From Kordiimonadales bacterium IMCC3096 (GTDB taxonomy: Bacteria; Pseudomonadota; Alphaproteobacteria; Minwuiales; Minwuiaceae): a DNA stretch of 64,000 bases. Position 1 is the stretch's first letter, and each line of letters opens with the position of its first letter. The position numbers were made by a program, and so were the translations under genes. The DNA is taken from positions 124,001 to 188,000 of the forward strand of contig CP018227.1 of assembly GCA_016865035.1 (NCBI GenBank), read 5' to 3'. Positions 1-64,000 of the stretch are shown in pieces. The notes beneath the pieces are model-generated. The model did no database searches and had not been told where the DNA came from. It was given only the letters and a program-made list of their open reading frames with translations.

Positions 1-1
1 G

Positions 2-238
2 TTCCTGACCGCGACGGATACATACCTGACCCACGCGGAAGGTGCGGCGGCAAGGCTGCTTTATGGCACGCCCTGCCAGATTGCTGCCGTCGAGGCCCGA
101 CTGCAGGGTGATTTCCTTGACCGCATCGCGGCTGCCGGTGCAAGAGTTGAGAAACTGGATGAAGTTCAGGGCTTCAACTATGCCAAGGGCAAGACAGTGA
201 GCATTTCCCTCTACCGACTGGCGGGGCCGGCCCAGTGA
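2..238 (+). CDS. C-terminal end of a truncated protein, possibly a membrane glycosyltransferase
   Basis: The open frame enters from the left edge and stops with TGA at 236-238, giving about 78 C-terminal residues. The tail has no membrane segment and ends in a short basic and hydrophobic stretch (GFNYAKGKTV, then SLYRL). I do not recognise it firmly. Its ending is loosely like the soluble C-terminus of GT39/ArnT-type glycosyltransferases, which would fit an envelope-modifying partner for the next gene. That is a guess from a tail only. The stop overlaps the GTG start of the PAP2 gene (GTGA), so the two are probably co-translated. Confidence 0.6.
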   Translation, partial: FLTATDTYLTHAEGAAARLLYGTPCQIAAVEARLQGDFLDRIAAAGARVEKLDEVQGFNYAKGKTVSISLYRLAGPAQ

Positions 239-1794
239 GTGCGAACCGGCTGGAACAGATGGGCGCGGCGACCCGCGACCGCAGTGCGGGACGCTGGCTG
301 CTGCCCTGGCAGATCGCCGTCTACGAACTGATCCTGACCTTTGCCGTCGTCGGTTCCTACGGCCTGGATGTCTGGATCCGGGGCCAGGTCCTCGCCAGCG
401 ACAGCCGCGCCATTCTCGCCCTGCAGGTCCTGGGCGACGTGGGCAACAGCAAGTGGGGCCTGGTGACAGGCGGCTGCGTCGTCTTCGGCGCGCTGGTGCT
501 CCGTTCCGCCAGCATCAGGCCCGCGCGCCGGGCACTGTACGGCTGGGATGCCTCGGCGGCGGGCTACGTCGTGGCCTCGATCGCCATTTCCGGCATTCTG
601 ACCAACGTCTTCAAGATCATCTACGGGCGCGCCCGGCCCCGCTACCTGGCCGAGGGCGAGACCGCCGACTGGAGCCTGTTCGCCTTTGACTGGAGCCACC
701 AGTCCTTCCCTTCCGGCCACACCACGACCCTGTTCGCCTTCGCCGTGGCCATGTGCTTCCTGCTGCCCCGGTTCCGGGTCTGGCTGATCGCCTTCGCCGT
801 CATCGGCGGATTGGCGCGGATCGCAGTCAATGCCCACTTCCTGTCCGACGTGATCGCCGGTGCCGCCATGGGCGGTTTCATCGCCTGGTGGCTGAGAGGG
901 TTCCTGGCACGGCGCAACTGGGTGTTTCGCGTGCGCCAGGACGGCACGATCAAGCGATTGCCGATCGGCCGCTGGTGGCTGGCGCGCCCTGCCGGTCCGG
1001 CATCCGCCGGCCCGCTGCTGCCCATTGACGGCGGCTCCCGCCTCACCCGCTATCGGCGCTACTGCCTGGCACTGGCTTTCCTTCTGGCACCGCTGGCCCT
1101 GTTCACGCCGCTGGACCGGATCGCCGCCCGGATGTTCCACCTGCAGGGCAATGAATTCTGGCTGACCGATTCCATCGCCGGGGACGTGTTTCACGACATC
1201 CTGCGCCCCACCTTCTACTGGCTGCTGGTCGCCATCGCGCTGGGCCTGACCGCGAACGGGTTCCGCAAGCGCTGGCGGCGGAAGGCTACCGCGCGGCGGC
1301 TGTTCTATGTGCTGGCCGTCTTCGGCATCGGCGTCGGCCTGGTCACCAACCTGCTGCTGAAGGACCAGTGGGACCGCCCGCGCCCGCTGCACACGGTCGA
1401 GTTCGGCGGGGAGCAGCAGTACCAGCCCGCGCTGATCCCGACGCACGGCTGCGCCCGCAACTGCTCCTTCGTCTCCGGCGATGCCAGCGCGGCATTCGCC
1501 ATGATTGCCCTGCCCATCGCCTTCGCCGCAGGACGCCGTCGCCGTCGCCTGATGCAGGCGGCCCTGTGGTTCGGGGTGGCCATCGGGCTGATGCGCATGT
1601 TCAACGGCTCCCATTACCTGTTCGATGTGACCTATGCCGGGCTGATCAACGTCTGGATCGCGACCGCGCTCTACCCCGTCATCATGCGCGCCCGCCCGGG
1701 CAGCCTGCGCCGCTGGGGACGCGACAGCCGCGCCGCCGTGCATGACTTCGGACGGATGCTGGGGCGGTTCTGGCGGCGTTGCCGCCACGGCTGA
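235..1794 (+). CDS. Tandem PAP2-family membrane phosphatase (two catalytic domains)
   Basis: This is a 519-residue membrane protein with two complete PAP2 motif sets in one chain. Domain 1 has the KX6RP motif from K127, PSGH at 159-162, and RX5HX3D at R195/H201/D205. Domain 2 has KX6RP from K376, a variant SGD ending at D416 in place of SGH, and RX5HX3D at R454/H460/D464. PAP2 enzymes dephosphorylate lipid phosphates such as phosphatidic acid, undecaprenyl pyrophosphate or lipid A, usually on the outer face of the inner membrane. The context of domain 2, with CARNCSF before the SGD, resembles the LpxE/LpxF-like lipid A phosphatase branch, where the motif-2 histidine is often acidic. The start is GTG, overlapping the upstream stop. 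The substrate is not determined by sequence alone. Confidence 0.88.
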   Translation: MSANRLEQMGAATRDRSAGRWLLPWQIAVYELILTFAVVGSYGLDVWIRGQVLASDSRAILALQVLGDVGNSKWGLVTGGCVVFGALVLRSASIRPARRALYGWDASAAGYVVASIAISGILTNVFKIIYGRARPRYLAEGETADWSLFAFDWSHQSFPSGHTTTLFAFAVAMCFLLPRFRVWLIAFAVIGGLARIAVNAHFLSDVIAGAAMGGFIAWWLRGFLARRNWVFRVRQDGTIKRLPIGRWWLARPAGPASAGPLLPIDGGSRLTRYRRYCLALAFLLAPLALFTPLDRIAARMFHLQGNEFWLTDSIAGDVFHDILRPTFYWLLVAIALGLTANGFRKRWRRKATARRLFYVLAVFGIGVGLVTNLLLKDQWDRPRPLHTVEFGGEQQYQPALIPTHGCARNCSFVSGDASAAFAMIALPIAFAAGRRRRRLMQAALWFGVAIGLMRMFNGSHYLFDVTYAGLINVWIATALYPVIMRARPGSLRRWGRDSRAAVHDFGRMLGRFWRRCRHG

Positions 1795-1908
1795 AATCTG
1801 CCGATCTGCGACAGGATATGATTGCGCATTTGCCATTCCAGTAATAATGTTGCGCGCACTGCTCGGCCCGGAGCATCTTTCTGACCAGTTTCGTTTACAG
1901 GGACTTCC

Positions 1909-2397
1909 ATGCAGCGTGTAAAGCTTGACGAGATCGACCGGAAGATCCTCTCGGATCTGCAGGCGGATGGCCGGATGACAAACGTTGAACTGGCCCGTCG
2001 TGTCGGCATTTCGGCACCGCCCTGCCTGCGTCGCGTCCGGGCGCTGGAGGATGCGGGATACATCCGAGGCTACCATGCTGACCTGACGCCGGAACACCTG
2101 GGATTTGGCGTGACCGTCTTTGCCATGGTCGGGCTGGAGAGCCAGGCCGAGACAGACCTGAAGGCGTTCGAGGAGATGGTGCGAAGCTGGCCGCAGGTGC
2201 GGGCCTGCCACATGCTGGCGGGAGAGATCGACTTCCTGCTGAAGGTGGTGGCGAAGGACTGGGACGCCTACCAGCACTTCCTGACCGAGCAGCTCACCGC
2301 CGCCGACAATGTGGCCCACGTGAAGACATCACTGGCGATCCGGGAGAGCAAGCATGAACCCGGCGTGCCGGTGGAACTGGCGACACCGCCGGAGTAA
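1909..2397 (+). CDS. Lrp/AsnC-family transcriptional regulator
   Basis: This 162-residue protein has the Lrp layout. An N-terminal helix-turn-helix lies at about residues 22-48 (NVELARRVGIS, then CLRRVRALE), and a C-terminal RAM ligand-binding and oligomerisation domain at about 70-145. Lrp/AsnC proteins sense amino acids and act as dimers to octamers on DNA. An AGGGA ribosome site precedes the ATG. The 114-base gap upstream probably holds its own promoter, and autoregulation is usual in the family. The neighbours (PAP2 phosphatase upstream, mazG convergent) do not reveal the effector. A biosynthetic or catabolic amino-acid operon elsewhere may be its target. Confidence 0.93.
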   Translation: MQRVKLDEIDRKILSDLQADGRMTNVELARRVGISAPPCLRRVRALEDAGYIRGYHADLTPEHLGFGVTVFAMVGLESQAETDLKAFEEMVRSWPQVRACHMLAGEIDFLLKVVAKDWDAYQHFLTEQLTAADNVAHVKTSLAIRESKHEPGVPVELATPPE

Positions 2398-2412
2398 CCG
2401 CTTGGCCGACCG

Positions 2413-3231
2413 TCATTCCTGACGCTTGGCTGCGTTCCAGTGCCGGTCCATCTCCGCCAGCGTGGCATCGTCCATCGACCGCCCCTCCGCCGTGATCGCA
2501 GCCTCGACCGCATGAAACCGCTTCTCGAACTTCGCGGTCGCCTTGCGCAGCGCAGCCTCCGAGTCGTGGCCCAGATGCCGGGCCAGATTGGCGACCGCGA
2601 ACAGCAGATCACCAAGCTCCTCCTCCTGCCGCGCCGCCGAACCGCTGCTCACCTCGGCCTCAAGTTCCGACAGTTCTTCCCGCACCTTGGCAATGACCGG
2701 CGCGGTCTCTGCCCAGTCAAAGCCAACCCGCGCGGCGCGTTTCTGGATCTTCTCCGCCCGCAGCAGAGCCGGCAGGCCAAGTGCCACGCCGTCCAGGGCG
2801 GACGCTGCCCTGCCCTGCCGTGCCGCCCGTTCCGCCCGCTCCCGCGCCTTCTGGCTTTCCCAGTTCAGCGTCTGTGCGTCCGCCGTCTCGATGCCCGTCT
2901 GCGCGCCGAAGACATGCGGATGGCGAACCTCCATCTTGTCGGCGATGGCCGTTGCCACGTCCTCGAAGGCGAAGTCACCCGCTTCCTCCGCCATGCGGGC
3001 ATGAAACACGGTCTGGAACAGCAGGTCGCCAAGTTCCCCCTTCAGATCCTCCATGTCACCGCGCGCAATGGCGTCTGCGACCTCGTAGGCTTCCTCGATC
3101 GTGTAGGGGGCAATGGTCTCGAAATCCTGCTCCAGATCCCACGGACAGCCCGTCTCCGGCGTCCTGAGAGCGGCCATGATGCGCAGCAGCCGGTCCATGG
3201 GCCGCTCCGCCTCCAAATCACTGTCGATCAT
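2413..3231 (-). CDS. mazG: MazG nucleoside triphosphate pyrophosphohydrolase
   Basis: MazG hydrolyses (d)NTPs to NMP plus pyrophosphate, a house-cleaning role. The protein carries the two tandem MazG domains of the full-length type. The first has the metal-binding EEAYEVADAI helix and GDLLFQTVFH. The second has EELSELEAEV and EEELGDLLFAVANLARH. An ATG at 3229-3231 with GGAAGAG about 7 bases upstream gives 272 residues. A TTG six codons further upstream is possible but has no good ribosome site. It is divergent from the nucleotide-sugar dehydrogenase gene across about 100 bases and convergent with the Lrp-type gene. Confidence 0.95.
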   Translation of the reverse strand: MIDSDLEAERPMDRLLRIMAALRTPETGCPWDLEQDFETIAPYTIEEAYEVADAIARGDMEDLKGELGDLLFQTVFHARMAEEAGDFAFEDVATAIADKMEVRHPHVFGAQTGIETADAQTLNWESQKARERAERAARQGRAASALDGVALGLPALLRAEKIQKRAARVGFDWAETAPVIAKVREELSELEAEVSSGSAARQEEELGDLLFAVANLARHLGHDSEAALRKATAKFEKRFHAVEAAITAEGRSMDDATLAEMDRHWNAAKRQE

Positions 3232-3331
3232 GCTCTGGCTCTTCCGCAATCGGCGTGGTAGCTAGCCACGGTTTCCGGGCCATCATAGGCTGAGACGACG
3301 AATCGCACAGGGACCGTCTGGACGTGCAGTC

Positions 3332-4609
3332 ATGACTGAAGTGCTGGCCGTGATCGGCCTTGGATATGTGGGGCTGCCGCTGGCTGTCGCCCTGGCGAAG
3401 AAGTTCCGGGTTGTCGGCTACGACATCAAGGCGGATCGTGTCGCGGAGCTGGCGGGCGGCATCGACCGCACCGGCGAGGTCGACAAGGTCACGCTGGATG
3501 CCTGCGACGTCACCTTCACCTCCGACCCGGCGATGCTGGCGGAGCCGTCGGTCTATTTCCTGACCGTGCCGACCCCGATCAACGCCAACCGCCAGCCGGA
3601 CCTGAGCCTGCTGCAGAAGGCCTGTGAACTGATCGGTCCGCATCTGGTGGACGGCGATCTGGTGACCATCGAATCCACCGTCTATCCCGGCGTCACGGAC
3701 GAATTCTGCGGCCCGATCCTGCAGCGCGTCTCGGGCCTGCGCCAGTACGACCAGATCAAGCTCGCCTACTCCCCGGAACGGATCAATCCCGGCGACCGCG
3801 AGCACACGATAGAGCGCATCATCAAGGTCGTTGCCGGGCAGGACGCCGAAACCACCGAGCGCATCGCGGGCATCTACGGTGCGGTGGTGCAGGCCGGTAT
3901 CCATCGCGCGCCCTCGATCCAGGTGGCGGAGGCGGCGAAGGTCATCGAGAACACGCAGCGCGACCTGAACATCGCCCTGATGAACGAACTGGCGATCATC
4001 TTCGAACGGCTGAACCTGCGTACCTCCGACGTGCTGGCCGCGGCGGGCACCAAGTGGAACTTCCTGCCCTTCAAGCCCGGTCTGGTGGGCGGCCACTGCA
4101 TCGGTGTCGATCCCTACTACCTGACGGCGCGGGCCGATGACGTGGGCTACCATCCGGAGGTCATTCTCTCCGGTCGCCGCATCAACGACCAGATGGGCAC
4201 CTACATCGCCCAGCGCGCCATGAAGATGATGGCACGGCGGCGCAGGCTGGATGTCTCCGCCAGCTTCGCGGTGCTGGGCGTGACCTTCAAGGAAGACGTC
4301 ACCGACCTGCGCAACAGCCGGGTGCCGGACATCGTGCACGAACTGCTGGAATTCGGCGTCTCCGTGAAGCTGCACGATCCCATCGCCGACCCGCAGGAAA
4401 CCTTCACCGAATATGGCTACAGGCTGGTTGACGAGGCGGAGATGGAAGGTGCCGACGCCATCATCCTGGCCGTCGCGCACAAGCAGTATCTGGAGCGCGG
4501 CGCCAAGTGGATCAACGACTTCGCCGGTCCCTCCGCAATCGTTGTCGACATCAAGTCCGTGCTCGATCCCACCGAACTGCGCCCCGACATCGCCTACTGG
4601 AGCCTTTGA
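3332..4609 (+). CDS. UDP-N-acetylhexosamine dehydrogenase (TviB/WbpA-like nucleotide sugar dehydrogenase)
   Basis: This 425-residue enzyme belongs to the UDP-glucose/GDP-mannose dehydrogenase superfamily, which oxidises C6 of a nucleotide sugar with two NAD+. The N-terminal Rossmann motif is GLGYVG (residues 8-13). The catalytic cysteine is C256 in GGHCIGVDPYYL, and the C-terminal UDP-binding domain carries LGVTFKEDVTDLRNS. VPTPIN and the FKPGLVGGHC context match the TviB/WbpA branch (UDP-GlcNAc or UDP-GalNAc to the uronic acid) better than Ugd. Such acids feed capsule or O-antigen synthesis. No other polysaccharide genes lie beside it, so it appears to act at a distance from its pathway. Confidence 0.9.
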   Translation: MTEVLAVIGLGYVGLPLAVALAKKFRVVGYDIKADRVAELAGGIDRTGEVDKVTLDACDVTFTSDPAMLAEPSVYFLTVPTPINANRQPDLSLLQKACELIGPHLVDGDLVTIESTVYPGVTDEFCGPILQRVSGLRQYDQIKLAYSPERINPGDREHTIERIIKVVAGQDAETTERIAGIYGAVVQAGIHRAPSIQVAEAAKVIENTQRDLNIALMNELAIIFERLNLRTSDVLAAAGTKWNFLPFKPGLVGGHCIGVDPYYLTARADDVGYHPEVILSGRRINDQMGTYIAQRAMKMMARRRRLDVSASFAVLGVTFKEDVTDLRNSRVPDIVHELLEFGVSVKLHDPIADPQETFTEYGYRLVDEAEMEGADAIILAVAHKQYLERGAKWINDFAGPSAIVVDIKSVLDPTELRPDIAYWSL

Positions 4610-4650
4610 GTCCTCCCTTCATGTCGGGCCATTCCCGTGTCGGGCGATCT

Positions 4651-4790
4651 TTCCCTTCCCCCCTTGCGGGGGAAGTGGCCGCGTAGCGGTCGATGGGGGG
4701 AGCCACAGGCTGCCGCAAAGGCAGCAGACGCCGCATCGGCTTCGCCGATCCACCCCCATCCCGACCTTCCCCCGTCGAGGGGGAAGGGGC
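4651..4790. repeat. REP-like palindromic intergenic element
   Basis: This GC-rich element lies between the dehydrogenase and scpB 3' ends. Its left arm (about 4652-4701) and right arm (about 4749-4789) are imperfect reverse complements, and each contains its own hairpin of CTTCCCCC against GGGGGAAG. Between the arms are two more small hairpins: CTGCC/GGCAG near 4709-4727, and ATCGGC-TTC-GCCGAT at about 4734-4748. This layout is typical of repetitive extragenic palindromes and MITE-like units found in many alphaproteobacteria. It sits between convergent genes and could also end transcription from both sides. Confidence 0.75.
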
Positions 4791-4848
4791 GAACATGGCC
4801 ATGTTCAGCAGCAATTTCGGAACTCTCTGCCGCACCGACGAAATCGGA

Positions 4849-5472
4849 TCACGGTGTGTCGGTGTCTGTCCCTTCACCCTCCTCCCCCCGCGCGGCGGCG
4901 ATCTGTTCCCGTGCCTGGGCGTCGAACAGGCCGGGTTCGCGGGGTTCGGCGCTGAGCAGGCCGGTGGCCTTCAGTTCGTCGATGCCTGGCAGGTCACCAA
5001 GGCTCTCCAGCCCGAAGTGGATCAGGAACTCGTCCGTGGTGCCCCAGGTTACCGGGCGGCCCGGCGTCTGGCGGCGGCCGCGCGGGCGGATCCAGCCGGT
5101 TTCCATCAGCACGTCCATCGTCCCCTTGGAGACCGCGACGCCGCGCAGTTCCTCCACCTCCGCCCGGGTCGTGGGCTGGTGATAGGCGATGATGGCCAGG
5201 GTCTCGACGGCGGCGCGGGACAGCCTGCGCTCCGACACCCGCTCCTCCTCCAGCGCGTCGGCGAGATCGGGGGCCGTGCGGAACATCCAGCGCCCCGCCA
5301 CCTGAACCGGCGCCACCCCTCGTCCCTGATAGTCGGCGACCAGTTGCGCCATGACATCCGCCGGGTCGACATCATCGGGCAGACGCTGTTTCAGACGCTC
5401 CAGCGACAGCGGTTCACTGGCGGCGAACAGCAGCGCCTCGGCAATGCGGACGTGGTTACGGTCAACACTCAT
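4849..5472 (-). CDS. scpB: Segregation and condensation protein ScpB
   Basis: ScpB is the winged-helix (kite) subunit of the SMC-ScpAB condensin that compacts and helps separate chromosomes. The 207-residue protein shows the family pattern: an N-terminal winged helix (IAEALLFAASEPLSL), then LSRAAVETLAIIAYHQPTTRAEVEELRG split across the second winged domain, and GRPVTWGTTDEFLIHFGL near the C-terminus. Its ATG overlaps the scpA stop by one base (TGATG), so the two are translationally coupled as the complex requires. The acidic C-terminal tail is poorly conserved. Confidence 0.96.
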   Translation of the reverse strand: MSVDRNHVRIAEALLFAASEPLSLERLKQRLPDDVDPADVMAQLVADYQGRGVAPVQVAGRWMFRTAPDLADALEEERVSERRLSRAAVETLAIIAYHQPTTRAEVEELRGVAVSKGTMDVLMETGWIRPRGRRQTPGRPVTWGTTDEFLIHFGLESLGDLPGIDELKATGLLSAEPREPGLFDAQAREQIAAARGEEGEGTDTDTP

Positions 5473-6272
5473 CAGTCGGTCTCATCGCGACGGTTGCGGA
5501 CATAGATCGGGCCGAAGGTGCGCCCCTGCCGGATCTCCACCTCCCCCTGCTTCGCCATTTCCAGCGCCGCGAGCAGGGTCGAGGCGGTGGCGGAGCGTCG
5601 GGTGAACGGGTCGGTGACATTGTTCGGCAGATAGGCCTGCAGGCTGGACCACTCCGGCATCGCCCCCAGCAGCCTCCGCAGCCGCTCCAGCGCCTGTTCC
5701 ACCGAATAGACATTCGTGCGCCGGACCTTCAGCGGCTCGCTGTCGCCCTGGGACTCCCGATGCGCCGCATAGGCCCGCAGCAGGTCGTAGAGATCACAGT
5801 CCCAGGCGGAGCGGCGCAGGATACGCACCCCCTCCGGCGCGCCACGGCGGAAGAACTCCTGCCCCTCCCGCGCCCGGCCGAAAAGCTGCTCCCCCGCCTT
5901 GCGCATCGCCTGCAACCGCCGCAACTGCCAGCCGAGACGCGCCGCCATCTCCGCGCCGCTGAGTTCCTCGTCCGGTTCGGGATCGGGCAGCAGCAGACGG
6001 GATTTCAGATAGGCCAGCCAGGCCGCCATCACCAGATAGTCCGCCGCGATCTCGATCCGCAAACGATGGGCCGACTCGATGAAGGCGACGAACTGATCCG
6101 CCAGCCGCAGGATCGAGATCTGCGCCAGATCGACCTTCTGGTCCCGCGCCAGGTCCAGCAGCAGGTCCAGCGGCCCCTCGTAGGCGCCAAGATCGACAAC
6201 CAGCCGCGCGCCCTGTTCCGCGTCAGGCTGGTCTTCCTCGAATTCCTTGCTGGGGACCGGGGTGTCGTTCAT
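5472..6272 (-). CDS. scpA: Segregation and condensation protein ScpA
   Basis: ScpA is the kleisin subunit that bridges the SMC heads and binds ScpB. After a short acidic leader the 266-residue protein has the diagnostic YEGPLDLLLDLARDQKVDL start of the kleisin fold, AADYLVMAAWLAYLKSRLLLP, and a C-terminal winged-helix-like region. I chose the ATG at 6270-6272 because AGGA lies at good spacing before it; a TTG two codons upstream lies almost on top of that site. It is 50 bases downstream of nagZ and coupled to scpB, matching the conserved alphaproteobacterial nagZ-scpA-scpB order. Confidence 0.96.
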   Translation of the reverse strand: MNDTPVPSKEFEEDQPDAEQGARLVVDLGAYEGPLDLLLDLARDQKVDLAQISILRLADQFVAFIESAHRLRIEIAADYLVMAAWLAYLKSRLLLPDPEPDEELSGAEMAARLGWQLRRLQAMRKAGEQLFGRAREGQEFFRRGAPEGVRILRRSAWDCDLYDLLRAYAAHRESQGDSEPLKVRRTNVYSVEQALERLRRLLGAMPEWSSLQAYLPNNVTDPFTRRSATASTLLAALEMAKQGEVEIRQGRTFGPIYVRNRRDETD

Positions 6273-6322
6273 GGCCAAATCCTAGCAGACGAAGCCAGCC
6301 AGTCCGATTCCCTATCTGCGCC

Positions 6323-7318
6323 TCAGCCCACCAGGTCCTGCAACTCGGCCAGACCGGCGACAGGGTCGAAGTCCTCCGGCCGCCGCAACTCCGCCATTGC
6401 CAGCGACAGGCGTGCACGTGCCTGATTGCCGATCGGCGGCAGGGCATCGGCGACCGCCTGCATGGTCCCGAAGTCGCCGGAGCATTGCAGCACCGCATCA
6501 CACCCGGCCTCCAGCGCTCCCAGCGCCCGCGCCACCGGGGTGCCGTCCAGCGCCTTCATGTCGATGTCGTCCGACATCAGGAAGCCGTCGAAGTTGCAGT
6601 ACATGCGCATGACCTCCCCGATCACGGTCGGGGACAGGGTCGATGGCCGGTCCGGGTCGATGGCCGGATACATCAGGTGACCTGTCATCCCGAACGGTGA
6701 CTGTCTGGCAAGACGGCGGAACGGCCGGAAATCGGTATGTTTCAGGGTGTCCACGTCGCAGTCGATCACCGGCAGGTCGAAATGGCTGTCACTGGTGGCA
6801 CGCCCGTGTCCGGGCATGTGCTTGATCACCGGCAGGGCGCCACCGGCCTTCAGACCTGCAATGACCTGCCCGCCCAGCCCTGCAACACGTTCGGCGTCTG
6901 CGGCGAATGCCCTGTCGCCAATGGCCTGATGTGTCTCGGGCCACAGCAGGTCGAGGCATGGCGCACAGGCGACATTGAAACCGGCACCGGTCACATCATG
7001 GGCAATCAGGCGGCCCAGCAGCCAGGCCGCGCGCCGGGCAGGTGCATCGGCCAGTGCACCGATCCGCGCCTGGGCGGGAAGCGCCATCCAGTGCGGTGGC
7101 TGCAGGCGCTGCACACGCCCGCCCTCCTGATCCACCAGGATGGGCGTGTCATCACGGCCTGTGAGGCTCCGCAGGCTGTCGGTCAGGGCGCGCACCTGTC
7201 CGGGGTCGGAGATACTGCGCCGGAACAGGATGAAGCCCACGGGATCAGCGTCCCGGAACAACTGCCGCTCCGCATCCGTGATCTCTGGCCCGGCCAGTCC
7301 GAATATCACCGGCAGCAT
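6323..7318 (-). CDS. nagZ: Beta-N-acetylhexosaminidase NagZ (peptidoglycan recycling)
   Basis: This is a 331-residue GH3-clan glycosidase that removes GlcNAc from anhydro-muropeptides in the cytoplasm during cell-wall recycling. The NagZ signature is present: KHMPGHGRATSDSH, holding the catalytic loop histidine, and MSDDIDMKAL with the nucleophile aspartate. VDQEGGRVQRL near the N-terminus is also characteristic. The ATG has a strong GAGAGGTG ribosome site. It lies in the argS-SPOR-nagZ-scpAB operon. This glycoside hydrolase family 3 is unrelated to the plant-type GH3 acyl-adenylating proteins at 29-32 kb. Confidence 0.96.
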   Translation of the reverse strand: MLPVIFGLAGPEITDAERQLFRDADPVGFILFRRSISDPGQVRALTDSLRSLTGRDDTPILVDQEGGRVQRLQPPHWMALPAQARIGALADAPARRAAWLLGRLIAHDVTGAGFNVACAPCLDLLWPETHQAIGDRAFAADAERVAGLGGQVIAGLKAGGALPVIKHMPGHGRATSDSHFDLPVIDCDVDTLKHTDFRPFRRLARQSPFGMTGHLMYPAIDPDRPSTLSPTVIGEVMRMYCNFDGFLMSDDIDMKALDGTPVARALGALEAGCDAVLQCSGDFGTMQAVADALPPIGNQARARLSLAMAELRRPEDFDPVAGLAELQDLVG

Positions 7319-7366
7319 GTCACCTCTCCCTCATTGAAGATCAATGCGCCCGAACCGCAGCGGGTT

Positions 7367-8176
7367 TCAGCGCCGGGCGGAAATGCACCCCTGCCCCTTC
7401 GCCGCCAGCGTCTGGCAGAATGCGTCAGCCTTCTGCTTGCTGGCGAAGTCGCCGGTCCGCAGACGGAAATAGATGCCGCGATCCCCCAGGTCCGCCCGGA
7501 TGACCGTCGGTTTCAGGCCCGAGAGCGCATCCGGGAACTTCTTCTGCAGGCCCTTCCAGGCCTCGTTGGCGGAGGCCTCGTCGCGGAAGGCGGCAAGCTG
7601 GACCTGCCATTCCCCGGCGGGCGCAGCCGCCTCGGCCTTCGGCGCCGGTTGCGCAGCGGGCTTCGGCTCTGTCCTGGCCACCAGATCAGCGATGGTCTTC
7701 GCCGGTTCCTGTTCCGGGCGCGCGACGGGAACCGCTGCGGGGGCAGCGGATTCCGTCTCCGCTGGCGGTGACACGGGTTCGGGACGCTCCGCCACATCGA
7801 TTACCTGCTGGCCCTCAGCCTCCGGCCGCGCGGGGGGAACCGTCTCAGGCAGCGGTATCTCCGGTGGCGGCAGCAGCCGCTCCACCATCTGCGTGCGGTC
7901 CTGTTCGCCCGTGTTGAAGGTCTCGAAGACCGACTTGTCGCGGTCCGGCACCTCCACCCCGCCCGGATCGGCAGGCCGCTCCCTGTCCGGTCCATCAGGC
8001 GCACGCACCACGGGAATGCCGGAGCCGGTGCTGACACGACCGTCGGTCTGGTCTTCCTGAAACACGAACCACATGACGACGACAAAGGCAGCCAGCGCCA
8101 TCAGAACCACGAACCCCGCGATCAGGCGCCAGCGCCCCGGATTTGGTGTTTCAAGTGTCTGGCCACCGCCCGCCAT
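7367..8176 (-). CDS. SPOR-domain envelope protein
   Basis: This is a 269-residue bitopic membrane protein. A short cytoplasmic N-terminus is followed by one transmembrane helix (about residues 17-38, IAGFVVLMALAAFVVVMWFVF), then a long Pro/Glu/Ala-rich periplasmic linker (about 45-190), and a C-terminal SPOR domain (about 190-269, beginning GEWQVQLAAFRDEASANEAW). SPOR domains bind septal peptidoglycan stripped of stem peptides. That suits its place directly upstream of nagZ. Its ATG overlaps the argS stop by one base (TGATG). It is probably a cell-division or wall-remodelling factor; the exact role is not visible. Confidence 0.9.
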   Translation of the reverse strand: MAGGGQTLETPNPGRWRLIAGFVVLMALAAFVVVMWFVFQEDQTDGRVSTGSGIPVVRAPDGPDRERPADPGGVEVPDRDKSVFETFNTGEQDRTQMVERLLPPPEIPLPETVPPARPEAEGQQVIDVAERPEPVSPPAETESAAPAAVPVARPEQEPAKTIADLVARTEPKPAAQPAPKAEAAAPAGEWQVQLAAFRDEASANEAWKGLQKKFPDALSGLKPTVIRADLGDRGIYFRLRTGDFASKQKADAFCQTLAAKGQGCISARR

Positions 8177-9924
8177 CAGCGCATTTCCTCGACCGGTGTC
8201 ACGCCGAGCACCTGCAGGCCGGAGCGGATGATCGTGCGCACACCGTCAACCAGCGCCAGCCGCGCCATGGTGAGTTCCGGGTTCTCGGGATGGATGAAAC
8301 GCAGGTCCTCCGCATCCCGTCCCCGGGTCCAGAAACCGTGGAAGGCGGAAGCCATGTCGTAGAGGTAGAAGGCAAGCCGATGCGGTTCCGACGCCTCCGC
8401 CGCCTGTTCGATCAGGCGCGGCCAGGCGGTCATCAGCCGGATCAGCGCGATTTCCTCCGGATGCTTCAGCAGGCTGAGATCTGCCGCCCGCACCGCCTCC
8501 GACGAGGTGTCCAGGCCCGGCACATCCTTCTCCGCATTGCGGAAGATGGAACAGCAACGGGCGTGGGCGTACTGGACGTAGAAAACGGGATTGTCGCGCG
8601 ACTGCTCGGTGACCTTGGCGAAATCGAAGTCGATCGGTGCCTCGTTCTTGCGGGTCAGCAGCATGAAACGCACGACATCCCGCCCGACACGGTCCACCAC
8701 GTCCCGCAGGGTGACGAAGGTGCCGGCGCGTTTCGACATCTTCACCGGCTGTCCGTCGTCCAGCAGCTGCACCATCTGGCAGAGCTTGATGGTCAACCCG
8801 CCGGTCTCTGCGCCGGTGATGGCCCGGGTCGCGGAAACCATGCGTTTCACATAGCCACCGTGATCGGCCCCCAGCACATCGATCATCTGCGGGAAGCCGC
8901 GCTTGAACTTGTCGAAATGATAGGCGATGTCGGCGGCGAAATAGGTCCAGGACCCATCCGACTTCTTCAGCGGCCGGTCCACATCGTCGCCCCATTCGGT
9001 GGCCCGGAACAGCAGTTGCGGGCGGGGTTCCCAATCTTCCGGCAGCTTGCCCTTCGGCGGTTCCAGCACGCCGGTATAGACCATGCCGCGTGCCTCCAGA
9101 TCGCTCACCGCCTCCTCGACCCGGCCGTCGGCGTGCAGCTTCCGTTCCGACGTGAAGACCTCGTGATCCACCCCCAGCGCATGCAGGTCGGCACGGATCA
9201 GCGCCATCATCTGTTCGGTCGCGAACTCGCGGAACGGCAGCAGCCACTCCTGTTCCTCCGCATCCAGCCAGCGATCCTGATCCCGCTCCGCCAGTGCCCG
9301 GGCCGGTTCGATCAGGTACTCGCCCGGATAGAGGCCTTCCGCCATCGGGCCAGGGTCCTGCCCCAGCGCCACCCGGTAGCGATAGTGCAGCGACCGGGCG
9401 AGCACATCGACCTGCGCCCCGGCATCGTTGATGTAATATTCCCGCGTCACGTCCCAGCCCGCCTTTTCCAGCAGGCTGGCCAGCGCATCACCGAACACCG
9501 CCCCCCGGGCGTGCCCGACATGCATCGGGCCGGTCGGATTGGCGCTGACATATTCAACGTTGACCCGGTCGCCCCTGCCCATGTCGGAGTCACCGTAGGC
9601 CGGGCCGCGCCGCAGGATCTCCGTCAGCCGTGCCTGCCAGAATGCATCGCCCAGCCGGATGTTGATGAAGCCCGGACCCGCAACCTCCACCGACGCGACG
9701 CCGTCCATCTGCTGGATGGCCGGCACCAGCATTTCCGCGATGTCACGCGGTTTCCGGCGCAACGGCTTGGCCAGCACCATGGCGGCATTGGTGGCCAGGT
9801 CACCATGTGACGGGTCGCGGGGCGGCTCCACGGTGATCGGCCCGACATTGATGTCGGACGGCGCACCGTCGAGGGAGGCCGCAGCCTCCCGGACCAGATC
9901 ATTGAAATGACGGAACAGGTTCAT
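8176..9924 (-). CDS. argS: Arginyl-tRNA synthetase
   Basis: This class I aminoacyl-tRNA synthetase charges tRNA-Arg. From the ATG at 9922-9924 it has 582 residues, normal for bacterial ArgS. The HIGH motif appears as HVGH within [12 protein letters not shown], and the KMSKS loop as KMSKRAGTF. The N-terminal Arg-tRNA synthetase domain ([20 protein letters not shown], partly) and the C-terminal DALR anticodon-binding domain are both present. The frame stays open a further 44 codons upstream, but that part is basic and unlike ArgS, so I reject the longer start. It is the first gene of the operon and is divergent from the ErpA-like gene. Confidence 0.97.
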
Positions 9925-10094
9925 TGTGATTCGCTTGAATTGAGGAGACCAGATCGTATCGGACTTCGCATTGCCTTCCAATCGACCGCCCCTTGATGTG
10001 CCGGACCGATTGACAAATGTCCTGCGCGGTCTAAATCCCCGGATTGAGCGACGCAAGTGCGTGCGACCGCAAACATCTGTATGATTGACTGATC

Positions 10095-10451
10095 ATGACC
10101 GAAGCAAGTGCAACTGAAACAACCGAATTCCGCGTCACCGATGCCGCTTTCCAGCGCGTCGCCGAACTGATTGCCGATGACGGGCGCGACGGGCTGAAGC
10201 TGCGTGTCCAGGTGCTCGGCGGCGGCTGCTCCGGCTTCCAGTATGACTTCGGCTTCGACCCGGAGGTCGGTGAGGAAGACCTCAGGATCGAGAAGGACGG
10301 CGTCACGGTGCTGGTCGATCCGGTCAGCCTGGAATATCTGAAGGGGTCGGAGTTCGACTATGTCGAGGAACTGATTGGCGCGTCCTTTCAGGTCCGGAAC
10401 CCGAACGCGACGGCCTCCTGTGGCTGCGGCACATCCTTCTCGGTGATGTAA
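10095..10451 (+). CDS. erpA: Iron-sulfur cluster insertion protein, ErpA/IscA (A-type) family
   Basis: A-type carriers receive Fe-S clusters from the scaffold and pass them to apo-enzymes. The 118-residue protein has the three invariant cysteines: C45 in GGGCSGFQY, and C109 and C111 in the terminal CGCGTSF. EFDYVEELIGASFQVRNPNA is typical of the ErpA branch. The ATG lies 170 bases from the divergent argS start. In related genomes an ErpA-like gene commonly sits at exactly this place, opposite a dgt-argS operon; here no dgt lies between. Distinguishing ErpA from other A-type proteins needs a tree. Confidence 0.9.
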   Translation: MTEASATETTEFRVTDAAFQRVAELIADDGRDGLKLRVQVLGGGCSGFQYDFGFDPEVGEEDLRIEKDGVTVLVDPVSLEYLKGSEFDYVEELIGASFQVRNPNATASCGCGTSFSVM

Positions 10452-10502
10452 CCGTGCCCGCAGCGTGCTAGACGGAATTCCGACCGAGCCGGAGTAACCG
10501 TC

Positions 10503-11276
10503 ATGCGCATTGCCACCTTCAACGTCAATTCCATCAACGCGCGGCTGCCGCGCGTGACAGAATGGCTGGCCTCGGCGCAGCCCGACATTGTCTGCCTGCA
10601 GGAACTGAAGTGCGTTGACGAGAAGTTCCCCGCGGAGCCTATCGAGGATCTGGGCTACAACATCGCCGTCCACGGTCAGAAGACCTACAATGGCGTCGCG
10701 ATCCTGTCGAAGCGCCCGATCGAGGACGTGATGGTCGGCCTGCCGGGCGATGACGAGGACGAGCAGGCACGCTATCTGGAGGCCACGATCGACGGCGTGC
10801 GCGTCGGCGGCCTGTACCTGCCCAACGGCAACCCCGCACCCGGCCCGAAATTCGACTACAAGCTCGGCTGGATGGATCGCCTGATCGACCGTGCGAAGCA
10901 GATGCTGGCCGACGACGAGACCTTCGTTCTCGCCGGTGACTACAACGTCTGCCCGACCGACGACGACGTCTACAATCCACAAGGGTGGCAGGACGATGCG
11001 CTGTGCCGGCCGGAATCGCGCAACCGCTACAGGCAGTTGCTCAACCTCGGCCTGACGGACGGGATACGCGCCTTTCACCCGCAGCCGCACTTCTACACCT
11101 ACTGGGACTATACCGGCGGCGCATGGCAGAAGGACAATGGTCTCAGGATCGATCACCTGCTGCTGTCGCCGACAGCCGCGGACCGGTTGCTCGCCAGCGG
11201 TGTGGACAAGGCACCACGCGGCGGGGAACGCCCGTCCGATCACACGCCGGCCTGGGTGGAGCTGGAGGAAATCTGA
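10503..11276 (+). CDS. xthA: Exodeoxyribonuclease III (AP endonuclease)
   Basis: This is a 257-residue ExoIII of the endonuclease/exonuclease/phosphatase fold, which cleaves abasic sites and blocked 3' ends during base excision repair. The family landmarks occur in order: ATFNVNSINARLPRV (N-terminal metal site), QELKCVDEKFP, LYLPNGNP, GDYNVCPTDDDVYNP, LRIDHLLLSP and SDHTPAWVEL (catalytic Asp-His). A GGAGTAACC ribosome site precedes the ATG. Its stop overlaps the next ATG (TGATG), linking it to the GFA-fold gene. Confidence 0.96.
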   Translation: MRIATFNVNSINARLPRVTEWLASAQPDIVCLQELKCVDEKFPAEPIEDLGYNIAVHGQKTYNGVAILSKRPIEDVMVGLPGDDEDEQARYLEATIDGVRVGGLYLPNGNPAPGPKFDYKLGWMDRLIDRAKQMLADDETFVLAGDYNVCPTDDDVYNPQGWQDDALCRPESRNRYRQLLNLGLTDGIRAFHPQPHFYTYWDYTGGAWQKDNGLRIDHLLLSPTAADRLLASGVDKAPRGGERPSDHTPAWVELEEI

Positions 11277-11707
11277 TGGTGGACACTCCACTGACGGGCG
11301 GTTGTCTCTGCGGTGCCGTGCGCTATTCGGTCAGCACGCCGGAACCCTATGCCAGCGTCTGTCATTGCCGCATCTGCCAGCAGTGGATTGGTGCGCCCTA
11401 TTTCGCCAATTTCTCCGTTCCGGCTGCGCAGGTGACCTGGCAGGGGAAACCCGTCGAATGGCGATCATCCGACATCGCGGTACGGGCCCACTGCGGCAGT
11501 TGCGGCACGCCGCTCTACTGGAAGGGTGACAGGGAACCGGAGACCTATGACATCGGGCTCCTGACCCTTGATGATCCGGCCCGGCTGCGCCCGAAGGAAC
11601 AGATCTGGGCGACGTCCGCCGCGGCGTGGCCCGGCCTGCTGCCCGATCTGCCGGCATGGCCCGGGGAGGAACGATCGGGGGAGCCTTTCCGGCGTGAAAC
11701 CGACTGA
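11276..11707 (+). CDS. GFA-family zinc protein (CENP-V/GFA domain)
   Basis: This 143-residue protein has the GFA/CENP-V zinc fold. The cysteine motifs are GGCLCGAVRY near residue 10, CHCRICQQW near 34, and HCGSCGTPLYW near 74. The family was named for glutathione-dependent formaldehyde activation, but most members have no proven substrate and are small zinc proteins, some possibly carbon-sulfur lyase-like. The start is the ATG overlapping the xthA stop; a longer in-frame opening upstream lies within xthA and is rejected. The end overlaps the GTG of the next small gene by 14 bases. Confidence 0.9.
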   Translation: MVDTPLTGGCLCGAVRYSVSTPEPYASVCHCRICQQWIGAPYFANFSVPAAQVTWQGKPVEWRSSDIAVRAHCGSCGTPLYWKGDREPETYDIGLLTLDDPARLRPKEQIWATSAAAWPGLLPDLPAWPGEERSGEPFRRETD

Positions 11708-12128
11708 CTTCATCCTGCCGCTGGCGGGCATCATTCTCGTGGTGACGCTGGTCTGGCTGGCCGGGGGGCGACGCAATATCCGCCTCGACCGCACGACGGT
11801 TGACCAGGCGTTGCGCGCCGAAGGCTACGCACCGGTGACGATCACCGTTGCCGACGACGGCCGGGCCGCCATGGCATGGCTGGAGGACCGCAGTGCCCTG
11901 GCGGTCGTGCGTGCGATGGGCGATCACGCGGCGATCACCGTGCCGGGGCCGGACGACATCCGTGGCATCGCCATCGACGGGGACCCGCCACGCCTGCAGG
12001 TGCGCTTCAGGTCCTATGGCCAGCCGCCCTTCGCCATCACGCTGACCGACCCGGAGACGCTGGATCGCTGGCGCAAGGTGCTGATGCTCTATGGCGAGAT
12101 GGCCGCACGGAAGGAATCCACGTCATGA
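11694..12128 (+). CDS. Small membrane-anchored protein of unknown function
   Basis: I do not recognise this 144-residue protein. One hydrophobic helix at about residues 6-23 is followed by a soluble part of mixed alpha/beta character, with VDQALRAEGY, then a run of short beta-like segments ending in DRWRKVLMLYGEMAARK. It looks like a single-pass protein with a cytoplasmic or periplasmic domain of about 115 residues. The likely start is the GTG at 11694 behind a GGGGGAG site, within the 3' end of the GFA gene. Its stop overlaps the next ATG (ATGA at 12125-12128), so it is probably made with the hydroxylase. Confidence 0.75.
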   Translation: MKPTDFILPLAGIILVVTLVWLAGGRRNIRLDRTTVDQALRAEGYAPVTITVADDGRAAMAWLEDRSALAVVRAMGDHAAITVPGPDDIRGIAIDGDPPRLQVRFRSYGQPPFAITLTDPETLDRWRKVLMLYGEMAARKESTS

Positions 12129-13033
12129 AACTGCCCGATCCGGTCGCGCTGGCGATTCCCGCCTTCATTGTCCTGATGATTGCCGAACTGGCGCTTGGCT
12201 ATTTCAGGCTGCGTTCCGTGCGCTACGAATTGAAGGACACTGCGGCCAGCCTGATCATGGGGGTGGGCAACCTGGCGACCGGCATCCCTTTCGTGGTGCT
12301 GATCTACGGGATGATCCGCGCGCTCTACGAGATCCGCCTGTTCGACATCGGTTTCCAGTGGTGGGCCTTCGTCGCGATCCTGTTCGCGCAGGACTTCTGC
12401 TACTACTGGTTCCATCGCCTGAGCCATGAGCATCGCTTCTGGTGGGCGGCGCACATCAACCACCACTCGTCGCAGCACTACAATCTCTCGACAGCACTGC
12501 GGCAGACCTGGACAGGCAATATCGCCGGGACCTTCATCGTCTATGCGCCGCTGCCCCTGCTCGGCTTTCCGCCGGCACTGATCGCCTTCTCGATGGGCAT
12601 CAGCCTCGTCTACCAGTTCTGGATCCATACGGAAGCCATCGGACGCCTGCCCGCGCCCATCGAATGGATCTTCAACACGCCGTCACACCATCGGGTGCAT
12701 CACGCCACGAACCCGCGCTATCTCGACCGGAACTACGCCGGAATCCTGATCATCTGGGACCGGATGTTCGGCACTTTCGTGCCCGAGGACGATAAGGAGC
12801 CGTGCCGTTACGGCATCGTGCGCCAGATCGCGACCTTCAATCCGATCCGCATCGCCTTTCACGAATGGGTGGACATGTTTCGCGATGCCCGGGCCGCGGG
12901 CAACTGGCGCGATGCACTGGGGTACCTCTGGCACGCCCCGGGCTGGCGCCCGGACGGCAATGGCCGGACTTCCGCCGTCATTCGTGACGAATGGCACGCC
13001 ATGGCAACCAGAACGCCCGGCGCGGGTACGTGA
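12125..13033 (+). CDS. Sterol desaturase / fatty acid hydroxylase superfamily membrane di-iron enzyme
   Basis: This 302-residue membrane protein carries the histidine clusters that hold a di-iron centre in the fatty acid hydroxylase superfamily: HRLSHEHRFWW and HINHHSSQHYN (about residues 98-121), an isolated HTEAIGR, and SHHRVHHATN (about 187-196). Several hydrophobic segments surround them. Members hydroxylate or desaturate lipids, sterols, hopanoids or carotenoids using O2. The start is the ATG that overlaps the upstream stop; a longer frame would run through the upstream gene and is rejected. The substrate cannot be told from sequence. Confidence 0.92.
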   Translation: MKLPDPVALAIPAFIVLMIAELALGYFRLRSVRYELKDTAASLIMGVGNLATGIPFVVLIYGMIRALYEIRLFDIGFQWWAFVAILFAQDFCYYWFHRLSHEHRFWWAAHINHHSSQHYNLSTALRQTWTGNIAGTFIVYAPLPLLGFPPALIAFSMGISLVYQFWIHTEAIGRLPAPIEWIFNTPSHHRVHHATNPRYLDRNYAGILIIWDRMFGTFVPEDDKEPCRYGIVRQIATFNPIRIAFHEWVDMFRDARAAGNWRDALGYLWHAPGWRPDGNGRTSAVIRDEWHAMATRTPGAGT

Positions 13034-13151
13034 AGCTTGTTGTCTTGCCACGGCGGACACCGCAGAATTGACGCGTCGGGGACAACCAGCCCGCGCGAAC
13101 GCGCATGGCAGTCGGGTTGGCAAACAGCGTCACGAGTTCGGGGGAACCAGA

Positions 13152-13517
13152 ATGACCATTCACCAGCAGATTGGCGGCGATGCCGCCGTGAACGCGGCCG
13201 TGAACCTTTTCTATGCCAAGGTCCTGGCTGATCCGCTGCTTGTGCCGATGTTCGAGGGTGTGGACATGAGCGCCCAGAACGGCAAGCAGCGGGCGTTCTT
13301 CACGGCCCTGTTCAAGAACGAGGCCGCTGGCGTGGACGCCTACATGCGCCGCGCCCATGCGCACCTGGTCGCCGAGAAGGGGATGAGTGATCCGCATTTC
13401 GACGCCGTGGCGGGACACCTGAACGATACGCTGGTCGAACTTGGCGTGCCGGACGAACTGGTCGGCCAGATCATGGGCGCCGCAGCGGGCCTGAAGGACG
13501 CCGTGCTGAACCGCTGA
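13152..13517 (+). CDS. Group I truncated haemoglobin
   Basis: This is a 121-residue 2-over-2 globin. The N-terminal QIGGDAAVNAAVNLFYAKVLADP is the usual start of group I (trHbN), and the proximal histidine lies in RRAHAHLVAEKGMSDPHFD (about residue 69). Truncated globins bind O2 or NO; group I members often act in NO detoxification or O2 handling. An upstream in-frame extension overlaps the hydroxylase gene and is rejected in favour of this ATG, preceded by GGGGGAACC. A haem protein next to an O2-dependent di-iron hydroxylase is suggestive but not proof of a joint role. Confidence 0.93.
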   Translation: MTIHQQIGGDAAVNAAVNLFYAKVLADPLLVPMFEGVDMSAQNGKQRAFFTALFKNEAAGVDAYMRRAHAHLVAEKGMSDPHFDAVAGHLNDTLVELGVPDELVGQIMGAAAGLKDAVLNR

Positions 13518-13608
13518 CCGGTTTCCAGCCTCCGGCGTCAGAGACACGCAGGCACACCGCGACGTTTGCGCGGTTGCCCGGATCGGAACCAGCGGCCATG
13601 TTTCGCCG

Positions 13609-14100
13609 ATGAGCAGTCGCCTTTCATATCTGGCCCGGCGTCCGGCCCTGGCCATCATCGTGCCACCCGTCATCGCCCTGGGAGCGGCCATGGTGGCACA
13701 GCATGGCTTCGGACTGGCGCCTTGCGAGCTGTGTGTCTGGCAGCGCTGGCCCTATGTCGCCGCGGCGGCACTTGCCGTGCCGGCCTTGCTGTTGCCGCGC
13801 GCAGCCGCCTACTGGTTGCTGCTGGCGGCGGTTGCATTCGCCCTGTCTGCCGGGTTCGGCGTGTTTCACGCCGGTGTCGAGCAGGGCCTCTGGCGCGGAC
13901 TGGAGTCCTGCAGCGCCATTTCGACCCCGGATTCGCTGGAGGCGCTCAAGGCGCAGGTCATGGGGGCACAGCCTGCGCGCTGTGACCAGATCCCCTTTGC
14001 CTTTCTCGGCCTCTCCATTGCGGGCTGGAACGCTGTCTTCGGGGCACTGTCGGCCGTGCTGATGCTGCTGCTCATCGACAAACGGATCAGGAGCCGCTGA
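13609..14100 (+). CDS. dsbB: Disulfide bond formation protein DsbB
   Basis: DsbB reoxidises the periplasmic thiol oxidase DsbA and passes electrons to quinone. The 163-residue protein has four membrane segments and both essential periplasmic cysteine pairs: C39/C42 in APCELCVWQRWPY, and C101/C125 in GLESCS and ARCDQIPF. The stop overlaps the coq7 start (TGATG). Coupling to a ubiquinone-biosynthesis gene fits, since DsbB depends on quinone. No dsbA is visible in this window. Confidence 0.93.
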   Translation: MSSRLSYLARRPALAIIVPPVIALGAAMVAQHGFGLAPCELCVWQRWPYVAAAALAVPALLLPRAAAYWLLLAAVAFALSAGFGVFHAGVEQGLWRGLESCSAISTPDSLEALKAQVMGAQPARCDQIPFAFLGLSIAGWNAVFGALSAVLMLLLIDKRIRSR

Positions 14101-14657
14101 TGGAACGCACGATCAGGCCCACGCTGCCTGGCGATTTGGACCAGCGCACCCGGCTGGAGCGTATCCTGCGGGTCGATCAGGCAGGCGAATATGGGGCGAA
14201 GCGGATATATCAGGGGCAGCTTGCCGTGCTGGGCAATGCGCCGTCCGGAGACACCATCCGGCACATGGCCGAACAGGAAGAGAAACATCTGAAGACCTTC
14301 GACGACCTGCTCAACGAACGCCATGTGAGACCGACGCTGCTCTCCCCCATCTGGCACGTGGCGGGCTTTGCCCTGGGGGCCGGCACGGCGCTGATGGGCG
14401 AGAAGGCGGCGATGGCCTGCACGGAGGCGGTGGAAGAGGTGATCGACGCGCATTACGCGCAGCAGACCGAGGCACTTGCCGCAGAGGGTGCCGAGCCTGA
14501 ACTCCAGGAAACCATCGAGACCTTCCGGGCCGAGGAGATCGAGCATCGCGACATCGCGCGCGAACATGACGCGGCGGATGCACCGGGGTACGGGTTGCTG
14601 ACGGCAGGCGTGAAAGCCGGATCACGTCTGGCGATCTGGCTCTCGACCCGGATCTGA
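14100..14657 (+). CDS. coq7: Demethoxyubiquinone hydroxylase Coq7/UbiF-type
   Basis: This is a 185-residue di-iron monooxygenase that carries out the C6 (penultimate ring) hydroxylation of ubiquinone biosynthesis. The ferritin-like ligand set is visible: an E in EYGAKRIYQ, EEKHLKTFD (ExxH), EEVIDAHYAQQ, and EEIEHRDIA (ExxH). The length is normal for the short bacterial Coq7. It overlaps dsbB by one base and precedes a glycosyltransferase by 12 bases, so a single transcript from dsbB onward is likely. Confidence 0.95.
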   Translation: MERTIRPTLPGDLDQRTRLERILRVDQAGEYGAKRIYQGQLAVLGNAPSGDTIRHMAEQEEKHLKTFDDLLNERHVRPTLLSPIWHVAGFALGAGTALMGEKAAMACTEAVEEVIDAHYAQQTEALAAEGAEPELQETIETFRAEEIEHRDIAREHDAADAPGYGLLTAGVKAGSRLAIWLSTRI

Positions 14658-14669
14658 GATCGCCCCCGC

Positions 14670-15752
14670 GTGCGCATCGCCTTCCACGCGCCGCTGAAAC
14701 CACCGGACCATCCGGTACCGTCCGGTGACAGACAGATTGCCCGCCTGCTGATGGCTGCCCTGCGCCAGGCCGGGCATGAGGTCGAACTGGTCACGCACCT
14801 GCGAACGCGGGAGCCGCAAGGAAATCCCGAACGGCAGCAGCAACTGCTGGACGAGGCCGCGACGGAGATCGTGCGGCTGACCGGGGAACTCGCCGCACGA
14901 CCGCCAGATCTCTGGTTCACCTATCACGTCTACTACAAGGCACCTGACCTGATCGGGCCGGAGATCTGCAAGCGGCTGGGCATTCCCTACGTTATCGCGG
15001 AAGCGAGCGATGCGCCGAAGCGGCTGGAAGGCCCCTGGGCGGACTTCGCCCGCCGCGCCCGTCAGGCCATACAGGATGCGGATGCCGTCCTGCCCCTCAA
15101 CCGGTCGGACGAGGCGGGCCTCTTCGACCTTGTCGCCCCCGGGCGGCTCCACGCCATTCCGCCGTTCATCCGGACCCGGCCGCGTCCGGGCAAACAGCGG
15201 CCGGTGTGCCGGACCGTGCGGCTGCTTGCCATCGGCATGATGCGCCCCGGCGACAAGCTTGCGTCGTACAGGGAACTGGCGGCCGCATTGCGCGGCCTCG
15301 CGTCGGCAGACTGGCGGCTTGCCATTGTCGGCGACGGCCCAGTCGCGCGGCAGGTACGCAACGCCTTTGCGCCCGTTCGGAACCGGGTCACCTGGCACGG
15401 TCGGGTTGCCCCTTCCCGTCTGGCCGGGATCATGCGCGACCACGACCTGATGGTCTGGCCTGCGGTCAACGAGGCATTCGGGATGGCGCTGGTGGAAGGC
15501 GCCTGCATGGGACTTCCCACCGTGGCCGGTCGCACCGGCGGCGTGCCGGACGTGGTCGTGCACGGGCGGACCGGATTGCTGGTGGAACCGCACGACCGCC
15601 ACGCCCTGACGCTTGCCATCCGTGCCCTGTTGCGGCAACCAGCGGTTCGCAGGCGCATGGGGGGTGAAGCCTGGCGCCGGGCAACGGTTCAGCACGGTTT
15701 CGCGGCGGCGTCACGGAATCTGGATATGATCCTCAGAGAACTGGTCAGATAG
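14670..15752 (+). CDS. Glycosyltransferase family 4 (GT-B fold)
   Basis: This 360-residue retaining GT-B enzyme starts at GTG. The N-terminal domain opens RIAFHAPLKPP followed by SGDRQIARLLMAALRQAGH, typical of GT4 acceptor domains. The C-terminal donor domain holds the EX7E motif in NEAFGMALVEGACMGLPTVA (about residues 266-285) and ends with GRTGLLVEP. The sugar and acceptor are unknown. It forms a set with the histidine phosphatase and the MurG-like glycosyltransferase that follow, which suggests synthesis of one glycoconjugate or glycolipid. Confidence 0.9.
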   Translation: MRIAFHAPLKPPDHPVPSGDRQIARLLMAALRQAGHEVELVTHLRTREPQGNPERQQQLLDEAATEIVRLTGELAARPPDLWFTYHVYYKAPDLIGPEICKRLGIPYVIAEASDAPKRLEGPWADFARRARQAIQDADAVLPLNRSDEAGLFDLVAPGRLHAIPPFIRTRPRPGKQRPVCRTVRLLAIGMMRPGDKLASYRELAAALRGLASADWRLAIVGDGPVARQVRNAFAPVRNRVTWHGRVAPSRLAGIMRDHDLMVWPAVNEAFGMALVEGACMGLPTVAGRTGGVPDVVVHGRTGLLVEPHDRHALTLAIRALLRQPAVRRRMGGEAWRRATVQHGFAAASRNLDMILRELVR

Positions 15753-15766
15753 GGACGCCGAAACCG

Positions 15767-16348
15767 ATGCGCATAACCATGCTCCGCCATGGCCGGACGG
15801 CATGGAATGCCGAAAGGCGCATACAGGGCCGCACCGATATTCCCCTGTCGGACACGGGGCGGCAGGCGCTGGAAGGTCTGAGGCTGGCACCGGCACAGGA
15901 TGCGGAGGTCTGGATCAGCAGCCCGCTGACGCGTGCGACGGAGACGGCGCGGATCCTGTCCGGCAGTCGCCCCCATACAACGGACGCGCGGCTGATGGAG
16001 ATGAACTTCGGCGATTGGGAGGGCCATACCCACGCGGATCTGATAGCCGCCGATCCGGCGGGCATGCGCCGCAGTGAAGCGCGCGGCATTCACATGCGTC
16101 CGCCCGGTGGCGAAACACCTGCGGAGGTCGCCACCCGCCTGCTCGACTTCCTGAGCAGCCGTGAGGAGTCCGCACTGGTCCTGGTCAGCCACAAGGGTGT
16201 CATCCGCGCCGCGCTGGCCCGGGCGAGCGGTTGGGACATGACCTCTGATCCACCGTTCGCTATCAAGTGGCACATGGCGCAGACATTCCTTTTCGATGAC
16301 GGCAGGCTCCGCATCGACCGGCTGAACATCCCGCTGGTCGCTGCATGA
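15767..16348 (+). CDS. Histidine phosphatase family protein
   Basis: This is a 193-residue member of the phosphoglycerate mutase-like branch-1 histidine phosphatases. The catalytic LRHGRTAWN lies at residues 4-12, with the phosphohistidine at H6. The second conserved parts are the acid-bearing EMNFGDWEG segment and VLVSHKGVIRA, holding the second histidine. Relatives include alpha-ribazole phosphatase and sugar-phosphate phosphatases. Its place between two glycosyltransferases suggests dephosphorylation of a sugar-phosphate intermediate, which is inference. The stop overlaps the next ATG by ATGA. Confidence 0.9.
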   Translation: MRITMLRHGRTAWNAERRIQGRTDIPLSDTGRQALEGLRLAPAQDAEVWISSPLTRATETARILSGSRPHTTDARLMEMNFGDWEGHTHADLIAADPAGMRRSEARGIHMRPPGGETPAEVATRLLDFLSSREESALVLVSHKGVIRAALARASGWDMTSDPPFAIKWHMAQTFLFDDGRLRIDRLNIPLVAA

Positions 16349-17478
16349 CCAGTCGCGCGATGATCCATGTCCAGCATCTGCTCGGTGTCGGCCACCTGAG
16401 CCGGGCGGCGCGTCTTGCCAACGCCCTCGACCGGGCTGGCATGGATGTGGCGCTGCTCTCCGGCGGGCGGGAGGCACCGCAGATCGTGACCCGCCCCGGA
16501 GTGCGACACATCCAACTGCCGTCGATACAGGCGTCGGATGCGAGCTTCGCCACGCTGGTCGACGGAAATGATCAGCCGATCGACGACGATTTCCGCCGCG
16601 ACCGATGCCATCGGCTGCTCAACCAATATGAGGATTTTCGCCCGGAACTCCTTGTCACTGAACTGTTTCCCTTTGGTCGTCGTCAATTGCGATTCGAGAT
16701 GCTGCCCTTGCTGGAGATGGCGTATCGCGACCGGCATTGCCGGACTATCGCCTGTTCCGTCCGCGATATCGTGAACCATCGCCCCAGGCGGCAGACCGAA
16801 ATGCTGGAATGGCTCAACCGCTACTACAGACTGGTTGTCGCGCACGGGGATGCGGACTTCCTGCCCCTGCAGGACAGTGCGCCGTTCCTGGACCGCTATC
16901 GGGGCACTGTCCTGCATACGGGCTATCTGACCGACGCACAGCCCGTCGCGTCTCCTGCCGAAGAGGGTGAAGTGCTGGTCAGCGCCGGTGGCGGCGCAGT
17001 GGGCGATGCCCTGTTCACAGCCGCTGCATCAGCGCGCAGGTCGTCGGCTCTCGGCCATCTCGTCTGGCGCTTCAGACATGGCCCGAACGTGTCCGCCGAC
17101 AAGCTAGCTCACTGGCGCGATCTGGCCGGTCCGGGAGCCATCTTCGAACCCGTCGCCCCCGACTTCACGGATCGCCTGGCGGTGGCAAGGCTGGCCATCG
17201 GGCAGATCGGCTACAACACTGCAGCGGAACTGCTGGCGACCGGCACGCCTGCGGTCATGGTCCCCTTCGCGGGCGGGGCAGAGACCGAGCAGACGCGACG
17301 GGCGGAGCGCTTTGCCGCCATGGGCTACCCGGTCGTGGCGGAATCCCGGCTGACCACGGACAGTCTGATCGCCGCGATCGACACCGCCGCAAGGCTTCGG
17401 CGAATGGCTGCAAATCACATTCAACTGGACATGGGTGACAAGGCTGCCGCGGCCCTGATGCATGGGGTGGCACCATGA
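16345..17478 (+). CDS. MurG-like GT-B glycosyltransferase
   Basis: This 377-residue protein has the GT-B shape of GT28/MurG relatives. An N-terminal HLLGVGHLSRAARLANALDRAG replaces the glycine-rich acceptor loop. The donor half has SAGGGAVGDALF, IGYNTAAELLATGTPAVMVPF and GGAETEQTRRAERFAAMG, the usual nucleotide-sugar binding run. It is not MurG itself: it is outside the dcw cluster and the N-terminal motif differs. It overlaps its neighbours on both sides by 4 bases (ATGA), so it is tightly co-translated with the phosphatase and the PH-like protein. The substrate is unknown. Confidence 0.85.
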   Translation: MTSRAMIHVQHLLGVGHLSRAARLANALDRAGMDVALLSGGREAPQIVTRPGVRHIQLPSIQASDASFATLVDGNDQPIDDDFRRDRCHRLLNQYEDFRPELLVTELFPFGRRQLRFEMLPLLEMAYRDRHCRTIACSVRDIVNHRPRRQTEMLEWLNRYYRLVVAHGDADFLPLQDSAPFLDRYRGTVLHTGYLTDAQPVASPAEEGEVLVSAGGGAVGDALFTAAASARRSSALGHLVWRFRHGPNVSADKLAHWRDLAGPGAIFEPVAPDFTDRLAVARLAIGQIGYNTAAELLATGTPAVMVPFAGGAETEQTRRAERFAAMGYPVVAESRLTTDSLIAAIDTAARLRRMAANHIQLDMGDKAAAALMHGVAP

Positions 17479-17984
17479 CACCGCTGTCCTGCCGCTACCC
17501 TCTGCGGGCGATCTGGAGGGACTATCTGAGAGCCGTGATCGGCCTCACAACATTCGGCGCACCAGCATTGTTTGTCGAAGTTTCTTCTGTCATGTTCTGG
17601 TTGCTTGGGGGGCTCGCACTGCTTTTTGCGGCTTTCGGGATCAGGACGGCGATCCGGCATTCCAGTCGTGTCGTTGCGGACGGGGTGGGCATAAGATTCA
17701 CCGGTCTGCTTCATCGTTCTGTCACCTGGAATGGGCTAGGGGAAGTGCGGATAAGATATTATTCGACCTGGCGGGATCGCTCGGCAGGCTGGATGCAACT
17801 GGTCATCAAGGGGGGCGGCACGACGATCCGCGTTGACCAGACGCTGGACGGTTTCAAGGCACTTGCCGATACCGTCTGCCGCGGGGCCTTGGCCAACGGG
17901 GCGCGTCTGGATGGCGTTACACGGCACAATGCCGGGGCAATCGGGCTGAACCTTCCGACCGAATCGGGAGACGAACAAGCATGA
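17475..17984 (+). CDS. Membrane protein with PH-like domain, function unknown
   Basis: I do not recognise this 169-residue protein as a named family. Two adjacent hydrophobic helices (about residues 15-58) are followed by a compact beta-rich part (VADGVGIRFTGLLHRSVTW, then GLGEVRIRYYSTW, then LVIKGGGTTIRV) and a helix. That layout is like bacterial PH-type (YdbT-like) membrane proteins. It overlaps the glycosyltransferase upstream and the ABC ATPase downstream by ATGA on both sides. It therefore links the glycosyltransferase set to the importer. Codon use matches its neighbours. Confidence 0.8.
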   Translation: MTPLSCRYPLRAIWRDYLRAVIGLTTFGAPALFVEVSSVMFWLLGGLALLFAAFGIRTAIRHSSRVVADGVGIRFTGLLHRSVTWNGLGEVRIRYYSTWRDRSAGWMQLVIKGGGTTIRVDQTLDGFKALADTVCRGALANGARLDGVTRHNAGAIGLNLPTESGDEQA

Positions 17985-19879
17985 GCACGAACGTATTGCG
18001 CGTTCGCGATCTCAAGGTCGAATTCCATGTGCCCGAGGGCGTGGTCAAGGCCGTCGATGGCGTTTCATTCAGGGTTCCGGAGGGCAAGACCGTCGCCCTG
18101 GTCGGTGAGTCCGGTTCGGGCAAGACCGTCATTTCGCAGGCGATCATGGGGATCCTGCCCAAGGCGGCACAGATCAATCAGGGCGAGATCCTGCTGTTCG
18201 ACACGGAGAAGCGCGGCAGCTTCGTCGACATCACCAAGCTGAAGCGCGACGGGCCGGAGATGCGCGGCATCCGTGGCAACCGTATTTCCATCGTCTTTCA
18301 GGAGCCGATGACCAGTTTGTCGCCGCTGCACACCATCGGCGATCAGGTGTCGGAGGCACTGCGTGTCCACGGTCGCTCCAACATCAAGCAGGGCCTGGAG
18401 ATTTCGGAGGAGATGCTGCGGCTGGTCGGCTTTCCGAACCCGAAGAAGGCCCTGACGACCTATCCGTTCGAGCTTTCCGGCGGCCTGCGCCAGCGTGCGG
18501 TCATCGCCATGGCACTGGTCTGCCGCCCTGCCCTGCTGATCGCCGACGAACCGACCACGGCGCTGGATGTGACCATCCAGGCCCAGATCCTGAAGCTGAT
18601 GAACGATCTCCAGAAGGAACTGGGGATGGCCATCCTCATGATCACGCACGATCTGGGCGTGGTCGCCAACATGGCTGACGAGATCGTGGTCATGTACCAC
18701 GGCCGTGTGATGGAACGCGGGACGCTGACCGACCTCTTCGCCGCGCCGCAACACCCTTACCTGCAGGCCCTGCTGCGGGCCGTGCCGCGCTTCGACATGG
18801 CCGTGGGGGAGCGGCTGGTCCCGATCCGGGAGATCAAGGCGGAACTGGACGGGGCGCTGCTGCAGCCGCGCAAGCCCTGGCCGGAGAATGCGCCGGATGC
18901 CAGGAAACCGCTGCTGGAGATCCGTGGCCTGACCAAGAGCTACGGCACCCGCAAGACCGGCATCCTGTCCGGCAAGGACGCGGGTCGCGTGCTGGCGGTG
19001 GATGACGTGTCATTCCACATCAATCGCGGCGAATGCCTGGGACTGGTTGGCGAATCCGGCTGCGGCAAGACCACCACGTCGAAGGTGATCATGCGCGCCC
19101 TGGGTCCCGACAGCGGCGATGTGCTGTTCAACGACAGTGGCACCCAGGTCGATGTGCTGAAGCTGCGCGGCAAGAAGCTGTTCGATTATCGCCGCAAGGT
19201 CCAGTTCATGTTCCAGGACCCCTTCAGTTCCCTGAATCCCCGCATGACGGTCTTCGATATCATCTCGGAGCCGCTGGTGATCCACAAGGTGGCGGACAAG
19301 GAAGAGCGCGTCGAACGGGTGAAGGAACTGATGTCACTGGTCGGGCTGGATGTGCGTTTCCTGCGCCGCTATCCGCACAGTTTCTCCGGCGGTCAGCGAC
19401 AGCGTATCGGCATCGCCCGCGCCCTGGCCCTGCAACCCGAACTGCTGATCTGCGACGAGCCGGTCTCGGCGCTGGACGTGTCCATTCAGGCGCAGGTGCT
19501 GAACCTGCTGAAGGACCTGAAGGAGAAGATGGGCCTGACCTATCTGTTCGTTTCGCACAACCTGGCGGTCATCGACTACATGGCCGACCGCATTGCCGTG
19601 ATGTGCCGTGGCCGGTTGGTGGAAACGGCCCCGCGGGAGGAACTCTTCCGCAACCCGGTGCACCCCTATACCCGCGCGTTGCTGAAGGCGGTGCCGAAGC
19701 CCGATCCTTCGGACCGGCTGGACCTGTCGGCACTGATGGAGGGCAAGGCGTCGATCCCGGAGGAATGGCCCGCGCCCTTCACCGTTGACGCGCATACGGA
19801 GATGACACTGCTGGACCTGGGCTCGGAGCATTTTGTCCGGGTGGCAGCCTCCACCGACGCGAAGGAGCTTGCGGCATGA
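17981..19879 (+). CDS. Oligopeptide-type ABC importer, fused double ATPase
   Basis: This 632-residue protein fuses two nucleotide-binding domains of the Dpp/Opp/Yej type. Domain 1 has Walker A GESGSGKT near residue 44, signature LSGGLRQR and Walker [13 protein letters not shown]. Domain 2 has Walker [13 protein letters not shown] near 355, signature [15 protein letters not shown] and [12 protein letters not shown]. The oligopeptide transporter C-terminal extension ([12 protein letters not shown] and [12 protein letters not shown]) follows each. It powers the two permeases encoded downstream. The start overlaps the PH-like gene and the stop overlaps the binding-protein gene, both by ATGA. Confidence 0.95.
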
Positions 19880-21804
19880 GGTTCCGTATCCCGGCAACCC
19901 TGATCGCGGCCACCCTGGGCATGGGGCTTGCCGCCAGCGTATCGGCGCAGGGCCTGATCGAGACGCCCATGCTGGAAGAGGCGGTGAAGGCGGGCGAACT
20001 GCCGCGGATCCAGGAACGCATTCCCGACGAACCGTTCATCGTGAGTTTTGCGAGCACCGATGGCGCGCCTGGCATCCAGGGCGGCGATATCAACATGCTG
20101 ATCCCGCGTGAGCGCTATCTGCGCCACATGGTGGTCTACAGCTACGCCCGTCTGGTGGGGTACAATCAGGAATATGAGCTGGAGCCCGATCTGGTCCGCG
20201 ACCTGGAGGTCGTGGAGGGGCGCAGTTTCACGTTCCACCTGCGCCGCGGTCACAAGTGGTCGGACGGTGCCCCCTTCACGGCCGAAGATTTCCGCTACTG
20301 GTGGGAAGACGTGGTGCTGAACGAGGAACTCAATCCCGGCGGCATCCCCTCCTACATGCTGGTCGATGGTGCCCCGCCGATCGTCGAGTTTCCGGACGCG
20401 CATACGGTCCGCTACACTTGGCCGAAGCCGAACCCCTACTTCCTGCCGCGCATCGCCGGTGCATCGCCGCTGTTCATCTATCGTCCGGCACATTACCTGC
20501 GCCGGTTTCATGTCAGGTACGCCGACCCGGAGAAACTTGCGAAGGCCGTGGAGGACAGCAGGCGTCCAAGCTGGGCATCGCTGCACAACCGGCGTGACCG
20601 CATGTACCGGTTCGACAATATCAAGCAGCCGACCCTGCAACCCTGGAAGAACTCGACCAAGGACAAGTCGTCGGGCCGCTTTGTGGGACTGCGCAATCCG
20701 TTCTATCACAAGATCGACGAGAACGGTCGTCAGCTCCCCTACGTCGACCGCTTCATCCTGACGGTTGCAGCCCCCGCGCTGATCGCGGCGCAGGCCGGCT
20801 CGGGCCAGACCGACCTTCAGGCCCTGGGGCTGGCGCTGACCGACTGGACCTTCCTGAAACAGGCGGAGGATCGCGGCAACTACGATACCCTGGCCTGGCG
20901 GCAGGCGATGGGTGCGACGGTCGCCCTGTACCCCAACCTGAACTATGACGATCCGGTCTATCGCGACCTGTTCCGTGATGTACGGTTCCGGCGCGCGCTG
21001 TCCCTCGCCATCGACCGCGAACTGATCAACGAGGTTGTCTATTTCGGTGATGCGGAAGCGGCCAGCAATCTGGTTCTGGAACGCAGTCCGCTCTTCAAGC
21101 CCGAGTATCAGGGCGACTGGACGCGCTATGACAAGAAGGCGGCACGGCGGCTGCTGGACGAGATCGGCCTGACGAAGAAGGGGCCGGGCGGTATCCGCCT
21201 GCTGCCTGACGGGCGCAAGCTGGAGATCATTGTCGAGACATCCGGCGAGGACCCGCAGCAGACGGACATCCTGGAACTGATCGAGGAGACCTGGCGCGAG
21301 GTCGGCGTGAAGATGTTCATCAAGCCGTCACAGCGCGACACCTTCCGCAACCGGGTCTATGCCGGTCTGGCACAGATTTCCGTCTGGACAGGCATTCAGG
21401 CCGGTCTGGCAACGCCCAATACCAGCCCCGAGGAACTGGCCCCCACCAGCCAGCTTGGCCTGCAATGGCCGAAATGGGGCCTGTACCACGAGTCCGGCGG
21501 CACCATGGGCGAGGCACCCGACATGGAGATTCCGTCGAAGCTGGTTCGGCTGGTGGAGGAATGGGACCTCGCTTCGGAGCGGGCCGAGAAGAAACGTATC
21601 TGGGACGAGATCCTGGAGATCAATGCCGAGCAGGTCTACTCGATCGGCATCGTCTCCTCCGTCCCGCAGCCGATTGTCGTACGGCGCGGACTGCGCAACG
21701 TCCCGCGCGAAGGTATCTACCACTGGGATCCCGGTGCGTATTTCGGACTCTATCGCCCTGACAGCTTCTGGTACGACACGCCAGAACTGCGCAACAGATC
21801 CTGA
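19876..21804 (+). CDS. Periplasmic solute-binding protein of the peptide ABC importer
   Basis: This 642-residue SBP family 5 protein starts with a Sec signal peptide (about residues 1-24, ending VSAQG). Family features include FTFHLRRGHKWSDGAPFTAEDF with the usual peptide-binding lobe layout, and VRFRRALSLAIDRELINEVVYFG. It is longer than classic DppA (about 535) and closer in length to YejA-like or microcin-C-type binders, so larger or modified peptides are possible substrates. This is inference from length only. It is co-translated with the ATPase (ATGA overlap). Confidence 0.93.
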   Translation: MRFRIPATLIAATLGMGLAASVSAQGLIETPMLEEAVKAGELPRIQERIPDEPFIVSFASTDGAPGIQGGDINMLIPRERYLRHMVVYSYARLVGYNQEYELEPDLVRDLEVVEGRSFTFHLRRGHKWSDGAPFTAEDFRYWWEDVVLNEELNPGGIPSYMLVDGAPPIVEFPDAHTVRYTWPKPNPYFLPRIAGASPLFIYRPAHYLRRFHVRYADPEKLAKAVEDSRRPSWASLHNRRDRMYRFDNIKQPTLQPWKNSTKDKSSGRFVGLRNPFYHKIDENGRQLPYVDRFILTVAAPALIAAQAGSGQTDLQALGLALTDWTFLKQAEDRGNYDTLAWRQAMGATVALYPNLNYDDPVYRDLFRDVRFRRALSLAIDRELINEVVYFGDAEAASNLVLERSPLFKPEYQGDWTRYDKKAARRLLDEIGLTKKGPGGIRLLPDGRKLEIIVETSGEDPQQTDILELIEETWREVGVKMFIKPSQRDTFRNRVYAGLAQISVWTGIQAGLATPNTSPEELAPTSQLGLQWPKWGLYHESGGTMGEAPDMEIPSKLVRLVEEWDLASERAEKKRIWDEILEINAEQVYSIGIVSSVPQPIVVRRGLRNVPREGIYHWDPGAYFGLYRPDSFWYDTPELRNRS

Positions 21805-21827
21805 CCGTCGGAAAGATGTGAAAGCGG

Positions 21828-22853
21828 ATGTTCACCTACATCATTCATCGCCTGCTGATCATGATCCCGACGCTGATCGCGATCTCCGTGATCACGTTCC
21901 TGATCATTCAGCTTCCTGAAGGCGACTATCTGTCCAATCTGGTTCAGGAACTGCAGGCCCAGGGCGAGGCTGCGGCGCTGGAGAAGGTCGAGTTCCTGCG
22001 CAAGCAGTACGGCCTCGATCAGCCGGAGATCATCCAGTACGGCATGTGGATGGGCTTCTGGCCCGGACCGACCGGTTTCAATGGCCTGCTGCAGGGCAAC
22101 TGGGGCTGGGCGTTCGAACAGGACATGCCCGTGTCCGACGTCGTGGGCGACCGGGTGCTGCTGTCCTGCATCCTGAACTTCACCACCATCTTCTTCATCT
22201 ATCTGGTGTCCTTTCCCATCGGCGTTTATTCCGCGACCCGGCAGTACTCCATCGGCGACTACGGCTTCACGTTCCTTGGCTATCTCGGTCTCGCCACCCC
22301 GAACTTCCTGCTGGCGCTGATCATGATGTATTTCGCCAACCTGTGGTTCGGTGTCTCCATCGGTGGCCTGATGGATCCCGAGTACCTCGGTCAGGACTGG
22401 TCGTGGGGCAAGGCCGTCTCCGTCTTCGCGCATCTGGTGGCGCCGGTCATCGTCATCGGCACCTCCGGCACCGCAGGCATGATCCGCAGGCTGCGCGCCA
22501 ACCTGCTGGACGAGCTGCAGCGCCAGTACGTGGTGACCGCCCGCGCCAAGGGCGTACCGCGCGGCAAGCTGATCATGAAGTACCCGGTGCGCATGGCGCT
22601 GAACCCGTTCATCGCCGACATCGGCAACCTGTTGCCGTCCATCGTCTCCGGTTCGGCCATCGTCGCGGTGGTGATGCAGTTGCCGACCCTCGGACCGATC
22701 CTGCTGCAGGCGCTGCAGAGCCAGGACCAGTACCTGGCCGGATCGATCCTGATGTTCCTGGCGTTCCTGACGGTTCTCGGCATGCTGATTTCCGATCTGC
22801 TGCTGGCAGCGCTTGATCCCCGAATTCGGCTTGGTGGAGGTGTCGCGAAATGA
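21828..22853 (+). CDS. Peptide ABC importer permease, DppB/YejB-like
   Basis: This 341-residue inner-membrane permease starts with a helix (YIIHRLLIMIPTLIAISVITF) typical of DppB/OppB. It has about six transmembrane segments and the EAA loop near residues 221-245 (LLDELQRQYVVTARAKGVPRGK), which contacts the ATPase. The periplasmic loop after helix 1 is extended, as in YejB. Its stop overlaps the start of the second permease (ATGA), so both are made together. Confidence 0.95.
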   Translation: MFTYIIHRLLIMIPTLIAISVITFLIIQLPEGDYLSNLVQELQAQGEAAALEKVEFLRKQYGLDQPEIIQYGMWMGFWPGPTGFNGLLQGNWGWAFEQDMPVSDVVGDRVLLSCILNFTTIFFIYLVSFPIGVYSATRQYSIGDYGFTFLGYLGLATPNFLLALIMMYFANLWFGVSIGGLMDPEYLGQDWSWGKAVSVFAHLVAPVIVIGTSGTAGMIRRLRANLLDELQRQYVVTARAKGVPRGKLIMKYPVRMALNPFIADIGNLLPSIVSGSAIVAVVMQLPTLGPILLQALQSQDQYLAGSILMFLAFLTVLGMLISDLLLAALDPRIRLGGGVAK

Positions 22854-24025
22854 GTGTCACCGATCAGGACGACAAGCAGCAGCTGGACCACTGGGTCGAT
22901 GACCGGCCCTTTGATCCGCAGTCGCGCGAGACCCTGACGCCGGAGCAGGAGAAATTCTATCTGGCGTCGCAGTGGCAGCTGATGTGGTGGAAGTTCAAGC
23001 GCCACAAGGTCGCCGTCGTGGCCGGGATCATTCTCGCCATCTTCTACCTCTCGGTGGTGATCAGCGAGATGGTTGCCCCCTACGACCTGCATACCCGCGA
23101 CGCCAAGCACATCCTGGCTCCGCCGCAGTCCATCAACCTGTTTCACGAAGGCGAATTCGTCGGTCCCTTCGTCTATGGCTACACGCTGACCAAGGATCAG
23201 GTCATGCGGCAGCGTATCTACACCGAGGACAAGACACAGGTGCAGCCGCTGCAGTTCTTCTGTTTCGGCGACGAGTACGAGTATCTCGGCCTGATCGAGG
23301 GCAGTTTCCACTTCGTCTGTCCGGCGGAGGGGGGAACGTTCTTCCTGTTCGGCACGGACAGACTGGGACGCGACATCTTCAGCCGCATCGTCTATGGCGC
23401 GCGTATCTCGCTGACCGTCGGTCTGATCGGCATCACGCTGTCGTTCATCATGGGGCTCGTGATGGGGGGCCTGGCCGGTTACTACGGCGGCTGGGTCGAC
23501 AACATCATCATGCGCGTCATCGAGATGATCCGCAGCTTCCCGGAACTGCCGCTCTGGATGGCCCTGTCCGCGGCCCTGCCCGCCAACTGGTCGCCATTGC
23601 TCATCTACTTCGGCATCACGGTCATCCTTGCCCTGTTCGACTGGCCATCCCTGGCGCGCGCCGTGCGTTCCAAGCTGCTGGCGTTGCGGGAAGAGGACTT
23701 CACGGTCGCTGCGCAGTTGATGGGTGCCAGCCCGACGCGCATCATCAGCCGGCACCTGCTGCCGAGCTTCATGAGCCATCTGATCGCCTCGGCCTCCCTC
23801 TCGATCCCGGCCATGATCCTGGGTGAGACCGCACTGTCCTTCCTCGGGATCGGGCTCAGACCACCGATAACGTCATGGGGTGTCCTGCTGAACGAGGCGC
23901 AGAACCTGAACGCTGTCGTCCTGACCCCCTGGCTGCTCTGGCCCATGGTGCCTGTCATCGTCGTTGTGCTGGCGTTCAACTTCCTGGGTGATGGATTGCG
24001 TGACGCGGCTGACCCCTACAAGTAG
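22850..24025 (+). CDS. Peptide ABC importer permease, DppC/YejE-like
   Basis: This is a 391-residue permease of the DppC type. A cytoplasmic N-terminus of about 50 residues precedes the first helix. A large periplasmic loop (about residues 78-160, including FFCFGDEYEYLGLIEGSFHF and C-containing segments) precedes FGTDRLGRDIFSRIVYGARIS, the family hallmark. The EAA loop is LREEDFTVAAQLMGASPTRI. The enlarged first loop is seen in YejE-like proteins. It completes the four-gene importer. Confidence 0.95.
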   Translation: MSVTDQDDKQQLDHWVDDRPFDPQSRETLTPEQEKFYLASQWQLMWWKFKRHKVAVVAGIILAIFYLSVVISEMVAPYDLHTRDAKHILAPPQSINLFHEGEFVGPFVYGYTLTKDQVMRQRIYTEDKTQVQPLQFFCFGDEYEYLGLIEGSFHFVCPAEGGTFFLFGTDRLGRDIFSRIVYGARISLTVGLIGITLSFIMGLVMGGLAGYYGGWVDNIIMRVIEMIRSFPELPLWMALSAALPANWSPLLIYFGITVILALFDWPSLARAVRSKLLALREEDFTVAAQLMGASPTRIISRHLLPSFMSHLIASASLSIPAMILGETALSFLGIGLRPPITSWGVLLNEAQNLNAVVLTPWLLWPMVPVIVVVLAFNFLGDGLRDAADPYK

Positions 24026-24052
24026 AGGCCCGGCAACGGGACCGCTTGGCTG

Positions 24053-25951
24053 ATGTGCGGCATAGCGGGCTGGATCACTGCGACCGACGGCGGCCCGCCT
24101 GAAAGTGTGCTGCATGCCATGACCGACCGGATCGCCCATCGCGGCCCGGATGGTGAAGGACATCTGTTCTGCGCCACCCGCGACGGGCGGCATCAGGCGG
24201 GACTTGGCCATCGCCGACTCGCGATCATCGACCTGACCACCGGCGACCAGCCGATGCACTATACCGCGCCGGACGGGCGCCGCCTCTCCATGGTCTTCAA
24301 TGGGGAGGTCTACAACTACGTCACCCTGCGGGAGGAACTGAAGGCCGCCGGCTACCGGTTCGAGACCACGTCCGACTCGGAGGTCGTGCTGGCCGCACAC
24401 GCGCATTGGGGGCCGGACGCGGTGCGCCGCCTGCGCGGCATGTTCGCCCATATGGTCTGGGAACATGAGGCCGAGCGGCTGACCGTCACCCGCGACCGTT
24501 TCGGCAAGAAGCCGGTCTTCATGCTGCGGCAGGGGGGAGGCACCTTCTTCGCCTCCGAGATCAAGGCACTGCTGGCGGTCCCCGGCTATGTCCCGCGCCT
24601 GAATACGGGCGTCATCCCGTCCTACCTGAACTACCGCTATGTCCCGGGGCCGGATACCTTCTTTGAAGGCATCGAAAAGCTGCCCCCCGCCTCCGTGGCC
24701 GTCTGGCAGGATGGATCGCTGAAGGTCAGTCGCTACTGGTCACCGCCCGACGGCAGCCCGCAGTCGCCCCTTGAAACGGATGATCCGGTCAGCGCCTTCA
24801 TGGATGTGCTGCAGGAATCCGTCAGCCTGCGCATGGCCTCGGATGTGCCCTTCGGGGCCTTCCTGTCGGGTGGCATAGATTCATCCGCCATCGTTGCGCT
24901 GATGGCGGCACGGAGTGAGCTGCCGGTCCGCACCTTCTCGGTCGGCTTCAGGGAAGGCGCATACAGCGAACTGCGCTACGCCCGCGACATCGCCGAACAG
25001 TTCTCCACCAGCCATCACGAGTTGGAGGTCTCCGCCGATACCCTGATGGACCACCTGCCGAACCTGATCGGCTACCGCGATGCGCCCGTGGCGGAGCCAT
25101 CGGACATTCCGATCTACCTGCTGTCGGTGGAGGCATCCCGGACCGTGAAGATGGTGCTGACCGGCGAAGGTTCCGACGAGATCCTTGCCGGCTATCCGAA
25201 ACACCGCTTCGAGCGGCATGCCAGCCGCTACCACACGCTGATGCCCAACGCCTTGCATCGGGGTCTCGTGCGGCCCCTGGTCAGCGCCCTGCCCTACTCG
25301 TTCCGGCGGGTGAAGACCCTGTTCGACAGCCTGGACCAGCGAAGCGTCGAGGATCGCTTCCCGCGCTGGTTCGGTGCGCTGGGACCTGACGCCACCGCGC
25401 GCCTGCTGGCCGGGCCGGCCGATGATGACCTGAACCGCACGCCCCCCGACAGCTTTCCGTTCCGGACGGCACCGGGCACGAGCCCGCTGCGCCGCCTGCA
25501 GTACTTCGACCAGACATCATGGCTACCCGACAACCTGCTGGAGCGTGGCGACCGCATGACCATGGCCGCTTCCATCGAGGGGCGGATGCCCTTCATGGAT
25601 CACGAGCTGGCCCAGGTGGTCTCCCGTCTGCCCGACGACTGCCGGATCCGCGGGGGGCAAGACAAGTGGCTGCTGCGCCAGGGCATGAAACGCATCCTGC
25701 CCGCCGAGATCCTGGAACGCCCGAAGGTCGGATTCCGCGTACCGGTGAACGACTGGTTCCGCACCTCCATGCGGGACTGGGTCCACGATCACCTGACCGG
25801 CACCGGTTCTCTCAGCCGTGATCTCTACGACCGTGGCGAACTGGAGCGCACGCTGGGCGACCATAACCGGGGCCGCCAGAACCACGAGAAACTGATCTGG
25901 ACCCTGGTCACGCTGGAGCTGTTCCTGCGCCGGTTCGGCCTGACGGTCTGA
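24053..25951 (+). CDS. asnB: Glutamine-hydrolysing asparagine synthetase
   Basis: This 632-residue protein has an N-terminal class II glutaminase domain with the nucleophile C2 (MCGIAGW) and RIAHRGPDGEG. The synthetase domain has the PPi-loop SGGIDSS near residue 271 and GEGSDEILAGYPKH. It converts aspartate and glutamine to asparagine, using ATP. AsnB relatives also amidate cell-surface sugars or peptides, and its position after a glycosyltransferase/peptide-importer run leaves that open. It lies 27 bases after the second permease, so it could share the transcript. Confidence 0.93.
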   Translation: MCGIAGWITATDGGPPESVLHAMTDRIAHRGPDGEGHLFCATRDGRHQAGLGHRRLAIIDLTTGDQPMHYTAPDGRRLSMVFNGEVYNYVTLREELKAAGYRFETTSDSEVVLAAHAHWGPDAVRRLRGMFAHMVWEHEAERLTVTRDRFGKKPVFMLRQGGGTFFASEIKALLAVPGYVPRLNTGVIPSYLNYRYVPGPDTFFEGIEKLPPASVAVWQDGSLKVSRYWSPPDGSPQSPLETDDPVSAFMDVLQESVSLRMASDVPFGAFLSGGIDSSAIVALMAARSELPVRTFSVGFREGAYSELRYARDIAEQFSTSHHELEVSADTLMDHLPNLIGYRDAPVAEPSDIPIYLLSVEASRTVKMVLTGEGSDEILAGYPKHRFERHASRYHTLMPNALHRGLVRPLVSALPYSFRRVKTLFDSLDQRSVEDRFPRWFGALGPDATARLLAGPADDDLNRTPPDSFPFRTAPGTSPLRRLQYFDQTSWLPDNLLERGDRMTMAASIEGRMPFMDHELAQVVSRLPDDCRIRGGQDKWLLRQGMKRILPAEILERPKVGFRVPVNDWFRTSMRDWVHDHLTGTGSLSRDLYDRGELERTLGDHNRGRQNHEKLIWTLVTLELFLRRFGLTV

Positions 25952-26004
25952 TACCGAGAAACAGCTTTACCCTGCCAGTGCGTCAGGGCGACACTCGGGG
26001 CATC

Positions 26005-26751
26005 ATGCGTACCTCCCCCTCCCCCGTGATCGCGCTGGCGATTTTCCTTGCCGCGCTCAACTGCCTCGCGCGCCCGGTCGAGGCGCAGTTCGATCGGCGG
26101 CTTGATCTGGCTCTCGTGCTTGCCGTGGATACCTCCACCAGTGTCGACAATGCGGAATACCGGCTTCAGATGCTGGGGCTGGCCAACGCGTTTCGCCATG
26201 AATCCGTGCGCCAGGCCGTGCGCACCGGCGCGCCGCTGGGGATGGCCGTGACACTGATGCAATGGTCCGGAAAGGGGGAGCAGGCGCAGGTCATCCCATG
26301 GACCGTGCTGCGCAGGGACGAGGACATCGAACAGCTTGCCCAGCGGATCGCGGATGCGGAACGCCAGGTCAGGGGCGGGCGGACGGCGCTTGGCGAGGCC
26401 GTGACCGAGTCCCTGAAACTGTTCGACAGCCTGGATTTCGATGTCCGCCGGCGGGTGATCGATGTTTCAGGTGACGGGGGCAGCAATGACGGCATCCTGC
26501 CACGTGAAGCGCGCGAGATGGCGCGCGCCGCCTATGTCACGGTGAATGGCGTGGCCATCCTGAACGAGGAACCGAGGCTGGATATCTACTACCGCTCCGA
26601 CCTGATCGTCGGGCCGGGATCGTTCCTGATCACCGCCACCAACTATGTTGACTTCGCCCGCGCCATCCGCCTGAAACTGGTGCGGGAGATCATCGGCAAT
26701 CCGATGGCACTGCTGGATATTGACCCCGACAGGGAGCGCGTACTGCAATGA
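26005..26751 (+). CDS. DUF1194 secreted von Willebrand A-like protein
   Basis: This 248-residue protein has a signal peptide (about 1-28, ending VEAQF). A single VWA-like domain follows: AVDTSTSVDNAEYRLQ, carrying the DXSXS metal site, then GRTALGEAVTESLKLF and VIDVSGDGGSNDG. DUF1194 is typical of alphaproteobacteria and has no assigned function; the metal site suggests protein binding in the periplasm. The ATG at 26005 begins the signal peptide; a start nine codons upstream would spoil it. It overlaps the molybdenum hydroxylase gene by ATGA. Confidence 0.9.
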   Translation: MRTSPSPVIALAIFLAALNCLARPVEAQFDRRLDLALVLAVDTSTSVDNAEYRLQMLGLANAFRHESVRQAVRTGAPLGMAVTLMQWSGKGEQAQVIPWTVLRRDEDIEQLAQRIADAERQVRGGRTALGEAVTESLKLFDSLDFDVRRRVIDVSGDGGSNDGILPREAREMARAAYVTVNGVAILNEEPRLDIYYRSDLIVGPGSFLITATNYVDFARAIRLKLVREIIGNPMALLDIDPDRERVLQ

Positions 26752-29033
26752 CGAAGATGCTCGACGGAATCGGCGCCAGTGCCACGCGCCGGGAAGACAA
26801 CCGCCTTGTCCGCGGTGCGGGCCGCTATACCGATGATCTGGCGGCGGAGGGCGATCTGGTCGGTCTGTTCGTCCGTTCCGAAGTGGCCCATGGGCGCATC
26901 CTGTCCGCCACACTGGATGATGCGCGCGCCGTGCCCGGCGTTGTCGCCATCCTGACCGGAGAGGACGCGGCGAACGACGGCCTCGGCACCCTGAAGACAA
27001 CGGCTCCGGTCACCAACCGGGACGGCACAAGCATGATCGAGGCCTATCGCCCGATCCTGCCCCGGACGCATGTGCATCACGTCGGCCAGCCGCTGGCGCT
27101 GATCGTGGCGGAGAGCATGGCCGCCGCCCGCGACGCCGCCGATCTGGTCTGGTTCGAGATCGAGGATCTGGGCGCGGTGACGGAGGCGGGAACCGAATCC
27201 CCTGCCCTGCACGACGCGGCCCCCGGCAACATGATCTTCGACTGGGGCACCGGTGACTGGGAAGGCACGGCGGACGCCATCGCCACCGCGCCACATACGG
27301 TTTCGCTGCGGCTGCGGACCCAGCGGATCTGCGGCGCGGCGCTGGAAGGGCGTGCCGTGGTGGCACGACCGGACCCGGCGAACGACCGCATCGAACTGAC
27401 CAGCGCCTGTCAGGGCGTGCATCTGCTGCACCATCAGATCGCCCGCAATGCGCTGCACTGGCCGAAGGAGAAGCTGCGGGTTGTCGCGCACGACGTCGGC
27501 GGCGGCTTCGGCCCGAAGTTCTTCGCCTACCCCGAACAGGCGGCGGTTGTCTGGGCCGCAGAGAAGCTGCAGCGGCCCGTGCGCTGGACCTCGTCCCGTA
27601 CCGAGAGCTTCGTGTCGGAGACCCATGCGCGCCCGCAGGTGACCAATGCCACGCTGGGGTTCGATGACGAGGGACGTTTCCTGGCGCTGCAGGTCGATGC
27701 ACTGGCCGATCTCGGGGCGTTCCTGTCCACCTTCGGCCCCGGCAATCCGACCGACAGCCTGGCCAAGGTGGCGAGCGGAATGTACGCCCTGCCGCGTATC
27801 GCGATCCGGTCCCGCGCCTGGTACACCAGCACCGTTCCGATCGACGCCTATCGTGGTGCCGGCAAGCCGCCGATGGTGGTGACACTGGAACGGCTGGTGG
27901 ACAAGGCAGCCCTGGCCCTTGGCCTGGCGCCGGAGGAGATCCGGCGGCGCAATCTGGTGCAGCCCGACGCAATGCCCTGGCAGACGCCGCTGGGGATGAG
28001 CTATGACGGCGGCGACTATCCGGCGATCCTGGACGCGGCGCTGGAAAGGCTCGACTGGCAGGGCTTCGAGGGGCGGAGGGCGGACAGTGCCAAACGGGGA
28101 CTGCTGCGCGGGCGCGGCATCGCCTGCAACATGCATCCCGTTGGCGGCGCGACGAACGAGACCAGCACCGTCACCGTGAATGGTGCAACGGGACGGATCG
28201 AGGCATGGACCGGGACCCAGTCCACCGGCCAGGGGCATGAGACCATCTTCGCGCAGATCCTGGCCGACCGGCTGGGCATTCCGGCGACCGCGATCGATGT
28301 CCGGCAGGGCGACACCGAGCGGCTGGTGCGTGGCGGCGGCACCGGTGGCTCCTCCTCCACCATCATCTCCGGCGCGACCCTGACGCGAACGGCGGATGAA
28401 GTGATCCGGATCGGTCGCCAGCGCGCCGCCGACCGGCTGGAGACTGCGGTCGAGGACATCGAGTTCCTGGAGGGCACCTTTCGTATCACCGGCACCGACA
28501 GGCAGGTCAGCCTGTTCGATCTGGCCGAAGAGGAGCCTCTGGCAGCAACACAGGAGTTTGCCGATTCCGTTGCCGCCTTCCCCCATGGCGTGGTCATCGC
28601 CGAGGTCGAGATCGATCCCGATACGGGCAAGGTCAGCCTCGACCGCCTGGGCGCCGTCGACGACGCGGGCACGATCATCAATCCGACCCTGCTTGCCGGA
28701 CAGTCGCAGGGCGCACTGGCGCAGGGTGTCGGCGCAATCCTGCTGGAACATGCCGTCTACGACCCGGACAGCGGGCAACTGCTGAGCGGTTCGCTGATGG
28801 ACTATTGCATGCCCCGCGCCGACGACCTGCCCGGGCTGGACGTGAATTTCCACGAGACCGCCTCGTCAACGAACATCCTCGGCGCGCGCGGGATCGGGGA
28901 GATGGGATCGAATGGTGCTCCGGCGGCGATCGCCAACGCTGTCCATGACGTGCTGCAGCGTCAGGGGATCACGATGGACCTCGACCCGCCCTTCACGCCT
29001 GCGCAGGTCTGGCGGGCCCTGAATGCGCGCTGA
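26748..29033 (+). CDS. Xanthine dehydrogenase/CoxL-family molybdopterin-binding large subunit
   Basis: This 761-residue protein matches the large, molybdenum-cofactor subunit of CO dehydrogenase/aldehyde oxidase-type hydroxylases. The N-terminus (GASATRREDNRLVRGAGRYTDD) and the cofactor segments GGGFGPKFFAYPE, GQGHETIFAQI and GGGTGGSSSTI are all present. The catalytic glutamate is in GIGEMGSN near the C-terminus. At residues 367-373 it has AYRGAGK, not the AYRCSFR loop of true CO dehydrogenase, so it is a form II-like enzyme oxidising an unknown aldehyde or heterocycle. No FAD (CoxM) or Fe-S (CoxS) subunit gene lies next to it. It is coupled to the DUF1194 gene. Confidence 0.92.
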   Translation: MTKMLDGIGASATRREDNRLVRGAGRYTDDLAAEGDLVGLFVRSEVAHGRILSATLDDARAVPGVVAILTGEDAANDGLGTLKTTAPVTNRDGTSMIEAYRPILPRTHVHHVGQPLALIVAESMAAARDAADLVWFEIEDLGAVTEAGTESPALHDAAPGNMIFDWGTGDWEGTADAIATAPHTVSLRLRTQRICGAALEGRAVVARPDPANDRIELTSACQGVHLLHHQIARNALHWPKEKLRVVAHDVGGGFGPKFFAYPEQAAVVWAAEKLQRPVRWTSSRTESFVSETHARPQVTNATLGFDDEGRFLALQVDALADLGAFLSTFGPGNPTDSLAKVASGMYALPRIAIRSRAWYTSTVPIDAYRGAGKPPMVVTLERLVDKAALALGLAPEEIRRRNLVQPDAMPWQTPLGMSYDGGDYPAILDAALERLDWQGFEGRRADSAKRGLLRGRGIACNMHPVGGATNETSTVTVNGATGRIEAWTGTQSTGQGHETIFAQILADRLGIPATAIDVRQGDTERLVRGGGTGGSSSTIISGATLTRTADEVIRIGRQRAADRLETAVEDIEFLEGTFRITGTDRQVSLFDLAEEEPLAATQEFADSVAAFPHGVVIAEVEIDPDTGKVSLDRLGAVDDAGTIINPTLLAGQSQGALAQGVGAILLEHAVYDPDSGQLLSGSLMDYCMPRADDLPGLDVNFHETASSTNILGARGIGEMGSNGAPAAIANAVHDVLQRQGITMDLDPPFTPAQVWRALNAR

Positions 29034-29070
29034 AACACATGCGGCCCACTGACCTGAAACCAACCGACTG

Positions 29071-30600
29071 ATGCCTGACTTCACCCCGTTGCTGAAGCTG
29101 TACGCGCGCTACCGGCTGGGCGTGCTGAAACATCAGGATCCCGTGGAGACACAGACCCGGCAACTGCTGGGACTGGTGCGAAAGGCACGGGGCACGCGGT
29201 TCGGGCGCGATCATGATTTCGACCGCATCCGGACCATTGCCGATTTTCAGGCCCGGGTGCCCGTCCGCGCCTATGAGGATTTCTGGCAGGCGTACTGGTC
29301 CGGGGCCTTTCCCGATCTGTCCGGCCAGACATGGCCCGGACGGGCGCCATGGCTGGCGGTCAGTTCCGGCACCACGTCCGGCACCACCAAGTACCTGCCC
29401 GTGACACCGGCGATGATGCGGGCCAACAAGCGCGCCGCCATCGACGTGGCTGTACATCATCTGGCCAACCGTCCCGACAGTCGGCCCCTCAGCGGCAAGA
29501 CCTTCATGCTGGGCGGGTCAACGGCTCTGGTCGATCAGGGGCAGGGTGTCCTCAGCGGCGACCTGTCGGGCATTGCCGTCAAGGGCCAGTCCGCCTGGAT
29601 GCGCGGCCTTTCCTTCCCGCCCGCCGATCTGGCGCTGCTGGATGACTGGGAGGAGAAGCTGGAGCGTCTGGCGCGGCTGTCGCTGGACCAGCGCATCAGC
29701 ATGCTGACCGGCACACCGGGCTGGATGCTGATCCTGTTCGAGCGGCTGCATGAACTGACGGGCGGCAAGGCCCCCTTCCCGGATCTGGAACTGGTGGTGC
29801 ATGGCGGCGTCGCCTGGGACCTCTATCGCGACCGTTTCAGGCCATTCCTGGAACAGACGCGGGCGGAAACGCGTGAGGTCTATCCGGCCAGCGAGGGCTT
29901 CATCGGCGTCGCCGACCGGGGCGATGGCGAGGGTCTGCGCCTGATCCTGGACAACGGAATCTTCTTCGAGTTCATCCCACTGTCCGAGCTGGGGGCGGAG
30001 AACCCCGTGCGGCATTGGGTGGGCAACCTGGAGACGGGTGAGGACTATGCCATCGTGCTGTCCTCCAACTCCGGCATGTTCGCCTATCTGATCGGGGACA
30101 CGGTACGGTTCGTGGACCGCACGCCACCGCGCCTGCTGATCACCGGGCGCACGTCCTACATGCTCTCCGCCTTCGGCGAGCATCTGATCGGCAGCGAACT
30201 CGACAGCGCCGTCAACCGCGCGGCGGAAGTGTCGGGCATGGTGGTGAACGAGTACAGCGTCGGTGCCGTACTGCCCGAACAGCGCCGCGGCGTCGGCCAT
30301 CATCTCTACCTGGTGGAGGCCGCGACCGACCCCGATGCCGCGCAGGCAGAGCGATTCGCCGCCACGGTGGACCAGGTGCTGCAGGACCTGAACGAGGACT
30401 ACCTGGCGCACCGCATCAACGACACGGGCATGAACCCGCCGGAGTTAAGGTTCCTGCCGCCGGGCGCGTTCGAGCGCTGGATGGCGACGAAGGGCAAGTC
30501 CGGCGGCCAGCACAAGGTGCCGCGCGTCGTCACCGACGCGGGCAGGTTCATGGCCATGGTCGGGGAGATCGCGGCGGCGCCTGCGCCCGACCAGGGCTGA
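29071..30600 (+). CDS. GH3-family acyl-adenylating / amido synthetase-like protein, copy 1
   Basis: This 509-residue protein belongs to the plant-type GH3 family of the ANL adenylating superfamily. Plant members join amino acids to jasmonate, auxin or benzoates; bacterial members have mostly unknown substrates. The three ANL-like motifs are visible: SSGTTSGTTKYLPV (residues about 97-110), YPASEGFIG (about 270), and the third region GDTVRFV followed by ITGRTSYMLSAFGEHL (about 345-372). It ends with the lysine-containing KGKSGGQHKVPR. A closely similar copy follows 49 bases later, so the pair arose by tandem duplication. Confidence 0.92.
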   Translation: MPDFTPLLKLYARYRLGVLKHQDPVETQTRQLLGLVRKARGTRFGRDHDFDRIRTIADFQARVPVRAYEDFWQAYWSGAFPDLSGQTWPGRAPWLAVSSGTTSGTTKYLPVTPAMMRANKRAAIDVAVHHLANRPDSRPLSGKTFMLGGSTALVDQGQGVLSGDLSGIAVKGQSAWMRGLSFPPADLALLDDWEEKLERLARLSLDQRISMLTGTPGWMLILFERLHELTGGKAPFPDLELVVHGGVAWDLYRDRFRPFLEQTRAETREVYPASEGFIGVADRGDGEGLRLILDNGIFFEFIPLSELGAENPVRHWVGNLETGEDYAIVLSSNSGMFAYLIGDTVRFVDRTPPRLLITGRTSYMLSAFGEHLIGSELDSAVNRAAEVSGMVVNEYSVGAVLPEQRRGVGHHLYLVEAATDPDAAQAERFAATVDQVLQDLNEDYLAHRINDTGMNPPELRFLPPGAFERWMATKGKSGGQHKVPRVVTDAGRFMAMVGEIAAAPAPDQG

Positions 30601-30649
30601 CACCGGACCATGGTCATATGCCTGTAGTGGTGCCTGACGATGATCAGGC

Positions 30650-32236
30650 ATGTTCGATCCGTCGCCATTGCTGTCGCTTGTTGCCCGTCGCCGCGCCGCC
30701 GCGCTGCGGCAGCAGGATACGGTCGGGGTGCAGCAGGCCCAGTTGCACGGGCTTCTCCGCCAGGCGCGGAAGACACGTTTCGCGCACGACCACGACTTCG
30801 CCGGAATCCGCTCGATCCACGACTTCCAGGACCGGGTGCCCATCCGCAGTTACGAGGATTTCTGGAACGATTACTGGTCGGAGGGCTTTCCCGATGTTGC
30901 CGGACTGACCTGGTCCGGTCGGGTGCGCTTCATGGCGACCAGTTCCGGCACGACCACGGGGCGCACCAAGTACCTGCCCGTCTCCGACGCCATGATTCGC
31001 AGCAACCGGCGCGCGGCCATCGATGTTGCGGTGCATCACCTGGCCAACCATCCCGAGAGCCGCCCGCTGGCGGGACGCACCTTCATGCTGGGCGGATCGA
31101 CCGCGTTCCGAGACCTGGGACACGGCGTGCGCGGCGGCGACCTCTCGGGCATAGCGGCCAGCACCCAGGCACGCTGGATGCGCGCCTTCTCCTTCCCGCC
31201 GCCGGAACTGGCGCTGCTGGACAACTGGGAGGAGAAGCTGGAGACGCTGGCGCGGCTGTCGCTGCACCAGCGGATCAGCATGATCTCCGGAACGCCTACC
31301 TGGCTGCTGATCCTGTTCGAGCGGCTGCACGAACTGACCGGCGGCGCGCCCCCCTTTCCCGACCTGCAGTTGCTGGTGCATGGCGGTGTCGCCTGGGACC
31401 TGTACCGGGAACGTTTCCGCCCTTTCCTGCAGCAGACCAGTGCCGCGACCCGGGAGGTCTATCCGGCGAGCGAGGGCTTCATCGCCATCGCCGACCGTGG
31501 CAGTGGCGAAGGCATGCGGCTGATGGCCGACAACGGCATCTTCTTCGAGTTCGTGCCCCTGTCGGAACTGGACGCGGACCGGCCCGTGCGCCACTGGGTC
31601 GGCAATCTGGAGACCGGCGAGGACTATGCCATCATCCTGACCACCAATTCCGGCATGTTCGCCTACCGCATCGGCGACACCGTGCGCTTCGTGGACCGCA
31701 AGCCGCCCCGGCTGCTGATCACGGGCCGCACGTCCTACATGCTGAGTGCGTTCGGCGAACACCTGATCGGCACGGAGATCGACCAGGCGGTCAATGCCGC
31801 CGCGCACGCAACCGGGCTGACCGTCAATGAATATTGCGTCGGCCCGGTCCTCTCCCGCCGGAAGGGCACGGTCGGGCATCACCTGTTCATCGTGGAGACC
31901 GGAACACCGGTCACGGACCCGATCCTGGCCCAGCGCGCCGCCGCCTTCCGGGAAACGGTGGATTCGACGCTGGACGCGCTCAGTCGTGACTACGGCACGC
32001 ACCGCCGCAACGGTGTCGGCATGGCGGGTCCGAGCCTCCGCTTCGTCAATCCCGGCACCTTTGCCCGCTGGATGGCGCGCAAGGGCAAGTCCGGCGGGCA
32101 GCACAAGGTGCCGCGCGTGATCAGCGATCCGTCACGCTTCACGATGATGACGCACGAGATCGCGGCCGAGAGCCCGGAACTCCGCTATCCGCAGCAGGAC
32201 GCGGGCAGTTCCCGGCGTCTGCCCCTTTCCGCCTGA
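30650..32236 (+). CDS. GH3-family acyl-adenylating / amido synthetase-like protein, copy 2
   Basis: This 528-residue paralogue of the gene just upstream shares most motif blocks: SSGTTTGRTKYLPV, YPASEGFIAIADRG, ITGRTSYMLSAFGEHL and KGKSGGQHKVPRVI. By eye the majority of residues are identical across the core, while the N-terminal 20 residues and the last 40 differ. The differing part of motif I (TTGR against TSGT) and of the acyl-pocket region may indicate a changed substrate. The gene is convergent with the monooxygenase gene at 32.3-34.2 kb, with only 24 bases between. Confidence 0.92.
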   Translation: MFDPSPLLSLVARRRAAALRQQDTVGVQQAQLHGLLRQARKTRFAHDHDFAGIRSIHDFQDRVPIRSYEDFWNDYWSEGFPDVAGLTWSGRVRFMATSSGTTTGRTKYLPVSDAMIRSNRRAAIDVAVHHLANHPESRPLAGRTFMLGGSTAFRDLGHGVRGGDLSGIAASTQARWMRAFSFPPPELALLDNWEEKLETLARLSLHQRISMISGTPTWLLILFERLHELTGGAPPFPDLQLLVHGGVAWDLYRERFRPFLQQTSAATREVYPASEGFIAIADRGSGEGMRLMADNGIFFEFVPLSELDADRPVRHWVGNLETGEDYAIILTTNSGMFAYRIGDTVRFVDRKPPRLLITGRTSYMLSAFGEHLIGTEIDQAVNAAAHATGLTVNEYCVGPVLSRRKGTVGHHLFIVETGTPVTDPILAQRAAAFRETVDSTLDALSRDYGTHRRNGVGMAGPSLRFVNPGTFARWMARKGKSGGQHKVPRVISDPSRFTMMTHEIAAESPELRYPQQDAGSSRRLPLSA

Positions 32237-32260
32237 ACCCCTCGGCCTGCGCCCGGTCGA

Positions 32261-34183
32261 TCAGGTGGCGCTGCGGCGAGGCTCGGTCTCGAAAGCGTCC
32301 AGATCCGCCTCCCGCGTCATGCCGAACAGATCGACATTGCGGAACGGGAAGTTGACCGTCACCCGCCCCAGCCGGTTGCGGTAATAGGTCTTCATGCCGG
32401 GATGGGTCCAGACCATGTTCTCGTGCGCGGCCTCGACCTTCGCATTGTAGGCGTCATGCACATCCTTGCGCACGGCGACCGCACCGATGCCCTGATCGTT
32501 CATCTTCGCCATCAGGTCCATGATGTAGTTGATCTGCATCTCGATCACGAACAGCAGGCTGCCGCCGTGGCCCGGCTGCGTGTTGGGCCCGTAGAGGATG
32601 AAGTAGTTGGGGAAGTCCGGCACCGCCGCCCCCAGGAAGGCCCGCGCGTCATCATCGTCCCAGACATCGCGCAGACTGCGCCCGCCGCGACCGCGCGCCT
32701 CATAGGTATTGATGAAGCGCAGCACATCGAAGCCCGTGGCGATGATCAGCACATCCGCCTCGCGGCGTTCGCCATCCTCCGTCACCAGCGCATCGGGGGT
32801 GATCTCGGAAATGCGGTCGGTCACCAGTTCGACCTTCGGATTGCGCAGCATCCGGTACCAGCCATTGTCCATCAGCATGCGCTTGCCGAAGGGCGGATAG
32901 GGCGGCACCACCTTCTCGAACAGGTCCTGGCGATCCCCCAGTTCCTCACGGATATGGCGGGTGAAGAACTTCCGGTGTCCCTCGTTGATCGCGTTCAGTG
33001 ACCGCTCCGCATCCGGCCAGTCCGGGTCCTTCTGCAGGGCCGGGTGAACCCGGTCGTTGAAGGTCCAGCCGAGCCGCACCCGGTACCAGGCCTGGTAGAG
33101 CGGAACCTCCCGGATCAGGAACCGCATCGGCTCCGGCACCGGCTTGCGGAAATGCGGAAACGGCGCGGCCCAGTGCAGGGAGCGCTGATAGATCTTCAGT
33201 TCACCCACCTTGTCCTGGATCTCCGGGCAGATCTGCATGGCGCTGGCACCATTGCCGATGATCGCCACGCGCTTGTCCGTCAGATCAAGGTCTTCCGGCC
33301 AGCGGGAGGTGTGGAAGCTCTCTCCCGCAAAGCTGTCGATGCCCGGAATGTCGGGAAAGACCGCCGGGTTGAAGATGCCGGACGCACTGATCACGACGTT
33401 GGCATGCTCCACATGCTCCTGCCCGTCGGCATCGCGCGTCGTCACGCGCCAGAGCTGGCTGTCTTCCTGCCACTCGGTCGATACGACCTCGGTCCGGAAG
33501 CGGATGTGCGGGGTTAGTTCGAAGTGTTCCGCGACATGTTCCATGTAGCTCTTCAGTTCGTCACGCAGCGCGAAGTACATCGGCCAGTCCCACATGACGA
33601 AGGAGAAGGAATAGAGGTGGTTCGGCGTATCCACGCCCGCGCCGGGGTAGCGGTTCTCCAGCCAGACACCGCCGACGCTGCTGTTGCGCTCCAGGATCTC
33701 GAAGGGAATACCCGCAGCCTTCAGATGCACGGCCATGCACATGCCGGACGCGCCGGCACCGATGACGATGGCACGGAAACCATCCGGCACCTTCATCGGC
33801 TTGCGCTCGACCGGGCGCTGGCCAAGCTGGGCCCTGGTCATCTCGCCATATTCCTGCGGCACCGGCTCCCCCATGGAGATGCCGAGCATCCGCACCAGCA
33901 GATCCGGGTCCGGGTCGGGAATCGCCACCGGCTTGCCGGCGCGGCAGTCGAGGATGGCAGTCAGGGCCGCATCACGGATTTCCTGCTGCACATCCTCCGG
34001 CAGGCCGCCGCTGTCATTGTCATCCAGCCCCTGTCCACGACTCGGGTGATACCTGGGCTCCAGCCACGCCAGGTCGCCGGTCATCTGGACCAGCACCATC
34101 AGCAGGGTGGGAATGTTGGCGACGGCGACGGCGTCTGCCAGCAGACGCCTGTCCTCCGCACTCACGGTTCCGGTATTCGTCAT
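32261..34183 (-). CDS. Flavin-containing monooxygenase, Baeyer-Villiger type (1)
   Basis: This is a class B flavoprotein monooxygenase of about 640 residues. The FAD motif GAGASGMCMAVHL lies near residue 145, after a long N-terminal extension of about 140 residues. The Baeyer-Villiger fingerprint FXGXXXHXXXWP is present as FAGESFHTSRWP, followed by the NADPH Rossmann site IIGNGASAMQI. It would insert oxygen into a ketone, or oxidise N or S, using NADPH and O2. The ATG at 34181-34183 has GGAGG at good spacing; an ATG two codons upstream is almost touching that site. A similar enzyme is encoded immediately upstream on the same strand. Confidence 0.9.
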   Translation of the reverse strand: MTNTGTVSAEDRRLLADAVAVANIPTLLMVLVQMTGDLAWLEPRYHPSRGQGLDDNDSGGLPEDVQQEIRDAALTAILDCRAGKPVAIPDPDPDLLVRMLGISMGEPVPQEYGEMTRAQLGQRPVERKPMKVPDGFRAIVIGAGASGMCMAVHLKAAGIPFEILERNSSVGGVWLENRYPGAGVDTPNHLYSFSFVMWDWPMYFALRDELKSYMEHVAEHFELTPHIRFRTEVVSTEWQEDSQLWRVTTRDADGQEHVEHANVVISASGIFNPAVFPDIPGIDSFAGESFHTSRWPEDLDLTDKRVAIIGNGASAMQICPEIQDKVGELKIYQRSLHWAAPFPHFRKPVPEPMRFLIREVPLYQAWYRVRLGWTFNDRVHPALQKDPDWPDAERSLNAINEGHRKFFTRHIREELGDRQDLFEKVVPPYPPFGKRMLMDNGWYRMLRNPKVELVTDRISEITPDALVTEDGERREADVLIIATGFDVLRFINTYEARGRGGRSLRDVWDDDDARAFLGAAVPDFPNYFILYGPNTQPGHGGSLLFVIEMQINYIMDLMAKMNDQGIGAVAVRKDVHDAYNAKVEAAHENMVWTHPGMKTYYRNRLGRVTVNFPFRNVDLFGMTREADLDAFETEPRRSAT

Positions 34184-34248
34184 GATCATGTCCTCCCCAC
34201 CCCAGAGTGCCGGTTGGCACGCCCTCTGTACAGGCCGGAGGAGAAAGG

Positions 34249-35742
34249 TCAGGCGATCAGGAAGTCATCCAGGTTGGGCGCAGCCATGTCCTTGCGGAAA
34301 TGCTGGAAATCCCAGGGGTAGAGTGCCGGATTGCCGTTCTTGTCCAGATACCAGCTGCTGCAGCCCGTGACCCAGACCGTGCCTGTCATGGCCGCCTTGA
34401 TCTCGTCATTGAAACGCTGGGTCGCTTCGGCCTTCGGCTCCACTTCCGCCCTCTCACGCGCCTGAAGCTGTTGTATCAGCTGCATGATGTAGTCCAGCTG
34501 CACCTCCGCCACCTGGATGAGGGAGAAATTGCCGATGGGGCTGTTCGGGCCGGCCACCATGAAGAAATTCGGGAAGCCCGGCACGGCGACGGAGCGATAG
34601 GCTTCGTTCGCGTCCGCCCAGGCTTCGTCGATCGTCAGACCATTGCGGCCCGTCACATTCATCGGGCGCATGAAATCGTGGGCGCGGTAGCCGGTGGCCA
34701 GCACCAGCACATCCAGTTCATGCAGACGGCCGTCCACGGTGCGGACGCCACCGGCTTCCACCCGCTCAATGCCATCGGTCACCAGTTCCGCGTTCGGCTG
34801 CTGGATCGCGGGATAGAACTGGTCGGTCATGATCAGACGCTTGCAGGCAACCTTGTAGTCGGGTGTCAGTTTCGCCCGCAGTTCCGGATCACTGACGTTC
34901 TCCATCAGGTTGTTGACGCAGTTCTCCTCCACCTTGGCCATTTCCGCGCGGTCGCCGATGACGGCGCGGGCAAAGGTGTCCACGAACCGCTCCGACAGAT
35001 GGTCGTACAGGCCGTCCATCTCCTCCGGGTTCTCGCGATAGCGCTGCTTCAGCGACTCCGGAATCTCGGGGTTCGGCAGCGGTACGACCCACTGCGCGGT
35101 ACGCTGGAACAGGCTGAGATGTCCGACCTCACCGATGATCGCGGAGGTCACCTGCATGGCGGTGGAGCCGGTGCCGATGATACCGACACGCTTGCCCTTC
35201 AGGCTCACGTCATGGTTCCAGCGCGCGGTGTGGAAGCTGTCACCCGCGAAGCTGTCCAGGCCCTCGATGTCGGGATAGCTGGGATGATGCAGCACCCCGG
35301 TGCAACAGATCACGGCGTCGAAGGTCTCCACGTCGCCACCGATGGTCTCCAGTTCCCAGCAACTGTCCCTGAAGGTGCTGCGCACGATCTCGGAATTCGT
35401 TCGAATCAGTTCGTTGACCCCGTGCCGTTCGGCCACGCCTTCGAAATAGCGCCGAATCTCCGGCCCCGGCGAGAACCGGCGGCTCCAGTCGGCATTCGGC
35501 TCGAAGGTATATCGATAGAGATGCGACGGCACATCACAGGTCAGACCCGGATAGGTATTGTCGCGCCAGGTGCCACCCAGCCGATCCGCCTTCTCGAAAA
35601 TGGTGATGTCACGGACACCGGTTTCCCGCAGTCGTATCGCGGCCAGGATACCGGACATGCCGGCACCGATGATCGCAACCCTGAGACTGCGGGAACCAGT
35701 ATCTACGGTCTGTTCCTTGGAACGTGCAACCGTATCGTCCAT
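34249..35742 (-). CDS. Flavin-containing monooxygenase, Baeyer-Villiger type (2)
   Basis: This 497-residue class B monooxygenase has the FAD motif GAGMSGILAAIRL near residue 26. The fingerprint FAGDSFHTARWNHD is close to the Baeyer-Villiger consensus, and the NADPH motif is GIIGTGSTAMQV. It lacks the long N-terminal extension of the neighbouring enzyme, so the two are related but not a recent duplicate. A GGAGGAGAG ribosome site precedes the ATG. The pair reads leftward as one unit, 65 bases apart. The substrates are unknown; ketone or cyclic-ketone breakdown is the default expectation. Confidence 0.9.
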   Translation of the reverse strand: MDDTVARSKEQTVDTGSRSLRVAIIGAGMSGILAAIRLRETGVRDITIFEKADRLGGTWRDNTYPGLTCDVPSHLYRYTFEPNADWSRRFSPGPEIRRYFEGVAERHGVNELIRTNSEIVRSTFRDSCWELETIGGDVETFDAVICCTGVLHHPSYPDIEGLDSFAGDSFHTARWNHDVSLKGKRVGIIGTGSTAMQVTSAIIGEVGHLSLFQRTAQWVVPLPNPEIPESLKQRYRENPEEMDGLYDHLSERFVDTFARAVIGDRAEMAKVEENCVNNLMENVSDPELRAKLTPDYKVACKRLIMTDQFYPAIQQPNAELVTDGIERVEAGGVRTVDGRLHELDVLVLATGYRAHDFMRPMNVTGRNGLTIDEAWADANEAYRSVAVPGFPNFFMVAGPNSPIGNFSLIQVAEVQLDYIMQLIQQLQARERAEVEPKAEATQRFNDEIKAAMTGTVWVTGCSSWYLDKNGNPALYPWDFQHFRKDMAAPNLDDFLIA

Positions 35743-35928
35743 CGCTGCTCTCCTCCCCAGATAGCGCGGCGTGAACCGCGGGTAAAATTGCCCTACCGGG
35801 CGGTATTGTCCAATTCGTTTGCCGTGCAGAGCAATTCAGAAAATGAATGGCTCGCCCGCGCAACATTCAGATGGCGTCAGTCACCCTGACTGGGGCATTG
35901 TCGCACCCCGCACCTGCAGGAGCCCCTC

Positions 35929-36813
35929 ATGACAGCCCAGCTGTTCGCCATCATCGCACCGGTCTTCATCATTGCGGGCTTCGGTTTTGGCTGGCGCCGC
36001 CTGCGGCTGCCCTTCGATACGGCAACTGTCACCGCCATCGCAACCAATCTCGGCACGCCGGCCCTGATTCTGGCAACCCTGTCGAAGCTGGAAGTATCGG
36101 CGGAGGCATTCACCGAGATGCTGTTTGCCACCGCGCTGACACTCATCGGTTTCGCGGTCGTCGGCGGCCTCGCCCTGAAGCTGGCGCGCCTGCCGCTGCG
36201 GGCCTTCCTGACGCCGGTCATGATGGCAAACGCAGGCAACATGGGCCTGCCGCTGTGCCTGTTCGCGTTCGGGCAGGAGGGTCTGTCGCTCGCCATCGCC
36301 GTATTCGCGGTGATCGCCGGGTACCATTTCAGCTTCGGCATCGCGGTTGTCTCCGGCCAGTTCAGCCTGCGCCAGCTTGCCCGCACGCCGGTCATCTACG
36401 CGGCGGTCCTGGGGCTGACGATGGTCGCCACAGGTACCGAACTGCCGGGCTGGATCGACAATACGCTGAAACTGCTGGGTGGCATTGCCATCCCGATGAT
36501 GCTTCTGGCGCTGGGTGTGTCCCTGTCGAGCCTGCGCCTCGCCAGTCTGGGTCAGGCCGGTATCGTCGCGGCGATCCGACTGGTGGTCGGGCTGGCTGTC
36601 GGACTGGCGGTGGCGCGCCTGCTGGGCCTGAGCGACACGGCCACGGGCGTGCTGATCATCCAGAGCGCGATGCCGGTCGCCGTCTTCAACTACCTTTTCG
36701 CCAGCCTGTACGATCAGCGGCCCGAAGCGGTCGCCGGTTCGGTCCTGGTCTCCACGGCACTCTCGTTCCTGACCCTGCCGTTCCTGCTGCTGCTGGCACT
36801 CGGACAGCTCTGA
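35929..36813 (+). CDS. AEC-family permease (auxin efflux carrier superfamily)
   Basis: This 294-residue inner-membrane protein has about ten hydrophobic helices in two five-helix halves, the AEC/BASS-type layout. MMANAGNMGLPLCLFAFG and QSAMPVAVFNYLFA are the conserved broken-helix motifs of the two halves. Bacterial AEC proteins move organic acids such as malate or malonate, and sometimes amino-acid derivatives; the auxin name comes from plant PIN proteins. A CAGGAG site precedes the ATG. It is divergent from the monooxygenase pair and could share a promoter region (35743-35928) with it. Confidence 0.92.
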   Translation: MTAQLFAIIAPVFIIAGFGFGWRRLRLPFDTATVTAIATNLGTPALILATLSKLEVSAEAFTEMLFATALTLIGFAVVGGLALKLARLPLRAFLTPVMMANAGNMGLPLCLFAFGQEGLSLAIAVFAVIAGYHFSFGIAVVSGQFSLRQLARTPVIYAAVLGLTMVATGTELPGWIDNTLKLLGGIAIPMMLLALGVSLSSLRLASLGQAGIVAAIRLVVGLAVGLAVARLLGLSDTATGVLIIQSAMPVAVFNYLFASLYDQRPEAVAGSVLVSTALSFLTLPFLLLLALGQL

Positions 36814-36823
36814 AACGCGAGAT

Positions 36824-36903
36824 GCCGGACCGGTTGGCACCGGCCCGGCATCCCGGGTTCGTCCTGTCGTCGGGTTGCGGTGCCGGCCGGAAGGCCGACA
36901 CCA
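36824..36903. terminator. Candidate bidirectional terminator hairpins between convergent genes
   Basis: Two GC-rich inverted repeats lie between the AEC and AGCS 3' ends. The first is GCCGGACCGGT-tggc-ACCGGCCCGGC (36824-36849, one mismatch). The second pairs GTGCCGGCC with GGCCGACAC nearby (about 36881-36902). Neither is followed by a clear T-run, so factor-independent termination is uncertain. Confidence 0.45.
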
Positions 36904-36909
36904 ACCCTC

Positions 36910-38451
36910 CTAGTGCTTGAAGCGGCGGATCTCGCCGGACTTCAGACGGCCCATGTACGACCCCAGTTCCTTCCGCACGATCGGCATCAGGAAGTAGAGC
37001 CCGGTGATGTTCACCACCGCCATCGCGAAGATCGCGGCATCGGAGAAGTCGATGACGGGACCCAGGCTTGCCGCCGCGCCGATGACGATGAAGAGGCAGA
37101 AGATCACCTTGAAGATGACTTCCTTCGTCTTCCCCTCACCGAACAGGTACGTCCATGCCTTCAGGCCGTAGTACGACCAGGAGATCATGGTGGAGAACGC
37201 GAACAGGATCACCGCGATCGCCAGGATATAGGGGAACCAGCTGAACCCCTGGGCGAACGCCGCGGAGGTCAGTGCCACGCCCGACACATCGCCAACCGTC
37301 TTGATGCTTGAGCCATCGAGCACGAAGTTGCCTGTTGCCGGATCCATGATCAGCATGCCCGAGATCGTGATCACCAGTGCGGTCATCGTGCAGATGACAA
37401 CGGTGTCGATCAGCGGCTCCAGCAGGGACACCAGCCCCTCCGTGATCGGTTCCTTGGTCTTCACCGCCGAATGGGCGATGGCGGCGGAACCGACACCGGC
37501 CTCGTTCGAGAACGCGGCCCGCTTGAAGCCCTGGATCAGGGCGCCGACGATACCGCCCGCAACCCCCAGGCCCGTGAACGCCCCTTCGAGGATCTGGCCA
37601 AAGGCCCAGCCGATCTTGTCGAAGTTCATGATCAGGATGACCAGCGCGGTGACGACATAGAGGATACCCATGAAGGGCACGACCTTCTCCGTCACGTTGG
37701 CGATCGACTTGATGCCGCCGACGATGACCGCGAAGACGATGGCCGCGAAGATGATGCCCGTGATCCAGCCCGGGAAGTCACCGACAATCCCGGAAATCTG
37801 CGCATGCGCCTGATTGGCCTGGAACATGTTGCCGCCGCCCAGCGCACCAAGGATGCAGAAGACCGAGAACAGGAAGGCCAGTACCTTGCCGCCCGGCAGC
37901 CCCCGCTCCGTGAAACCCTTGGAGAGATAGTACATCGGGCCACCGGAGACGGAGCCGTCCGGATATTCGTTGCGGTACTTCACGCCCAGTGTGCATTCGG
38001 TGAATTTCGATGCCATGCCGAGCAGACCGGCAAGGATCATCCAGAAGGTGGCACCTGGTCCGCCAATGCCGACGGCAACCGCGACACCGGCGATATTGCC
38101 GAGACCGACGGTCCCGGACAGCGCCGTGGCCAGAGCCTGGAAGTGACTGACCTCACCCGCATCCTCGGGATCGGAGAAATCCCCCTTCACCAACTGGATC
38201 GAATGGCGAAAGCCCCTGATCTGGATGAAACCGAAATACAGCGTGAAGATACTCGCCGCGACCACCAGCCACATCACGATCCAGGGAAAGCTGGTTCCCG
38301 GGATCGGCGCGAAGATGAAGCTGACGAACGGGCCGGTGGCGGCGGCAAATGCCTCGTTCACCGCCTGGTCGATCGATCCGCCTTCCTGCGCCAGCGCAGG
38401 TACGGCAGTGAAGGGCAGCAGCGCGAGACCGTTGATAATGCTCTTTTTCAT
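36910..38451 (-). CDS. Alanine/glycine:cation symporter (AGCS family)
   Basis: This is a 513-residue Na+ (or H+) coupled amino-acid importer of the AGCS family. About eleven membrane helices are seen. Family motifs are [26 protein letters not shown] and [16 protein letters not shown]. An N-terminal hydrophobic stretch ending PALAQ resembles a signal peptide, followed by a periplasmic segment, which is common in this subgroup. The ATG at 38449-38451 has GAGGGAG in front; an ATG seven codons upstream would overlap the neighbouring gene. It reads leftward, just downstream of the universal stress protein gene. Confidence 0.94.
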
Positions 38452-38461
38452 GATTGCTCCC

Positions 38462-38899
38462 TCATCCGACAATCGTGACAGGAACTTCGGCGGTCATGGC
38501 TAGATGGGCTGTGGAGGTACCAAACACCCTGCTCGCCAGCCCACGCTCCCCGGAACGCGCAACCACGATCTGGCTGGCCCCTTCCGACACCGCAGTCTCG
38601 TTCAGCAGGTCGGCCACATGGCCGTGCTTGACCAGTCCACGCGCGGCAAACCCCTCTGCCTTCAGCGCATTGACGGCCGGATTGATCACACGGTCCTTCG
38701 CCGAGGCAATTTCCGCTTCACGCCGCTTGTGACGCTCCGCGTTCTCTTCTGCCGTCTGGAACGAATATGGCGACCATTCGATGACGTAGAGTGCGATCAG
38801 TTCGCAATCTCCGATCAGGGACGCGAGCTGCTTGGCGAACGCGACGGCGCGATCGCCTGCCTCGCTGCCATCAAGCCCGATGAGAATCTTGGCTGTCAT
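38462..38899 (-). CDS. Universal stress protein (UspA family)
   Basis: This is a single-domain 145-residue Usp. The N-terminus [19 protein letters not shown] matches the nucleotide-binding fold, and the C-terminus contains [23 protein letters not shown], which has the GXXGXXXXXXG(S/T) pattern of ATP-binding Usp proteins. The ATG at 38897-38899 has AGGGGG in front; an in-frame opening 25 codons upstream is unlike the family. It is followed 10 bases later by the AGCS symporter and probably shares its promoter in the AT-rich region to the right. Confidence 0.93.
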
Positions 38900-39186
38900 T
38901 GAATACCCCCTGCAAGGTTTCGTGTTTCGATCCGACGCAGCAATCTGTCGAACAGACAGCACAAACCGTGACACAGACAGACAGCGGGGTCACTTCATCC
39001 TTTAATAAAAATGAAATATTTGAACTGATTTCTTGAGAATGTGGTTGAAGTCAGGCCGCACTGTTTCCGGCGACCGCATCGCAAGCTGAAAACGGCGCTT
39101 GCATGCCTGTCACCGGCTCTTTTCCACGATGCCTTCCTGAAGACTGAAGCCGAAATCCGACGCTTGCAAGGGGATACAGGGCGGAA
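38900..39186. other. Intergenic region with an AT-rich core, presumed usp promoter region
   Basis: No convincing gene is visible in these 287 bases. Bases about 38997-39050 are strikingly AT-rich for this genome, including a TTTAATAAAAATGAAATATTTG run. A GTGAC/GTCAC inverted repeat (about 38969-38996) lies beside CAGACAG repeats. This is the only sizeable space upstream of the leftward usp-AGCS pair, and the peptidase gene on the right ends at 39187, so a regulated promoter for usp is the natural reading. Confidence 0.45.
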
Positions 39187-40578
39187 TCAGCGTCCAAAGC
39201 GGCTCTCGATCATCGCGAAGAGTGCGCGCAGGCCCATGGCTTCGCCGCCGCGCGGACGGCCGGGACGGTTGCGGCTGTTCCAGGCCATGATGTCCAGGTG
39301 CAGCCAGCGATCCGGATCGGCGACGAATTCCTTCAGGAACAGCGCCGCCGTGCTCGCCCCGGCAAACCGCCCCGAACCGGCGTTGTTGATGTCGGCGAAG
39401 GGCGTGTCCAGCAGATGGCGATAGCCTTCGTGCAGGGGCAGACGCCAGACCTCATCATCTGCGGTACGCGCCGCAGCCTCCAGTTCGCTCGCGAGGGCGT
39501 CGCTGCGCGTGAAGAATGCCGCGATCTCGGTCCCAACGGCCACGCGTGCCGCGCCGGTCAGGGTCGCGAAGTCGACCAGCAGGTCGGGCTTTTCCTCCCC
39601 CGCGAGGCTGAGGGCGTCGCCCAGTACCAGCCGCCCCTCGGCATCCGTATTGCCGATCTCCACCGTGATGCCCTGCCGCGTCTGCAGGATGTCGCCCGGA
39701 CGGTAGGCATTGCCGGCAACGGCGTTCTCCACAGCCGGAATCAGCACCCGAAGCCGTACCGGCAGCGCCTGGGCGAGGATCATGTGCGCCAGCCCCAGAA
39801 CGGTGGCGGCGCCGCCCATGTCCTTGCGCATCAGTTCCATGCCGGAGGCCGGTTTCAGGTCCAGCCCGCCTGTATCGAAGCAGACCCCCTTCCCCACCAG
39901 TGTGACCTTCGGAAGTGCCGCATCACCAAAGGTCAGATCGATCAGGCGCGGCGGATCGACAGCCGCGCGCCCCACCGCATGGATCATCGGAAAGTTCTGC
40001 GCCAGAAGCTCATCACCGATGGTGCATTCGGCCGAGCCGCCGAACCGCTCCGCCAGAACCCGCGCGGACTGCTCCAGTGCCGTGGGGCCCATGTCCTGCG
40101 CCGGTGTGTTGATCAGGGTGCGGGTCAGGAAGATCGCCTCCGCCATCGCGGTGACGCGATCCTGATCGACCTCCAGAGGCCAGACGAGCTGCGCCCGGGG
40201 CTTCTCCGACGGTTTCAGATAGCGGTCGAACCGGTAGGTACCGAGTGCCCAGCCGAGCACCAGGTCTTGCGCCAGAGCCGCCGGGTCCGCGCATTCGAGC
40301 GCCGACAGGTCGAGCATGTAACGGTCTGCCGGCAGCCGGCCCTGCAGCCCCGCAACGCTCCACATGTCCGGCCTGTCACCGACGACCGCCAGCACCGCAC
40401 TCGGTGTGCCGTCATCTCCCGGCAGCATCAGGGCCGCGCCAGCCTTCAGGTTCTCCAGCCGGCCCGCGAGCCAGTTGCGCCAGTTCAGCGGCTGCCCTTC
40501 CAGCCAGACAGTCAGCTTTCCGGCGGATACCAGATGAATGGGCAGCGCGCCTGCGCTTTCCCCGATCAGGTCGAACAT
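39187..40578 (-). CDS. Leucyl aminopeptidase-family metallopeptidase (M17, PepB-like)
   Basis: This 463-residue cytosolic aminopeptidase has the M17 signature NTDAEGRLVLGDAL. The metal-ligand lysine and aspartate are in VGKGVCFDTGGLDLKP, with MRKDMGGAATVLGL following. C-terminal MM(x)LP-like motifs are replaced by VWRLPLHEGYRHLLDT, usual for the PepB-like subgroup. It removes N-terminal residues during peptide turnover. The ATG at 40576-40578 is preceded by GGAGGG; a further 19 in-frame codons upstream are unlike the family. The TAXI-protein gene ends 63 bases upstream. Confidence 0.94.
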   Translation of the reverse strand: MFDLIGESAGALPIHLVSAGKLTVWLEGQPLNWRNWLAGRLENLKAGAALMLPGDDGTPSAVLAVVGDRPDMWSVAGLQGRLPADRYMLDLSALECADPAALAQDLVLGWALGTYRFDRYLKPSEKPRAQLVWPLEVDQDRVTAMAEAIFLTRTLINTPAQDMGPTALEQSARVLAERFGGSAECTIGDELLAQNFPMIHAVGRAAVDPPRLIDLTFGDAALPKVTLVGKGVCFDTGGLDLKPASGMELMRKDMGGAATVLGLAHMILAQALPVRLRVLIPAVENAVAGNAYRPGDILQTRQGITVEIGNTDAEGRLVLGDALSLAGEEKPDLLVDFATLTGAARVAVGTEIAAFFTRSDALASELEAAARTADDEVWRLPLHEGYRHLLDTPFADINNAGSGRFAGASTAALFLKEFVADPDRWLHLDIMAWNSRNRPGRPRGGEAMGLRALFAMIESRFGR

Positions 40579-40641
40579 GTTGGCCCTCCAGTCACGATTG
40601 GGGGTGACTCTGGTGTTTCGCGGATCAGGCCGCAAGGGCCA

Positions 40642-41751
40642 TCAGTCGGTGACGGTCGTCCCCTGCTCCGATGCGTCCGCCGCGGCCTTCCCGGCGTCAG
40701 GTGCAGCATCGGAAACCGGTTCTGCCGTGTCGCGTGGCGGCTCGATCAGCCCGGCCTCCTCATAGAACCGCCGCGCTCCCGGATGCAGCGGTACGGTGAG
40801 CCCGTCCAGCGCTGTCTGCAACCGGATCTGGCGGCCCTTGACGTGGCCGGAATTGAGCAGCTCGCGGTTGCTGTCGGCCCAGAACGCACGGGTGATCTGG
40901 AAGATCAGTTCCTCATCGGCGTCCTCCAGCACGATCCATTGTGCGCCGACAAGAAGCGTCGGGGTGGTACCGACACCTTCATAGACACCCAGCGGCACGG
41001 CACCGGGGGTGTAGTAGCGGTTGGACAGGATCAACTGGTTTGCCGCGACCCCGGAAATGGGGGCGACGGTGAAACGTCCGGTCTCGGCAAGTTCGGTGAC
41101 GGCAACGGACGGATAGCCGACGACAAAGAAGGCCGCATCGACCTCCCCTTCCAGCAAGGCCGTGATCGCGGCCTCCGGTCCCAGTTCGATCGCCTCGAAG
41201 TCCTCCGGCTCGATGCCATAGGCATTCATGATCAGCAGCGTGTTGATCCGGGTGCCGGATCCGGGACGGTCGATCGCCACCCGCTTGCCCCGCAGGTCGG
41301 ACACCGAAAGGATGCCCAGGTCGCGGCGCACCACCAGATGCACATGCTCGGGATACAGGTTGGCAATCGCGCGCAGCTGCGGATAGGCCTTCTTGCCGGT
41401 GAAGACATGGTCGCCGCGATAGGCCCAGGCGGCGATATCGGCCTGTGACAGCGCCGAGTCGAAACGGCCCGAAACCAGCCCCTCGATATTGTCGAACGAC
41501 CCGCGGCTAGTCACGGCGGTGGCGATCAGATTGTCAACACCGCAGGCACCGCCCTCGTCACAGGGTGCGCTGCCGGGCGGCCGCGAGATGGCCGAGGCAA
41601 TCAGTGCGCCTATCGGGTAGTAGGTTCCGGCGGTCGATCCGGTGCCGATGCGGAACAGCTTCACATCCTGCGCAAACGCAGCCGTAGCGGTAATGAGCAG
41701 AAAGCTCATGAGGATTGCCGCCTTGGCGGTTGTGACCGGCCTTGCCCACAT
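40642..41751 (-). CDS. TAXI-family TRAP transporter solute-binding protein
   Basis: This is a 369-residue periplasmic binding protein. The signal peptide covers about residues 1-27 (ending AAFAQ). The TAXI hallmark IGTGSTAGTYYPIG is at about 35-48, followed by VTSRGSFDNIEGL and SQADIAAWAYRG. TAXI proteins deliver substrates such as glutamate or 2-oxoglutarate to a fused TRAP membrane component. No TRAP membrane gene is in the window, so its partner must lie elsewhere or it acts as a sensor. The C-terminal tail of about 35 residues is Ala/Asp/Glu-rich and likely disordered. It is divergent from the carboxyltransferase gene across 65 bases. Confidence 0.93.
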   Translation of the reverse strand: MWARPVTTAKAAILMSFLLITATAAFAQDVKLFRIGTGSTAGTYYPIGALIASAISRPPGSAPCDEGGACGVDNLIATAVTSRGSFDNIEGLVSGRFDSALSQADIAAWAYRGDHVFTGKKAYPQLRAIANLYPEHVHLVVRRDLGILSVSDLRGKRVAIDRPGSGTRINTLLIMNAYGIEPEDFEAIELGPEAAITALLEGEVDAAFFVVGYPSVAVTELAETGRFTVAPISGVAANQLILSNRYYTPGAVPLGVYEGVGTTPTLLVGAQWIVLEDADEELIFQITRAFWADSNRELLNSGHVKGRQIRLQTALDGLTVPLHPGARRFYEEAGLIEPPRDTAEPVSDAAPDAGKAAADASEQGTTVTD

Positions 41752-41816
41752 GCTTCCCTTATACGCCGATCCGTTCCGGCGACAAGTGCAGGACGGCCAT
41801 CAGGGGGAGCGAACGC

Positions 41817-43358
41817 GTGCGAGACAGTGATTGTGCAGATGAAGACAAGCCGGAGAACCTGAGACCCGACATTGCGGAGGTCGTCCGTCTGCGCCGCGCC
41901 GCGCTGGACGAAGCCCGACCGGAGGCCGTCGCCAAGCGCCGCAAGACCGGCCACAGGACTGCGCGGGAAAACATCGACGACTTCCTGGATGACGGTTCGT
42001 TCCTGGAGATCGGCCGCCTGACAAAGCCCAAGCTGCCGCACATGACCGGCCCGGCGGACGGACTGGTCATGGGCACGGGTACGGTGGAGGGGCTGCCGGT
42101 CGCGGTGATGTCCTATGACTACACCGTCTATGCGGGCACCCAGTCGAGCCACAATCACGTCAAGCACGACCGGCTGTTCCAGCTCGCCATGAAGCATCGC
42201 TGGCCACTGATCACATGGCTGGAGGGTGGCGGGGCGCGTCCGCATGATGCCATGACCGGGCGCGTTGCCACGACGACGACCTTCGTGGACTTCGCCCGTG
42301 CCTCCGGCTGGGTGCCGCTGATCGGCATCTGTGCCGGCCGGGCCTTCGCGGGCAACGCCAACCTGTGCGGCATGTGCGACGTCCTGATCGCCACACCGAA
42401 GGCCGCCATTGGCATGGCCGGACCGCCACTGGTCAAGGCCGCGCTGGGCAAGGATTTCACGCCGGAGGAGATCTGCCCGCCGGAGACCCACATGGCCCAA
42501 GGCGTCATCGACATCATGGTCGCCGACGAGGCCGAGGCCGGGCGCGTCGCGCAGCAGTATCTCGGGTATTTCCAGGGACCCCGCGCACCGGGGGAGACTC
42601 CGGACGTGCGGCGCCTGCGCGATGTGGTGCCGGAGAGCCCGCGTCGGGCCTATGACGTCCGCAAGGTCATTGCCGGGATCGCCGACGTGGACACCTTCCT
42701 GGAGCTGAAGCCGAAGTTCGGGCGTGCCATCGTGACCGGCTTCGCCCATGTCGAGGGCCGTCCGGTCGGCATCATCGCCAACCAGCCGATGTTCATGGCA
42801 GGCGCCATCGACAGCCCCGCGTCGGAGAAGGCGGCACGCTTCATCCAGCTCTGTGACGCGTTCGACATTCCGATGCTGCTGCTGTGCGATACACCGGGCC
42901 TGATGGTCGGACCGGACGTGGAGAAGACCGGCCTGGTCCGCCGCTCGGCGCGCGTCCTCCTCGCCCTCGCCAATGCGACGGTGCCCTTCATCACCGTGGT
43001 GCTGCGCAAGGCCTATGGGCTGGGGTACTACGTGATGGGCTCGGAACCGCTGGAGCCCACGCTGCTGCTCGCCTGGCCAACGGCGGAGTTCGGTGGCATG
43101 GGCATCGAGGGGGCGGTCAACATCATCAACAAGCCCGAACTGGATGCCGCACCGGACAAGGAAACCCACGACCGCATCCATGCCGAGAAGGTGGCGGAAC
43201 TGAAGAAGGCGAATACGGCACTGGAGGTCGCGGGCCGGTTCGAGTTCGACGACGTGATCGACCCGGCCGACACCCGCTGGTACATCGCCGAGACCCTGAA
43301 GCGCCTGCCCGCCCCCGCACCGCGCCAGCATCGGAAACATCCGGTGGACGCGATGTAG
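41817..43358 (+). CDS. Acyl-CoA carboxylase beta (carboxyltransferase) subunit
   Basis: This 513-residue biotin-dependent carboxyltransferase of the PccB/MccB/AccD5 type moves CO2 from carboxybiotin to an acyl-CoA. It has the two crotonase-like halves. Typical runs are RTARENIDDFLDDGSFLEIG, LEGGGARPHD, GRAFAGNANLCGMCD and, in the second half, LCDTPGLMVGPDVEKTG and EFGGMGIEGAV. The likely start is a GTG at 41817 with GGGGGAG in front; the frame stays open a further 25 codons into the divergent promoter space. No biotin carboxylase or carrier subunit is beside it, so the alpha subunit must be encoded elsewhere. Confidence 0.9.
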   Translation: MRDSDCADEDKPENLRPDIAEVVRLRRAALDEARPEAVAKRRKTGHRTARENIDDFLDDGSFLEIGRLTKPKLPHMTGPADGLVMGTGTVEGLPVAVMSYDYTVYAGTQSSHNHVKHDRLFQLAMKHRWPLITWLEGGGARPHDAMTGRVATTTTFVDFARASGWVPLIGICAGRAFAGNANLCGMCDVLIATPKAAIGMAGPPLVKAALGKDFTPEEICPPETHMAQGVIDIMVADEAEAGRVAQQYLGYFQGPRAPGETPDVRRLRDVVPESPRRAYDVRKVIAGIADVDTFLELKPKFGRAIVTGFAHVEGRPVGIIANQPMFMAGAIDSPASEKAARFIQLCDAFDIPMLLLCDTPGLMVGPDVEKTGLVRRSARVLLALANATVPFITVVLRKAYGLGYYVMGSEPLEPTLLLAWPTAEFGGMGIEGAVNIINKPELDAAPDKETHDRIHAEKVAELKKANTALEVAGRFEFDDVIDPADTRWYIAETLKRLPAPAPRQHRKHPVDAM

Positions 43359-43410
43359 GCGCCCCCCCTATCGTGGCGACTGGTCGAGCAGCATTCGGGC
43401 CGGAGAAGAG

Positions 43411-44139
43411 ATGATCGTCGGACGACAGACCGCGTTGTTCCTGGACTATGACGGAACCCTGGTCGATCTGGCCGCAACGCCGGAGGCTGCGCAGCCGCCG
43501 GAGGGTCTCGTGCCGCTGCTGCAGCGACTGGGGGCCGCCCTGGACGGCGCGGTTGCCATCCTGAGCGGGCGCACCGTTGCGGACATCGACCGGATGCTCA
43601 CGCCCCTGCAGGCAACTGTCGGCGGCGTTCACGGCGCAGAGATTCGGATGGCCGATGGCGCGCTCGAGTGCCTGGAGGTGCCCGGCGAACTGGTTGCAAT
43701 CCGCACCCTGTGCAACGCACTGGCCGACGAGACGCCGGCGCTGCGCGTCGAGGACAAGGGACAGGCCATCGCCGTCCATTTCCGCGCGGTCCCGGCGGCG
43801 GAGAAACGGGTCGGCCATGCCCTGCAGGCCGCGCTGGCCACAAGCCGCGATCTGGAGCTGATCCACGGCAAGATGGTCTATGAGGTGCGCCGCCCCGGCA
43901 TGCACAAGGGGGCGGTGCTGCAACGTCTGATGCAACGCGCGCCGTTCCGTGATCGCATACCCCTGATGATCGGCGACGACCGGACCGACGAGGATGCCTT
44001 CGCCATGGCTTTGCAACTCGGCGGTTCAGCCATCAAGGTCGGTGACGGCGAAACCGTCGCGACCTCCCGCCTCGGCGATCCCGATGCCGTGCGCCACCTG
44101 CTCGCACAGGCCGTTGAAACGATGAAGGATGACCAATGA
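43411..44139 (+). CDS. otsB: Trehalose-6-phosphate phosphatase
   Basis: This 242-residue HAD-superfamily phosphatase converts trehalose-6-phosphate to trehalose. HAD motif I is FLDYDGTLVD (nucleophile D11 of the chain), motif II is AILSGRTVADID, and motif IV is GDDRTDEDAF. It is the first gene of the trehalose operon otsB - GH15 - otsA - glk. A 52-base gap follows the carboxyltransferase stop. Its stop overlaps the GH15 start (ATGA), so the products are made together. Confidence 0.96.
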   Translation: MIVGRQTALFLDYDGTLVDLAATPEAAQPPEGLVPLLQRLGAALDGAVAILSGRTVADIDRMLTPLQATVGGVHGAEIRMADGALECLEVPGELVAIRTLCNALADETPALRVEDKGQAIAVHFRAVPAAEKRVGHALQAALATSRDLELIHGKMVYEVRRPGMHKGAVLQRLMQRAPFRDRIPLMIGDDRTDEDAFAMALQLGGSAIKVGDGETVATSRLGDPDAVRHLLAQAVETMKDDQ

Positions 44140-45947
44140 CCAGCCAGACCGCCGCAACCCGGGTGCCCTCTTTGAATCTCGGGGTCATTGGCAATTGCGC
44201 CTTCAACGCTCTGGTTGATGACAGGGGCGCTGTCGTCTGGTGCTGCCTGCCGCGCTATGACAGCGAGCCTGTGTTTCATGCCCTTCTGAGCGACGGCAAG
44301 GACCGGCCGAACGGCAGTTTCGTGATCGATGTCGAGGATTTCGACCGCGCCGAACAGGCCTATGATCCCAACACGGCGATCTCGCGGACGCGTCTGTTCG
44401 ACGGCAGTGGCCGGGGCGTGGAGATCACCGACTTCGCGCCGCGCTTCTCCGCCCGGGGCCGCATGTTCCGCCCCCTCACCCTGGTGCGCCGGTTGCGCCC
44501 GATCAACGGATCGCCCCGCATCCGCATCCGGCTGCGGCCCACGCACGGCTGGGGCACCAAGGCCCCGACCATCACCCATGGCAGCAATCACATCCGCTAT
44601 GTCAGCGACCACTACACCATGCGCTTCACCACCAGCGCGCCGGTCGACTACGTGCTGAAGGAGACCGCGTTCCTGCTCGACCAGCCGCTCGACATGATCC
44701 TGGGTCCGGACGAGACACTGACGTCCGGTGTCAGCGAGACCGCCGCCGAGTTCGAGGAGAAGACCGCGGACTACTGGCGGCACTGGACCCGCCGCCTCGC
44801 CCTGCCGCTGGAATGGCAGGAGGCTGTGATCCGCTCCGCCATTACCCTGAAGCTCTGCGTGTTCGAGGAAACGGGCGCCATTGTCGCCGCGCTGACCACC
44901 AGCATCCCGGAGTCAGCCGGTTCGGGGCGGAACTGGGACTATCGCTTCTGCTGGCTGCGCGATGCCTTCTTCGTGGTCCGCGCGCTCAACACGCTGGCCG
45001 AGGTCGGCACCATGGAGGATTACCTGCGCTGGCTGCGCAATGTCGTGGTCGATGCCGACGGCGGCCACATGCAGCCCGTCTACGGCATCGGGCTGGAGGC
45101 GCAGATCAGCGAACGGATCATCGGGGAGATCCCCGGCTATCGCGGGATGGGTCCGGTCCGGGTCGGCAACCAGGCGCATGAGCACTTCCAGTACGACGTC
45201 TTCGGCAATGTCGTGCTGGGGGCGGCGCAGGCCTTCTTCGACAAGCGGTTGCTGCGTCCCGCCGACATCGACGATTTCGAGCGGCTGGAGAAGGTCGGCG
45301 AGCAGGCCTTCCATTTCCATGACAAGCCCGACGCCGGCATGTGGGAGTTGCGGACGCGGGCGCGGGTCCATACCTCGTCAGCGCTGATGTGCTGGGCTGC
45401 CTGCGACCGACTGGCGAAGATCGCGACCGAGATCGGGCGGCCTGATCGCGAGACCTTCTGGGCCGACCGTGCCACGATCATCCGGGACCGCATCCTGACC
45501 GAGTCCTGGAGCGAGGAACGCTAGGCCTTCGCGGAGAGCTTCGGCGGACGCGACCTTGACGCCTCTGTCCTGCTGATGGCGGAGGTCGGGCTGATCGACC
45601 CGATGGACCCGCGCTTCGTTTCCACCGTCGAGCGGCTGGAGGAAACCCTGACAGACGGCCCGCACATGCGGCGCTACGAAGCGGCGGATGACTTCGGCGC
45701 ACCGGAAGTGTCGTTCAACATCTGTGCCTTCTGGCGCATCGAGGCCCTGGCCAGGATCGGCCAGATCGACAAGGCCCGCGAGACCTTCGAGGCCATGCTG
45801 GCCCTGCGCAATCCGCTTGGTCTGCTGTCGGAGGACACGCACCCGGAAACAGGCGAGCTCTGGGGCAACTTCCCCCAGACCTATTCGATGGTCGGTATCA
45901 TCAATTGCGCCCGATTGCTGAGCAAGGGATGGGAGACCCGGATATGA
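44136..45947 (+). pseudogene. GH15 glucoamylase/trehalase-like hydrolase interrupted by in-frame TAG
   Basis: The reading frame codes for a GH15 hydrolase of about 602 residues, normal for the trehalase-like branch seen beside ots genes, but codon 463 is TAG (45522-45524). The frame continues without shift to the TGA at 45945-45947. Before the stop are LNLGVIGNCAFNALVDD and NWDYRFCWLRDA, a GH15 landmark. After it come AFAESFGGRDLDASVLLMAEVGL and GNFPQTYSMVGI, conserved C-terminal parts expected to hold the catalytic base. One base change (for example CAG or TGG to TAG) explains it. Both ends keep ATGA overlaps with otsB and otsA. It is either a recent null allele, a readthrough or suppressed codon, or a sequencing error. 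Confidence 0.85.
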
Positions 45948-47335
45948 GCCGCCTGATCGTCGTTTCGAACCGGGTGCAGGACCCGGCTGCCGGTCCGGGC
46001 GCAGGGGGCCTGGCCGTGGCGCTGGGCGAAGCGCTGGAGGCCAATGGCGGTGTCTGGATCGGCTGGGATGGCCGGGTGGAAACCGACCCGCTCCAACCCG
46101 TGAGCTGGAACGAGCACAGGTCAGGCAACCTGACACTGCTGACCACATCCCTGACGCCGGAGGAGCATGAGGGGTATTATCTCGGCTTCGCCAACCGGGT
46201 GCTCTGGCCCGCGTTTCACTATCGCCTGGATCTCGTCGACTACACCACCGACCACTCACGTGTTTACGGCGCGGTGAACCGTCGTCTTCCCATGAAGGTC
46301 GCGTCGATCCTTCGGCCCGATGACAGGATATGGATCCATGACTATCACCTGATCCCGCTGGCGGCGGAGCTGCGGGCAACGGGCTGTGGCAATCCCATCG
46401 GCTATTTCCAGCACATTCCCATGCCACCCCCCAGCATCATGGCGGCGGTGCCGGAAGTAAGCTGGCTGGTGCGCACGCTGTTCGCCTACGACGTGGTCGG
46501 ATTCCAGACGGAAACCGACCGGCTGCATCTGGTCCAGCAGGTGCAGCAACTGGAGAGCGATACGGAATCGGACGGCGAATATGTGACCGCCTTCGGGCGC
46601 TCCACCCGGGTCAAGTCCTACCCCATCGGCATTGATGCCGGCCGCTTTGCCGCCATGGCGCGCACCCCCAACGCCCAGGAGATCATTGATCGTATCCGAC
46701 AGCGCAACCTGAACCGGTCGCAGGTCATTGGCGTTGACCGGATGGATTATTCCAAGGGTCTGCCGGAACGGATGGAATCGGTGCGCCGCCTGTTCGAGCT
46801 CTATCCGGAGAACCGCGGTGCCATGACCTTCATGCAGATCGCCCCGACATCGCGCGGTGCGGTCGATGCCTATGTCGATCTGCACGAACGCCTGGACTCG
46901 CTCAGCGGGGAGATCAACAGCAAGTTCAGCGACTTCGACTGGACACCGATCCGCTACATCAATCGCCAGTTCCCCCGCGAGACGCTCGCCGCCCTGTATC
47001 GCGCCAGCCGCGCCGCGCTGATCACGCCGCTCCGCGACGGCATGAACCTGGTGGCGCATGAATATGTGGCGGCACAGAATCCGGATGATCCCGGCATGCC
47101 GGTCCTGTCACGCTTTGCCGGCGCGGCCGAGTACATGGACGAGGCCCTGCTGATCAATCCCTACAACATCGACCAGACAGCCATCGCGCTGCAGACCGCC
47201 CTGCAGATGCCGCTGAAGGAACGCAAGCGCCGCCACAAGGCCCTGATGAAGGTGGTTCAGGACCTGGACGTTTCCCGCTGGAGCAGCCGGTTCCTCAACG
47301 ACCTGAGCCAGTTGCTGCGCGCGGTTCCGGGCTGA
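45944..47335 (+). CDS. otsA: Trehalose-6-phosphate synthase
   Basis: This 463-residue GT20 enzyme joins UDP-glucose and glucose-6-phosphate. It opens SRLIVVSNRVQDP, with IWIHDYHLIPLAAELR in the centre. The donor-site residues lie in GVDRMDYSKGLPERM and LRDGMNLVAHEYVA. The ATG overlaps the GH15 stop by ATGA; an in-frame opening 13 codons upstream falls inside the GH15 gene. With OtsB it makes the compatible solute trehalose, usually in response to osmotic, desiccation or heat stress. Confidence 0.97.
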   Translation: MSRLIVVSNRVQDPAAGPGAGGLAVALGEALEANGGVWIGWDGRVETDPLQPVSWNEHRSGNLTLLTTSLTPEEHEGYYLGFANRVLWPAFHYRLDLVDYTTDHSRVYGAVNRRLPMKVASILRPDDRIWIHDYHLIPLAAELRATGCGNPIGYFQHIPMPPPSIMAAVPEVSWLVRTLFAYDVVGFQTETDRLHLVQQVQQLESDTESDGEYVTAFGRSTRVKSYPIGIDAGRFAAMARTPNAQEIIDRIRQRNLNRSQVIGVDRMDYSKGLPERMESVRRLFELYPENRGAMTFMQIAPTSRGAVDAYVDLHERLDSLSGEINSKFSDFDWTPIRYINRQFPRETLAALYRASRAALITPLRDGMNLVAHEYVAAQNPDDPGMPVLSRFAGAAEYMDEALLINPYNIDQTAIALQTALQMPLKERKRRHKALMKVVQDLDVSRWSSRFLNDLSQLLRAVPG

Positions 47336-47351
47336 GGGAGGGACAGGTCCG

Positions 47352-48242
47352 ATGCGACTGATCGCGGATATCGGTGGGACTCATGCCCGCTTCGGCCTTG
47401 TCGACGGACAGGGCACACCTTCCCGCGTCCAGAAAATGCAGACCGCCGACCACGTCGGCTTCGCGGAGGCGGCCCGTACCTATCTCGCGGCGAACGGCCT
47501 CCCGAACCTCGCTTCGGTTGCGGTCGCCATCGCCGGACCGGTGAGTGGTGGCGCGGGTCGGCTGGTCAATGGACCCTGGCAGTTCGACCTGCCGATGCTG
47601 CGTGACCTGGCTGCCGGTGGCGAGGGCCGGCTGCTGAATGACCTGCAGGCGGCGGCCATGGGAACCCGTTACTGCAGTCCCAGGCCATTGGCGTCCAGGA
47701 AGTTGCCGGATCACGATCGTCCGGTGCTGACCATCGGGGTCGGGACCGGAATCGGCGGGAGCCTGCTGGTTCCGGACGGGTCGGGCAGCCAGATTGCCGT
47801 GGCGACAGAGATCGGCCATGGGCTGCTCTCCACCCGCGGCCTTCTCGACACCGACGTCCCGTTCAGCGCCGAAGCCCTGCTTTCAGGCACCGGACTGCCA
47901 CAGCTCTGCCGGGTCGCGGGGTTCCGCGATGGAACACGGACGGCACCGGAGGTCATTGAATTCCTGCGCCAGGCGACACCATCGGCGCTGCGGCTGGGAC
48001 AGCTCTACGCCCAGTTGTTCGCCCGTTTCGCGGCAACGGCTGCACTGACGACAGGCGCGACGGGCGGCGTGATCATTGTCGGCGGACTGGCGAAACGGCT
48101 GTTTCCGCTGTTGCCGACTGCAACGCTGGTCTCAGCCTTTCACCTGCCCGGCCCCATGCAGGACTGGCTGCGCGATGTCAGCATCTGCCAGGTGACCGAC
48201 GACGACGTGGCGTTGAAGGGACTCGCCGGAATGCCGATCTGA
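47352..48242 (+). CDS. glk: Glucokinase (Glk family)
   Basis: This 296-residue sugar kinase of the proteobacterial Glk family opens RLIADIGGTHARFGLV (ATP-phosphate loop at the N-terminus). It has GTGIGGSLLVPDG, EIGHGLLS (the E in contact with glucose) and VIIVGGLAKRLFPLL. It phosphorylates glucose with ATP. It sits 16 bases after otsA, so glucose released from trehalose by the GH15 enzyme could be returned to glucose-6-phosphate, a substrate of OtsA. That makes the operon a self-contained trehalose cycle, provided the GH15 protein is made. Confidence 0.93.
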   Translation: MRLIADIGGTHARFGLVDGQGTPSRVQKMQTADHVGFAEAARTYLAANGLPNLASVAVAIAGPVSGGAGRLVNGPWQFDLPMLRDLAAGGEGRLLNDLQAAAMGTRYCSPRPLASRKLPDHDRPVLTIGVGTGIGGSLLVPDGSGSQIAVATEIGHGLLSTRGLLDTDVPFSAEALLSGTGLPQLCRVAGFRDGTRTAPEVIEFLRQATPSALRLGQLYAQLFARFAATAALTTGATGGVIIVGGLAKRLFPLLPTATLVSAFHLPGPMQDWLRDVSICQVTDDDVALKGLAGMPI

Positions 48243-48264
48243 CATTCCGGCTACCTCCGACTGA

Positions 48265-48978
48265 TCAGTCCTCGCTCTTGCCGAAGACGGAATCGACGGT
48301 CGGCACGTCTTCCTCGTCGCTCTCTTCCTTCGGCTTGCCGATGCCCAGCGCCGCGGAGGCAATCGCGGCCTCGGCAGACAGTCGACCCGCGGCAGACGGG
48401 GCCGCATGTTCCACATGGGTTTCCGGAATCAGGTCCGGCTTCTCGGCGACCATCTTGCGACGGCGATCCGCGGCCTCCGACACCAGCGCGGCAAGCTCCG
48501 TCTGGGTACAGATGCCCAGGCTCACCGGATCGGTCGGCTTGATGTTGGTCATGTTCCAGTGGGTGCGTTCACGGATCTTGTTGATCGTGTCCTTTGTCGT
48601 GCCCAGCAACCGCCGGATCTGAGCATCGGTCAGTTCCGGGTGGTGGCGCAGGATCCAGGCAATCGCCGCCGGACGGTCCTGACGCTTGGACACGGGCGTG
48701 TAGCGCGCGCCCTTCTTCTGACGCTGGATCGGGATCGCGGATTCCCGCAGCACCAGATTGGCGTTGGGGTCCTTCTCGCACCGCTCGATCTCGGCGCGCG
48801 TCAGCTGGCTGTTGGCCACGGGGTCCAGACCGACAATGTTCTGGTCCACCTCACCATCCGCCATGCCCTGAATGGCCAGCGGATGCAGGCCGCAGAATTC
48901 AGCGATCTGGCGAAAGGAAAGCATCGTGTTGTCGATCAGCCATACGGCGGTGGCCTTCGGCATCAGAGGTAATGCCAC
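48265..48978 (-). CDS. trcR: DUF1013 / TrcR-type cell-cycle transcriptional regulator
   Basis: This 237-residue alphaproteobacterial DUF1013 protein opens MPKATAVWLIDNTMLSFRQI with the helix-turn-helix-like region behind it. The central GARYTPVSKRQDRPAAIAW and RRLLGTTKDTINKIRERTHW blocks are strongly typical. TrcR in Brucella and relatives controls cell-cycle genes together with the CtrA pathway. The start is a GTG at 48976-48978 preceded by GGGAG. The last 60 residues are acidic and low in complexity. It converges with glk across 22 bases. Confidence 0.92.
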   Translation of the reverse strand: MALPLMPKATAVWLIDNTMLSFRQIAEFCGLHPLAIQGMADGEVDQNIVGLDPVANSQLTRAEIERCEKDPNANLVLRESAIPIQRQKKGARYTPVSKRQDRPAAIAWILRHHPELTDAQIRRLLGTTKDTINKIRERTHWNMTNIKPTDPVSLGICTQTELAALVSEAADRRRKMVAEKPDLIPETHVEHAAPSAAGRLSAEAAIASAALGIGKPKEESDEEDVPTVDSVFGKSED

Positions 48979-49107
48979 TGTATTCTCCCGTTCAGACTGT
49001 CAGGGGTACCGCGCCTGCATCACATATCCGGTTGCGTGCACATCAGCGGTCATGAAACTCATGCGCACGAATTAGACGTTTTACGCGCCGGATTCAAGCG
49101 GGGCGCG

Positions 49108-50115
49108 TCACCCGACCGTCAGCATGATCTTGCCGACATGGTTGCTGGCCTCCATCAGGGCATGTGCCTCGGACGCCTTCTCCAGCGGCAGCACGGTATC
49201 GATGACCGGCAGCGCGCGCCCGTCAGCCAGCAGCGGCAGCACGTGATCCTCCAGCGCGCGGGCGATCAGCGCCTTGTCCGCCACGGGACGGGGGCGCAGG
49301 GTCGAACCGGAAAGGTGCAACCGCTTCTGCATCACATGCAGCAGGTTCAGTTCCACCTTCGGCCCCTGCTGGACAGCGATCTGCACCAGCCGTCCCTCCA
49401 CGGCCAGCGACTTCACGTTGCGCGCGAAGTAGTCGGCACCGCCGACCATGTCGAGAACCAGGTTGACCCCCTCCCCGCCGGTGAGTTCCGCGATCACCTC
49501 CGCGAAATCCTCCTCCCGGTAGTTGATCGCCCGCTCCGCGCCCAGATCGACGCAGGCGGCGCATTTCTCGGCCGATCCGGCCGTCACGAAGACCCGCGCC
49601 CCGAAGGCTTTCGCAAGCTGGATCGCCGTCGTGCCGATACCGCTGGACCCGCCATGGATCAGGACACTCTCGCCGCCCTGCAGCTTTCCGCGCTCGAACA
49701 TGTTGGTCCAGACGGTGAAATAGGTTTCCGGCACCGCCGCCGCATGCACCATGTCCAGGCTGGCCGGGACGTTCAGGCACTGCCCCTCCGGCGCGACGCA
49801 ATATTCGGCATAGCCACCACCGGCAACCAGCGCCATGACGCGATCACCCACATTGAACTGATGCACCCCGTCTCCCTTGGCGGCCACGGTCCCCGCGACT
49901 TCCAGCCCCGGATAGTCCGGGGCGCCCGGCGGCGGCGGATAGCCACCCGTCCGCTGCATGACGTCGGGACGGTTCACGCCTGCCGCCGCGACCTTGATCA
50001 GCACCTCGTCGTGACCCGGTGCGGGAACGGGGCGCGTCATGGGCTTCAGCACCTCCGGTGCACCGAATCCATCCAGGCCAATCACCGTCATTTCCGTCGG
50101 CAGTGTCTCGCTCAT
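49108..50115 (-). CDS. NAD(P)H:quinone oxidoreductase, zeta-crystallin type (MDR family)
   Basis: This is a 335-residue medium-chain reductase of the quinone oxidoreductase class, with no structural zinc site visible. The N-terminal GroES-like fold includes GVNRPDVMQRTGGYPPPPGAP, and the NADPH site is IHGGSSGIGTTAIQLAKAFGARVF. These enzymes reduce quinones or enones. The ATG at 50113-50115 has GAGGGAAC in front. The frame stays open 95 more codons upstream, but that part lies opposite the DUF1192 gene and is a low-complexity shadow, so it is rejected. Confidence 0.93.
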   Translation of the reverse strand: MSETLPTEMTVIGLDGFGAPEVLKPMTRPVPAPGHDEVLIKVAAAGVNRPDVMQRTGGYPPPPGAPDYPGLEVAGTVAAKGDGVHQFNVGDRVMALVAGGGYAEYCVAPEGQCLNVPASLDMVHAAAVPETYFTVWTNMFERGKLQGGESVLIHGGSSGIGTTAIQLAKAFGARVFVTAGSAEKCAACVDLGAERAINYREEDFAEVIAELTGGEGVNLVLDMVGGADYFARNVKSLAVEGRLVQIAVQQGPKVELNLLHVMQKRLHLSGSTLRPRPVADKALIARALEDHVLPLLADGRALPVIDTVLPLEKASEAHALMEASNHVGKIMLTVG

Positions 50116-50233
50116 GTGCTGTTCCCTCACCCTGTGCCACGAAGACGCCCGGTCATTCATGCCAGCGTCCCTTTGTCGATCAACGTGCACCTGATCTATG
50201 CTTGCTGCCCCGGAGTGGCAAGCGGAGGCAACA

Positions 50234-50413
50234 ATGGAAGATGAGGAACGCGCGCGGGAGAAGTATTTCCAGTCCCGCGATCTGGACGATGTCTCGATCG
50301 AAGAGCTGCAGGAACGGATCGTCGAACTGGAGGCGGAGATCACGACCCTGCGTGCCGTGATCGAGAAGAAGCACAGCGTGCGCAGTGCCGCTGATTCCAT
50401 ATTCAGCCGCTAG
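50234..50413 (+). CDS. Small DUF1192-family protein
   Basis: This 59-residue protein is acidic at the N-terminus (MEDEERAREKYFQSRDLDD). A coiled-coil-like helix follows (VSIEELQERIVELEAEITTLRAVIEKK) and then RSAADSIF, a composition typical of the alphaproteobacterial DUF1192 family. Its function is unknown; the leucine-heptad helix suggests dimerisation. The ATG at 50234 is preceded by GCGGAGGC; an upstream in-frame ATG lies before that site. It is the last gene before the 490-base non-coding region. Confidence 0.85.
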   Translation: MEDEERAREKYFQSRDLDDVSIEELQERIVELEAEITTLRAVIEKKHSVRSAADSIFSR

Positions 50414-50474
50414 ACGGTTCCCGGAACCTGATCCGGCAGCATTAGGGGATGGTTAACTTCCGTCCGGTACATTG

Positions 50475-50556
50475 GGAACCCTGAGCAGGAGTAGTTCTCC
50501 CCTCAACCTCCCTGTCTGAAATGGTCGCCTCCGAGTTCCCCTCCCCGGGGGCGACC
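50475..50556 (+). ncRNA. Candidate small RNA or leader hairpins with CU-rich loops
   Basis: A perfect 10-bp stem, GGTCGCCTCC (50523-50532) with GGGGGCGACC (50547-50556, one G-T pair), closes a 14-base loop containing CCCCTCCCC. A weaker hairpin upstream joins GGGAAC to GTTCTCCC (about 50474-50500), followed by unpaired CCTCAACCTCCC. Repeated CCTCC-type loops are complementary to ribosome-binding sites and occur in some alphaproteobacterial small RNAs. The strand is assumed; no promoter for it is clear. Confidence 0.35.
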
Positions 50557-50629
50557 TATCAGTCTGCACTGGTCTTCCGGTTTGCTGCGCCGCAGCATCG
50601 ATTTTGTGTTTCAGTGCTAATGCACTTGC

Positions 50630-50658
50630 TTGACTCCTTTCCCCAACCTTGGCCTAAT
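50630..50658 (+). promoter_or_regulatory. Candidate sigma-70 promoter upstream of metY
   Basis: TTGACT at 50630-50635 and CCTAAT at 50653-50658 are separated by 17 bases, the ideal spacing. Transcription would start near 50665 and reach the terminator at 50741-50774 after about 110 bases, giving a short RNA or an attenuated metY leader. This is a sequence match only. Confidence 0.45.
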
Positions 50659-50740
50659 CCCGCTCGCGGAGCCGAGTTGACAGGGACTGGCGCGTAATAA
50701 CAGGGCGATCAACGCCTTGAGGGGAAAACTAAGTTTCTCG

Positions 50741-50774
50741 AAAAAGCCGCGACCGGCAACGGGCGCGGTTTTTT
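50741..50774 (+). terminator. Strong factor-independent terminator 128 bases before metY
   Basis: CCGCG (50747-50751) pairs with CGCGG (50764-50768) around a 12-base loop. The stem is extended by AAAAAG on the left against TTTTTT on the right, leaving a six-T run. The A-run and T-run make it bidirectional. A smaller hairpin GGGAAA/TTTCTC (about 50722-50738) lies just before it, a layout compatible with attenuation of metY or the end of a small RNA. Confidence 0.75.
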
Positions 50775-50901
50775 CTTTGCGCCGGCCTGGTGTAGTCCCA
50801 GGATCAGGTGTCTGAAGATCAGCACTGATGCGGCCTGACGCGCCGCACCGCCCGGATCATGCAGCCGTCACGACACCGGCTGCCGGAGGAGGAGAGCCAC
50901 C

Positions 50902-52212
50902 TTGAAACCCAAGTATCCGAAGTTCGATACGCTTGGCCTTCATGCCGGACAGCATCCGGACCCGGTCACCGGCGCCCGTGCCGTACCGATTCACATGACC
51001 ACATCCTATGTCTTTCAGGACACGGATCATGCGGCGGCCCTGTTCAACATGGAAACGCCGGGCCACCTCTATTCCCGAATCTCCAATCCCACCGTCGCGG
51101 TGCTGGAGGAACGGCTGGCCGCGCTGGAGGGTGGGGTCGGCGCCGTCTGCACCGCCTCAGGTCAGGCAGCCCTGCATGTGGCCATCGCGACGCTGATGGG
51201 CCAGGGCGGGCACATCGTCAGTTCCGCCTCTGTCTACGGCGGCAGCCACAACATGTTTCATCACACCCTGCCCCGATTCGGCATCACCACGACCTTCGTC
51301 GATCCGCGCGACACGGAAGGATTCGCAAAGGCGATCCGGCCCGAGACGCGCCTGGTCTTCGGCGAAACGCTGGGCAATCCCGGTCTGGAGATCATGGACC
51401 TGCCCGCCGTAGCGCAGATCGCCCATGACAACGGCATTCCGCTGATGATCGACAATACCTTCGCCACGCCCTACCTGTTCCGGCCCATCGAGCACGGGGC
51501 CGACATCGTCATGCATTCGGCAACCAAGTTCCTTGGCGGTCACGGGGTGGCCATCGGCGGCGCGCTGATCGACGGCGGCACCTTCGACTGGGCCGCCTCC
51601 GGCAAGTTCCCGACCCTGACGGAGCCCTATGCGGGCTATCACGGCCTGAACTTCTGGGAGGAATACGGCCCCGCCGCCTTCGCCATGCGCGCGCGCGGAG
51701 AGGGCGTGCGCGATTTCGGTGCCTGCCTCAGCCCGCAGAACGCCTTCTACCTGCTGCAGGGGGTCGAGACCCTGCATGTGCGCATGCCGCGCCATGTGGA
51801 GAATGCGCGGAAGGTCGCCGCGTTCCTGGATGGCAACGATGCGGTGAACTGGGTCTCCTACCCCGATCTGCCGAGCCACCCGGATCATGAACGGGCCAGG
51901 CAGCTTCTGCCCAAGGGTGCCGGTGCCATCTTCAGTTTCGGCGTCAAGGGCGGTCGGGAGGCCGGGCGCGCCTTCATCGAGGCACTGAACATCTTCTCCC
52001 ACCTCGCCAATGTCGGGGATGCCAAGTCACTGGTGATTCACCCGGCCTCGACAACGCATCAGCAGATGGATGCGGCCGCGCTGAAGGCCGCCGGCATCGG
52101 GGAGGACATGATCCGCCTGTCTGTCGGCATGGAAGATGCCGACGATCTGATCGATGACCTGAAGCAGGCCCTGCGCACCGCGCAGCGCGCCGTTCCCCAA
52201 GCGGCGGAGTAA
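50902..52212 (+). CDS. metY: O-acetylhomoserine sulfhydrylase (PLP-dependent)
   Basis: This 436-residue Cys/Met-metabolism PLP enzyme makes homocysteine from O-acetylhomoserine and sulfide. Its length and the blocks FDTLGLHAGQHPDP, YSRISNPTVAVLEERLAALE and LVIHPASTTHQQM fit MetY rather than the shorter MetZ/MetB. The PLP lysine is in MHSATKFLGGHG (about residue 211). The start is TTG at 50902-50904, supported by an unusually strong GGAGGAGGAG site; the protein begins KPKYPKFDT as in relatives. A terminator lies in the leader, so transcription may be attenuated. Confidence 0.94.
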   Translation: MKPKYPKFDTLGLHAGQHPDPVTGARAVPIHMTTSYVFQDTDHAAALFNMETPGHLYSRISNPTVAVLEERLAALEGGVGAVCTASGQAALHVAIATLMGQGGHIVSSASVYGGSHNMFHHTLPRFGITTTFVDPRDTEGFAKAIRPETRLVFGETLGNPGLEIMDLPAVAQIAHDNGIPLMIDNTFATPYLFRPIEHGADIVMHSATKFLGGHGVAIGGALIDGGTFDWAASGKFPTLTEPYAGYHGLNFWEEYGPAAFAMRARGEGVRDFGACLSPQNAFYLLQGVETLHVRMPRHVENARKVAAFLDGNDAVNWVSYPDLPSHPDHERARQLLPKGAGAIFSFGVKGGREAGRAFIEALNIFSHLANVGDAKSLVIHPASTTHQQMDAAALKAAGIGEDMIRLSVGMEDADDLIDDLKQALRTAQRAVPQAAE

Positions 52213-52218
52213 GCAATC

Positions 52219-53013
52219 ATGATGTTTCAAGTCGACGGTCACGACGTCTATGCCCACACAGGCGGCAAGGAATTCGACCCCAGCGGCAACGTGGTCGTGA
52301 TGATCCATGGCGCCGCGATGAGCCATCTCGCCTGGTCACTGCAGACCCGGTATCTGGCGCACCACGGATTGAGCGTCCTGTCGCTCGACCTGCCCGGCTG
52401 CGGCAAGTCCGGTGGTGACCTGCCCGAATCGATCCACGACGCGTCCCACTGGCTGATCCGCGTGCTGGATGCGCTGGGGGTGGAGAAGGCGGCGCTGGTG
52501 GGTCATTCCATGGGCGCGCTCATCGCGCTGGAGACCGCCGGGCACAATCCCGATCGCGTGAGCCGACTGGTGCTGATGGGCGTCGGCTATCCGATGGCCG
52601 TCAACGATGCCTTCCTGGATGCGGCGGACAGCAACCTGCCCCTTGCCATCGGTCTGATGAACGACTGGGCCCATGCCCGGCGGGCGCATATCGGCGGCTT
52701 TCAGGTTCCGGGTCTTTGGATGGTGGGTGCCGATACACGCGTGGTGCAGCAGGCGGCGCACGGCGTGATGCACCGCCACCTGGCGATCTGCAATGCCTAC
52801 GACGGCGGAGAGGCCGCGGCGGCGGCAGTGACCTGCCCGACGTACCTGATCCTTGGCGCCAACGACAACATGACCCCCGCCAAGGTCGGGCGGAAGCTCG
52901 CAGCCCTGATCAAGGGGGCCGACGCCACCGTCATTCCCGACTGCGGTCACATGATGATGACGGAACAACCGACAGCCGTGATGCGCGCCCTGAAGCCAGC
53001 CCTTGGCATCTGA
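52219..53013 (+). CDS. Alpha/beta hydrolase
   Basis: This is a 264-residue alpha/beta-hydrolase fold protein. The oxyanion strand is VVMIHGAAMSHLAW, the nucleophile elbow GHSMGAL (Ser about residue 96), the acid lies near LGANDNMTPAKVG, and the catalytic His is in IPDCGHMMMTEQP. The substrate is unknown; small esters, lactones or ring-cleavage products are typical. It starts 6 bases after metY. An acyl-CoA dehydrogenase and an MFS carrier follow, which hints at a small carboxylic-acid utilisation set. Confidence 0.92.
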   Translation: MMFQVDGHDVYAHTGGKEFDPSGNVVVMIHGAAMSHLAWSLQTRYLAHHGLSVLSLDLPGCGKSGGDLPESIHDASHWLIRVLDALGVEKAALVGHSMGALIALETAGHNPDRVSRLVLMGVGYPMAVNDAFLDAADSNLPLAIGLMNDWAHARRAHIGGFQVPGLWMVGADTRVVQQAAHGVMHRHLAICNAYDGGEAAAAAVTCPTYLILGANDNMTPAKVGRKLAALIKGADATVIPDCGHMMMTEQPTAVMRALKPALGI

Positions 53014-53035
53014 CAGACCGGAGCGTTTCAGGGAG

Positions 53036-54295
53036 ATGACGCGAGGCTCGGAACGACCGTCATCCGGCGGGGCCAGCGCATGGGACGCCGTCGGTGTCCT
53101 GCTGTTCTGCTTCATCCTCGGCATGGTTGCCCGCGGAATGTTCGACAGCTTCGTCGTCATGCTGCGCCCGCTGGACCAGAGCCACGACTGGGACCGCGAC
53201 CAGCTGACCGCGATCTACGCCATTGCCATGACCTGCTGGGGCCTGGGTGCGCCGCTGGCAGGCTGGATCTTCGACCGCCATGGCCCCCGTACTGTCTACT
53301 TCTGCGGCATGGCGATGATGGTTGGCGGCATGCTGCTGGCCAGTACCGACGCGGGACTGTGGAGCTTCTACCTCGGCCATGGCATCGCCGTCGGCACCGC
53401 TGGCGCCATGCTCGGCAACGTCACCCATGCCGCACTGGTCAGCCGCTGGTTCGACCGCCGTCGCGCCGCCGCGCTCGGGCTGGTGCATTCGTCGATGGGG
53501 ATCGGCGTGCTGGTCTTCTCACCGGTATCGCAGCTTCTCATCGACGAGCTTGGCTGGCAGCTGGCCTATCGCTGGCTGGCCGTCATCGGTCTCGCCATCG
53601 TGCTGCCGGTCGTCCTGTTCGCCCCCTGGAAGCGGTTCCTTGCGGGCAGCACGCAGGTCGCGAACCGCAGTATCAGCCGCGCGGCCGAACCCGGTGCGCG
53701 CCAGCAGATCACCTCCCTGAAGGCCGCGATGGCGACCTGGTACTTCTGGGGGCTGGCCTGGATCTATGCCACCACCGGGGCCGGGGTCTATGTCGCCGTC
53801 ACCCAGCAGGTGGACTATTTCCAGACAGTGGGCATCCCGCCGCTGGACGCCGCCAGCCTCTACGGCATCACCGGTGCCCTGGCACCGGTCGGCATGATCG
53901 GCTTTGGCTTTCTGGGGGACCGGTTCGGCGTACTGCCTGCGTCAACGCTCTCCTATGCCCTGACGCTGGTGGCCTATGCCGGTTTCCTGTCACTGGCGGG
54001 CAACCTCAATACCCTCGTGCTTTACGGGTCCATCGTCTGCCTCGGCCTGACACTCGGCAGTCGCGGCCCCATGATCTCGTCCATTGCATCACGGTTGTTT
54101 CAGGGGCCTGCGTTCGGGCGCATCTACGGCGTCATGCTGGCGGCGGGCGGCGCTGGCGGCGGTCTCGGGGCATGGATCGGCGGCTTCATTCAGGAAGCGA
54201 GCGACAGCTATGCGGCGCTGTATTACGCGGGTGCGGCAATCCTGATCGTCGGTGGTGTACCGTTCATCTTCCTTGCGCGCCTGATCGCGCGCTAG
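53036..54295 (+). CDS. MFS transporter (oxalate/formate or monocarboxylate antiporter-like)
   Basis: This major facilitator of about 419 residues has 12 predicted membrane helices. The loop 2-3 signature is GWIFDRHGPRTVY, followed by SRWFDRRRAAALGLVHSSMGIG in the middle of the N-half. WYFWGLAWIYATTGAGVY begins the C-half. The sequence style fits the monocarboxylate/oxalate-formate group. The ATG at 53036 lies just before the soluble N-tail; a TTG 11 codons upstream, inside the hydrolase gene, is an alternative start. Both are short of an ideal ribosome site. Confidence 0.9.
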   Translation: MTRGSERPSSGGASAWDAVGVLLFCFILGMVARGMFDSFVVMLRPLDQSHDWDRDQLTAIYAIAMTCWGLGAPLAGWIFDRHGPRTVYFCGMAMMVGGMLLASTDAGLWSFYLGHGIAVGTAGAMLGNVTHAALVSRWFDRRRAAALGLVHSSMGIGVLVFSPVSQLLIDELGWQLAYRWLAVIGLAIVLPVVLFAPWKRFLAGSTQVANRSISRAAEPGARQQITSLKAAMATWYFWGLAWIYATTGAGVYVAVTQQVDYFQTVGIPPLDAASLYGITGALAPVGMIGFGFLGDRFGVLPASTLSYALTLVAYAGFLSLAGNLNTLVLYGSIVCLGLTLGSRGPMISSIASRLFQGPAFGRIYGVMLAAGGAGGGLGAWIGGFIQEASDSYAALYYAGAAILIVGGVPFIFLARLIAR

Positions 54296-54339
54296 ACTGT
54301 CACAATGTTACGTACACACAAGGTTCTGGGGAGGACACA

Positions 54340-55506
54340 ATGGATTTCAGAATGACCGAGGAGCAGGAAGCCATCCGCGATGCGGTGCGCAAGGCCTGCG
54401 AACCGTTTGATGACGCCTATTGGCTGGATCGCGACGAGACCGGCAAGTTTCCCCATGAATTCCACAAGGCCATGGCCGACGGCGGCTGGCTCGGCATCGC
54501 GATGCCGGAGGAATATGGCGGATCGGGTCTCGGCGTGAAGGAAGCCGCGATCATGATGAATACCATCGCGCAGACGCCCGGCGCGCAGAGTGCCGCCTCC
54601 GCCGTGCACATCAACATCTTCGGCCCGCACCCCATCGTGGTCATGGGGACGGAGGAGCAGAAGCAGCGCCACCTGCCACCGCTGATCAAGGGTGAGCAGA
54701 TCACCTGCTTCGGCGTCACGGAGCCGGATGCCGGCCTAGATACCACCAGCATCAAGACGAAGGCGGAACGCACGGACAAGGGCTATGTCGTGCACGGTCG
54801 GAAGATGTGGACCTCCACCGCGCAGGAAGCGAACAAGATCCTGCTGCTGGCCCGAACGACGGCCAAGGAGGACTGTTCGAAGTCCACCGATGGCATCAGC
54901 CTGTTCTACACCGACTTCAACCGCGACTATATCGAGGCTCGGGTCATCCCGAAGATGGGTCGCAAGTCGGTGGATTCGAATGCTGTCTTCATCGACGGCC
55001 TGCCGATCCCGAAGGAGGACCTGATCGGCGAGGAAGGCAAGGGATTCTATTACCTGCTGCACAGCCTCAACCCCGAACGCATCCTGGTCGGCATCGAAGG
55101 CATCGGCATCGGACAGCAGGCGCTGGAACGCGCGGTGGAATACGCCAAGGAACGCGTCGTCTTCGGACGCCCCATCGGCATGAACCAGTCGATCCAGCAT
55201 CCACTTGCCGTCAACTGGGCCGAACTGGAAGCCGCCTACATGATGTGCATGAAGGCCGCCGACCTCTACGACCGGGGACTTCCCTGCGGCGCGGAGGCCA
55301 ATGCGGCGAAGTATCTGGGCGCGGAAGCCGGTTTCAAGGCCGCGACACAGGCGGTGCTGACCCATGGCGGCATGGGCTACGCGAAGGAGTATCACGTCGA
55401 ACGGCTGATGCGCGAAGTCATGATCTCCCGCATCGCACCGGTCTCGATGCAGATGATCCTGAACTTCATCGCGGAGCGGAAACTGGGCCTGCCACGGAGC
55501 TATTGA
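54340..55506 (+). CDS. Acyl-CoA dehydrogenase
   Basis: This 388-residue FAD-dependent dehydrogenase starts DFRMTEEQEAIRDAVRKAC. The conserved FAD/substrate segments CFGVTEPDAGLD and MWTSTAQEANKILLL are present. The C-terminal helical domain has ERAVEYAKERVVFGRPIG and LTHGGMGYAKEYHVERLMREV, where the E in KEYHVERL is the usual place for the catalytic base in some subfamilies. It oxidises an acyl-CoA at the alpha-beta bond. A GGGGAGGAC site precedes the ATG. Electron-transfer flavoprotein genes are not in this window. Confidence 0.94.
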   Translation: MDFRMTEEQEAIRDAVRKACEPFDDAYWLDRDETGKFPHEFHKAMADGGWLGIAMPEEYGGSGLGVKEAAIMMNTIAQTPGAQSAASAVHINIFGPHPIVVMGTEEQKQRHLPPLIKGEQITCFGVTEPDAGLDTTSIKTKAERTDKGYVVHGRKMWTSTAQEANKILLLARTTAKEDCSKSTDGISLFYTDFNRDYIEARVIPKMGRKSVDSNAVFIDGLPIPKEDLIGEEGKGFYYLLHSLNPERILVGIEGIGIGQQALERAVEYAKERVVFGRPIGMNQSIQHPLAVNWAELEAAYMMCMKAADLYDRGLPCGAEANAAKYLGAEAGFKAATQAVLTHGGMGYAKEYHVERLMREVMISRIAPVSMQMILNFIAERKLGLPRSY

Positions 55507-55605
55507 GGCGGCGCTGATCCGGCGTGGTAGACTTTCGGCGGCAAGTGGTGGGAAGCTGCCGCCCCGTTCGCCGTCCGTGAGCAGACCCGCCGGAAAGGCC
55601 CAGGA

Positions 55606-56235
55606 ATGTACTCCGACCTGTTCATCGTCATCACGCAGATCTTCGCGGCACCTGACTGGTTCCTGCCGGCGATGGCGCTGGCCTATCTCATTGGATCGAT
55701 CCCATTCGGGCTGCTGCTGACCCGGCTGGCCGGGCTGGGCGATGTGCGCAAGATCGGGTCGGGCAACATCGGCACCACCAATGTACTGCGCACGGGCCGC
55801 AAGGACCTGGCGGCGGCGACGCTGGTGCTGGATGCGGGCAAGGGTGCGGTCGCGGTCCTGCTGGCGGACCATTTCCTGGGGGTGAACGGTGCGGTCCTGG
55901 CCGCAATTGCCGCCTTCCTTGGTCACCTGTTCCCGATCTTTCTCGGGTTCAGGGGCGGCAAGGGCGTGGCCACGTTCCTGGGCATCGCGCTCGCCATGCA
56001 CCCGCTCGTCGGCGCGGCGGCCTGCGCCACATGGGTGCTGGTGGCCGTGATCTTCCGCTACTCGTCACTGGCCGCGCTGGCCAGCGCCGCCCTGACCCCG
56101 GTCTATGCCTATCTCTGGTACGATCATCTGCGCATGGAACTGGCGATCCTGATCGCCGCCTTCATCTTCATGAAGCACCGCGCCAACATCGTCCGGCTTC
56201 TGAAGGGTGAGGAACCGAAGATCGGCGCGAAGTGA
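55606..56235 (+). CDS. plsY: Glycerol-3-phosphate acyltransferase PlsY
   Basis: PlsY moves an acyl chain from acyl-phosphate to glycerol-3-phosphate, the first step of phospholipid synthesis. The 209-residue membrane protein has the three conserved loops: GSGNIGTTNVLRTG (substrate binding), GFRGGKGVATFLG and MKHRANIVRLLKGEEPKIG. Five membrane helices are expected. It follows an 99-base gap after the acyl-CoA dehydrogenase and an AGGCCCAGGA ribosome site. It converges with the SMP-30 gene. Confidence 0.96.
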   Translation: MYSDLFIVITQIFAAPDWFLPAMALAYLIGSIPFGLLLTRLAGLGDVRKIGSGNIGTTNVLRTGRKDLAAATLVLDAGKGAVAVLLADHFLGVNGAVLAAIAAFLGHLFPIFLGFRGGKGVATFLGIALAMHPLVGAAACATWVLVAVIFRYSSLAALASAALTPVYAYLWYDHLRMELAILIAAFIFMKHRANIVRLLKGEEPKIGAK

Positions 56236-56242
56236 CGGGGAG

Positions 56243-57097
56243 TCAGGGCAGGCCCGCGCCCGGCACCTCGACCTGCATCACCTCGATCTGCCCGAGGCCC
56301 TTGCCGATGATCTCCGGACCACTGTCCTGATTGGTGATCACGAACAGATGCGTTCCCTCCGGCCCGCCCAGCATGCAGGCATAGGCGCCCCGGTCATGCA
56401 GAGGCACTTCCTCCGCAATGCGGCCGTCATCAAGCACGCGGACGACGCGACGACCGCGCGGGTCCGCCACCCAGACCGCCCCCTCCGCATCCAGACAGAT
56501 TCCGTCGGGGAATACCCCCGGCGTATCGGCGAACATGCGCTTGTTCGACAGGCTGCCGTCGGGGCTGCGGTCAAAGGCCGTCAGACGATTGCCGAAGGTC
56601 TCGCCGACGATCAGCGTGCCGCCATCCGGTGTGATGACGGTGCCATTCGGAAAGAACAGGTCGGTCGCAGCCTCATGGATCGAACCATCGGGATCGACAC
56701 GCCACATGCTTGTCGTGGCCGGATCCTCGCCCTTGTGACGCTCGAATCCGAAGTTGCCCACATAGGCCCGGCCCTCCGCATCCACCACCATGTCATTGCA
56801 GGGGGCGGCGACAACAGCGGACAGGTCACCCACCGTGGTCAGTGAACCATCGTCTTCCAGCCGCAGCAGCAACCGATCCAGCATCGAAACGATGAGCAGG
56901 CGGCCCTGCGGGTCGAATCCCAGTCCTGAAGGCTGATTGGGCACTTCGACAACGTCCCGGACGGTTCCGGCCAGATCGACGGTACGGACCATGTGGGCGT
57001 AGAAATCCGAGTACCAGAGGCGACCATCGCGCCAGCGCGGTCCCTCCCCGAACTGGAGACCACGCACCAGAACCTTCAGTTCGCGCCTGACAGTCAT
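56243..57097 (-). CDS. SMP-30/gluconolactonase family protein
   Basis: This 284-residue six-bladed beta-propeller belongs to the SMP-30/gluconolaconase/LRE family. It begins LVRGLQFGEGPRWRDGRLWYSDF with the metal-binding glutamate (EGP). VVDAEGRAYVGNFGFE carries the asparagine ligand, and FPDGICLDAEGAVWVAD carries the catalytic aspartate. These calcium- or zinc-dependent enzymes open sugar lactones and related esters. No sugar-acid genes adjoin it, so the substrate is open. Confidence 0.92.
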   Translation of the reverse strand: MTVRRELKVLVRGLQFGEGPRWRDGRLWYSDFYAHMVRTVDLAGTVRDVVEVPNQPSGLGFDPQGRLLIVSMLDRLLLRLEDDGSLTTVGDLSAVVAAPCNDMVVDAEGRAYVGNFGFERHKGEDPATTSMWRVDPDGSIHEAATDLFFPNGTVITPDGGTLIVGETFGNRLTAFDRSPDGSLSNKRMFADTPGVFPDGICLDAEGAVWVADPRGRRVVRVLDDGRIAEEVPLHDRGAYACMLGGPEGTHLFVITNQDSGPEIIGKGLGQIEVMQVEVPGAGLP

Positions 57098-57141
57098 GCC
57101 TGTTCCCTCCCCCAGGGTTCGGCCGGTTCCGCGTAACGCGG

Positions 57142-58044
57142 TCAGCCGGTTCGCAGCCCCGCGCGGGGATTGTGCTCTTCCCCCTGGCGCCAGCCCCGCA
57201 CGAACTCCTCCAGCGCGGCATCCGGCACCTCCGGCAGCACCACCTTCAGCTTCACGTACTGATCGCCCGCGCTGTTGTCCTTCGGATTGCGGATACCGCG
57301 CCCCTTGAGGCGCAGCACGCGTCCGGCGTTGGAGCCCTTCGGGATACTGATGGTCACGTCGCCATGGATCGTGGGGGCGGTGATCTTGGCCCCAAGCACC
57401 GCCTCACGCAGGGAGATCGGCAGCTCCAGACTGATATCCCGCCCATCCCGCGAGAACAGCGGATGCGACCGCACCGAAACCTCGATCATCGCGTCGCCTG
57501 CGGTTCCGCCCTGGGGCTGGTCGCCCTGGCCTTTCAGGCGGATCTGCTGGCCATCCTCCAGCCCCTCCGGAATGCGCACATCCAGTGTCTTGCCGCCGGG
57601 CAGGGTCAGACGACGGTTGCCGCCACGCGCGGCCTCCAGAAAATCAACGGTCAGGCTGTACTTGCGGTCACGCCCACGGACAGGTCCGCCGCGACCGCCA
57701 CGGAATCCGCCGAAGATGTCGCCCACGATATCCTCGAACCCGCGCGGGCCGCCGAAGCCGCCCCGGGTGAACTCGTCGGCACCACCGGCATTGGCATAAT
57801 GGAAACCGTGCGGCGCCTTCTCCGCGCCGTCGGCACCGATCTCGCCACGATCAAACCGGGCACGCTGCGCCGCGTCACCCAGCAGATTGTATGCTGCGGA
57901 GACTTCCTTGAAACGTTCAGCGGCGGCTTCGTCGCCCGGATGACGATCAGGGTGCAGTTCCTTCGCCAGTCCGCGATAGGCCCGCTTGATGTCTTCCTGC
58001 GACGCAGCTCGCGTCACTCCCAGTATGGAATAAGGGTCTTTCAT
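57142..58044 (-). CDS. J-domain co-chaperone, CbpA-like (DnaJ without zinc finger)
   Basis: This 300-residue protein has a J-domain at about residues 2-65 with the essential HPD in LHPDRHPGDE. A Gly/Phe-rich linker follows (about 90-130; GGFGGPRGFEDIVGDIFGGF). Two C-terminal substrate-binding domains begin YSLTVDFLEAARGGNRRL. The CXXCXGXG zinc repeats of true DnaJ are absent, so it is the CbpA type that helps DnaK. I start it at the ATG 58042-58044 (MKDPYSILGV); an ATG three codons earlier is equally placed. Upstream extensions do not match the family. Confidence 0.93.
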   Translation of the reverse strand: MKDPYSILGVTRAASQEDIKRAYRGLAKELHPDRHPGDEAAAERFKEVSAAYNLLGDAAQRARFDRGEIGADGAEKAPHGFHYANAGGADEFTRGGFGGPRGFEDIVGDIFGGFRGGRGGPVRGRDRKYSLTVDFLEAARGGNRRLTLPGGKTLDVRIPEGLEDGQQIRLKGQGDQPQGGTAGDAMIEVSVRSHPLFSRDGRDISLELPISLREAVLGAKITAPTIHGDVTISIPKGSNAGRVLRLKGRGIRNPKDNSAGDQYVKLKVVLPEVPDAALEEFVRGWRQGEEHNPRAGLRTG

Positions 58045-58194
58045 GCTCGTCATGCTGATCGAAACAGTCCCGTCAGACCATGCGGAATCGTCATGGTCTT
58101 TGCACACTATCATGTAGTGTCATCAATGTTTCATTGCCAGATGTAGCCATCGTGGAAGTTCTCGCGGCAAAAATGCCGCCATGTCATGAAGACA

Positions 58195-58869
58195 TCAGCC
58201 CGACGGGGAAAGTATGGTGTTCAGGCTGTCGATCAGCCCCCCGTCCCCCGCCCTCTGAATCTCCGGCCCCTCATCCCCCGATGATGCAAGGTCTTCTGTC
58301 GGGGCCGCCTCGACTTCATCGTCATCTACGGAGGCTGCCTCTGGCGGTGCCATCTGACGCAGCCGTTCACGCGCCGGCGCATGCCCGCCGGCCGCCGCGC
58401 GCTCGAACCAGCGGCGCGCCAGTTCCGTATCCTTCTTCACACCGAAACCGGCTTCGGTCAGGATGGCCAGGTTGTACTGCGCCTCCGCCAGTCCCGCCTC
58501 TGCCGCGCGCTGGAAGAAGGTCACAGCCCGTTCCGGATCACGCGGCACGCCGACACCGCGCAGGTACATCTCACCCAGATTTGCCGAGGCGCGCGGGAAC
58601 CCCTGGTCGGACGATCGCCTGAACCACTCCGCCGCCGCCGCCTCGTTCTTCGGCACGCCCTGCCCGTTCAGGTACAGCAGGCCGAGGTTGCGCTGCGCCG
58701 CTGCATCTCCGGCGGCGGCATCTTCCCGCCAGATATCCGCCGCAGCCGCGAAGTCGCCGCGATTGTAGGCGGCGACGCCTTCGAGAAACGCCGCATGTGC
58801 AGGGACGGCGCAAAGCGCGGCGCCCGCAACCAGCAACGTGACAGCGATCTTCCGGTGCAGCTTGTTCAT
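58195..58869 (-). CDS. Secreted Sel1-repeat (TPR-like) protein
   Basis: This 224-residue protein has a signal peptide (about 1-27, ending AHAA). Three to four Sel1-like repeats follow between about residues 40 and 165, such as AAQRNLGLLYLNGQGVPKNE, ASANLGEMYLRGVGVPRDP and AQYNLAILTEAGFGVKKD. The last 50 residues are acidic and poor in structure. Sel1 proteins are periplasmic or outer-envelope scaffolds for protein contacts; some link to envelope stress or polysaccharide export. No partner is evident beside it. Confidence 0.9.
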   Translation of the reverse strand: MNKLHRKIAVTLLVAGAALCAVPAHAAFLEGVAAYNRGDFAAAADIWREDAAAGDAAAQRNLGLLYLNGQGVPKNEAAAAEWFRRSSDQGFPRASANLGEMYLRGVGVPRDPERAVTFFQRAAEAGLAEAQYNLAILTEAGFGVKKDTELARRWFERAAAGGHAPARERLRQMAPPEAASVDDDEVEAAPTEDLASSGDEGPEIQRAGDGGLIDSLNTILSPSG

Positions 58870-58936
58870 TGGCGGATGCTATCCGATTGTGCGCCGCCGC
58901 CCAAGGCCAACGACGCTCCCCTTCCCCGGCATCCGG

Positions 58937-59833
58937 TCAGATCGCCAGGTCACCCGTCATCACCCGGACAACGTGGCCTCCGACCCGTGGCGCTGCCTCG
59001 GCAGCGTCGCAACTGACGAAGATCCTGCCCGCCCGTCCCATCTCGACACCCTGCTCCGCCACATAGCTGACAGGCGCGGCACCGAGAACACCGTCGCGGG
59101 CAATCAGGGCCGCCAGGCAGCCGTTGGCCGAGCCCGTGACCGGATCTTCCGGCACGCCCTCAGCCGGGGCGAAGCCCCGCAGCTTCACGTCGACACCATC
59201 CTGGGTCGCCCCGACGCACCAGGCGGCCAGCCCCGTGATACCGGTCTCCTGCGACAGGGCACTGATGGCCGTCATGTCGGGGGAGAGCGCAGCCACGACC
59301 TCCGGCGAACGGCAGCGCGCGAACATCCACCAGATGCCCGTGCTGGCGGCATCGAGAGCGGGGTCCAGCAGGTCACCGGCATCGCATCCCAGCATCGCCG
59401 CGACATCTTCCCTGCTCATGTCGAAGGTACGGAACGCGGGCTTCATCTGGGTCATGGTGAAGACCGGCGTTCCGTTCTGCGTGGCGATCTCCACCGGAAC
59501 GATCCCCGCGCCACATTCCTGTCGCAGCAGGGTCGGCAAGGGACCGAAGCCCGCATCCCGCATACTGCTCCAGACACAGAAGGCGGCAGAGATGGTGGGG
59601 TGTCCGGCGAAGGGCAACTCGCTGCGTGGGGTGAAGATGCGGGCACGATAGTCCGCATCCGCCGTTGTCGGCGGGCACAGAAAGACGGTCTCGGAGAGGT
59701 TCATCTCCTGCGCGATCTGCTGCATCTGCGCACCCGAGAGATCACCACCATCGAAGAACACGGCACATGGATTGCCGCGATAGGGCACATCGGTGAATGC
59801 ATCCACCTGCCACATCCTGAGCACCCGCGTCAT
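58937..59833 (-). CDS. PhzF-family isomerase/epimerase
   Basis: This 298-residue protein has the PhzF two-barrel diaminopimelate-epimerase-like fold. GNPCAVFF occurs near the N-terminus, and FTPRSELPFAGHPT follows the catalytic glutamate in NLSETVFL. EDPVTGSANGCLAALIA lies in the second half. PhzF of phenazine synthesis is one member; most homologues outside phenazine clusters have unknown substrates, and no phenazine genes are seen here. The ATG at 59831-59833 has a strong GGAGGTG site; upstream in-frame ATGs lack one. Confidence 0.93.
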   Translation of the reverse strand: MTRVLRMWQVDAFTDVPYRGNPCAVFFDGGDLSGAQMQQIAQEMNLSETVFLCPPTTADADYRARIFTPRSELPFAGHPTISAAFCVWSSMRDAGFGPLPTLLRQECGAGIVPVEIATQNGTPVFTMTQMKPAFRTFDMSREDVAAMLGCDAGDLLDPALDAASTGIWWMFARCRSPEVVAALSPDMTAISALSQETGITGLAAWCVGATQDGVDVKLRGFAPAEGVPEDPVTGSANGCLAALIARDGVLGAAPVSYVAEQGVEMGRAGRIFVSCDAAEAAPRVGGHVVRVMTGDLAI

Positions 59834-59946
59834 CTTCACCTCCGCCATCTGAAATGCCGGGGCAAAGGATAGGCTGGTGAAGGTCGATGACACGCGAGAA
59901 ATGCTCAGCCAAGCGCCAGGCTGGCTCATCGGTTCGGGAAGCTGTG

Positions 59947-60561
59947 TTACTTGGGATCGTCCACCGGCGCGGAAAGCTTGGCGATCTCGCGTTCCACTAT
60001 TCGCTGGACCACTGTCGGCAGGTTCTGGTCCAGCCATTCCTTCAGCATCGGCCGGAGCAGTTCCTTCGTGATGTCCTCCAGCGTGCGATGCGTCGGCACG
60101 GCAATGTCACGCTGTGCCGAAAGTGCGCTGGCAAGACCGGCGAAGGATGCAGCGGAGGCCACCGCGACCTTGTCAGCCAGCAGCCCGGACTCCATCGTTG
60201 CATGACGCGCAGGCGGCACAACAGGTTCCGGCTCATCGTCCATCACCAGGTCGTCGTCCAGATCCAGGACAGAACCATCGTCGCGCAGTACCTGCGTCAG
60301 CTCGAATACATCGGCGGTCGGACGCTCCGGTTCAGGCTCGGGTTCCGGCTCCGGTTCAGGTTCCGGCTCAGGTTCCGGTTCGGGCTCCGGCTCGTCATCG
60401 ACGGCCAGGATGTCATCGACCGTCGGCTCGGCGGGTTCCACTGGCTCGGCATCATTGTCCGCAGCACCTTCAGGGGCATCATCATCTTCCGAAATGATGC
60501 GGCGAATGGAGGCGAGGATCTCCTCCATTGTCGGTTCGCTCTGTGCTGCGGTGTCGCTCAT
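59947..60561 (-). CDS. popZ: Polar organising protein PopZ (DUF2497)
   Basis: PopZ forms a meshwork at cell poles that anchors the chromosome origin through ParB and gathers cell-cycle factors. The 204-residue protein has the conserved N-terminal helix SEPTMEEILASIRRIISED, a long acidic-proline spacer (the PED region, with 11 Glu-Pro units) and the C-terminal oligomerisation helices beginning TLEDITKELLRPMLKEWLD. The start is ATG at 60559-60561; an upstream in-frame ATG lacks the family match. It is about 140 bases from tolC on the same strand. Confidence 0.93.
   Translation of the reverse strand: MSDTAAQSEPTMEEILASIRRIISEDDDAPEGAADNDAEPVEPAEPTVDDILAVDDEPEPEPEPEPEPEPEPEPEPEPERPTADVFELTQVLRDDGSVLDLDDDLVMDDEPEPVVPPARHATMESGLLADKVAVASAASFAGLASALSAQRDIAVPTHRTLEDITKELLRPMLKEWLDQNLPTVVQRIVEREIAKLSAPVDDPK
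60325..60393 (-). repeat. Glu-Pro codon repeat inside popZ
   Basis: Sixty-nine bases code for Glu-Pro eleven times plus one Glu. Codons vary (GAG/GAA; CCG/CCT/CCC), so the DNA is not one perfect hexamer, but the alternating pattern can still slip during replication. It makes up much of the PED spacer of PopZ. Confidence 0.9.
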
Positions 60562-60703
60562 GACTTTTCCGTTCCCCGCTTTCTGCGGCTCCAAGCTGGT
60601 TGAGGCCACTTGCGGCCTGCGCCAGATCCGGAATCTAGAGGGACGACGCTAAGACTTGGTTAACAGACCGGCAATAGCCGGCGTGCCCGCAGCAAGAAAC
60701 TGC

Positions 60704-62113
60704 CTAGTCCAGCCCCGGTGCATCAAATCCGAACCAGCGCTCCCTCACCGCCCGATAATTGACGGACGGATTGTAGACATCGACATCAAGGCTCAGTGAT
60801 TTCGCATCCAGTTGGCCAACCGCGTCCAGAAGCTGGAAAGCGGCCACGTACTCATCCCGTTCCGCCTGAACCAGAGCAACCTGGGAATCGAGCAGTTCCT
60901 GCTCCGCATCCAGAACGTCCAGCGTAGTGCGGGACCCGACCTGGGCCTCCTGAATCACGCCTTCCAGCGCGATCTCGTTGGCATGAACTTCCTCGCGGCC
61001 TGCCTGGATACGGGCCTGTGCCGTGGTCAGGGCTTCCCAGGCCTGTGTCACACCCTGTTCGACGAGTCGGCGGGTTTCCTCGACCTCGAGGCGGCGCTGG
61101 CTCTCGACCTGACGCTGCTGGCGCACGGCACTGTAGGCCGCGCCGGTCTGGTACAGCGGCACGGTCGCGACCACCTGGAAAGTCACCTGGCTGGTGACAT
61201 TGCCGCTCTGGTTGTTGTCCCGGGCATGAACACCCGTGGTCTCGAAATCGAGACTGGGGTTCAGCTGACCCTCCGCCGTCTCGATGTCGAAACGCGCAGA
61301 GCGCGCTACCTCGTTCGATGCCAGCAGATCCGGATTATTGGCGAATGCGGTCGTCAGCGCGGCGGCCTCATCCTCAGGCAGGGCGGGCAGCGGCGGCGGT
61401 GGCTCCAGCTGCCCCGGCTGATTGCCGACGATGCGGGCGTAGTTGGCCTGCGCGGCGATCAGATTCCCCTCCGACTGCGCCCGGTCGGCGGCGGCACGGG
61501 CAAGGCGCGCCTGCGCCTGCGCCACATCCGTTCGCGTGATCTCGCCCACGCTGAAGCGATCCTGCGCAGCCTCCAGCTGGCGGCGCAACCGTTCCTCGTT
61601 GTTCAGGTTGAGACGCACGACGGCCTGGTTCTGCAGCACGTCCAGATAGGCGGTGACGACGTCCAGCAGCACATCCTGCTCCGTTCCCCGCAGGTTCTGC
61701 CGACCGGCACGGACCAGCGCCTCGGCAGACCCGATCTGTGCGTCGACACGCCCGCCCTGATAGAGCGGCTGGGTCACCTGGATATTGGCGTTGATCGGAA
61801 CCGTACTGTCGGAACGGTTGATGCCGGCGATGTCCTGGTCGGTCAGCTGCACCCCGAGGTCGCTGGTCGCGACAACAGTCGGATGCCAGCCTGACACGGC
61901 CTGGGAGACATTCTCGTCATTGGCGCGCAGGTTCGCGCGCTCTGCCCGCAGGGTCGGATTGGTCGTATATGCGGAATTCAGGGCATCGCGCAGGGTCTCG
62001 GCCTCGGCCGGGACCGAAATCAGTATGGCCATGGCGGTCAGCCCGGAAGCCAGCGCCGCAAACGCCGAACCGGTCAATAGCGTGCGACCGAACTGTCGAT
62101 TTCCTGCGACCAT
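60704..62113 (-). CDS. tolC: TolC-family outer membrane channel
   Basis: This 469-residue protein has a signal peptide (about 1-39, ending AEAET) and the two-repeat alpha-helical barrel of TolC outer membrane factors. Each half starts with a similar helix (ETLRDALNSAYTTNPTLRA; DEAAALTTAFANNPDLLAS) and contains long coiled helices rich in Glu and Arg. The channel serves type I secretion or drug efflux pumps. The ATG lies 40 bases inside the upstream rhodanese gene. That overlap is unusually long but helps coupling. Confidence 0.94.
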   Translation of the reverse strand: MVAGNRQFGRTLLTGSAFAALASGLTAMAILISVPAEAETLRDALNSAYTTNPTLRAERANLRANDENVSQAVSGWHPTVVATSDLGVQLTDQDIAGINRSDSTVPINANIQVTQPLYQGGRVDAQIGSAEALVRAGRQNLRGTEQDVLLDVVTAYLDVLQNQAVVRLNLNNEERLRRQLEAAQDRFSVGEITRTDVAQAQARLARAAADRAQSEGNLIAAQANYARIVGNQPGQLEPPPPLPALPEDEAAALTTAFANNPDLLASNEVARSARFDIETAEGQLNPSLDFETTGVHARDNNQSGNVTSQVTFQVVATVPLYQTGAAYSAVRQQRQVESQRRLEVEETRRLVEQGVTQAWEALTTAQARIQAGREEVHANEIALEGVIQEAQVGSRTTLDVLDAEQELLDSQVALVQAERDEYVAAFQLLDAVGQLDAKSLSLDVDVYNPSVNYRAVRERWFGFDAPGLD

Positions 62114-62409
62114 AGGTCGATGCCTCCATGAAGGTTCGTCACGTTGTCATAACCCTGCTGCCGAAGCCACGACACTGCTTGCATACTGCGCATGCCGTGG
62201 TGGCAGTTGAAGATCACCGGGCGGTCCATGGGTACCTCGTCACGCCGCTGCGGCAGGTCACGTAAGGGGATATGGTGTGCGCCTGCGATCCTGCAAAGAT
62301 CCCATTCCCACTTTTCACGCACATCAACGATCAAGGCACGGGAGTCTGTCACCAGCGCGCGGGCTTCGGACGGTGTGATCTCCAGCGGCAGGTCCGTCCC
62401 AGAACTCAA
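62074..62409 (-). CDS. Rhodanese-like domain protein
   Basis: This single-domain 111-residue sulfurtransferase has the active-site cysteine loop CHHGMRS in IFNCHHGMRSMQAVSWLRQQG. IVDVREKWEWDLCRIAGAHHIPL starts the fold, and NVTNLHGGIDLWSQEID ends it. Such proteins transfer sulfur or act as carriers. The start is a TTG, overlapping the stop of the methyltransferase gene by 4 bases. The stop lies 40 bases downstream of the tolC start codon, so the two genes overlap. Confidence 0.92.
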   Translation of the reverse strand: MSSGTDLPLEITPSEARALVTDSRALIVDVREKWEWDLCRIAGAHHIPLRDLPQRRDEVPMDRPVIFNCHHGMRSMQAVSWLRQQGYDNVTNLHGGIDLWSQEIDSSVARY

Positions 62410-63056
62410 AACACGAAGGCCTTGCGCGCCTCGAAACCCGGCAATACCGGTGTCGCGGCATCGAACAGCGGCCGATGGCCAACCACCCCGTTCTCCCGGC
62501 GATAGAGCGTCACCACGCCGACACCATTGCCCCGAACGATGGCCAGCAGCTGCCCACCGTCCGCAATCTGGTCCACAAGGGCCTCGGGCACGCCGGAGAC
62601 AGCCCCCTCGACCAGGATCAGGTCATAGGGTCCCTGGTCCGCCAGCCCCTTTGCCAGATCTCCCTCGACCACCGCCGCATTGGCGATCTGCAGGTCGGCC
62701 AGAAGCTCGGTCGCCGTGGCAGCGAGATCGGGATCGGATTCCAGCGCAACCACCGTACCGGCCAGCATCGCCATTACCGCGCTGGCATAGCCGGTGGCAC
62801 AGCCAACATGCAGCACCGTATCGGTCGGGCCAATCCCTGCGGCCTGCAGCATGCGGGCCAGCACCATCGGCTCCATCAGATAGCGCCCGTTGCCGAGATG
62901 AATGTCCTCATCGACATAGGCGACGCCTGCCAGCGCCTTCGGCAGGAATTTCTCGCGCGGGAGGGTGAGCATCGCATCGGCAATGCGATCATCGGTCAGC
63001 CGGTTCGGTCGCAACTGGCTATCCACCATGGCCTTGCGTGCAGCCTGGAAGTCCAT
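62406..63056 (-). CDS. Protein-L-isoaspartate O-methyltransferase-like protein
   Basis: This 216-residue class I methyltransferase fold protein starts FQAARKAMVDSQLRPNRL. It has the SAM site VLHVGCATGYASAVMAML and GPYDLILVEGAVSGVPEALV. It resembles PCMT but the usual Ser/Thr of the PCMT active site (SXP before the SAM motif) is replaced by YLMEPMVLARM, so repair of isoaspartate is uncertain. This divergent form always sits before the rhodanese-tolC pair in related genomes as far as I recall. It starts 153 bases from tRNA-Cys, which is divergent. Confidence 0.88.
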   Translation of the reverse strand: MDFQAARKAMVDSQLRPNRLTDDRIADAMLTLPREKFLPKALAGVAYVDEDIHLGNGRYLMEPMVLARMLQAAGIGPTDTVLHVGCATGYASAVMAMLAGTVVALESDPDLAATATELLADLQIANAAVVEGDLAKGLADQGPYDLILVEGAVSGVPEALVDQIADGGQLLAIVRGNGVGVVTLYRRENGVVGHRPLFDAATPVLPGFEARKAFVF

Positions 63057-63208
63057 TTTCGCCGTCTCTCCCGCAACGTTGAGTGCACCTTGAGCTTCCT
63101 GCTTATAGTTCCCGCACCTGCGCCACGCAATGCGGCGGATCGGCGTTTGGCCATGCCGCTTGACCGCAGGGGCGTGCCCCGCATATACACCGATGCCCTG
63201 TCGGCTTC

Positions 63209-63282
63209 GGCGCGGTGGCGGAGTGGTTACGCAGCGGACTGCAAATCCGTGTACGCCGGTTCGATTCCGGCCCGCGCCTCCA
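63209..63282 (+). tRNA. tRNA-Cys (anticodon GCA)
   Basis: This 74-base gene folds as a complete cloverleaf. The acceptor GGCGCGG pairs with CCGCGCC, the anticodon stem CGGAC...ATCCG holds the anticodon GCA, the T arm is CCGG-TTCGATT-CCGG, and the CCA tail is encoded (63280-63282). It closely resembles E. coli tRNA-Cys. No mobile element abuts its 3' end. Confidence 0.96.
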
Positions 63283-63357
63283 GCCGAACCGGCAGGCCTT
63301 CACCTTCGGACACGTCCCGCGCGCCGGATCGGCCTGCCGATTCGACCAGCGCGGCCG

Positions 63358-64000
63358 TCAGGGGTTCACGGCAACCACACCGGGCCGTTCGAACAGGCCC
63401 CACCTGCGGACGCCTCGCCTGCCGGCGCTGCAGAGCACCACGGTGGTGAGCAACAGCCACATCCCCTCCCCCACCGGCCCGGCCAGCCAGATCCCCGGCT
63501 CCCCCAGCAGCAACGGCAGGGCCAGCGTCAGCGGGATGCCGAACAGGTAAGGCCTGGAAAGACTGAGCAAGGCGGCGCGCCGGGCATCACCGATGGCCTG
63601 GAAGTGACTGGCGATCATCATCAGCGGTCCGGCAACACAATAGGCCAGCACGATCACCGGCAGGATGCGCGCCACCTCCGCGATGACGAGACGGTCACTC
63701 ACGAACAGTCCGCCGATCGGACCCGCAGATGTCATCATGATGGCCTGCAGCACACCGCAGTACACGAATGCCGTGGCGATCCCGATGCGCAGGCTGCTGT
63801 TGGACCGGTCGAACAGTCCGGCACCATGATTGTTCCCGGTAACCGTCTGCATCGCATGTGACAGCCCGAGCAGCGGCAGATAGGCGAAGGTCATGACCCG
63901 CGTGATGATCCCGTAGGCGGAGACGGTATCCGCATAGTTCGCGCTGTTGATGACCTGGAGCATCAGCATGACTGCCGCGGAACTCAGCGCCAGCCCGACG
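63358..64000 (-). CDS. MATE-family multidrug exporter, C-terminal part (cut by window edge)
   Basis: The frame is open through the right edge, giving at least 214 C-terminal residues. They show about six hydrophobic helices, with the MATE-type pattern RVMTFAYLPLLGLSHAMQTVTGNNHGAG, where G and N residues recur in the second helix bundle. MATE pumps export cationic drugs or metabolites using Na+ or H+ gradients. The stop at 63358-63360 lies 75 bases from the tRNA-Cys gene, and the two converge. The N-terminal half is outside this window. Confidence 0.9.
   Translation of the reverse strand, partial: VGLALSSAAVMLMLQVINSANYADTVSAYGIITRVMTFAYLPLLGLSHAMQTVTGNNHGAGLFDRSNSSLRIGIATAFVYCGVLQAIMMTSAGPIGGLFVSDRLVIAEVARILPVIVLAYCVAGPLMMIASHFQAIGDARRAALLSLSRPYLFGIPLTLALPLLLGEPGIWLAGPVGEGMWLLLTTVVLCSAGRRGVRRWGLFERPGVVAVNP

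Follow-up and report, generated by a model that had tools for sequence, protein, structure and literature searches.

A probable recent nonsense mutation in the trehalase-type GH15 gene of an otsB-GH15-otsA cluster in Kordiimonadales bacterium IMCC3096

Code variants that decode UAG, as pyrrolysine or as glutamine, are known, and so are amber suppressor strains. The locus described here resembles them in having an in-frame UAG at a codon that specifies glutamine in sister species; it differs from them in that its genome keeps RF1, yielded no tRNA with a CUA anticodon, uses TAG as a stop and showed no further TAG-interrupted gene in the sample scanned. Likeness to young nonsense pseudogenes and polymorphisms, as far as these are described in two published sources (PMC522871; PMC7918605), is closer to hand: a single in-frame stop, an intact gene in sister species, a CAG/TAG site, a role in carbohydrate metabolism and a dN/dS ratio that is still low. 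Pseudogenes are reported to make up 1-5% of the gene-like sequences of most prokaryotes surveyed (PMC522871), and on that figure a nonsense event of this kind is not rare. Belinky et al. (2021; PMC7918605) describe in-frame stops in bacterial genes as widespread, many of them with dN/dS below 1 and possibly lowering expression; in the same account these stops are short-lived, on the scale of population polymorphism, frequent readthrough is proposed, and the example given is a TAG/CAG site. In contrast to the published polymorphisms, the stop reported here is known from one assembly, in which polymorphism and error look alike.

For the enzyme itself, the closest known systems are the alpha,alpha-trehalases of glycoside hydrolase family 15 (GH15). 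They include the archaeal TreH1 and TreH2 and the GH15 trehalases of Mycobacterium and Microvirga treated in PMC10969515. The read-through protein carries TREH_N and Glyco_hydro_15 domains, its predicted fold matches that of GH15 enzymes, and its catalytic loops agree with those described for the family.

The window, that is the whole stretch of 64,000 nucleotides that was analysed, carries an otsB-GH15-otsA-glucokinase cluster on one strand at 43411-48242 (Table 1). The GH15 frame runs from 44136 to 45947 and comprises 603 codons before its TGA. The original prediction had claimed a single in-frame TAG in this gene, and codon 463 is indeed its sole internal stop, with 140 codons left downstream; a search of the whole genome flagged the same site ("1 TAG" in a 604-codon open frame). 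Both ATGA overlaps, otsB/GH15 at 44136-44139 and GH15/otsA at 45944-45947, are intact, the second as had been predicted.

Table 1. Features of the trehalose gene cluster, in window coordinates.
Feature	Position	Strand	Remarks
otsB, trehalose-6-phosphate phosphatase, intact	43411..44139	+	PF02358 E 7.7e-36; TIGR00685 149.5 bits, cut-off 68.05
GH15 trehalase-type gene, truncated form: 462 codons, then TAG	44136..45524	+	N-terminal domain, barrel helices 1-7 and general acid E404 (putative) retained
In-frame TAG, codon 463	45522..45524	+	CAG in three same-genus orthologues
140 conserved codons and TGA past the stop	45525..45947	+	barrel helices 8-12, putative general base E566 (codon 45831-45833)
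123-codon ATG frame within the lost part, possible reinitiation product	45576..45947	+	PF00723 profile positions 259-426
otsA, trehalose-6-phosphate synthase, intact	45944..47335	+	PF00982 E 4.9e-113; TIGR02400 522.1 bits, below equivalog cut-off 564.85
Glucokinase, 16 bases after otsA	47352..48242	+	PF02685 E 4e-46

The read-through protein matches the Glyco_hydro_15 family PF00723 with 145.3 bits (cut-off 22) and the trehalase N-terminal domain PF19291 with 27.4 bits (cut-off 23.1). Its best NCBIfam matches are TreH1 (274.1 bits) and TreH2 (199 bits); the TreH1 score lies far below the equivalog cut-off of 820 bits (NF041084), and in contrast to the GH15 trehalases named above the enzyme is truncated by a stop and is known here from sequence. 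A search of solved structures with the single sequence gave no match, and a profile search gave weak GH15 matches (9ju0, 1lf6 and the 5z3 group) amid spurious matches to repeat proteins. The predicted structure of the read-through protein (pLDDT 90.1, pTM 0.91) shows an N-terminal beta domain followed by an (alpha/alpha)6 barrel, as in solved GH15 enzymes, and both domains align with the bacterial glucoamylase 1lf6 (Z 38.9, rmsd 3.1, 521 residues aligned) and with the glucodextranase 1ug9 (Z 37.6, rmsd 3.1, 523 residues aligned). From the operon context and the domains we infer that the substrate is trehalose.

In GH15 enzymes the general acid is placed in the loop between helices 5 and 6 and the general base in that between helices 11 and 12 (PMC12446779). 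Helix numbers and catalytic roles were assigned here on the model, whose barrel shows twelve long helices; on this numbering the general acid is predicted to be E404 (loop 395-412) and the general base E566 (loop 556-581); each residue is invariant in the 37 sequences aligned. The stop falls between helices 7 and 8, so that the truncated product keeps E404 while E566 and five of the twelve barrel helices are gone. The predicted loss of the C-terminal catalytic part is thereby borne out, and because base and helices are both missing, the 462-residue fragment is probably dead.

The PF00723 match extends over the stop (residues 229-592 of the read-through frame), and over the whole frame the gene is 86.7-97.7% identical to three orthologues, which bears out the view that the sequence past the TAG is conserved GH15 sequence. 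These orthologues, from the same genus (97.7, 95.0 and 86.7% identical), all have CAG at codon 463 and an uninterrupted frame, from which it follows that the part past the stop is coding by descent. Glutamine is thus the residue of all three at this position, and CAG is among the codons from which the prediction had expected the TAG to arise by one base change; a single C-to-T suffices. On these alignments the stop appears to be new in the lineage of the sequenced strain, through that one change. The gene accordingly shows the mark by which a nonsense pseudogene is recognised, an in-frame stop where sister species keep the reading frame open.

A wider comparison was made by searching the read-through frame against 96 loci. 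The 60 relatives searched at the outset belong to one class; the best 80 hits retained from named genomes come mostly from Alpha- and Betaproteobacteria, judging by title. Ninety-three rows span the site, two of which are the gene itself. In the 91 others, two of which represent one gene of a single genome (G048), 90 carry a sense codon (25 Q, 38 G, 15 N and 12 others) and one a gap, and no stop occurs anywhere in their aligned part; with such variety, position 463 does not hold an invariant catalytic residue. Sequence on both sides was long enough to judge the neighbours in 63 of the 80 named-genome loci; otsB lies upstream in 58 of these and otsA downstream on the same strand in 41. The genus is represented by seven genomes, including this one: otsA and GH15 occur together in four, and both are absent from the other three, one of which is just 89% complete.

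In a sample of the class, 86 of 385 genomes gave a GH15 match (107 rows), and three rows contained stops: the present gene, a copy in the draft genome G331 that is broken into pieces in three frames, and a row of G269, rejected as a broken gene since the true start comes after its stop. Six partial matches were also looked at. One of them (G311) ends at query residue 466; it was dismissed as a split gene on account of a run of N beyond which the C-terminal part resumes, and the break is best read as an assembly gap or a withheld stretch. Three others reach a contig end (L184, L185, L186), L183 starts 140 bases from one, and L187 is a nearly whole gene.

The part past the stop was compared codon by codon, own-branch changes being counted where the relatives G001 and G002 agree. 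Its 140 codons have acquired one amino-acid change, to a state shared with G004, and nine silent ones, and dN/dS against G001 is 0.017, which argues that the frame was in use until lately. The low amino-acid change looks like that of a young lesion rather than of old decay. Over the whole gene there are five amino-acid changes apart from the stop, where about 160 would be expected from drift over the entire branch; by simple counting, good to orders of magnitude, a neutral period would cover at most about 7% of the branch (20% from the part past the stop alone). The ratio of amino-acid to silent changes is similar in GH15 (5:52) and in otsA (5:36; p 0.74). The own-branch counts thus hold no sign of relaxed selection past the stop, an absence that is expected of a very young lesion, and three readings of the stop fit: that it arose very recently, that it is an error, or that it has no effect. 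As a young lesion it fits the short-lived polymorphisms of Belinky et al. (2021), as far as that study describes them.

The best explanation, with a probability of roughly three in four, is that the sequenced strain recently acquired a nonsense mutation. The ancestral gene would have encoded a 603-residue GH15 enzyme of the alpha,alpha-trehalase type, as it does in those sister species that carry the gene, and a C-to-T change would have turned the CAG of codon 463, for glutamine, into TAG. Ribosomes ending there would make a product of 462 residues, presumably inactive because its (alpha/alpha)6 barrel is unfinished and the general base is missing, and would leave 419 untranslated bases ahead of otsA, whose expression may be lowered as a result.

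The main competitor, distinctly less probable, is that the gene is in truth intact and the TAG a mistake of base calling or assembly. A single base differs in one assembly, and the rest of the gene is without relaxation, both of which an error would explain. Moreover, the site reads CCAGG in the three sister orthologues, the changed base being the second C, and the genome holds one gene of the cytosine-C5 DNA methylase family (3699763-3700962). Cytosine methylation in CCAGG-type contexts can mislead some long-read base callers. Against an error stand the quality of the 4.29 Mb assembly, a single contig that is 100% complete and 0.03% contaminated, and the lack of an excess of C-to-T changes at CCWGG on the own branch (2 of 216 such sites, compared with 500 of 18307 cytosines overall). 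A mutational hotspot at methylated cytosines was considered separately and discarded, C-to-T being rarer at CCWGG on this branch and also on that of G001 (1 of 493 against 575 of 41033). The tetranucleotide CTAG, one of which is created by the new TAG, is strongly under-represented in 384 kb of this genome (60 seen, 306 expected).

Some degree of readthrough of the UAG, by near-cognate decoding or an unrecognised suppressor tRNA, giving less full-length trehalase, is unlikely. The conservation past the stop is what functional readthrough would also leave behind, and the in-frame stops with dN/dS below 1 and the TAG/CAG example reported by Belinky et al. (2021; PMC7918605) speak for it in the same way. 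The genome speaks against it, as do the relatives, which lack the stop. RF1 (prfA) is present (479.4 bits, cut-off 423.25), and none of 42 tRNA genes found has a CUA anticodon. That list is incomplete, as tRNA-Ile(GAT), tRNA-Ala(TGC) and tRNA-Leu(CAA), all expected in a bacterium, are missing from it; a search for a CUA anticodon loop combined with a T-loop was therefore added. With the anticodon letters left free but its position as anchor, the pattern recovers 42 of the 42 known tRNAs; the CUA pattern itself matched the genome at two places only, of which one is a tRNA-Arg(TCT) and the other holds no tRNA that was found. TAG is an ordinary terminator: of 138 long coding frames in the sample, 19 end with it (18 of 137 when GH15 is left out). 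When 384 kb (9% of the genome) were scanned by codon usage, coding stretches were separated by an in-frame stop at 30 places (22 TGA, 5 TAG, 3 TAA); a stricter first version of the scan had missed the GH15 site. The TAG cases were examined: besides GH15, the other four are ordinary gene ends that separate two different proteins, and no other TAG inside a gene was found in the 384 kb. Predicted genes of G002 and G001, compared with 144 kb of this genome at 70% identity or more, met stops in 9 of 93 and 3 of 44 genes, respectively; those outside GH15 were set aside because they precede the probable start codon or fall in a frame that runs antisense to a true gene, on inspection of four alignments and the antisense case and otherwise by nearness to the frame start. 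In the reverse comparison of this strain's genes with G002 and G001, the stops listed in the relatives are all TGA. Neither at the stop nor after it is RNA structure stronger than chance (z -0.36 and -1.14), and a stop conserved in relatives, the hallmark of programmed readthrough, is absent from the 91 other aligned rows. Reassignment of UAG hence finds no support in RF1, the tRNAs or the use of TAG, and neither does readthrough or a suppressor tRNA, which the original prediction had allowed as the more unusual possibility; of the signs that it proposed to look for, further TAG-interrupted genes did not turn up in the 384 kb scanned, nor a CUA tRNA in the tRNA and pattern searches. Slightly less likely still is a form of readthrough in which the TAG would act as a reversible brake: traces of full-length trehalase made by near-cognate readthrough would combine hoarding with slow recycling, and TAG and CAG would flip within the population. 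Least likely of all is a genuine split gene, in which a C-terminal protein would restart at the ATG at 45576 and complement the N-terminal fragment. A 123-codon frame does begin there, 51 bases past the stop, yet no Shine-Dalgarno-like sequence was seen by eye ahead of it, and its product would lack residues 464-480, which form most of helix 8 and include the invariant D475 and A476. Nor does any relative examined split at this point: a separate C-terminal protein by design, named beforehand as an alternative, is contradicted by the 91 rows that continue across the site without a change of frame and by the six partial matches, none of which is a split.

If the nonsense mutation is real, its consequences would fall on trehalose degradation. 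Besides its single GH15 gene, the genome gave no match to GH37, GH65 or GH13, the control genomes matching alongside with 3, 4 and 13 of 14, respectively; there is consequently no recognised route back for trehalose, although one outside these families is conceivable. With OtsA and OtsB intact and the truncated GH15 protein dead, trehalose would be made and would not be returned to glucose by any recognised route. Synthesis would be kept while the only recognised trehalose-degrading enzyme is lost; trehalose pools should then rise, and stress tolerance could change. Loss of the translational coupling of otsA is plausible from the gene arrangement, and a Shine-Dalgarno-like GGGAG 8 nt before its ATG may offer independent initiation. 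A search for promoters and terminators in 45300-46100 found none. The locus also makes a clean test case, in that a suspected recoding event shows no testable sign of altered decoding.

Elsewhere in the window, the G002 copies of the genes at 49108-50400 and 35929-36813 are each in two pieces on a draft contig, which could be frameshifts or draft errors. A carboxyl transferase gene (41742-43358; PF01039) sits between a gene for an NMT1-like receptor and otsB. Most of it (about 41909-43233) is unmatched in the G001 and G002 stretches compared, and in G004 only its middle part is missing (about 42114-42935); the difference from G001 and G002 appears to be an insertion or a loss adjoining the trehalose operon.
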